Source of the DNA: a virus | Virus record (IMG/VR): IMGVR_UViG_3300025138_005050 | Span: 1 to 25,161 of that record | Reading direction: 5' to 3' (one strand) | Length of the DNA: 25,161 nt | Shown here: one piece after another, positions 1 through 25,161 of the stretch | How positions within the stretch are numbered: the stretch's first letter is position 1 | Layout of the letters: the number at the start of each line of letters is the position of its first letter | The notes under the pieces: model-generated | Seen by the model: only the letters and a program-made list of their open reading frames with translations | The model's database searches: none | Told to the model about the DNA's origin: nothing | Program-made: the position numbers and the translations under genes

Positions 1-1
1 T

Positions 2-3000
2 GGGTCTTATTTAGTTGGCTCAACCACAGTAATAGACGCTAGTAGAAATGCTTCTTTTGCTAAACAAACTATAAACGCGACGATAGTCCCTAGCGCGTTT
101 GCTTGGTTAAACATAGGCTCTACAGGAGGCGGAGAAACAAGAGCAATAGACATTGACGGTGGTTGGAATGCAGGGGAAAGTAAGGCTATTAGCTTCACTT
201 ACGCAAGTTCCGCGTCTGACTTAGTAGGTCAAATAAAATCTACTCATATTAGTCCAAGTAGTTCACTTTCATTTGGCAGGCTTTTCCATAGCGGAAACAG
301 CAGTGTTTATCCTTTGGTGCTTACGTCTACAAGTACCACAGCCGCAGACTTGAATTTAATTGGTAATTTTAAGATATCTGGCGCCACAGTAATAGACGCT
401 AGTAAAAACCTGACTAACATTGGAACTTACACCGGTCTTGGGACTATGACCTTGGGTAATTATACAGGTGGTGAACAGTTACAATTCCTTGCTAATCCAA
501 ACGGCACTTCACACATCTATTGGAGAGACAACAATCAAACTGAGGGAACTTATTTAAAAGCTAAAGGTGAAGATTATGGTGGTGACATTACCTTTGGCGC
601 GAGATGGGATGATGATGAAGATAAAATATTCTTTAAGATTCGGCAATCATCTGCTAATGCAAACGCTCCAGATGCTCGTATTGGCATAGGAATTTCTCCA
701 ACTGAGATACTTCACCTGTATGAAGATAACTCTACAATGGGCAACACCACGCTCAAAGTCCACAACAACAAGACTGATGATGCGGCTGTTCTATGGCTTG
801 AAGGAAAGCGCACAAGCAATAATGACACCGCTCAAATTATTGGGGCTAATAATGGAAATATTGTTACTAACATAAGAACTTTTTCAAGCGGCGATAACGG
901 AGCTTTAAAGTTTTACACCTCCACTTCTGGAACTGGGTCATCGGTTGTAGAAAGGTTTGGCATAACTGACAGTGGAAATATTACTGTTGGCGGCACCACA
1001 GTAATAGACGGTAGTAGGAATATCACAGCGGCAACTGGTAATTTTACTGAATTAGTATCAACCCAAAGTTCTCATAACTATCTAAGAGTTAGAAGTAGCG
1101 GCTCTGGTGAAGCAATGATCCGCCACAGCAATACTGTCAGTGCTGATTGGTACGTTGGTCTAAGAGATCAAACTAGCAACAGCATAACTAATACTGGATA
1201 CCACATATATTCTGTTGCCGCAGGGCAAACGGTAGGGGGCTGGAACGCTGATCAGAATTTTTATGCTAGCAACAATGCAGAAATAGCAGGAACAATCTCT
1301 AGTGGAGCTATTACTGCAACTGGCGACTCTTCTGTCGGTGCAAGCGGCAATATTAGTATGTCGGCAGGTAGTGCTGGTCAATTTAAAGTCCTTGGAGCAG
1401 GTTATACAGGGGCAATTGCATTAGATGCTAATGCTATGCATATATACCATAATTCAAGTAGTAGAGATTTAGTGCTTGGAACTAATGAAACGGCAAGATT
1501 AAATATAAGCGGTTCTGGTTTATTTGATTTCCAAAATAACAATTTACAAAGCATAGGCACAATCTCTAGTAAAGCGGTTACGATAAATACCACTTCTGGC
1601 ACCCCCTTAAATGTTGATACTTCTGCTACCGCCCTACTTGTGCCGATAGGTGGAGCCGCACAAACTCAATATACTGACGTACAGTACATAACTGATGGCG
1701 GTAATGGAGAGATATTTAAGGCAGGAACAGGTTATTCGGGTTGGGGTGGAGTTAGAGCGTTCAACATCTACAATTCAAACGGTGTTATAGCTTTTCACCC
1801 CTCTGGAACTGCTAACGTATTACAAATAACGTCCACGGTAATAAATTCTACTAAGCCGATACAGATATCTGGTCAAACTGTAATAGACGCTAGTAGAGAA
1901 ATAAAAAATGTTCCTCGTATTTTCTTTAATTCTGGACTTCAAGCAGTAGATTTAAACAATGCAGATTCTCTTATATTTGATACACCTGATGGTCATTCTG
2001 CGTTATTACTAAGCGGTGGAACACTAGACACTAACTACCACAGTAACACTACACATTTCTTTAGAGGTACAGACCTTCTTGATTTTCATGCACAAATTGA
2101 TACTACTGGAATAAAAAGTTTTGGCGATTACAAGATAGGCGGCAATACAGTAATAGACGCTAATCGCCAAATATTTGCCAAAACAGGTACTCAGGTTGGC
2201 GAAGATGGAACATACGGTGGTTACGGAGTTGTTGGCTTTGGCGGCATCACCAATGGTTATAACCGCGTGTTTGGTAGAGATGACAACGCTGATGGCTTAT
2301 TCCTTGCGGCCGCGACAGGGCGAAATGTATTTGTACGATCCAATGGTGAAGGTAGCGACTCTATTGCTCTTGGCACAGATGGCACTTATTCTTCTTACAA
2401 GGTAGTAGCATTTGGAGGTGCCGTAGTTAATGGAAGAAACAGAATATTTGCAACACCGGATACTGCCGATGGTTTATATCTCTGTGCGGCAACAGGCAGA
2501 GACATTATTTTTAGACCTAATGGAAGTGGAGTAGACGCGTTTAAAATAACATCCGCAGGTAATTTTCAAGTTGGCACAAGCATTGTTATTGACGCTAGTA
2601 GGAATATCACAGCGGCACAAGGTAATTTTACAGGCACTCTTCAAGTAGGAGGCGGTGCGGCAGGGAATTCTTACGATAATGCAGGCTACAAACTATTGTT
2701 TGGCGGTGGTAATGGTGATTCTTTGGCAAACTATTACATCGGCACAAACCTAGAAAATGTTGGCGGCAATTACTCTAAGTTAGATTTGGTTTGGCACACT
2801 GGCATACGCATGGGAGCGCAGGGAACTTATGGCGGCATAAGGTTCTACAGCAATGAGGATTTAACCGCGAAAGTATTCTCTATCTGTGAAGGTTCTGGCG
2901 TTACTGACGTAAAAGTTTATAACGATTTAAACGTAGTTTCTAATATAGAAATAAATGGCACCACAGTAATAGACTCTAGCAGACAAGTCTTTGCAACTAA

Positions 3001-4303
3001 CCTTGAAGCTACAGGCGGGATTAATTTAAGGCGTAATTTAGGCTCTGCTACAGGTATATCTTTTTATACAAACACCTATTACAACTGGCAGATTTACATG
3101 GCACCCCAAGGAGCGACTAGCTGTGGTGCAAACGGAAACTTAACCGCACCTACAGGTCTTGCAGGTGTTACATCTTGGGCGTTGCGCTCACGTATGGAAG
3201 GTATAAGTACCTATGGTTGGGTCTGGGAAACAGGCGCATCAGGTGGAGGTGGTGCAACAGCTACAGCAAAAATGTCTCTGCAATCAACCACAGGAAACTT
3301 GCAAATAGCAGGAACTTTTACAAGTGGCGGTAGTTATAAAATTGGCACTGCCACAGTAATAGATAGTAGCCGCAATATCTCTATGGGTTCTAGCTTAACC
3401 GTTGCAGGTGATGGTGGGTCTAACTACACCGCTAACCACATTAGATTTATGTCTCATAATACTGCGCGTGGCGCAGGTCACTTTATGATGGATGATGGAG
3501 GCGCAAATACTTGGTATACAGGTACAGCGTATTCTGATGCGTTTAATAATTGGGGGGTTCATTACAAAGCGGCTAATGAAGACGAAGAAACAGCGTCAAC
3601 TGCTCGCAGAGTTTTCAGCGTATCTAAATCAGGGAGTTTAGCCGCGAATGGTAGCAGTCTTTCTCTAGGCACAACAACGGTCAGACTTATTAACGGCCCA
3701 TTCGTCAGCGGAAACGTAGGCTTAGAAGCTAACTCTACAAGCTACGGTTGTTATATGCAGGGCGGCACAACAAATTACGCCTACTTTAACAATACAAAAA
3801 CCGTCCTTAACCGAAGAATGGAGATATTAGCAAGCACATCTCAAGGCACTACAACGCCTAACATTAAATCAAAGGCGCAAGGAAGCGGTGATGGGGTTAC
3901 GCAACAACACATTCAGTTTACCGACAGCACTGGCAATGTTGATGGGCGAATTACATCTAATGGATTTGCTACAACATACGGAACAACATCTGACTACAGG
4001 AAAAAGGAAGATGATCGCCCGATGTCAGCGGCAACGCCTACACTTCTGGCTTTACGTCCTATTAACTTTCAGTGGAAAGGCAGTAATTTACGCACTGATG
4101 GATTCCTTGCTCACGAAGTCGCAGAGCTTGTTCCTGACGCAGTGGTTGGCGAAAAAGATGCAACAGAAGAAGTAACAGACGATGAGGGTGTTACCACTAC
4201 GGTTGACAGTTTACAGGCATTAGATCAAGCTAAGTTAATACCTTTATTGGTGAAAACGATTCAAGAGCTTGAAGCAAGAATTACCGCGCTTGAAAGCGCA
4301 TAA
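2..4303 (+). CDS. Tail fibre/spike protein with C-terminal S74 auto-protease chaperone (5' end cut off)
   Basis: The reading frame is open from the first bases, so the true start lies left of the window; a TTG near 314 is only an internal codon. At least 1,433 residues are visible. The body is rich in Gly, Ser, Thr and Asn and has eight irregularly spaced copies of a TVIDASR-like motif, as in beta-rich trimeric fibres. The last 104 residues begin at a Ser (codon 3989-3991) in SDYRKK and continue through a FLAHEVAELVPDAV-like stretch to a helical, coiled-coil-like end. This fits the Peptidase_S74 intramolecular chaperone, which trimerises, helps the fibre fold and cuts itself off before that Ser using a Ser-Lys dyad; the Lys five residues later is present. 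The protein probably binds the host surface. It is followed by lysis genes, as expected at the end of a late operon. The fold is well supported; the receptor is unknown. Confidence 0.9.
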   Translation, partial: GSYLVGSTTVIDASRNASFAKQTINATIVPSAFAWLNIGSTGGGETRAIDIDGGWNAGESKAISFTYASSASDLVGQIKSTHISPSSSLSFGRLFHSGNSSVYPLVLTSTSTTAADLNLIGNFKISGATVIDASKNLTNIGTYTGLGTMTLGNYTGGEQLQFLANPNGTSHIYWRDNNQTEGTYLKAKGEDYGGDITFGARWDDDEDKIFFKIRQSSANANAPDARIGIGISPTEILHLYEDNSTMGNTTLKVHNNKTDDAAVLWLEGKRTSNNDTAQIIGANNGNIVTNIRTFSSGDNGALKFYTSTSGTGSSVVERFGITDSGNITVGGTTVIDGSRNITAATGNFTELVSTQSSHNYLRVRSSGSGEAMIRHSNTVSADWYVGLRDQTSNSITNTGYHIYSVAAGQTVGGWNADQNFYASNNAEIAGTISSGAITATGDSSVGASGNISMSAGSAGQFKVLGAGYTGAIALDANAMHIYHNSSSRDLVLGTNETARLNISGSGLFDFQNNNLQSIGTISSKAVTINTTSGTPLNVDTSATALLVPIGGAAQTQYTDVQYITDGGNGEIFKAGTGYSGWGGVRAFNIYNSNGVIAFHPSGTANVLQITSTVINSTKPIQISGQTVIDASREIKNVPRIFFNSGLQAVDLNNADSLIFDTPDGHSALLLSGGTLDTNYHSNTTHFFRGTDLLDFHAQIDTTGIKSFGDYKIGGNTVIDANRQIFAKTGTQVGEDGTYGGYGVVGFGGITNGYNRVFGRDDNADGLFLAAATGRNVFVRSNGEGSDSIALGTDGTYSSYKVVAFGGAVVNGRNRIFATPDTADGLYLCAATGRDIIFRPNGSGVDAFKITSAGNFQVGTSIVIDASRNITAAQGNFTGTLQVGGGAAGNSYDNAGYKLLFGGGNGDSLANYYIGTNLENVGGNYSKLDLVWHTGIRMGAQGTYGGIRFYSNEDLTAKVFSICEGSGVTDVKVYNDLNVVSNIEINGTTVIDSSRQVFATNLEATGGINLRRNLGSATGISFYTNTYYNWQIYMAPQGATSCGANGNLTAPTGLAGVTSWALRSRMEGISTYGWVWETGASGGGGATATAKMSLQSTTGNLQIAGTFTSGGSYKIGTATVIDSSRNISMGSSLTVAGDGGSNYTANHIRFMSHNTARGAGHFMMDDGGANTWYTGTAYSDAFNNWGVHYKAANEDEETASTARRVFSVSKSGSLAANGSSLSLGTTTVRLINGPFVSGNVGLEANSTSYGCYMQGGTTNYAYFNNTKTVLNRRMEILASTSQGTTTPNIKSKAQGSGDGVTQQHIQFTDSTGNVDGRITSNGFATTYGTTSDYRKKEDDRPMSAATPTLLALRPINFQWKGSNLRTDGFLAHEVAELVPDAVVGEKDATEEVTDDEGVTTTVDSLQALDQAKLIPLLVKTIQELEARITALESA
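26..3372 (+). repeat. Eight dispersed copies of an ACAGTAATAGACGCTAGTAG-like repeat in the tail fibre gene
   Basis: Copies start near 26, 386, 998, 1877, 2147, 2582, 2963 and 3353. They encode the protein motif TVID(A/S/G)(S/N)(R/K). The copies are close to identical at DNA level, including wobble positions, although the sequence between them differs. The spacing is irregular, roughly 270 to 880 bases. This pattern fits modular shuffling of fibre segments by recombination at the repeats. Confidence 0.85.
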
Positions 4304-4330
4304 CTAAACTATCTCTAAGGGAGATTAAAA

Positions 4331-4594
4331 ATGGCTATTACAAAAACAGAAGTAAATCAAAGAACAGAAGTCTACATCGCGGCTGACTCAACAGCGGCAT
4401 CTAGCACCAATGAAGGCAATCCTACCTTGATGGTAGTGACTACAATTACTTTTGACGATACTGGCGATGCTGAATTACCTGCTATATCTAACCACGTTAC
4501 TCACCTGTCTCGCTTTGACGAAAATGGTGATCCAACTGTAATTAGTGGACAGGCTCAAATTGTTCAAGATATTTGTGCTGGAATCTGGACTTAA
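4331..4594 (+). CDS. Small hypothetical protein between tail fibre and holin
   Basis: This is an 87-residue protein with no family I recognise. It has no membrane segment or signal peptide. It is acidic and rich in Thr and Ser, and its centre (TLMVVTTITFDDTGDAELPA) looks like beta strands. It starts 27 bases after the fibre stop behind a good ribosome site (AAGGGAG). That site lies in a small inverted repeat, ATCTC-TAAGG-GAGAT (4311-4325), which could weakly fold over it. The position between fibre and holin suggests a minor tail, fibre-assembly or lysis-accessory role, but this rests on location only. Confidence 0.75.
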   Translation: MAITKTEVNQRTEVYIAADSTAASSTNEGNPTLMVVTTITFDDTGDAELPAISNHVTHLSRFDENGDPTVISGQAQIVQDICAGIWT

Positions 4595-4610
4595 TGTTCC
4601 ACATGGAACA
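4595..4610. promoter_or_regulatory. parS-like 16-bp palindrome before the holin gene
   Basis: TGTTCCACATGGAACA lies just after the stop codon of the upstream gene and directly before the holin ribosome site (AAAGGAG). Its arms TGTTCCA/TGGAACA match perfectly. From memory it differs at one base from the GTTCCACGTGGAAC form of chromosomal parS sites and at three from the TGTTTCACGTGAAACA form. It may be a ParB-type site or simply an RNA hairpin that tunes holin translation. Confidence 0.4.
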
Positions 4611-4621
4611 AAGGAGATATC

Positions 4622-5005
4622 ATGTCAATACTTGCATCGTTAGTCGGGCCTGTTACTGGTCTGCTTGATAAGTTTATTGAAGATAAAGATACCAAGAATG
4701 CTTTGGCACACGAAATCGCCACCATGTCAGAGAAACACGCCCAAGAATTAGCGAAGGGGCAGTTAGATGTGAACAAGGTAGAGGCGGCTCACAAGTCTCT
4801 CTTTGTAGCAGGGTGGAGACCCTTTGTTGGGTGGATTTGCGGAATCGGCTTACTTTACAATATATTGATATCCCAAGTTCTAGGCATCTGGTTTGAAGTG
4901 CCAGAAGTTGACCCCACTTTGTTGACCCCTATCTTAATGGGGATGCTTGGTATGGGAGCGATGAGATCGTATGAAAAGACTAAGGGAGTGCAAAGAGAAA
5001 AATGA
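4622..5005 (+). CDS. Holin, GTA 3TM-type
   Basis: The 127-residue protein has an amphipathic N-terminus (about 1-18), a charged helical middle (about 19-58), and hydrophobic segments at about 60-92 and 97-115, then a basic tail. The AGWRPFVGWICG segment before the first strong membrane helix is typical of the holin family first noted in gene transfer agents (GTA_holin_3TM). Such proteins make inner-membrane lesions that let endolysin reach the cell wall. A strong ribosome site (AAAGGAGATATC) precedes the ATG. The stop overlaps the endolysin start by four bases (ATGA), giving a coupled holin-endolysin cassette. The family call is from memory of the motif; the context supports it strongly. Confidence 0.85.
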   Translation: MSILASLVGPVTGLLDKFIEDKDTKNALAHEIATMSEKHAQELAKGQLDVNKVEAAHKSLFVAGWRPFVGWICGIGLLYNILISQVLGIWFEVPEVDPTLLTPILMGMLGMGAMRSYEKTKGVQREK

Positions 5006-5349
5006 GCGAGTTTAAATTTTTCAAACTTAAAGATTTTGACTGTCAAGAAACAGGCGAGAATGAAATGGACTTAGAGTTCATCAAAGGCTTAGATCATTTA
5101 CGTCAAACTTGCGGCTTCCCTTTTGTTATCACCAGTGGTTTCAGGTCTTTAGAACACAGCGTGGAAAAAAAGAAGTCAAAAGGCGGCACTCATACAATGG
5201 GCATAGCGGCCGATATAAGGGTTTCTGGTGGAGCGCAACGTATGGCCGTGGTAAAACACGCATCGGCTTTAGGGATGAGCGTAGGCGTTGCAAAGACGTT
5301 TGTTCACGTTGACTCAAGAAAGACTGAGCAAATGTGTTGGTGTTACTAA
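5002..5349 (+). CDS. Endolysin, M15-type zinc peptidase
   Basis: This 115-residue protein fits the compact Peptidase_M15_3 fold of phage L-alanyl-D-glutamate or D,D-carboxypeptidase endolysins. The visible landmarks are TSGFRS (44-49), GTHTMGIAADIRV (62-74) and FVHVDSR (100-106). The expected zinc ligands are His64, Asp71 and His102. It should cut peptidoglycan peptide cross-bridges after the holin opens the membrane. There is no signal peptide, so export depends on the holin. The start overlaps the holin stop by four bases. Two Cys close to the C-terminus (CWCY) are typical of this subfamily. Confidence 0.92.
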   Translation: MSEFKFFKLKDFDCQETGENEMDLEFIKGLDHLRQTCGFPFVITSGFRSLEHSVEKKKSKGGTHTMGIAADIRVSGGAQRMAVVKHASALGMSVGVAKTFVHVDSRKTEQMCWCY

Positions 5350-5576
5350 TGAGCCTATCAAAAACTCAGGCTAATAGGTTGGGTGGGTTGCTTGCAGTCA
5401 TGTCTAATGACGAGGTTCCTAGCAGTCTAATATCTGAGTCTATTGAGAGCGGATATGTTGTTCCTCAAAACGGAAGGTTACGGCTGTCAGATAAAGGCAT
5501 TGACGAGAAAAATAGACTCTGCACATTGGCTGGTCTTAATATAAAATACTCATCCGAAAGGGCAAAAGAAAAATGA
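5349..5576 (+). CDS. Small hypothetical protein in lysis block
   Basis: The protein has 75 residues if it starts at the ATG that shares one base with the endolysin stop (TAATG). The frame extends a few codons upstream, but the TAATG junction suggests translational coupling. It has no membrane segment. The segment GRLRLSDKGIDEKNRLCTLAGL resembles the end of a winged-helix domain, and the C-terminus is basic. I do not recognise a named family. Its stop overlaps the next start (ATGA), so it is co-translated with the endolysin and the nuclease. Confidence 0.75.
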   Translation: MSLSKTQANRLGGLLAVMSNDEVPSSLISESIESGYVVPQNGRLRLSDKGIDEKNRLCTLAGLNIKYSSERAKEK

Positions 5577-5935
5577 CCCCATACACTTACAAATGCACTC
5601 TTGATAGGGTGATAGACGGTGACACCATTGATGTGCATATTGATCTTGGCTTTGATGTTTGGCTTAACAAACAAAGAGTCAGACTAGCAGGTATTGACAC
5701 CCCCGAAAGCAGGACAAGAAACCTTGCTGAGAAAGCCCTTGGTTTAGCCGCTAAGGAGCGTTTGATTGAGCTATGTAATGGCACTCTGACTCTCGTATCT
5801 CACGGCACAGGCAAGTACGGTCGCATTTTAGGTACGCCATACACAGGTGAGGGTAAAGATATGTGCCAAACCCTCATTGAAGAGGGTCATGCGGTTGAAT
5901 ATTGGGGCGGTAAGAAGGTTAAAGTCTGGGGCTAA
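5573..5935 (+). CDS. Staphylococcal-type thermonuclease (SNase fold)
   Basis: This 120-residue protein carries the SNase signature: VIDGDTIDV (13-21), VRLAGIDTPE (36-45) and KYGRILG (81-87). The likely catalytic residues Arg37, Glu45 and Arg84 are present, and Asp17 and Asp42 are the likely calcium ligands. The family cleaves DNA and RNA to 3'-phosphonucleotides with calcium. No signal peptide is visible, so it acts inside the cell or after lysis. It may degrade host nucleic acid or act at lysis with the holin-endolysin genes. The start overlaps the previous stop (ATGA). Its last 17 bases overlap the convergent leftward gene. Confidence 0.92.
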   Translation: MTPYTYKCTLDRVIDGDTIDVHIDLGFDVWLNKQRVRLAGIDTPESRTRNLAEKALGLAAKERLIELCNGTLTLVSHGTGKYGRILGTPYTGEGKDMCQTLIEEGHAVEYWGGKKVKVWG

Positions 5936-6119
5936 CTTCACAAGTGTTATTGCTTCCTATATCCCAAAGAACTTTTTTTATCTCTTCATCAGTTAAATCA
6001 CTACCTATTGCACAGGCGCTTATGTGCCAGTATTTAACGTGTCCGTACAATTTAACTTGGTCAGCGGCCTTGTCATACAGGTCTTGAATAGTTGGGTTAA
6101 TTAGCTGGTGGTTTTTCAT
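5919..6119 (-). CDS. Small hypothetical protein, last gene of the leftward early region
   Basis: This 66-residue soluble protein is of unknown family. Its centre reads VKYWHISACAIGSDLTDEEI and is followed by a helix. The start is an ATG behind AAAAGGT with a ten-base spacer; the same leader precedes other leftward transcription units. It has its own promoter (6155-6182). Its 3' end overlaps the convergent nuclease gene by 17 bases, and no clear terminator separates them, so the two transcripts may overlap as antisense RNAs. Confidence 0.65.
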   Translation of the reverse strand: MKNHQLINPTIQDLYDKAADQVKLYGHVKYWHISACAIGSDLTDEEIKKVLWDIGSNNTCEVSPRL

Positions 6120-6154
6120 TTTATTTAATACCTTTTATCGGTTTGTGTTTGTTT

Positions 6155-6182
6155 AGTATACCACACAAGTTTACTATTGCAA
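6155..6182 (-). promoter_or_regulatory. Leftward sigma70-like promoter for the 5919-6119 gene, with operator-like motif
   Basis: On the minus strand a -35 box TTGCAA (6177-6182) and a -10 box TATACT (6155-6160) are 16 bases apart. The 16-mer GTTTACTATTGCAAAC (6169-6184, plus strand) covers the -35 box. A degenerate second copy, GTTTAGTATACCACAC (6151-6166), covers the -10 box 18 bases away. Confidence 0.6.
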
Positions 6183-6186
6183 ACAT

Positions 6187-6435
6187 TTATTTTTGATTAG
6201 CAAGCCTGTCAAACGCTATCCTGACATGGGTTTCCACTAGCGCACGATACTCTTCTGGAACTTGGCTTAACAACTCGCGTCTTTCTAGGATGGTTTTCTT
6301 GTCTATTATTTTAGCCGCGTACTGTCGCGGACGAGCGCCAAGCTCAAGATGCCTAGTAAAGAAATTAGATTGAGGGTCAAGCTGGTCTTTAAAGATGCGT
6401 GGGCTTTTTGAATCTTTGTTGTATTTCTTACTCAT
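6187..6435 (-). CDS. Small basic hypothetical protein
   Basis: The protein has 82 residues from the ATG at 6435. A longer frame upstream exists, but this ATG has a purine-rich site (GGAAGAGAGA) and sits at the end of the small membrane-protein gene, overlapping it by eight bases. The N-terminus is strongly basic, and the C-terminal half (LSQVPEEYRALVETHVRIAFDRL) is a predicted helix. A nucleic-acid-binding role is possible from charge alone. It is the last gene of a run of overlapping leftward genes that begins at 7955. Confidence 0.7.
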   Translation of the reverse strand: MSKKYNKDSKSPRIFKDQLDPQSNFFTRHLELGARPRQYAAKIIDKKTILERRELLSQVPEEYRALVETHVRIAFDRLANQK

Positions 6436-6544
6436 TTTTATTTCTCTCTTCCCACTGCCTTTGCTTATCGCAAACAATCAACCAAGCCCCCCAAAGACAA
6501 ATACCAAAGGAAAGAAAAACTAACAATCCAATGATAAATTCCAT
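6428..6544 (-). CDS. 38-residue single-pass membrane protein
   Basis: This short frame has an ATG at 6544 one base after the upstream stop and a TAA at 6428-6430. A very strong ribosome site, GGAAGGAG, lies inside the end of the upstream gene. The product starts MEFIIGLLVFLSFGICLWGA, continues with a few more hydrophobic residues, and ends in a charged tail (DKQRQWEERNKNE). That gives one membrane helix at about 3-25, N-terminus out and C-terminus in by the positive-inside rule. No family is recognised. Candidate roles are modulation of a host membrane protein, superinfection exclusion or an accessory lysis role. The strong ribosome site and the coupling to both neighbours support it as a real gene. 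Confidence 0.7.
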   Translation of the reverse strand: MEFIIGLLVFLSFGICLWGAWLIVCDKQRQWEERNKNE

Positions 6545-6545
6545 T

Positions 6546-6767
6546 TTATTTAGGCTCCTTCCACATATCCACAACATCCATAACGCCCATCAACTCCTCT
6601 GCAACCTCTTCACAAATCTTGCAGTAGGTAAACTCTTGACCGTATTCATTCTCTCCTACGTCAAGCTCTCTGTCATGAGCATCGCAATATTGGGCATCGT
6701 CTTTTGTCCAAGGGCAATCAGGAAGAAACTCGTCGTGATCTCCTCTATCAAGCATACTAGCCATCAT
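6546..6767 (-). CDS. Small acidic protein with possible zinc ribbon
   Basis: The protein has 73 residues from the ATG at 6767; the next codon is also ATG. The ribosome site AAGGA lies five to eight bases upstream, and the start overlaps the upstream gene by 11 bases. It has a CPW, a CDAH (Cys-x2-His) and a CKIC (Cys-x2-Cys), which could bind one zinc ion, followed by an acidic helix. It is strongly acidic overall. Small acidic phage proteins of this kind are sometimes inhibitors or DNA mimics, but nothing here shows that. It belongs to the leftward early array. Confidence 0.7.
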   Translation of the reverse strand: MMASMLDRGDHDEFLPDCPWTKDDAQYCDAHDRELDVGENEYGQEFTYCKICEEVAEELMGVMDVVDMWKEPK

Positions 6768-6981
6768 TAGAATCCTTATGTAGATCGTCAAAGGTTAATC
6801 TCATAGTTTCAATAAGACCTACAACATCGTTACATTTAATACTTTTGCTGTAAGTTTCTTGCGGCAAAGATTTTAAGAATCTAACAACAATATCAAAGGC
6901 TTCATTCCCACCATCGCGATATTGTTTTTTAAGCATTGCAGGTAATTTTTTGTCAAAGAGTTCATCTATATAATCCTTCAT
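6757..6981 (-). CDS. Small hypothetical helical protein
   Basis: This 74-residue protein appears mostly alpha-helical and amphipathic, and has no recognised family. The ATG at 6981 follows a near-ideal ribosome site (TAAGGAGGT, spacing about six) that lies inside the end of the upstream XRE gene. It overlaps that gene's stop by four bases (ATGA). Together with its neighbours this indicates a coupled operon. No motif suggests a function. Confidence 0.72.
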   Translation of the reverse strand: MKDYIDELFDKKLPAMLKKQYRDGGNEAFDIVVRFLKSLPQETYSKSIKCNDVVGLIETMRLTFDDLHKDSNDG

Positions 6982-7184
6982 TGCGATACCTCCTTACCCT
7001 TTAAAAAGCTCATTACTAACATCTGTATTCTTACATTTATATCTTGGCCTCCACTTTCCATCCTAGATATTACAGATCGGTTTGGCTCTCCCTTAGTAAA
7101 GTATCCCAAGTGTGCCGCTAGTTCTGATTGGGTTACTCCTGCTGAAACTCTCATTGCTTTTAATTCGCTTCCATCAATATTCAT
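6978..7184 (-). CDS. XRE/Cro-type helix-turn-helix regulator
   Basis: This 68-residue protein is a single HTH_3 domain. The segment GSELKAMRVSAGVTQSELAA is followed by a turn and a recognition helix in RSVISRMESGGQ. Unusually, LGYFTKGEPNR gives a longer stretch than normal between the scaffold and recognition helices. It probably binds a phage operator as a dimer. Candidates are the shared 16-bp near-palindromes over the leftward promoters. The start has a ribosome site (AAAAGGAA) and overlaps the upstream gene by 11 bases. Confidence 0.85.
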   Translation of the reverse strand: MNIDGSELKAMRVSAGVTQSELAAHLGYFTKGEPNRSVISRMESGGQDINVRIQMLVMSFLKGKEVSQ

Positions 7185-7374
7185 TGTGTGATTCCTTTTC
7201 AGTATCTACTGAGTTAATATTTTTTAATACAAATTCTCTATATGGGCGCATCTTCACGTCAACGCAAATCTCACACACAAACGCTATCGGTATTCCGTAG
7301 GCTCCGCATTCTTGCCAGCCTTCGTCCCTGTCGCAAAAGTGTCGGGATAACATGCTATCCGTATATTTCATCAT
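7174..7374 (-). CDS. Small Cys-rich protein, possible zinc ribbon
   Basis: The protein has about 66 residues. The best start is one of two adjacent ATG codons at 7374/7371 behind GAAGAG; an ATG at 7353, one base after the upstream stop, is an alternative. The conserved-looking part, HFCDRDEGWQECGAYGIP, then AFVCEICVDVKMRPYR, has four Cys residues including a Cys-x2-Cys pair and probably forms a small zinc-binding fold. I do not know its function. It lies in the overlapping early array next to an XRE regulator. Confidence 0.7.
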   Translation of the reverse strand: MMKYTDSMLSRHFCDRDEGWQECGAYGIPIAFVCEICVDVKMRPYREFVLKNINSVDTEKESHNEY

Positions 7375-7555
7375 CACACTCTTCTAGGGTTACGCCAAGA
7401 GTCTGCTCTCTAATGGCATTAGATAAAGTGTCTTGCACACCTGTCAACTCAGCCTCAAAAAAAGGCTTGTTTTTACAGTCAATCTTTCTGGAAACAACAG
7501 CCTCTAAAAGAATGTAAATCTGTTGCTTTGTTAAAGGTATAGATAGAATGTCCAT
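7355..7555 (-). CDS. Small hypothetical protein
   Basis: This 66-residue protein is predicted to be helical, with the pattern SIPLTKQQIYILLEAVVSRK, then an acidic end (LEECDDEIYG). It has no recognised family. The ATG shares one base with the upstream stop (TAATG), and AAGGGAG lies upstream inside the preceding gene. It overlaps the next gene by about 20 bases. Confidence 0.72.
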   Translation of the reverse strand: MDILSIPLTKQQIYILLEAVVSRKIDCKNKPFFEAELTGVQDTLSNAIREQTLGVTLEECDDEIYG

Positions 7556-7731
7556 TAGTGAACGCTCCCTTCGTCTCCCTCAATAATCTCAATTAAAAGC
7601 ATAAGGTCATCGGGGTCTAAAACTCCTTGCAAGGCAAGCATCGGTATAGATTTTAAGTCTTCACTATATCTAAACTGAACTGCCTCAATAAAATTTGTTA
7701 TCTCAAAAATTAAATTATCTTCGTCTTTCAT
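7555..7731 (-). CDS. Small acidic hypothetical protein (58 residues)
   Basis: This gene is just under the usual 60-residue cut-off and is easily missed. The ATG at 7731 has a strong ribosome site (AAAGGAG, six-base spacer) and overlaps the upstream stop by four bases. The TAA at 7555-7557 shares one base with the next ATG. The product, starting MKDEDNLIFEITNFIEAVQF and ending LMLLIEIIEGDEGSVH, is acidic and probably two helices. No family is recognised. It fills what would otherwise be a gap in a gapless operon, which supports it strongly. Confidence 0.75.
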   Translation of the reverse strand: MKDEDNLIFEITNFIEAVQFRYSEDLKSIPMLALQGVLDPDDLMLLIEIIEGDEGSVH

Positions 7732-7955
7732 TTCTTACTCCTTTCAGCAGGGTAGTCAGTATCAAACCACTGCCATACTTTCTCTTTGTTCCTATCCCAC
7801 ACAGCGCCAAACATCCGCTCAACCCGAAAGTTAGCTTCATCAAAACCGTAGCGCTCAACAAACTCAGGATAGTTGTATTTAATTGTCGCTAAAGTTAAAT
7901 CATCAGCAACACTTTTATCCTCAAACATATCAAAATCAAATATTACTCTTGTCAT
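7728..7955 (-). CDS. Small hypothetical protein, first gene of a nine-gene leftward operon
   Basis: The protein has 75 residues from the ATG at 7955, preceded by GAGGTGG at a good distance; an in-frame GTG nine bases upstream is less likely. The sequence begins MTRVIFDFDMFEDKS and is rich in aromatic residues near the C-terminus (VWQWFDTDYP). I do not recognise it. A promoter lies directly upstream (7976-8004), so this appears to be the first gene of a tightly overlapping run down to 6187. Confidence 0.72.
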   Translation of the reverse strand: MTRVIFDFDMFEDKSVADDLTLATIKYNYPEFVERYGFDEANFRVERMFGAVWDRNKEKVWQWFDTDYPAERSKK

Positions 7956-7975
7956 TTTTACCACCTCAGTTTTTT

Positions 7976-8004
7976 ATTGTAAACTTATTTCTTAAAATTA
8001 GCAA
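7976..8004 (-). promoter_or_regulatory. Leftward sigma70-like promoter for the 7955-6187 gene run
   Basis: On the minus strand TTGCTA (7999-8004) and TACAAT (7976-7981) are separated by exactly 17 bases. The 16-mer GTTTTTTATTGTAAAC (7969-7984, plus strand) overlaps the -10 box. It has the same GTTT-N8-AAAC frame as the motifs at the other leftward promoters. Confidence 0.6.
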
Positions 8005-8015
8005 CCCAATTCGTG

Positions 8016-8333
8016 CTAATTCCAACGATAAGAGTCTTTCAGTATCAAAACATTGCCAAGAATGCCTTGCTTTGACATGTTGACTCCCTCTGGTTTTAGC
8101 ATCGCTGTTGCGGCTAGGTTTGGAGTCAATGCATTTCCATCCCTCCCTCGCCCATCCTCATTCATTAAAACTTGAGTCCCATTCCGCAGGGTAATTAATT
8201 GCACGTAGCCATCAACAAAGTCTTGAGCTTCTTTTAGCGGTACTTTGTGCGCGGATATAACAATGATGTTATCGCTGTCATCATTTATTATTTTGAAAGG
8301 GTTAGTAAACGATCCATTAACTTTGCTAGACAT
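8016..8333 (-). CDS. DUF3846-like protein
   Basis: The protein has 105 residues from the ATG at 8333, with GGAGAA at a good spacing and an eight-base overlap with the upstream stop. The central pattern, AQDFVDGYVQLITLRNGTQV followed by a LMNEDGRG motif, an N-LAATAML stretch and a GILGNVLIL strand, matches what I remember of DUF3846. That is a small beta-rich domain of unknown function common in phages and plasmids. The family call is from pattern memory. The role is unknown. Confidence 0.65.
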   Translation of the reverse strand: MSSKVNGSFTNPFKIINDDSDNIIVISAHKVPLKEAQDFVDGYVQLITLRNGTQVLMNEDGRGRDGNALTPNLAATAMLKPEGVNMSKQGILGNVLILKDSYRWN

Positions 8334-8658
8334 TTTTCTCATTCTCCACATATCTATCAATTACGTTCGCAAGCTCGTCAAAGTAAATGTCATGCAAAAC
8401 TGTAATACAATTTTCATTAGGCTCAATAAACTCAATCGTATAGGTGTCTGACCAAGCTAGGCTGATCTTAATTTCACCTTTAAAAAGAAATCCATTTACC
8501 TTAAAAGAAAGGTATCCTTTTCCCTCTTGGCTTTGCTCGGCACTACCCTTAAACTCATTAGCACCCCAACACATCATCATATGTCGGCCTGTATTGCCAT
8601 GAGCATCTACGCCACAATGAATCTGGCGCATAATTGTTTCAGCTACTAGCATATCCAT
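8326..8658 (-). CDS. Hypothetical early protein
   Basis: The protein has 110 residues from the ATG at 8658, one base after the upstream stop, with AGGGG seven bases upstream. The N-terminal part (AETIMRQIHCGVDAHGNTGR, then HMMMCWGANEF) is followed by beta-rich sequence with SLAWSDTYTIEFI and a helical end (YFDELANVIDRYVENE). The same general layout occurs in a common family of uncharacterised phage proteins, but I cannot name it. It is translationally coupled to both neighbours. Confidence 0.7.
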   Translation of the reverse strand: MDMLVAETIMRQIHCGVDAHGNTGRHMMMCWGANEFKGSAEQSQEGKGYLSFKVNGFLFKGEIKISLAWSDTYTIEFIEPNENCITVLHDIYFDELANVIDRYVENEKNV

Positions 8659-8659
8659 T

Positions 8660-8863
8660 TTATTTCCCCTCATAGGCTTTACGCCCATCGTTAAAGATAT
8701 CAATAATAAAGTTGGCTTCTGCCACAATGCCGTGATGTCTTTTAAGAGCGCTTTTGTACGCCTTGGTTAGTGTGGCCGTATCCAAGAATTTTGCACCTTT
8801 TGCAACTTGGTTCATTCCATGCATCTGGCGCGTAGCGTTTAAAGTTCTAAAGTAATTTTGCAT
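8660..8863 (-). CDS. Small basic hypothetical protein
   Basis: The protein has 67 residues from the ATG at 8863, preceded by AAAAGGT with an eight-base spacer, the leader shared by leftward units. The longer frame upstream lies in the promoter region and is rejected. The product is basic and helical (TLTKAYKSALKRHHGIVAEA). No family is recognised. It is the first of three genes (8863 to 8016) behind promoter copy A of a 56-bp repeat. Confidence 0.7.
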   Translation of the reverse strand: MQNYFRTLNATRQMHGMNQVAKGAKFLDTATLTKAYKSALKRHHGIVAEANFIIDIFNDGRKAYEGK

Positions 8864-8880
8864 TTTCTTATACCTTTTAT

Positions 8881-8936
8881 TAGTTAGTAAGTTTAGTATA
8901 GCAAACAAAGTAGGTAATTAAAAGCCCATTTTGTAC
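8881..8936. repeat. 56-bp direct repeat, copy A, carrying a leftward promoter
   Basis: This copy matches copy B (9119-9174) at 52 of 56 positions by hand alignment. It contains the 16-mer GTTTAGTATAGCAAAC (8891-8906), an extended -10 (TGCTATACT on the minus strand, -10 at 8895-8900), a weak -35 TTTAAT (8917-8922) and GCCCATTTTGT. Its right half also encodes the last codons of the 8918-9106 gene. Confidence 0.85.
8895..8922 (-). promoter_or_regulatory. Leftward extended -10 promoter for the 8863-8016 genes
   Basis: The minus strand reads TGCTATACT, an extended -10. TTTAAT lies 16 bases upstream as a weak -35. A near-palindrome GTTTAGTATAGCAAAC covers the -10, so a repressor bound there would block RNA polymerase. 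Confidence 0.55.
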
Positions 8937-9106
8937 TTCTGTATAAAGCAAGCCCCACTATTTTTTTTATAAACCCCTACAGCTTCAATTACTTTGTAAG
9001 GAACGGTTAGTGGGTTTCTTGAAGAAAATATTAAAAGCTCTTCTAAAGTTAAACCTAGAAAAGCCATTTCTTTTTTTAGTATTTTCATTGCAGTTTCGTA
9101 TTTCAT
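8918..9106 (-). CDS. Small hypothetical protein
   Basis: This 62-residue protein has a helical N-terminal half (YETAMKILKKEMAFLGLTLE) and a basic, aromatic C-terminus. No family is recognised. The ATG follows AAAAGGT with a six-base spacer and its own promoter in repeat copy B. The last codons lie inside repeat copy A, so the gene and the following promoter share sequence. This suggests the gene-plus-promoter unit arose by duplication. Confidence 0.65.
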   Translation of the reverse strand: MKYETAMKILKKEMAFLGLTLEELLIFSSRNPLTVPYKVIEAVGVYKKNSGACFIQKYKMGF

Positions 9107-9118
9107 GCTATCACCTTT

Positions 9119-9174
9119 TAGTTAGTAAGTTTAGTATAGCAAACAAAACAAGTAATTAAAAGCCCATTTTGTGC
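9119..9174. repeat. 56-bp direct repeat, copy B, carrying a leftward promoter
   Basis: This is the second copy of the 8881-8936 element, with four mismatches. It contains GTTTAGTATAGCAAAC (9129-9144) and GCCCATTTTGTGC. The outer part, AAGCCCATTTTGTGCAAATA (9159-9178), reappears on the minus strand near 16711-16729 with one change, upstream of the amidoligase promoter. Confidence 0.85.
9133..9160 (-). promoter_or_regulatory. Leftward extended -10 promoter for the 8918-9106 gene
   Basis: The minus strand has TGCTATACT (-10 at 9133-9138) and TTTAAT 16 bases upstream (9155-9160). The core is identical to that in copy A, including the operator-like 16-mer over the -10. Confidence 0.55.
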
Positions 9175-9181
9175 AAATAAC

Positions 9182-9478
9182 TCATTTATTTTCGTAAAGG
9201 GATTGCGCTAGTTCTTGGCCGAATGTCTCTGACCTAAAGTATCGTGCAAAGAATTTAAACTCGTTGCCGAATTTTGTGTGAAGTTGACTGTGGTGAAAAA
9301 AGCATAAAGGGACTGCGTTTCTATCGTCTGCTCTCATACCCATACCGCGACCACCGACCCAAGGTTTCATTAGATGGTGTGCTTGGGTGGGTCCTTGGCA
9401 TGAAATGTCTTTGACGCAACATTCAAGCTCGGATACAAACTCAAGATGCTTTCTGTCTTTAACTCTATCTTTCTTCAT
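9182..9478 (-). CDS. HNH-type nuclease, Ref/DUF968-like
   Basis: The protein has 98 residues from the ATG at 9478, preceded by GGAGGT at a short spacing. A frame extending to 9514 would run through the terminator hairpin, so the shorter start is preferred. The layout is a Cys pair and a single Cys (ECCVKDISCQG), then AHHL, GRGMGMRADDRNAVPLC and HHSQLH. This Cys/His pattern is that of HNH or treble-clef nucleases of the phage Ref/DUF968 type, where HH and H bind metal and zinc is held by Cys. It probably acts in phage recombination with the ERF and exonuclease genes upstream. Packaging HNH proteins are an alternative, but the RGMG...D..PLC...H pattern fits the Ref-like group better. Confidence 0.82.
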   Translation of the reverse strand: MKKDRVKDRKHLEFVSELECCVKDISCQGPTQAHHLMKPWVGGRGMGMRADDRNAVPLCFFHHSQLHTKFGNEFKFFARYFRSETFGQELAQSLYENK

Positions 9479-9493
9479 TAGACCTCCGATAGC

Positions 9494-9519
9494 AAAAAAA
9501 AGCCCATCTTTCAATGGGC
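9494..9519 (-). terminator. Rho-independent terminator after the SSB-like gene
   Basis: On the minus strand a GCCCAT/ATGGGC stem (9502-9507 with 9514-9519) with a six-base loop is followed by eight T residues. It lies 18 bases after the SSB-like stop and before the HNH start, so it ends the recombination operon unless it is read through. Confidence 0.85.
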
Positions 9520-9536
9520 ATAAATACTATCATTTA

Positions 9537-9935
9537 TTAGAAAGGAACATCATCATCTTTTAGAACCTGCGATGATTGAGGGCTGGATGCTGTATATGGC
9601 GAGTTACCTGCATCAGTCCTAGTGAGTGATACCCCTAAATAGTTCTGGCCGCTTTTGGCTACGTTATTCCAAGCGCCAAATTTATAAGCCTGTCCATCAA
9701 TGGTAATCTTACCACCTACATCTGGTGACTTTTCGTTCTGCTTTTCTTCTGGCTTGTTTACGTAAACTCTACCAGCAGACACTACCACCTCATAGATATC
9801 TTCACCTTTCTGGCTTTGCGCCTTAATCAAAGAGCAATACCTAGTCGCTCCATTTATAGTGATGGTTCCCTTGCTCATTATCTGGCAGTTGCCGTCTATA
9901 AAAAACGCGCCTTTTAAATCTTCATTGTCGCTCAT
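9537..9935 (-). CDS. Predicted single-stranded DNA-binding protein with SSB-type acidic tip
   Basis: This 132-residue protein ends in KDDDVPF, almost identical to the acidic DDDIPF tip by which bacterial SSB recruits repair and replication proteins. A low-complexity Ser/Pro/Gln linker precedes it. The body has two similar beta-rich segments, GTITINGATRY (about 23-33) and GKITIDGQAYKF (about 75-86), each followed by a Lys-Gly or Lys-Ser-Gly turn, a Tyr and an alternating hydrophobic strand. It may therefore be an internally duplicated OB-like fold rather than a canonical SSB. It sits in an operon with ERF, where an SSB is expected. The start overlaps the upstream stop (ATGA). Confidence 0.72.
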   Translation of the reverse strand: MSDNEDLKGAFFIDGNCQIMSKGTITINGATRYCSLIKAQSQKGEDIYEVVVSAGRVYVNKPEEKQNEKSPDVGGKITIDGQAYKFGAWNNVAKSGQNYLGVSLTRTDAGNSPYTASSPQSSQVLKDDDVPF

Positions 9936-10204
9936 GATGTTTCCTCGTTATTGGTTACTAATATGTATTGATATCCTCTTCTTGAGGGAATCCTTTCTTT
10001 AAAAACAATCTCGCCTTTTTCTGGAAGGTTGTATTTCTTCCTAATTCCGTAGCGTCTAAGCATCCTTATGCCAGCGCTAATACTTGGCTCCCCATAAAAC
10101 ACATCAAACCTGCGATTTATTTCGTCTTGCAAGCTCCAAAAAGTCCAAGGCTTGTTGTCAGACATTACATTTACTATTGCGGAAGTTAAAGTAACTTTCA
10201 TCAT
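9932..10204 (-). CDS. Small winged-helix-like protein in the recombination operon
   Basis: The protein has 90 residues, or 89 from the second ATG at 10201, which has the better spacing from GAGGT. The layout of N-terminal helices, a TFWSLQDEINRRF helix, a SISAGIRMLRRYGI recognition-like helix and a basic beta wing (RIPSRRGYQYILV) suggests a winged helix-turn-helix. It probably binds DNA, but its exact role is unknown. It overlaps ERF by four bases (ATGA) and the SSB-like gene by four bases (ATGA). Confidence 0.7.
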   Translation of the reverse strand: MMKVTLTSAIVNVMSDNKPWTFWSLQDEINRRFDVFYGEPSISAGIRMLRRYGIRKKYNLPEKGEIVFKERIPSRRGYQYILVTNNEETS

Positions 10205-10890
10205 GCACCTCTATATAAAGTTATTAGCTGGTTAAAGCTATTTTTAATGGCACTCCCATCAGGGCTGTTATCTAGTGCCAGTTGTATATACGCCTTGCTA
10301 TCAGTGTATATTTCTTTGCAAGCATCGCTATCTGGGTTTGCTAGATGCTTTCTGCATTCGTTTAAAAATCCACTTTCTCCACTAATCGCTTGAATCAAAG
10401 TGCCTTGTTTCATTATTTTGTAATAAGCATTGGTATCTGTAGGGTTTAAAGCGTCCAACTCTTTTGGAGTTACTTTTGGCGCGGCATAAACCTTGTCTGT
10501 TTTCTTGCGCTTAATCATAGCGGTTTCAGCATCATCATCTTTCTGGTGTCCAATTCCGCAAGCCATAGAAAGGCTGTATCTTTTTGCATACGTCAAAGCA
10601 GAACCGAATCCTTGAGGGTCGCGCTTGTCTGCTGGAACTGTAAATTGACCAGTACGTAACTCACCACCATGTCCATAGAATACAGTCTCAACACAAACGC
10701 CAATATCAGATGGGTGGCATACCTGCTGAAACATAACGCCATTGTGATTGAGTGGCGGTTTAACGGTGGTTATGACTTCCTCAAGGGTAGCGTAGTCACT
10801 TTTAAAATAAGGGTTCTTGCCATCTTTGCTGGCGTGGGTTATTGCTTTTTGTGCCTCTATTAAAGCGGCTATTAATTTATCGTTCATCAT
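10201..10890 (-). CDS. erf: ERF-family single-strand annealing recombinase
   Basis: The protein has about 229 residues. The ERF hallmarks are NPYFKSDYATLEEVITTVKP, PLNHNGV, the Gly-Gly-Glu strand segment, then DPQGFGSALTYAKRYSLSMA, CGI and DDDAETA. ERF proteins form rings that anneal complementary single strands, as in phage P22, and help circularise and recombine phage DNA. The conserved N-terminal part covers about residues 1-140; the C-terminal part is variable, as usual. Two adjacent ATGs (10890 and 10887) are possible, with GGAG upstream. The start overlaps the nuclease stop by four bases, forming an exonuclease-annealase pair. Confidence 0.93.
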   Translation of the reverse strand: MMNDKLIAALIEAQKAITHASKDGKNPYFKSDYATLEEVITTVKPPLNHNGVMFQQVCHPSDIGVCVETVFYGHGGELRTGQFTVPADKRDPQGFGSALTYAKRYSLSMACGIGHQKDDDAETAMIKRKKTDKVYAAPKVTPKELDALNPTDTNAYYKIMKQGTLIQAISGESGFLNECRKHLANPDSDACKEIYTDSKAYIQLALDNSPDGSAIKNSFNQLITLYRGA

Positions 10891-11663
10891 ATTCTCCAAA
10901 GTTTTTTAGCGGCAACTCTCTCGCCATCTGACCAGCGCCAATCATCCAAGTCTGGAATCATCAAACTTGCAATCTCAGTAATGTCATCAGAGTAGCTTAG
11001 TAGTCGCATCATATTGTTAGCCGCCTGTCTTACAACGGCCATGTGAGCATCAACATTCTCTACAGGCATTACAACAACCTTGGAGGCCGTCTTGTTTGCG
11101 TGTACATAGTCAACGATAGGGTGGCAGTTCTCAGCGGTAGCATATATAGATAGTTGTCGGCACGTTGCTGTAGGAACCTTATTAGGCAATCTGCTAACTG
11201 TTTTTATGTCGCGTACAACACCGTCATAAAGCAAGTCAAGATAGCCAATAATAGGTATAGGTAATTCATCAAGCTCTAGCTTAATTTTTTTCTGCGTGGC
11301 TAATGGTTTACCTAGTGATCTAAAGTGTGGAATTGCAGGAGCAAGGTATCGGGATAAGTTATCTCGCTCTGATTCTGCTCTTACTGTCATTACAGGAATC
11401 TTATCTTCAATGGCACTTTTGTATTCTTCGTCAAAAGAATTTTCAGCCCACTTAATTATTTGAGCTTCACTTACAGCTGGTTCTTCTATGGCAATACAGA
11501 GGGCTTTATCTACTGCGGTGCCTCTCCACATAGCTGGAATTCCAAACCTATCCCTAAAGCCTGATACGTGCAGTATCCACCGTTGGGGGTTGGTGATGTA
11601 TTCGTTTATTGAGCTTGCGCTTAGGTGTCCTACATTATGGTTTTCAAACGGGTTTTTATTCAT
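10887..11663 (-). CDS. PD-(D/E)XK exonuclease, Cas4/RecB-like, partner of ERF
   Basis: The protein has 258 residues from the ATG at 11663. An ATG at 11672 is also in frame, but it would be only two bases from the AAAAGGT site. The motifs in order are LSASSINEYITNPQRW (N-terminal helix), WRGTAVDKAL (the usual GxxxH motif with Asp for His), IIGYLDLLYDG, RDIKT (the D-x-K catalytic pair) and CRQLSIYA (the Q-x3-Y motif). This is the RecB/Cas4-like nuclease fold often paired with ERF or RecT. It probably resects double-strand ends to give 3' tails. It is the first gene of the leftward recombination operon. Confidence 0.85.
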   Translation of the reverse strand: MNKNPFENHNVGHLSASSINEYITNPQRWILHVSGFRDRFGIPAMWRGTAVDKALCIAIEEPAVSEAQIIKWAENSFDEEYKSAIEDKIPVMTVRAESERDNLSRYLAPAIPHFRSLGKPLATQKKIKLELDELPIPIIGYLDLLYDGVVRDIKTVSRLPNKVPTATCRQLSIYATAENCHPIVDYVHANKTASKVVVMPVENVDAHMAVVRQAANNMMRLLSYSDDITEIASLMIPDLDDWRWSDGERVAAKKLWRI

Positions 11664-11695
11664 GGGGGTCATGCACCTTTTATTAAGTTGGGCTA

Positions 11696-11724
11696 ATTAT
11701 GGGACAAAATGGGTTGATATGCAA
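11696..11724 (-). promoter_or_regulatory. Early leftward promoter for the recombination operon
   Basis: The minus strand carries TTGCAT (11719-11724) and CATAAT (11696-11701) with a 17-base spacer. Its -35 overlaps the -35 of the rightward cro promoter by one base, so the two compete. Two ATGGG half-sites ten bases apart lie in the spacer and are candidate operators. Confidence 0.6.
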
Positions 11725-11742
11725 GGTTTTATTTGATACTAT
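11714..11742 (+). promoter_or_regulatory. Early rightward promoter for cro and the replication genes
   Basis: TTGATA (11714-11719) and TACTAT (11737-11742) are 17 bases apart, close to the sigma70 consensus. The promoter is back-to-back with the leftward early promoter, a lambda-like divergent arrangement. Confidence 0.65.
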
Positions 11743-11765
11743 GATTTAACTATAACGGTGAAACT

Positions 11766-11975
11766 ATGAAACTATCAGCTTGGCTTAAAGAAAATAACTT
11801 AACTCAAAAGCAATTTTTAGAATATGCGGCTAGTGATCATCGTGCTAATTTTAGCTACCATGCCTTAGTTAAATGGTGCAGTGGTCAAAGAATCCCTAGA
11901 CCCGATGATATGAAAGTTATACATGACGCAACCTCTGGAAAAGTTACACCAAACGACTTTTATCTCTTGCAATAA
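11766..11975 (+). CDS. cro: Cro-like repressor
   Basis: This 69-residue protein is a single helix-turn-helix unit: LSAWLKENNLTQKQFLEYAA, SYHALVKWCSGQRIPRPDDM and then KVTPNDFYLL. The pattern of a WL..N.L tract, a recognition helix and a final PxDFY matches Cro and YdaS-like antirepressors. It is the first rightward gene after the divergent promoters and is followed by replication genes, as in lambdoid phages. It probably binds operators in 11690-11745 and shifts early gene expression. A GGTGA ribosome site lies four bases before the ATG. Confidence 0.85.
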   Translation: MKLSAWLKENNLTQKQFLEYAASDHRANFSYHALVKWCSGQRIPRPDDMKVIHDATSGKVTPNDFYLLQ

Positions 11976-11987
11976 CAATCTGCATAG

Positions 11988-11998
11988 CCCATTATGGG
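11988..11998. promoter_or_regulatory. Palindrome CCCATTATGGG before the replication initiator gene
   Basis: The 11-bp perfect inverted repeat (arms CCCAT/ATGGG, one central base) ends three bases before the ATG of the winged-helix gene. That gene lacks a good ribosome site. The same ATTATGGG octamer occurs in the cro promoter region (11696-11703 approximately), so it may be an operator. As RNA it could also mask the start codon. Confidence 0.45.
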
Positions 11999-12001
11999 TA
12001 C

Positions 12002-12388
12002 ATGAGTACAGACGCAATTAACTGGGTAAGGTTACTACCTTGCCCCACCCCCACCACAAAATTAGTGCTTTTCATGCTTGCTAATTACGCAAACAAGAGA
12101 ACGCATAAGTGCTTCCCATCTGAGAAACACCTTGGAGAAATATGCGGAGTTTCTGATAGATCAGTGCGTAGATGCATTGCCACTTTAGAGAGTCTTGGCT
12201 ATATAACCATACAAAAACGCTTAGGAATGACTAACTTATATAGGGTTAGTATGGCCGTGAGTGACCACCCTACTCAGGACACCAGTGTCCACCCCCCTAG
12301 GCCACCAGTGGCCGCTAATACATTAGATATACAAAATATAAACCCCCCAATAAAAAAGAAGAGGACTCAAAATGACCTTGCAGGATGA
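12002..12388 (+). CDS. Winged-helix replication initiator (phage O-like)
   Basis: The protein has 128 residues. Residues about 15-85 form an HTH_36-type winged helix: KLVLFMLANYANKRTHKCFP, SEKHLGEICGVSDRSVRRCI, ATLESLGYITI and an RLG..NLYRV wing. This is the domain of lambda O-like initiators. The C-terminal 45 residues are low complexity and end with a basic KKKRTQ stretch, perhaps for contacting the helicase. Iteron-like repeats and an A/T-rich tract lie inside this gene, as in lambda O. The stop lies 17 bases into the primase-helicase gene. There is no strong ribosome site before the ATG, only a palindrome. Confidence 0.82.
   Translation: MSTDAINWVRLLPCPTPTTKLVLFMLANYANKRTHKCFPSEKHLGEICGVSDRSVRRCIATLESLGYITIQKRLGMTNLYRVSMAVSDHPTQDTSVHPPRPPVAANTLDIQNINPPIKKKRTQNDLAG
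12253..12365. other. Candidate replication origin: iteron-like palindromes plus A/T-rich tract
   Basis: Two 14-bp palindromes, GGACACCAGTGTCC (12277-12290) and GGCCACCAGTGGCC (12300-12313), are 23 bases apart. A weaker copy, GGCCGTGAGTGACC (12253-12266), lies 24 bases upstream. About 50 bases of A/T-rich sequence (12315-12365, with one C run) follow. Iterons then an A/T-rich tract inside the initiator gene is the layout of lambda ori. Confidence 0.5.
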
Positions 12389-14081
12389 AATATTTGAAAA
12401 GCATGGATTAATAATAAAGCACCTAGACGAAGGCAATCACAAGACAAAATGCCCTCAGTGCCAACCCCCACATGATTCCAGTGATAGGCCAATGTCAGTG
12501 GAGATATCAAGCGAGAAGATTATTTTCTTTTGCCATCATTGTGAGTTTAAAGGTGGGGTAATGGCGCAAAGCATTTTAAATGGTACGGCTAGGAAGTTGG
12601 AGCCACAAAAGAAACCCTTTAACCCAAGCCCCCCAAGCGACTCTAATTTTCTAGATGATTACTTTAAAAACCGAGGGATCTCAAAAGAGACTTACGAGGC
12701 GTTTAAGGTTTTTTCAGAAAACGATGAATGGATAGGTTTCCCTTATAACGGAGAGTCAGGCCAATGTGACAACATTAAATATAGGCATAAGGATAAGAGG
12801 TTTAAGCAAAGCAAAGACCCAGTAAAATCACTTTATAACTACCAAGCGGTTTCAGAGTCTAACGTGGCTATCTTTGTTGAAGGAGAGATGGATGTTTTGA
12901 GTGTTCATGAGTGTGGGTTTACTTGTGTGACTACATTACCAGATGGCGCTCCAGCTAAGGCGGCATATAAAGAAAATGATAAAAGGTTTAGTTGCTTGCA
13001 GAGTCATCCTCTTAAAGCTAACAAGATTATACTTTTTTGCGATGCTGATGGAGCAGGTGACAATCTTAAAAAAGAGCTTTTGCATAGGTATGGAAAGGTT
13101 AAGTGTTGGTATGTAAAGCCGCCAGAGGATTGTAAAGATGCCAATGACGTTTTGATAAAACATGGTAAAGAGTACCTTTACGAATTAATAAAAAATGCGC
13201 GACCTTACCCAGTTGATGGGCTTTATACAGTAGGCACTTATTACAATGATGTTATGGATTTATACAGAGGCAACTATTCAAAGCCAGTTGATATAGGTTA
13301 TTTCAACCTAGATAAAATATACAAAATTATGAAGGGTACGTTCCACGTATGGACAGGAATACCAAACCACGGCAAGAGTACCTTTTTAGACCAGTGCCTA
13401 ATACAGCTTGCAAAAAACCATGATTGGAAATTTGTAATGTTTTCGCCAGAGCATTCTACAAAGATGCACATTAGACGCTTATTGCAGATGCTTACTGGGA
13501 AACCTTTTGACCAAGGTTTTAATGGCAGGATGACAGAGCAAGAGGCAACCGAAGGGATGCGCTGGATACAAAAACATTTCTTCTTTATTGAAACCAGAGA
13601 GCATATCCCAAGCGTTGATAAAATTCTTGAGCTTGCGAAGGTGAGCATTCAAAAGTACGGATGCAATGGAATTGTTATTGACCCTTATAACGAGGTTGAT
13701 GCAAGTAGAAAGGGAAGCTACAGAGAGGATGAACACATTAGAGACTTTATTAGCAAGTGCAAAAGGTTTTGCAAAATGTACGATATTACGACTTGGGTAG
13801 TGGCACATCCAACTAAGCTACAGAAAGAGAACAACGGATACCAAGCTCCCAGCGCATACGATATTAGTGGCGCGGCTCACTGGCATAACCAAGCCGATGC
13901 GGTGGTGGTGGTGCATAGAGATTTTGACAACAACAGCATACAGGTAATAACGAGAAAAATACGAGAGCAAGGAATGTACGGTCAGATTGGCGAGGCAACA
14001 TTCAACTTTGATCAAGCCAGCCGAACATTTGTAGAGCCACCTGCCGAAGACTATGGGTACGGAGGGCGTAACCGTGGGTAA
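12372..14081 (+). CDS. Bifunctional DNA primase-helicase (T7 gp4/Twinkle-like)
   Basis: This 569-residue protein has an N-terminal zinc ribbon (Cys27, Cys30, Cys54, Cys57). A Toprim primase domain follows, with FVEGEMDVL (168-176) and LFCDADGAGD (221-230). The C-terminal DnaB/RecA-like helicase has a Walker A GIPNHGKST (329-337), a Walker B-like IVIDPYN (434-440), a WVVAHPTK segment (475-482) and VVVVHRD (511-517). It should unwind the fork and make RNA primers. Full-length motifs suggest it is active. GAGGA precedes the ATG, which lies inside the end of the initiator gene. No DNA polymerase is seen in the window, so the phage probably uses the host's or encodes one elsewhere. Confidence 0.93.
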   Translation: MTLQDEIFEKHGLIIKHLDEGNHKTKCPQCQPPHDSSDRPMSVEISSEKIIFFCHHCEFKGGVMAQSILNGTARKLEPQKKPFNPSPPSDSNFLDDYFKNRGISKETYEAFKVFSENDEWIGFPYNGESGQCDNIKYRHKDKRFKQSKDPVKSLYNYQAVSESNVAIFVEGEMDVLSVHECGFTCVTTLPDGAPAKAAYKENDKRFSCLQSHPLKANKIILFCDADGAGDNLKKELLHRYGKVKCWYVKPPEDCKDANDVLIKHGKEYLYELIKNARPYPVDGLYTVGTYYNDVMDLYRGNYSKPVDIGYFNLDKIYKIMKGTFHVWTGIPNHGKSTFLDQCLIQLAKNHDWKFVMFSPEHSTKMHIRRLLQMLTGKPFDQGFNGRMTEQEATEGMRWIQKHFFFIETREHIPSVDKILELAKVSIQKYGCNGIVIDPYNEVDASRKGSYREDEHIRDFISKCKRFCKMYDITTWVVAHPTKLQKENNGYQAPSAYDISGAAHWHNQADAVVVVHRDFDNNSIQVITRKIREQGMYGQIGEATFNFDQASRTFVEPPAEDYGYGGRNRG

Positions 14082-14403
14082 CTCAAAAGGAGAAGAGACA
14101 CTAGCGTTGCTGTTAAGGCATTACAAAATACCATTTCATAGAGAGTTTAGGTTTCACGATACAAGGCGCTGGAGATTTGATTTTGTTATTGGGGATTTCC
14201 CTAGCATGTTGAAGATAGCGGTTGAGGTTGAGGGAGGCATTTACTCAAACGGAAGACATACAAGGGGGTCAGGGTATTCTGCTGACTTAGTAAAATACAA
14301 CACCGCTTTGTTGTGTGGGTGGCGAGTCCTTAGATACACCACCAAGCAGATAGACCAAGATGTAATAAATGATATAAAACTACTATTAAAAACTGGAGAA
14401 TAA
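14074..14403 (+). CDS. Small PD-(D/E)XK endonuclease-like protein
   Basis: The protein has 109 residues from the GTG at 14074, with an ideal GGAGGG site seven bases upstream; an ATG at 14053 is in frame but has a poor site. The motifs are RRWRFDFVIGD, KIAVEVEGGIYS, HTRGSGYSADLVKYNTALLC and GWRVLRYT. The FDF, EVEG and K-N order resembles Vsr/DUF559-like PD-(D/E)XK nucleases, with Asp, a Glu-x-Glu pair and a later Lys. It may resolve Holliday junctions or other branched DNA made during replication. It overlaps the helicase end by eight bases. Confidence 0.78.
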   Translation: MGNSKGEETLALLLRHYKIPFHREFRFHDTRRWRFDFVIGDFPSMLKIAVEVEGGIYSNGRHTRGSGYSADLVKYNTALLCGWRVLRYTTKQIDQDVINDIKLLLKTGE

Positions 14404-14404
14404 G

Positions 14405-14662
14405 ATGCAAACAGAAGATAAGAAAAAAATGAGAAGACAGGTGTTATCAAGGAATCTTGCTTCATTGATGACGTTTAAAAAAATCAACCAAAGTGACTTA
14501 TCAAGAAGAACTGGAGTTTCACAGCCGACTATAAGTAGAGTGCTATCAGGATTGGCTTCACCAAGGATAACCTCCATTCAAGAGATAGCAGAATATTTTG
14601 GCGTGGGCGTGGATTACTTGCTCACTAAAAATAATTTGTATAACGACGAAATGGAGATTTAA
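14405..14662 (+). CDS. XRE-family regulator (CI-like DNA-binding domain only)
   Basis: This 85-residue protein has a clear HTH_3 domain: RNLASLMTFKKINQSDLSRR, TGVSQPTISRVLSG and a third/fourth helix ending in FGVGVDYLL. The N-terminus is basic. It resembles the DNA-binding half of CI/LexA-type repressors but has no S24 peptidase domain, so it should not respond to RecA by self-cleavage. It lies in the rightward replication operon rather than in the usual divergent repressor position. It has a GGAG ribosome site six bases before the ATG. Candidate targets are the 16-bp operators of the leftward promoters or the ATGGG sites. Confidence 0.85.
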   Translation: MQTEDKKKMRRQVLSRNLASLMTFKKINQSDLSRRTGVSQPTISRVLSGLASPRITSIQEIAEYFGVGVDYLLTKNNLYNDEMEI

Positions 14663-14663
14663 T

Positions 14664-15038
14664 ATGTCAAACGAATCAGATGTAAACTGGAGGGATCATG
14701 TGTCAACCAAGCAACAGGCATCAGACCCACTTGATCGGTGCATAGAGTCTTGGGAGGTTGCTATAGCCAATTATGAGATAGCCCAGATTGCTTACGTAGA
14801 GGTTGAGTCTAGCTTTAAGGCTTGGGAGGCGGCTATTAAGATGGCTCATATGAGGAATAAAGCATCAGGGGTAATGGCAGAAGGTTTGGTCAGGACGCAT
14901 AACGATTGGGAAGCAAGGTATCTTGAAGCGCAAACCCTGTCTGTAAGGTCTGAAACGGCTAAACGGATACTAAGAATCTCAGAGGCTAAGTGGGAGACTG
15001 AAAGATCACGACAGGTTAGCTTGCGGAATCTGAAATAA
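14664..15038 (+). CDS. Helical hypothetical protein
   Basis: The protein has 124 residues from the ATG at 14664, behind GGAGATTTAAT. A longer frame runs back into the XRE gene and is not supported. Residues about 20-120 are nearly all predicted helix, with regular hydrophobic spacing (SWEVAIANYEIAQIAYVEVE, EARYLEAQTLSVRSETAKRI), so coiled-coil pairing is likely. No family is recognised. It is the last gene of the rightward early operon and faces the convergent cyclotransferase gene. Confidence 0.75.
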   Translation: MSNESDVNWRDHVSTKQQASDPLDRCIESWEVAIANYEIAQIAYVEVESSFKAWEAAIKMAHMRNKASGVMAEGLVRTHNDWEARYLEAQTLSVRSETAKRILRISEAKWETERSRQVSLRNLK

Positions 15039-15074
15039 TAAAAAACCCCAAATAGTAGTCAACTAGATGGGGTT
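15039..15074 (-). terminator. Rho-independent terminator of the amidoligase-cyclotransferase operon
   Basis: On the minus strand AACCCCA (from 15074) pairs with TGGGGTT (15050-15044) and is followed by a T run. An inner TAGT/ACTA pairing extends the stem. In the plus direction the hairpin is followed by ACTACTGC, so it works mainly leftward, although the stem may also slow rightward transcripts. Confidence 0.8.
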
Positions 15075-15087
15075 ACTACTGCAAGGT

Positions 15088-15558
15088 CTAACCTCTAAGG
15101 TAATCTAAACTAAGGCCATTGTTTTGGCTTATGTAACTGTCTGTAACAGCTTCTTTAAGCAGTCGGTTATCTAATTTAAAATCAAAGTAACCAGTAGCTA
15201 TTCCGTTTAAATACGCATCACTAGGAGGATAGATATTATCTTGGTCACACATGACATACAACATTACTTTTCCGTAGTGGGTATGTATAAACTTTTTCTC
15301 ATACAGGCTAGGGAACCCTTCATACCTGTCTAAGGATTTCTCGCAGGTGTCTGTTATTCGCCATAGCCCAAGTGGTACGGTACTTTTTCTCTCGGCACTC
15401 TCTACATCAGCAACCCCTCGGAACTTTAACGCATGACCTTCTAAATCATAGCTCGCTACAGGTTTTGCATATGGGCATCTAAAGCGCATTTGGTCCTTGT
15501 TTAAGTTAGAGCCATAAGCCCCATACAAATAGTCAGTGATTACAGTATTCTTTTTCAT
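15088..15558 (-). CDS. Gamma-glutamylcyclotransferase-like protein (AIG2/GGCT fold)
   Basis: The protein has 156 residues from the ATG at 15558, with AAGGGA upstream; the 18 codons upstream of it lack a ribosome site. The YGSNL motif (15-19), which forms the substrate loop, is present, as is LDRYEGFPSLY with the likely catalytic acid Glu80. These are hallmarks of gamma-glutamylcyclotransferases, which release 5-oxoproline from gamma-glutamyl amines or peptides. It lies 40 bases after the amidoligase gene and shares its promoter and terminator. The pair is a known association in comparative genomics: the ligase adds an amino-acid-type group and the cyclotransferase removes or processes it. The substrate here is unknown. 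Confidence 0.87.
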   Translation of the reverse strand: MKKNTVITDYLYGAYGSNLNKDQMRFRCPYAKPVASYDLEGHALKFRGVADVESAERKSTVPLGLWRITDTCEKSLDRYEGFPSLYEKKFIHTHYGKVMLYVMCDQDNIYPPSDAYLNGIATGYFDFKLDNRLLKEAVTDSYISQNNGLSLDYLRG

Positions 15559-15598
15559 TACGGTATTCCCTTTTTTGGTTAAATCAAGTTGGTAGCTT

Positions 15599-16633
15599 TT
15601 ACGCAAGTTCATCTTGTCGCTCTGCTAGGTAGTCGGTTATCTGGGTGGTAATTCCCATGCACATCCCTTCGTCATTTCTTGTGGTGGTAGGTAAAGATAA
15701 ATCATTAGCTCTTGTGATCTCGTTAAAGCTAAGTCCCCAGTTTTCTAAGCAATCAGCAACAATATAAACTGGCTTCATACCGCTAGCTCTACAGGTAGCA
15801 CCCTCTCGGTACAAAAACTCTGCAATATAATCATTACTTAATCTTGCGGCTATTTGGCCGTCCTTGGTTATATTCCAAGTTTTAGTTTTTTGGGCATAAG
15901 TCATTTCACCGCCCCACTTTGCAATCAGGTCTCTAAGCTGTGCGTACCACTTGCCTGAGTTGCTTGTTACTGCGTTGGTAAGCTCAATGCTCGTCTCAGT
16001 AAACTGCATCAAAAAGCTCAACCAGTTTACGATCTTTTTAAATTCAGTAGTTCCGCTATGCTGTCTAAACTCTATGGAGCCTCTATTGGCAATCTGAGCT
16101 AGGTTCACTTTAAAGTAGCGTCCTACGCTGTTTGCCGCCCTTTCTTTGGTAGCGGCACTCTTAACGGTATTCTTGTTGCTACCTATTGTCCTGCACCATT
16201 GAGGGCTACCTCTGCGCGATCTTGGCATACATAGGTCAATTTGCTCCTCGTAATTACTGTACCGCTCATAGGTGGTTTTGATTTGGTCAAGGGTCATATC
16301 TCTGCAATCTAAGTGAACGTGTAATCCACAACTTCTGTTTACCGTAACGCCTTCAACGCTTTCTAAAGCATTAACTACCTTCTCTAATTCCCTAACACCA
16401 TCAACACCATGCAGTATTGGGCTAACCAACTCTCCAGCGTAGCCTCTAACTGATCTCAAGCTAGCATCACTAACTATTTTCCAGTGTGGGCGTGTGCTGT
16501 GGTTGTAGCTCTCAATCTGGCAATCAACACCAGCAAGGTTAATCGCCTGCTCTACCTGTCTAAGGTTAGCGCCAACGAACTCAATCTCAATGCCAAACAT
16601 ACGGTTAGTAATCTTGGGTAGTGTATTGCTCAT
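15599..16633 (-). CDS. Amidoligase (COOH-NH2 ligase, glutamine-synthetase fold)
   Basis: The protein has 344 residues from the ATG at 16633, behind AAAAGGTGCAAGAT; the GTG nine bases upstream is less likely. The motifs are FGIEIEFVG (13-21), WKIVSDASLR (51-60), AGELVSPIL (66-74) and CGLHVHLDC (102-110). A later RTIGSNKNT and a RGSIEFRQHSGT stretch hold the Arg/Glu active-site residues of the fold. This matches the Amidoligase_2 family, which uses ATP to form amide bonds between a carboxylate and an amine in peptides or metabolites. It is longer than the core domain, and the C-terminal 130 residues are less clear. With the cyclotransferase it forms a self-contained operon inserted between two rightward blocks. 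Confidence 0.88.
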   Translation of the reverse strand: MSNTLPKITNRMFGIEIEFVGANLRQVEQAINLAGVDCQIESYNHSTRPHWKIVSDASLRSVRGYAGELVSPILHGVDGVRELEKVVNALESVEGVTVNRSCGLHVHLDCRDMTLDQIKTTYERYSNYEEQIDLCMPRSRRGSPQWCRTIGSNKNTVKSAATKERAANSVGRYFKVNLAQIANRGSIEFRQHSGTTEFKKIVNWLSFLMQFTETSIELTNAVTSNSGKWYAQLRDLIAKWGGEMTYAQKTKTWNITKDGQIAARLSNDYIAEFLYREGATCRASGMKPVYIVADCLENWGLSFNEITRANDLSLPTTTRNDEGMCMGITTQITDYLAERQDELA

Positions 16634-16677
16634 ATCTTGCACCTTTTATTGTAGGGGTTTATTTACTTAATACAGTT

Positions 16678-16705
16678 ATTATACACCCCTTGTTTACTAT
16701 TACAA
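16678..16705 (-). promoter_or_regulatory. Leftward promoter for the amidoligase operon, with operator-like motif
   Basis: The minus strand carries TTGTAA (16700-16705), a 16-base spacer and a consensus TATAAT (16678-16683). The 16-mer GTTTACTATTACAAAC (16692-16707, plus strand) covers the -35. It differs by one base from the copy at 6169-6184. Confidence 0.7.
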
Positions 16706-16748
16706 ACATTATTTGCACTAAATGGGCTTTTTTTTATGCTTTTCGGGC

Positions 16749-16777
16749 TTTAATGGATTTCAATCATGAGGTACAAT
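16749..16777 (+). promoter_or_regulatory. Candidate rightward promoter for the ParB-methyltransferase cluster
   Basis: TTTAAT (16749-16754), 17 bases, then TACAAT (16772-16777) give a moderate sigma70 match 29 bases before the ATG. This is the only long gap ahead of the cluster, and transcription changes direction here, so a promoter is expected. It lacks the 16-bp operator of the leftward promoters. Confidence 0.45.
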
Positions 16778-16806
16778 GTATTTAGACTTAACAATGAGGT
16801 GGTCAG

Positions 16807-17388
16807 ATGGCTAATTGGTCTGCTGAAAAAATTCAGCAAAAAAGTGTTGATGCTTTAATTCCTTACGACAGAAATCCTAATATTCACCCTGAATCTCAGA
16901 TAGACCAGCTTGCTAATGCTGTAAGAGAATGGGGGTGGACTGTGCCTATATTAATTGATGAAAATGACATGGTTCTAGCTGGGCATGGTAGGTTGTTCGC
17001 GGCTAAAAAACTAAAGCTAGATACAGTTCCTTGCATAGTAGCTGAGGGATGGAGTGAAGAGCAGAAAAAAGCATATGTTATAGCAGACAACAAGCTGTCT
17101 GAAAGTAGTCAGTGGGATGACGCGCTTTACTTCTCAGAGCTTAGGTCGCTATCAGATAATAATTTTGACCTTTCATTAATGGGTATGCATCCTGACTTTT
17201 CTTTTGATGACTTTTCCCCTAACTTGTCTCCAATGCAGACTTTTAGAGATGTTAATCAAAATGATATGGATAGGGCATCTACCAATCTTGAAAACAATAT
17301 AGCTGGAATATCATCAGACAACTCACTTGACGGTGTTGAAGTGACATGCCCTTATTGCGCTGAATCTTTTAAGTTTAGCGGATCATGA
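16807..17388 (+). CDS. ParB/Srx-type nuclease-domain protein with C-terminal zinc knuckle-like motif
   Basis: The protein has 193 residues. The ParB N-terminal/sulfiredoxin-like domain covers about 10-120: VDALIPYDRNPNIHP, AGHGRLFAAKKL (58-69) and AYVIADNKLSES (89-100). The GHGR..A motif is the nucleotide-binding box. There is no helix-turn-helix for parS binding, so it is not a partition ParB. In other phages and plasmids the same domain is fused to or next to DNA methyltransferases. The C-terminus has CPYC (181-184), half of a zinc site, which could pair in a dimer. A good ribosome site (GAGGTGG) precedes the ATG. The stop overlaps the next start (ATGA), the first of several such junctions in the cluster. 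Confidence 0.87.
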   Translation: MANWSAEKIQQKSVDALIPYDRNPNIHPESQIDQLANAVREWGWTVPILIDENDMVLAGHGRLFAAKKLKLDTVPCIVAEGWSEEQKKAYVIADNKLSESSQWDDALYFSELRSLSDNNFDLSLMGMHPDFSFDDFSPNLSPMQTFRDVNQNDMDRASTNLENNIAGISSDNSLDGVEVTCPYCAESFKFSGS

Positions 17389-17657
17389 CTAATGAAGAAG
17401 CTGTATCTATACTTGAATCGTGGAACTGGCGATTTGCTAAAAGTATGCCTAATATCCCTCATTCTTATGCAAGAAAATCAGATAGGTCAGATGTAGGCGA
17501 GTTCTTTAAGGTTGCAATGCATGTTAAAGATAATGGTGTTGCAGAAAGATTTTACTCTAAAACATATAAATATTTGTACACTGAAACCCACAAATACTGG
17601 GTTATGTATGAAAACATTGCTGAAGCCGAAATAATTAATAGAGCGGAGTTGAGATGA
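17385..17657 (+). CDS. Small conserved-looking protein in the methyltransferase cluster
   Basis: The protein has 90 residues. It is rich in aromatic residues: SWNWRFAKSMPNIPHSYARK, then DVGEFFKVAMHVKDNGV, FYSKTYKYLY and HKYWVMYE, ending ..IINRAELR. I recall similar small proteins next to phage DNA methyltransferases, but I cannot name a family. It has no membrane segment. It overlaps the ParB-like gene and the methyltransferase gene by four bases each (ATGA at both ends), so it is almost certainly part of the same functional unit, perhaps as a specificity or targeting subunit. Confidence 0.75.
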   Translation: MTNEEAVSILESWNWRFAKSMPNIPHSYARKSDRSDVGEFFKVAMHVKDNGVAERFYSKTYKYLYTETHKYWVMYENIAEAEIINRAELR

Positions 17658-18280
17658 TTACAAGTGTAGGTAAGCATAGAGTTCAAATGTCTGATGTTAT
17701 GAAAGGCATAGATAATTTAATGCAAGGCGAGCAAGCTGACTTTCTTTACAGTGATCCTCCTTGGGGCCAAGGGAATCTTAGGTACTGGCAGACAATAAAT
17801 AAAAGGCATACAGGTAGGGATAAGTCAGATATTGATTATGCTGAATTTTTGCCGTTTTATTTTAATATGGCCTATAAGTATGTCAAAGATATTTGCGTCA
17901 TTGAGTACGGTGAGAAATGGAGATATGACGTAATAAAGGTTGCTTCTGATGCTGGCTTTAAGCATTCAGGGGTATGCACTTCAATGTACCAAGCTGGAAA
18001 ACTTTTGCCCCTTGATGTACACGTTTTTAGCAAGTCTGGGTCAGTAGTAATGACTGATGACTTTAGGCGAGGTTGCTTGGAGTTTAAAGGTTTAAATTTA
18101 GTCAACTTTATCTTTGATCAAATGCTTCCTAAAAATTCAAAAATTGTTTTAGACCCTATGTGTGGAATGGGATACACAGCGCAAGCCACTGTAAATAAAG
18201 GATTGGCTTTTCGCGGAAACGAGCTTAATGAGAAACGCTTAGATAAAACTATAGATAGACTTAAAAAGGATGTTGGCTAG
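17654..18280 (+). CDS. DNA adenine methyltransferase-like protein with DPPW motif
   Basis: The protein has 208 residues. The catalytic motif IV is SDPPWGQGN (33-41). The AdoMet-binding motif I lies near the C-terminus as LDPMCGMGYTA (166-176), followed by FRGNELNEKR. This motif order is that of permuted, beta-class amino-methyltransferases, and DPPW is the form seen in N6-adenine enzymes, including MT-A70. All key residues are present, so it is probably active. The region between the motifs (about 42-160) is short, leaving little room for a target-recognition domain; specificity may come from a partner. It is coupled to its neighbours by overlapping start and stop codons. No restriction enzyme is visible nearby. 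Confidence 0.85.
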   Translation: MITSVGKHRVQMSDVMKGIDNLMQGEQADFLYSDPPWGQGNLRYWQTINKRHTGRDKSDIDYAEFLPFYFNMAYKYVKDICVIEYGEKWRYDVIKVASDAGFKHSGVCTSMYQAGKLLPLDVHVFSKSGSVVMTDDFRRGCLEFKGLNLVNFIFDQMLPKNSKIVLDPMCGMGYTAQATVNKGLAFRGNELNEKRLDKTIDRLKKDVG

Positions 18281-18861
18281 TGATTTATCACACCGCTTTA
18301 AAAAATAGGTCTGCTAATTATGATGGCATAAAAGAGACTGTTAGAGCGGATCATCCTAGAGGGGTTATGTTAAAGCATGATTTTGTATCTAATGGTTTAG
18401 CGCCTGAGTTTAATGAGTGCGATGTGCTATACGCAGAGCCTCCTTATGCTCATAGCGGCCTAAAAATATTTGATGCTAGGGCTGGCGTTAATGATAGAAC
18501 GTATAGCGATTTAATTAAGGCTATATCTAAAATTTTGCTTGAATGGACTAAGCCAGTATATTTGATTATGAGCAAAACAAATTTAGCAAAGTTACCTAAT
18601 CCAGATGTAATTGTAGAGACTACTTTAAATGGCGATGTGGTTTCAATGGGTGTCTGGAATGATAAAAACCCTATTTTACTCCCATCAACAGAGCTTATAT
18701 GTCAAGGACTTGGATCTAGGTATAAATACCTAGGTGATTTTACGTGCGGATATGGGACTCCAGTAAAAAACTTTATTAAGGGTGGGGGCGATAGGTTTGT
18801 GGCATCTGATTATGATGGTAAGTGTATAACTGTTATTTCTGGGCAAATGAGAAAAGTATGA
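18280..18861 (+). CDS. Divergent methyltransferase-like protein with EPPY in place of DPPY
   Basis: The protein has 193 residues and starts at a GTG that shares a base with the upstream stop (TAGTG), with AAGGA nine bases upstream. It has the same layout as its neighbour: a catalytic-loop motif YAEPPYAHSG (51-60) and a C-terminal DFTCGYG (153-159) in place of the usual DPFCGxG. The first Asp of the D-P-P-Y/W motif is Glu, and the AdoMet motif is altered, so activity is doubtful. It may be a structural or RNA/DNA-binding partner of the DPPW enzyme, or an enzyme with other chemistry. Its stop overlaps the IbrA-like start (ATGA). Confidence 0.72.
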   Translation: MIYHTALKNRSANYDGIKETVRADHPRGVMLKHDFVSNGLAPEFNECDVLYAEPPYAHSGLKIFDARAGVNDRTYSDLIKAISKILLEWTKPVYLIMSKTNLAKLPNPDVIVETTLNGDVVSMGVWNDKNPILLPSTELICQGLGSRYKYLGDFTCGYGTPVKNFIKGGGDRFVASDYDGKCITVISGQMRKV

Positions 18862-20060
18862 AAATCTTTTTAAGAGAAAGTGTTTACGAATCCGCTTTAA
18901 AGCGAATAAACCGTATATTTGACGAGTTTGATAATGTAGTTATTAGTTCCAGTGGAGGAAAAGATAGCACAGTCACTATGCAGTTGACGCTTCAAGTTGC
19001 GGAAGAGCGAGGTAGGCTACCTGTAAAAATGTTCTTTTTAGACCAAGAAGCGGAGTACAGAATGACCATTGAGTATATGAGGATTGCTATGGCAGATCCT
19101 CGTATTGAACCTCTTTGGGTGCAAGCTCCTATAAAGTTATTTAACGCCACATCTATGGATGACCCTTGGTTGATGTGTTGGAAAGAAGGCGAAGAGTGGA
19201 TGCGCCCTAAAGAGGCTATAAGCATTAAAGAGAATGTATTTGGCACTGAACGATTCCACGATATGTTTGTTAAGGCTTTAGATTATTGGTTTCCTAATGA
19301 ATCAGCGTGTTATCTAGCTGGAGTTAGAGCGGAAGAAAGCCCTACTCGCTTGGCTGGTCTAACCACTGCGGCAACCTACAAGGACATAACGTGGGGTAAA
19401 AAACTCAATGAGAAAAAAGGCCATTACACGTTTTACCCTATTTGGGATTGGTGCATGAGTGATGTATGGAAGTATATTCACGATGGAGGTTGGGAGTATT
19501 GCAAGATATATGATGAATTGTATAGGTACGGAATAAGCCCTCGCAATATGCGTGTATCAAACCTTCACCATGAAACGGCAGTGCATAGCTTGTTTTTCCT
19601 ACATGAAATAGAATCTGATACTTGGGATGCTTTAACTAAGCGTCTTGGGGGCATAAATCAAGCTAAACACATGAAGAAGAATGAGATGTTTGCGGTGCAA
19701 GAATTGCCTTATATGTTTGAAAGCTGGCAAGACTACAGAGATTATCTTACTGAACACTTGATAACCATGCCGAAGCATAGAGAGGCTTTTGTCAAAAAGT
19801 GGGCAAAGATGGATGATTTTTATGGTGATATGGCAAATCCTAAAGACTTGGTAAAAAAGCAAATATCATCATTACTAGCCAATGATTGGGAATTTGTAAA
19901 GTTAGCTGGATTTATGAATAGCCCCCCTATGATTACATACCGAGATTGGAGAAGAGGAAACATCTCTAACAGGCAAAGACTTGATAAAAACATGGTATAC
20001 ATTCAACCACACAAAATCGGAGAAATAGATGAGCGATTTGCCAAACCATCCAATAAGTGA
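18858..20060 (+). CDS. PAPS-reductase-fold protein, IbrA/DUF3440-like
   Basis: The protein has 400 residues from the ATG at 18858, which overlaps the upstream stop by four bases. The PP-loop SGGKDS (32-37) shows an adenylating N-type ATP pyrophosphatase fold shared with PAPS reductase and DndC. Other landmarks are FFLDQEAEYR, LAGVRAEESPTRL and FYPIWDWCMSDVWKYI. The C-terminal half fits DUF3440. The length and the ParB-like partner immediately downstream match the IbrA-IbrB pair known from E. coli prophages, where they affect expression of other phage genes. Phosphorothioation by DndC-like chemistry is conceivable, but no DndA, DndD or DndE is present here. The biochemical activity of this family is not established to my knowledge. 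Confidence 0.88.
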   Translation: MKIFLRESVYESALKRINRIFDEFDNVVISSSGGKDSTVTMQLTLQVAEERGRLPVKMFFLDQEAEYRMTIEYMRIAMADPRIEPLWVQAPIKLFNATSMDDPWLMCWKEGEEWMRPKEAISIKENVFGTERFHDMFVKALDYWFPNESACYLAGVRAEESPTRLAGLTTAATYKDITWGKKLNEKKGHYTFYPIWDWCMSDVWKYIHDGGWEYCKIYDELYRYGISPRNMRVSNLHHETAVHSLFFLHEIESDTWDALTKRLGGINQAKHMKKNEMFAVQELPYMFESWQDYRDYLTEHLITMPKHREAFVKKWAKMDDFYGDMANPKDLVKKQISSLLANDWEFVKLAGFMNSPPMITYRDWRRGNISNRQRLDKNMVYIQPHKIGEIDERFAKPSNK

Positions 20061-20595
20061 AGTTATATGGGCATCTATTGAGGATGTAACCCCTAATGAC
20101 TACAACCCTAACTCAGTAGCAGGTAAGGAGATGGGGCTTCTGTACACATCAATAAAGCATGATGGATATACACAGCCTATCGTTACTATATGGGATGAAG
20201 AATTAAAAAAGTACGTTATTGTTGATGGGTTTCATAGGTACTTCATATGTAAAAATAACAAAGACATTCAAGACTCAACTGGTGGCAGGGTTCCTATAGT
20301 AGTAATTAAGAAAAGTATTAATGAAAGAATGGCCGCTACTGTAAGGCACAATAGAGCTAGAGGGGCGCACTCTATTACAGGGATGTCTAACATGGTTTTT
20401 TCAATGCTTGATAATGGTTGGGAGGATGACAAGATATGTAACCACCTAGGAATGAGTGCTGATGAGTTGCTAAGGCTAAAGCACATAACAGGGTTTTCTA
20501 AGTTGTTTGCAGATGCAGAGTACAGCAAATCATGGACTACTAAAGACCAGATACGCATAAAGAAAGAATACAAATCTTTAGACAAATCTAAATAA
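20029..20595 (+). CDS. IbrB-like ParB/Srx-domain protein
   Basis: The protein has 188 residues. Its ParB-nuclease-type domain includes VTPNDYNPNSVA, DGYTQPIV, VIVDGFHRYF (64-72), then RHNRARGAH (106-114). The GFHR box is the nucleotide-binding motif in this subfamily. After it comes a helical region, WEDDKICNHLGMSADELLRL, that looks like a helix-turn-helix. It overlaps the IbrA-like gene by 32 bases, with GGAGAAATAG before its ATG. This is the standard order of ibrA-ibrB-type pairs in phages. It is the second ParB-like protein in the cluster but is clearly different from the first. Confidence 0.86.
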   Translation: MSDLPNHPISEVIWASIEDVTPNDYNPNSVAGKEMGLLYTSIKHDGYTQPIVTIWDEELKKYVIVDGFHRYFICKNNKDIQDSTGGRVPIVVIKKSINERMAATVRHNRARGAHSITGMSNMVFSMLDNGWEDDKICNHLGMSADELLRLKHITGFSKLFADAEYSKSWTTKDQIRIKKEYKSLDKSK

Positions 20596-20613
20596 TTTGA
20601 TAACGGTAACGCT

Positions 20614-21192
20614 ATGAGCCAGAAACTAACGGAAGATTTAAAAATAGCTATAAGAGATGAATTTGTTCATGGTTTTACTAATGAGCAGGGGGTTAGAACT
20701 TATCCTACTATAGACGCTTTAGTTAAGAAGCATGGGGTCTCTAGGTCTACTCTGTATAGTTATTCCTCAGATGAAAACTGGCAGTCTCAGAAAAACACTG
20801 TTCAAACTAAGATTCAAGAATCTTTAGATGAGGAGAGAATCAACAGAATGGTGTCTGACTCAAAGAGGTTGGATGATACGGCCATTCAGATAGCTCAAGC
20901 TATGCTTGGCAGGGTGGGGCAGAAGCTACAGAGGGCGCAACAAGATGAGAGGGTAGACCCTAATGAGCCTGTTAAGCCTTTTATTGAGGCTATGACAATC
21001 CAAGAGCTACAGGCGGCATCTCATGTTGCTCAGAATGCACAGAAACTTGGCAAACTCGCCCTAGGCGAAGCACAGGAAATTTCAAAGGTATCAGCAGATG
21101 TCAGCAACCCAGAAGCCTTCCACAGAGTTATGGAACAACTTGACGAGCTTGCGAACGCAAGGTCACAAGGCGGTAGCAAACCTCTACACTGA
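20614..21192 (+). CDS. terS: Small terminase subunit-like protein
   Basis: The protein has 192 residues. The N-terminal part has a helix-turn-helix, TIDALVKKHGVSRSTLYSYS followed by SDENWQSQK, as in small terminases and related phage DNA-binding proteins. The middle and C-terminal regions are long helices that could form the ring oligomer. It lies directly before and overlaps the large terminase by 95 bases, the usual place for TerS. It should recognise the packaging site on phage DNA. The ribosome site is weak. Assignment rests on position plus the fold. Confidence 0.8.
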   Translation: MSQKLTEDLKIAIRDEFVHGFTNEQGVRTYPTIDALVKKHGVSRSTLYSYSSDENWQSQKNTVQTKIQESLDEERINRMVSDSKRLDDTAIQIAQAMLGRVGQKLQRAQQDERVDPNEPVKPFIEAMTIQELQAASHVAQNAQKLGKLALGEAQEISKVSADVSNPEAFHRVMEQLDELANARSQGGSKPLH

Positions 21193-22399
21193 GTGGCTAT
21201 CTACAGCTAGGCCGACACAAATAACGCCTCAAGGCGATTGGAACATATGGTTAATATTAGCTGGTAGGGGGTGGGGAAAGACGCGTACAGGTGCGGCTGA
21301 CGCAATGCTTTACGCTCTGCGTAACCCTAACGTGCAGGTGGCCGTTGTGACTCCCACATTCGGAGATATTAGGCGCGTAGCGTTTGGTGGTGTGTCTGGG
21401 ATACTTAAAACCATGCCAGAGGGCTGTATGCTTGCAGGTAGAGGACAAGGATACAACTCATCAGCCTCAGAAATACGCCTGTTTAATGGCTCCATTATCT
21501 ATGGTTTTTCTGCTACTGAGCCTGATCGTTTAAGGGGTCCGCAGTTCCATAGAGCTTGGTGTGATGAGCTTGCCGCGTGGAGATACCCAGAAACCTTTGA
21601 CCAGCTTATGTTTGCTTTACGGCTAGGCAAAAACCCTCAGTGCATCATTACCACTACGCCAAGGCCAACACCTCTAATCAGGCAGTTGCTTGAACGAGAT
21701 GATGTTGTTGTTACCACAGGTAGCACTTTTGAAAATGAGGCAAACTTAGCATCATCCACCCTTGCGATGCTTAAACAAAAGTATGAAGGTACTACATTAG
21801 GTCGCCAAGAACTGTATGCTGAGGTATTAGATAACCTAGAGGGGGCGCTTTGGAATAACAGCATGATTGATGCGTCTAGACGGCCTAAAGATACTAAGGT
21901 TGAGTTCACCAAGGTTATTGTTGCGCTTGATCCAGCGGTTACTGCTAACGCTGATTCTGATGAAACTGGTATCGTAGTGGTAGGAAAAGACGCGCTGAAC
22001 AAGTATTATCTGTTAGATGATAGATCAGGCACGTATACTCCCGACGAGTGGGGAAGGTTGTCAGTAGAGCTTTTTTATACATGGCAAGCAAATTATATTG
22101 TCGCTGAGGTTAATAATGGCGGTGATCTAGTAGAAAGATTAATAAGAAGTATTGACACATCAGTGGGGTATAGATCAGTTCATGCAAGTAGAGGAAAGAT
22201 GCTTAGAGCCGAACCCATATCAGCATTGTACGAGCAGGGCAAAGTCCACCATCTGGGAGTTTATCCAGAGTTAGAAAGTCAGATGTGTACATACACAGGT
22301 GACAGGCCAAAACCCTCCCCCGATAGGCTTGATGCCTTGGTATGGGGATTAACTGAATTAAGCAAGTCACGCGGTGATATTGCTTGGAGAGTTTCATAA
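21098..22399 (+). CDS. terL: Large terminase subunit, Terminase_6/GTA-like
   Basis: The protein has 433 residues. The ATPase has Walker A AGRGWGKT (55-62), Walker B AWCDE (153-157) and coupling motif TTTPRP (185-190). The nuclease domain has ALDPA (276-280, Asp278), an AEVNNGG loop and a C-terminal PDRLDALVWGL with acidic residues. It drives DNA into the prohead and cuts genome ends. The motifs match the packaging terminases of HK97-like phages and gene transfer agents. The long overlap with TerS is unusual, but the ATG has AAAGGT eight bases upstream and no better start lies before the Walker A. The stop shares a base with the portal start (TAATG). Confidence 0.94.
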   Translation: MSATQKPSTELWNNLTSLRTQGHKAVANLYTEWLSTARPTQITPQGDWNIWLILAGRGWGKTRTGAADAMLYALRNPNVQVAVVTPTFGDIRRVAFGGVSGILKTMPEGCMLAGRGQGYNSSASEIRLFNGSIIYGFSATEPDRLRGPQFHRAWCDELAAWRYPETFDQLMFALRLGKNPQCIITTTPRPTPLIRQLLERDDVVVTTGSTFENEANLASSTLAMLKQKYEGTTLGRQELYAEVLDNLEGALWNNSMIDASRRPKDTKVEFTKVIVALDPAVTANADSDETGIVVVGKDALNKYYLLDDRSGTYTPDEWGRLSVELFYTWQANYIVAEVNNGGDLVERLIRSIDTSVGYRSVHASRGKMLRAEPISALYEQGKVHHLGVYPELESQMCTYTGDRPKPSPDRLDALVWGLTELSKSRGDIAWRVS

Positions 22400-24276
22400 T
22401 GGCTATATTTGATAATTTGTTTAAAAAGAAGGTAAACCCAATAGTAAACACTAAAAACTCCTCTATGGTCGGCTACTTTGGTGTAGGCACTGAGGAAGCG
22501 AAAAGCTACAACTACACAGAGTTAGCGTCTGAGGGGTACATGAAGAACGCAATCGTGTATCGGTGCGTTAATGAGATTGCCAAGGGCGCATCAGGTGTTC
22601 CGTTTAAAATATGTAACGCTGATGGTGACGAGATAGAAAACCACCCAGCCATATCCTTGATGAATAGACCGAATCCCTTGCAAAGCTACTCTGAGTTTAT
22701 GAATGCTCTGTTTGGTTATTTACTGCTATCTGGCAATAGCTACATGCTTAGAGTCACAGGGATGAGTAACGTCCCAAAAGAAATTCACCTCTTACGTCCA
22801 GACAGGATAGTGATTGAGGGTGGTAAGGGTGCGATGCCACACAAATACGAATACAAACTTAATGGCCGAACTGAGGCTGTCTATGAAGTGGATCAAGAAA
22901 ATGGTTTTAGCGACCTAAAGCAAGTTAAGCTATGGAACCCACTAGATGACTTTTACGGCCTATCCCCATTGAATGCGGCCGCTGTAGAGGTAGACCAACA
23001 CAACCTATCAAGCAAGCACAACATTAACCTTCTCAACAATGGAGCAAGGCCATCAGGCGCGGTTATATTCAAGCCAAAAGATGATGCAGGTTTTGCAGTC
23101 AACCTAACAGAAAGCCAACGACAGCAATTACTCACTGATCTAAATAACAGGTTCCAAGGTACGGCAAATGCTGGCCGACCTATGCTATTAGAGGGTGATT
23201 TTGATTGGAAAGAGATGGGGCTGTCACCCAAGGATATGGACTTTATTAACCTCAAACACATGAGTGCGACTGATATTGCGATGTGTTTTGGCGTTCCCTC
23301 GCAGTTGGTTGGCGTTCCAGATGCACAAACTTACTCAAATGTAGCAGAGGCTCGGTTAGCTCTCTATGAAGAAACCATTATCCCTATGCTAATGAAGGTT
23401 CAGTGTGATATTAACGAATGGTTGATGCCTCAGTTTGATGAGGATATTTACTTCAAGTTTGACACAGATGAGATTCCTGCCCTATCTGAGAGAAGAAAGC
23501 GAATCTATGACAATGTTATTGGTGCAGTTAAAGAGGGCATCATGACTAGGAACGAGGCGCGAGAGCGTTTAGGTCTTAATGCTATAGATGGCGCTGATGG
23601 CTTGTTAGTTAATGCCAGCCTATTCCCTCTTAATGAAGGGCTACCAGATGCGCCTGTAGAGGAAGATGATGGTAAGGATTACGAGTTTTACGATGAAGAA
23701 TCTAAAGCCCTATCCGATATAGATACAACACCTAACAAGGCAATGGCTCAGGAAGCGCAGAGAGGTCTTGATTGGAGAAAGAAGCATAACAGGGGCGGTA
23801 CTCAAATAGGCGTGACGAGAGCCAACCAATTAGTGAATCGTAGCAAGGTTTCATTAGATACGGTAACTAGGATGCACAGTTATTTTTCTAGGCACGAAGT
23901 TGATAAGCAAGCCGCAGGGTTTAGTCAAGGCGAGGAAGGTTATCCTTCGGCAGGGCGTATCGCTTGGGCATTGTGGGGCGGTGATGCAGGGCAATCTTGG
24001 GCTAAGGCTAGGAGAGCGCAAATAGAGAGAGAAGAAAGCAAGGCAGAAGCGGATGATCTATCTGTTGGTGATATGGTTAGTTGGGATAACTCAGGTGGCA
24101 GGGCTAGAGGCAAGATAACTAGGATTGTTACCAGTGGGAAGCTGTCAGTACCAAAAACCGACTTCACGCTTAATGCATCAGAAGAGAACCCAGCGGCACT
24201 AATCAGGATATACCAAGGAAGCAAGCCAACGGACGTAATTGTTGGTCATAGGTTCTCAACACTGCGAAAACTTTAA
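22399..24276 (+). CDS. HK97-type portal protein with C-terminal extension
   Basis: The protein has 625 residues from the ATG at 22399, with GGAGAG seven bases upstream. Residues about 1-425 are the HK97 portal fold: NAIVYRCVNEIAKGASGVPF, HPAISLMNRPNP, DFYGLSPLNAAA, SDIAMCFG-type (here TDIAMCFGVPSQLVGV) and TYSNVAEARLALYEETIIP. The portal forms the dodecameric ring where DNA enters. An acidic linker is followed by a module with RGLDWRKKHNRGGTQIGVTR and GYPSAGRIAWALWGG (about 450-535). The end (about 553-625, VGDMVSWDNSGGRARGKITR then ASEENPAALIRI) looks like a small Tudor/SH3-like barrel. Most portals end near residue 430, so this extension is unusual. Confidence 0.92.
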   Translation: MAIFDNLFKKKVNPIVNTKNSSMVGYFGVGTEEAKSYNYTELASEGYMKNAIVYRCVNEIAKGASGVPFKICNADGDEIENHPAISLMNRPNPLQSYSEFMNALFGYLLLSGNSYMLRVTGMSNVPKEIHLLRPDRIVIEGGKGAMPHKYEYKLNGRTEAVYEVDQENGFSDLKQVKLWNPLDDFYGLSPLNAAAVEVDQHNLSSKHNINLLNNGARPSGAVIFKPKDDAGFAVNLTESQRQQLLTDLNNRFQGTANAGRPMLLEGDFDWKEMGLSPKDMDFINLKHMSATDIAMCFGVPSQLVGVPDAQTYSNVAEARLALYEETIIPMLMKVQCDINEWLMPQFDEDIYFKFDTDEIPALSERRKRIYDNVIGAVKEGIMTRNEARERLGLNAIDGADGLLVNASLFPLNEGLPDAPVEEDDGKDYEFYDEESKALSDIDTTPNKAMAQEAQRGLDWRKKHNRGGTQIGVTRANQLVNRSKVSLDTVTRMHSYFSRHEVDKQAAGFSQGEEGYPSAGRIAWALWGGDAGQSWAKARRAQIEREESKAEADDLSVGDMVSWDNSGGRARGKITRIVTSGKLSVPKTDFTLNASEENPAALIRIYQGSKPTDVIVGHRFSTLRKL

Positions 24277-24279
24277 TCA

Positions 24280-25143
24280 ATGGGTGATGCACTGAGAGTA
24301 AAACAGCTTTTCGGGTTTAGGCAGGGTTCAGTCAATGCTAGGCGTTATGCTGTAGAACAGGCTAGGATGAGGGATAACCTTAGTCGCGGTTTTCAAAAGA
24401 AGCTAGAGACGAGTTTTAACAAGTCAGTCAATATAGTATCCAAACAAATAGAAAACGATGACCCTATAAACAGTGGGGTTTTAGTCGCTAACATTGAGAC
24501 CGAGGTAACAGCCGTTATCTCTGCTCAGTTAAGCCGCGTATTCCAAGTAATCTTTGACTACAACGACCTAGCCTATAACCGAATAACTCAGAAAGCAGAT
24601 GACGATGCCTTTATGTTTGGTAGGTCAATAGCCTTTGAGGAGGCCGTTGCTCTGTACTTTATCAACCGTGAGAGCTTCATCAGTAACATTTCACGCACAC
24701 AGGGCTTGCTTATCTTGGCATCTATAGAGAAATTACGCCTAGGAGACGCAACTTTAGTCCAGATAGCCAAAGACCTAAGAAAGAACTTTAGGCCAATCAA
24801 TAGGAATCGTGCGGCACTTATCGCTAGAACTGAGACACACAGCGCGGCTGGCTTTGCTCACCAGAGGTATCATAAGAAGGTAGGTGACAGTTATGGTGTG
24901 TCAATGCTCAAGCAGTGGGTATCAACAGGGGATGGTCGGACTAGGGAGACTCACAGGATGGCTAACGGTCAGCAGGTCACTATGGATGAGGATTTTATTA
25001 TAGGTGGTAGACCCATGAGTTATGCTGGAGATCCCAGAGGCGGTGCAGTCAATGTATGCAACTGTCGGTGTGTCGTGGTCTATGTTGATGCTAGAGATTT
25101 AGTAGACGATGACTTTGATCCTGATGATTATGAGGATATTTAA
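24280..25143 (+). CDS. MuF/SPP1 gp7-like head morphogenesis protein
   Basis: The protein has 287 residues. The C-terminal Phage_Mu_F domain shows RAALIARTETHSAAGFAHQR (about 179-198), KQWVSTGDGRTRETHRMANG and a terminal Cys cluster CNCRCVVVY (about 260-268). These proteins bind the inside of the portal or are injected with DNA and are needed for infectious heads. The N-terminal half is helical (coiled-coil-like). It starts three bases after the portal stop without a clear ribosome site, so coupling to portal translation is likely. The capsid and protease genes should follow beyond the right edge. Confidence 0.88.
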   Translation: MGDALRVKQLFGFRQGSVNARRYAVEQARMRDNLSRGFQKKLETSFNKSVNIVSKQIENDDPINSGVLVANIETEVTAVISAQLSRVFQVIFDYNDLAYNRITQKADDDAFMFGRSIAFEEAVALYFINRESFISNISRTQGLLILASIEKLRLGDATLVQIAKDLRKNFRPINRNRAALIARTETHSAAGFAHQRYHKKVGDSYGVSMLKQWVSTGDGRTRETHRMANGQQVTMDEDFIIGGRPMSYAGDPRGGAVNVCNCRCVVVYVDARDLVDDDFDPDDYEDI

Positions 25144-25161
25144 TTTAACCTACCCCCCCTT

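Follow-up and report, generated by a model that had tools for sequence, protein, structure and literature searches.

Known systems and their relation to the locus

Several described DNA modification loci, namely DndB–DndC, SspD and BrxP, combine a PP-loop ATP-pyrophosphatase with a ParB/Srx protein (PMC10853773, PMC12839542), and the hallmarks of DndC are its Fe-S and dyad cysteines (PMC10853773). In phage thymidine hypermodification and in the Mom system of phage Mu, acyl-, glycosyl- and other transferases decorate the DNA, which thereby evades restriction (PMC7824862, PMC9599517). The names of the PP-loop protein IbrA and its partner IbrB go back to E. coli, where the two were introduced as co-activators (Sandt 2002, as cited in PMC10434257).

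Here, we describe a cluster of six genes (P, s, D, E, IbrA and IbrB, Table 1) from the virus record IMGVR_UViG_3300025138_005050; the window, i.e. the whole stretch of DNA analyzed, comprises 25,161 nucleotides. Its IbrA–IbrB pair is recognizable, adjacent and ordered as in many phages. The pair also occurs in many cultured phages (of Streptococcus, Flavobacterium and Mycobacterium), but in those inspected neither s nor D, E or another slot enzyme adjoins it, the Hendrix group excepted. This means that the pair functions independently of these genes, a point against the reading proposed below. The cluster shares with the Dnd, SspD and BrxP proteins named above the combination of PP-loop and ParB/Srx proteins; it differs by unconserved cysteines, by swappable tailoring enzymes and by Dnd partners that were not noticed in annotations made without Dnd models. 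With thymidine hypermodification and Mom it has in common that acyl-, glycosyl- and other transferase families are found in a phage locus. In contrast with them its core consists of P, s, IbrA and IbrB, the GNAT proteins show no detectable similarity to the one Mom sequence used for comparison (hhalign probability 0.4%), and hydroxymethyl-pyrimidine chemistry was not noticed in annotations made without dedicated models. P and D resemble the ParB and methylase parts of ParB–DNA methyltransferase fusions (phrog_498), but here the genes are split and D, of about 208 amino acids, is optional. PP-loop enzymes of the TilS type, which form tRNA lysidine, activate a base as adenylate and then substitute it with an amine. 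The cassette described below may follow the same adenylate-then-substitute logic.

The gene cluster

All six open reading frames that an earlier note had proposed from the letters of the window were found on the plus strand, and their junctions (ATGA, ATGA, TAGTG, ATGA, then a 32-base overlap at 20029–20060) are present in the sequence as described. IbrA starts with ATG at 18858, whereas the mechanical list of reading frames had GTG at 18822. The last cluster gene ends 18 bases before the terminase small-subunit-like frame, as claimed. A candidate promoter in the gap preceding the cluster is not supported: promoter-like sites number 14 versus 16.8 expected from shuffling, i.e. not above chance, and none was found on the plus strand of the gap 16643–16806.

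Table 1. Genes of the cluster at positions 16807–20595 and the adjoining terminase genes, with profile matches
Gene	Position	Strand	Remarks
P, ParB/Srx-domain protein with C-terminal CPxC	16807..17388	+	core gene; ParB N-domain, PF02195 (2e-5), phrog_620 (2e-46)
s, core domain of ~90 amino acids	17385..17657	+	alignment; without known family or fold match
D, small beta-class DNA amino-methyltransferase (by sequence)	17654..18280	+	variable-slot gene; DPPW then DPMCGMG; PF01555 (DNA methylase, 0.0016)
E, methyltransferase-fold paralogue	18280..18861	+	variable-slot gene; EPPY, GDFTCGYG
A, IbrA-like PP-loop protein (SGGKDS) + DUF3440	18858..20060	+	core gene; PF01507 (PAPS_reduct, 1e-15), PF11922 (DUF3440, 7e-7), phrog_2302 (1e-81)
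B, IbrB-like ParB/Srx protein (DGFHRY)	20029..20595	+	core gene; phrog_2159 (2e-67)
Terminase small-subunit-like gene	20614..21192	+	context; weak phrog_2538 match, precedes terL
Terminase large subunit (terL)	21098..22399	+	context, conserved downstream neighbour; PF03237 (7e-17), PF17289 (4e-15)

In the family alignment of P the residues G59, R62, N95, C181 and C184 are invariant, and the ParB part is also matched by the PADLOC model MTase_II (1e-32). The small protein s, aligned over the motifs W.FAKTMP..PH.Y, YKYWTMG and INRA, has a predicted structure of high confidence (AF2 mean pLDDT 96). Against PDB structures nothing above noise was found for it (best Z 3.4), by which a new fold is not thereby shown, and against curated families nothing above noise was found for either s or E. 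The earlier note recorded s, which is indeed present, and gave it no role, yet it belongs to the constant core. IbrA is assigned by its SGGKDS motif together with the DUF3440 domain, and IbrB by its profile and by its adjacency to IbrA, which it directly follows 76 times in the loci compared. Usually classed as a gene of sulfate metabolism, IbrA looks by sequence like an adenylyltransferase: among PDB profiles it comes closest to CysD and FAD synthase and not to reductases. Among 38 aligned IbrA proteins no cysteine is invariant (best column 29/38), so that the redox-active cysteine typical of PAPS reductase (CysH) is not conserved.

The methyltransferase-like pair

Judged by its motifs, D is an intact beta-class DNA amino-methyltransferase. 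It has the motif order of this class, with DPPW ahead of the SAM motif DPxCGxG; DPPWG and CGMG are invariant in 20/20 sequences, and its profile matches in the PDB are M1.HpyAVI, M.BceJIV, CcrM and MboIIA. E is paralogous to D (hhalign E=5e-6). Its structure as predicted by AF2 (pLDDT 93.6) has the fold of a beta-class DNA amino-methyltransferase, the best Foldseek matches being DNA N4C/N6A methyltransferases (7e-5 to 1e-3, probability 1.00). The catalytic (D/N/S)PP(Y/F/W) is not conserved in the alignment of the E family, where motif IV is degenerate and appears as EPPY, EPPW, DPPW, DLPW, EISW, ETCW or MMPW. Base modification by the methyltransferase pair, as proposed, is therefore in keeping with the fold of E but not established, because the catalytic motif has degenerated in its family. 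E was also considered as an inactive partner of D, comparable to METTL14 and METTL3, and this was rejected: E is found without D in 21/96 modules and so is not simply the subunit of D. In cultured phages E gave zero matches and D a single one (25%).

Conservation of the module across viral loci

Four scans were performed, each anchored on a different gene of the module. The counts refer to the most similar 80 loci, so that proportions are not those of a census, and the loci within one scan are related to each other. In the IbrB-anchored set, which is unselected for D and E, 51 loci comprise A in 50, P in 48, s in 44 and terL in 46, in contrast to D in 16/51 and E in 4/51. In the near clade of the IbrA-anchored scan (43 loci) B occurs in 43, P in 41, s in 37 and terL in 38. 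The distant IbrA clade (17 loci) can be considered as an internal control for co-occurrence; here the linkage breaks down (P 5, s 3, T 2).

The exact order P-s-D-E-A-B-terminase was found again in L003, L006, L016, L048 and other contigs, so that the arrangement exceeds what chance would give. L002 is 99–100% identical, probably represents the same virus and is therefore not independent. With M standing for D or E, the gene orders are P-M-A-B (45), M-A-B-P (19), B-A-M (4) and P-A-B-M (3), which means that the linkage is not that of a single frozen operon. The terL gene lies within 1.2 kb of the module in 51/57 cases. Thus, P, s, IbrA and IbrB form the constant core, which as a rule immediately precedes the terminase; the six-gene cluster is not private to this virus but one version of a widespread cassette. 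The homologues do not occur mostly singly with unconserved neighbours, and co-occurrence under four anchors, shuffled order and domain fusions bear out the earlier suggestion of one functional module positioned immediately 5′ of the terminase.

Exchangeable enzymes of the variable slot

The slot holds one or several exchangeable enzymes: in place of D and E other loci carry GNAT acyltransferases, glycosyltransferases (GT), class-I methyltransferases (MT1) or SAM decarboxylases (SpeD). Pfam and PHROGs assign GNAT, AdoMet_dc, glucosyltransferase phrog_854, Methyltransf_25 and TylF-like proteins, and further PvlArgDC (1e-48), PS_Dcarbxylase (6e-36) and a cytidylyltransferase (3e-15). The pair D/E is not the heart of the system but belongs to an exchangeable set, and many loci have neither. 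The enzyme content as such fits a pathway of nucleic-acid modification, as proposed. The domain s is fused to three of the tailoring enzymes, i.e. to MT1 (12), SpeD (3) and GNAT (1). E was never found alongside GNAT (0/16) or SpeD (0/12). When each 80% IbrB cluster is represented by a single locus, this exclusion has p=2e-4 and 0.02, respectively, phylogeny being handled by this clustering only. A similar exclusivity of glycosyltransferase and E in the D/E-anchored set was dropped, as it fails in the IbrB-anchored set.

A tblastn search of one s-MT1 fusion against the phage collection gave nothing; a later search with the s profile located s in the cultured Microbacterium phage Hendrix. Its module reads GT, GT, s-MT1, GNAT, IbrA / IbrB, P, P, gp4, terL and is devoid of D and E; IbrA is gp150, IbrB gp1 and the s-MT1 fusion gp152.

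Proposed function and alternatives

In our view the six genes probably represent one gene set of a modular phage cassette for DNA base hypermodification with a fixed core and swappable decorating enzymes. The most likely role of this cassette is to decorate the bases of the virus's own DNA and to shield it from bacterial defences. With the core directly before the terminase, replicated phage DNA would be converted to carry a modified nucleotide before or during packaging. IbrA, which by profile lies closest to adenylyltransferases among proteins of solved structure, is proposed to spend ATP for AMP-activation of a group on DNA or on a small precursor. IbrB and P would be its partners, either handling DNA in a nucleotide-dependent manner or working like kinases, and s would be the adaptor through which the tailoring enzyme joins the complex. 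In the present virus SAM-dependent D, with its DPPW, would decorate together with E, most likely at an exocyclic amino group, e.g. N6 of adenine; elsewhere GNAT, glycosyltransferase, class-I methyltransferase, SAM decarboxylase or other enzymes would do so. The mark finally made would differ with each swap, in line with an arms race between phage and host restriction.

Two alternatives depend on the identity of IbrA. Viral PAPS-reductase-like genes usually receive the label cysH and are interpreted as sulfur cycling (PMC9301287), and the PF01507 match as well as the PHROGs placement under auxiliary metabolism agree with an auxiliary gene of sulfate assimilation. This reading was rejected on cysteine conservation and is extremely improbable, also with regard to the CysD and FAD synthase profiles and the non-sulfur neighbours. 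Phosphorothioation of the Dnd/Ssp type is suggested by a weak match of IbrA to DndC (1e-7) and by the analogous DndC–DndB pair (PMC10853773). It was rejected on the same ground, the cluster and dyad cysteines of DndC not being conserved, and neither a cysteine desulfurase nor an ABC-ATPase/DndE pair was noticed among the gap genes, annotated without Dnd models; we regard it as very unlikely.

The remaining alternatives accept the linkage but read it differently. The tailoring enzymes could act on tRNA, on protein (terminase, RNA polymerase), on a nucleotide messenger or another small molecule instead of DNA, since GNAT, SpeD and GT families use many substrates and ParB/Srx-fold enzymes may be kinases (weak SbnI match) or NTPases. 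The DNA-amino-methyltransferase fold of D and E, the ParB domains and the conserved site before the terminase speak against such a target, which is unlikely but retains some weight. Ordinary orphan methylation, with D protecting against restriction by methylating adenine (or cytosine) and the rest of the cluster travelling along as a ParB, packaging or regulatory set, is rather unlikely: D is intact, and P and D are like two halves of fused ParB-methyltransferases (phrog_498, PADLOC PDLC03229), but most IbrB-anchored modules have GNAT, GT, MT1 or SpeD in place of D and E. Control of transcription or packaging, with IbrA–IbrB co-activating late or prophage genes and ParB proteins acting at packaging sites, would suit the historic name and the site before the terminase; it leaves the exchangeable acyl-, glycosyl- and methyltransferases and decarboxylases unexplained and appears improbable.

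Within the preferred reading of DNA hypermodification a more specific version is conceivable, though doubtful: IbrA, IbrB and P would adenylate a base carbonyl like TilS, an amine or small molecule would be attached, decarboxylases and acyl-, glycosyl- and methyltransferases would diversify the mark, and the ‘viral cysH’ of this clade would be a DNA-modification gene. The combination appears to be undescribed, as already supposed; a search of the open-access literature gave no account of it, and a prior mention in other papers is possible. If hypermodification is correct, a widespread viral module diversifies DNA chemistry by exchanging tailoring enzymes around an unchanging core, and in this clade a gene often counted to viral sulfur metabolism is one of DNA modification. 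For the long-puzzling pair of IbrA and IbrB this would also point to a role, with the uncharacterised domain s as an added marker. Since Hendrix is cultured and carries the module, these proposals are immediately testable.

Core proteins and methyltransferase-like proteins

The virus contig, a 25,161-base IMG/VR record, contains all six open reading frames with the junctions and spacing that the earlier note had described. One correction concerns the IbrA start, which is most likely the ATG at 18858 since the N-terminus of the resulting 400-residue protein fits the MKI... of its family. The candidate promoter proposed ahead of the cluster shows no excess over shuffled expectation. The G+C content of the cassette (38.3% versus 42.0% for the remaining contig) is consistent with horizontal movement.

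P carries a ParB N-domain with phrog_620 as top PHROG and matches also the ParB half of ParB–methyltransferase fusions (phrog_498; PADLOC PDLC03229), the methylase half of which is matched by D. The small domain s gave nothing above noise against curated families; its confident model (pLDDT 96) is a small alpha/beta fold with no match above noise in the PDB. IbrB (B) belongs to phrog_2159. IbrA (A) contains the PP-loop SGGKDS and DUF3440, in the PDB its profile comes closest to FAD synthase and to CysD, a sulfate adenylyltransferase, and none of its cysteines is invariant among 38 sequences (best columns 29/38, 20/38 and 17/38). Viral “cysH” is customarily read as sulfur cycling (PMC9301287); for this IbrA clade that reading is unsupported.

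The DPPWG and CGMG motifs of D are invariant across 20 homologues and its profile matches M1.HpyAVI, M.BceJIV, CcrM and MboIIA in the PDB; it is a predicted small beta-class amino-methyltransferase, the likeliest target of which we take, from the motif type, to be N6-adenine. Profile comparison shows E to be a homologue of D (hhalign E-value 5e-6), and its AlphaFold model (pLDDT 93.6) resembles N4C/N6A DNA methyltransferases. Across 38 homologues its catalytic motif is unstable (EPPY, EPPW, DPPW, DLPW, EISW, ETCW, MMPW) and GD(F/W)xCGYG is mostly retained.

Co-occurrence and gene order

Viral-contig scans with D and E, one prokaryote-genome scan and eight annotated phage loci yielded 113 non-redundant loci. 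Among the 46 loci found with D that had at least 3 kb on both sides, A and P each occur in 43, B and s each in 42 and the terminase large subunit (terL) of this family in 26. To escape the circularity of loci selected by D or E, IbrB was used as anchor: with adequate flanks A is present in 50/51, P in 48/51, s in 44/51 and terL in 46/51, D in 16/51 and E in only 4/51, these two being replaced by glycosyltransferases (21), GNAT acyltransferases (18), class-I methyltransferases (13) or S-adenosylmethionine decarboxylases (SpeD; 9). Of the six families, A, B, P and s stay linked, but neither D and E nor the order is constant. Close relatives of IbrA are accompanied by B (43/43), P (41/43), s (37/43) and terL (38/43), whereas distant ones retain B (17/17) but rarely P (5/17), s (3/17) or terminase (2/17); therefore, this linkage is a trait of one IbrA/IbrB clade and not general to phage genomes.

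The module is not a single frozen operon: with M denoting D or E, the orders are P-M-A-B (45), M-A-B-P (19), B-A-M (4), P-A-B-M (3) and others. Of the 57 loci with a detected terL, 51 have it no more than 1.2 kb away from the module; where that family is missing, other packaging-type reading frames (clusters of ~490 and ~620 residues, by sequence inspection only) are close by. The 88 IbrB proteins fall into 67 clusters at 80% identity.

Exchangeable enzymes

Reading frames within the module were clustered and then checked against families (see table). The recurrent HxD...H family had zero Pfam matches; its pattern resembles that of cupin/2-oxoglutarate oxygenases. Single-frame fusions join s to class-I methyltransferases (12 loci), SpeD (3) or GNAT (1). 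In the 96 D/E-anchored modules E never accompanies GNAT (0/16) or SpeD (0/12); when each 80% IbrB cluster is represented by a single locus, and deeper phylogeny is ignored, Fisher's test gives 2e-4 and 0.02, respectively. A rule that glycosyltransferases occur only with E was broken by the IbrB-anchored set and dropped.

Features and their coordinates (L-numbers are loci gathered in the scans)
Feature	Location	Position (strand)	Family or pattern
Large tail-fibre-like protein, C-terminal endosialidase chaperone domain	window	314-4303	Peptidase_S74
Divergent Amidoligase_2 and GGACT/AIG2-like pair, just upstream of cassette	window	15091-16642 (-)	PF12224, 9e-35; PF06094
P, ParB-like	window	16807-17388 (+)	
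s, ~90-residue domain	window	17385-17657 (+)	
D, DPPW methyltransferase-like	window	17654-18280 (+)	
E, EPPY methyltransferase fold	window	18280-18861 (+)	
A, IbrA-like	window	18858-20060 (+)	
B, IbrB-like	window	20029-20595 (+)	
Cassette	window	16807-20595	
GNAT acyltransferases	slot		PF13508/PF00583
S-adenosylmethionine decarboxylases	slot		PF02675
Glucosyltransferase-like proteins	slot		phrog_854
Class-I methyltransferases	slot		PF13649, PF13578/TylF
Pyruvoyl arginine decarboxylase	slot/module edge, L073	5925-6458	PF01862, 1e-48
Phosphatidylserine decarboxylase	slot/module edge, L164	8557-9534	PF02666, 6e-36
Cytidylyltransferase	slot/module edge, L127	8374-8787	PF01467
~173-residue protein beside IbrA	L168; L189; L033	1799-2320; 510-1037; 2935-3447	HxD...H
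Ectoine synthase (cupin)-annotated domain fused to or preceding IbrB	Mycobacterium phage Gaia gp104, L037; L036	4608-5507; 5589-6519	
P-type ParB adjoining queuine tRNA-ribosyltransferase and queuosine precursor transporter	Fusobacterium phage phiFN37, L038	8454-10483	

Proposed function

IbrA/IbrB and phage hypermodification are both already known kinds, and among the open-access papers searched, a set without Iyer/Aravind (2009, 2013) and Lee (2018), none describes the module; that its core chemistry forms a new class has a minority chance. A DNA hypermodification cassette is the best inference from the constant core, the swappable transferases and decarboxylases, the DNA-methyltransferase folds and the position ahead of the genes for packaging.

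An oxyanion receives AMP in the reactions of CysD/FAD-synthase-type PP-loop enzymes, and TilS adenylates a tRNA base carbonyl that is then attacked by an amine. IbrA together with IbrB could perform an equivalent activation, the target being either DNA itself or a small acid joined to DNA afterwards. A product with an amine or hydroxyl would account for the alternation of decarboxylases, GNATs, glycosyltransferases and methyltransferases around it; D would act directly on an exocyclic amino group. The fusion partners of s have unrelated chemistries, and one of them, SpeD, takes free S-adenosylmethionine as substrate, which makes a role as adaptor to the complex likelier for s than base reading. 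An analogous architecture, a PP-loop protein partnered with ParB/Srx, is known from DndC–DndB (PMC10853773).

The amidoligase pair occurs in 19/96 D/E-anchored loci and in 5/80 of the IbrB-anchored loci listed, and in some loci the amidoligase sits between terminase and module. An amide-forming and amide-cleaving pair beside a putative amine-bearing modification is suggestive.

Cultured phages

In Microbacterium phage Hendrix (NC_047977) the module spans both ends of the record, in the order two glycosyltransferase-like genes, s fused to a class-I methyltransferase (gp152), N-acyltransferase (gp151), IbrA (gp150), IbrB (gp1), two P-type ParBs (gp2, gp3), gp4 and terL (gp5); a search of Hendrix for D and E gave no match, an empty result that carries no weight by itself. 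Streptococcus CHPC1230, Mycobacterium Gaia and Flavobacterium FPSV-F7 and FCV-1 have the IbrA/IbrB pair without adjoining s or slot genes. The ectoine synthase-type domain on IbrB is possibly a further tailoring domain. In phiFN37 the IbrA–IbrB pair lies 3 kb from the P-type ParB neighbourhood.
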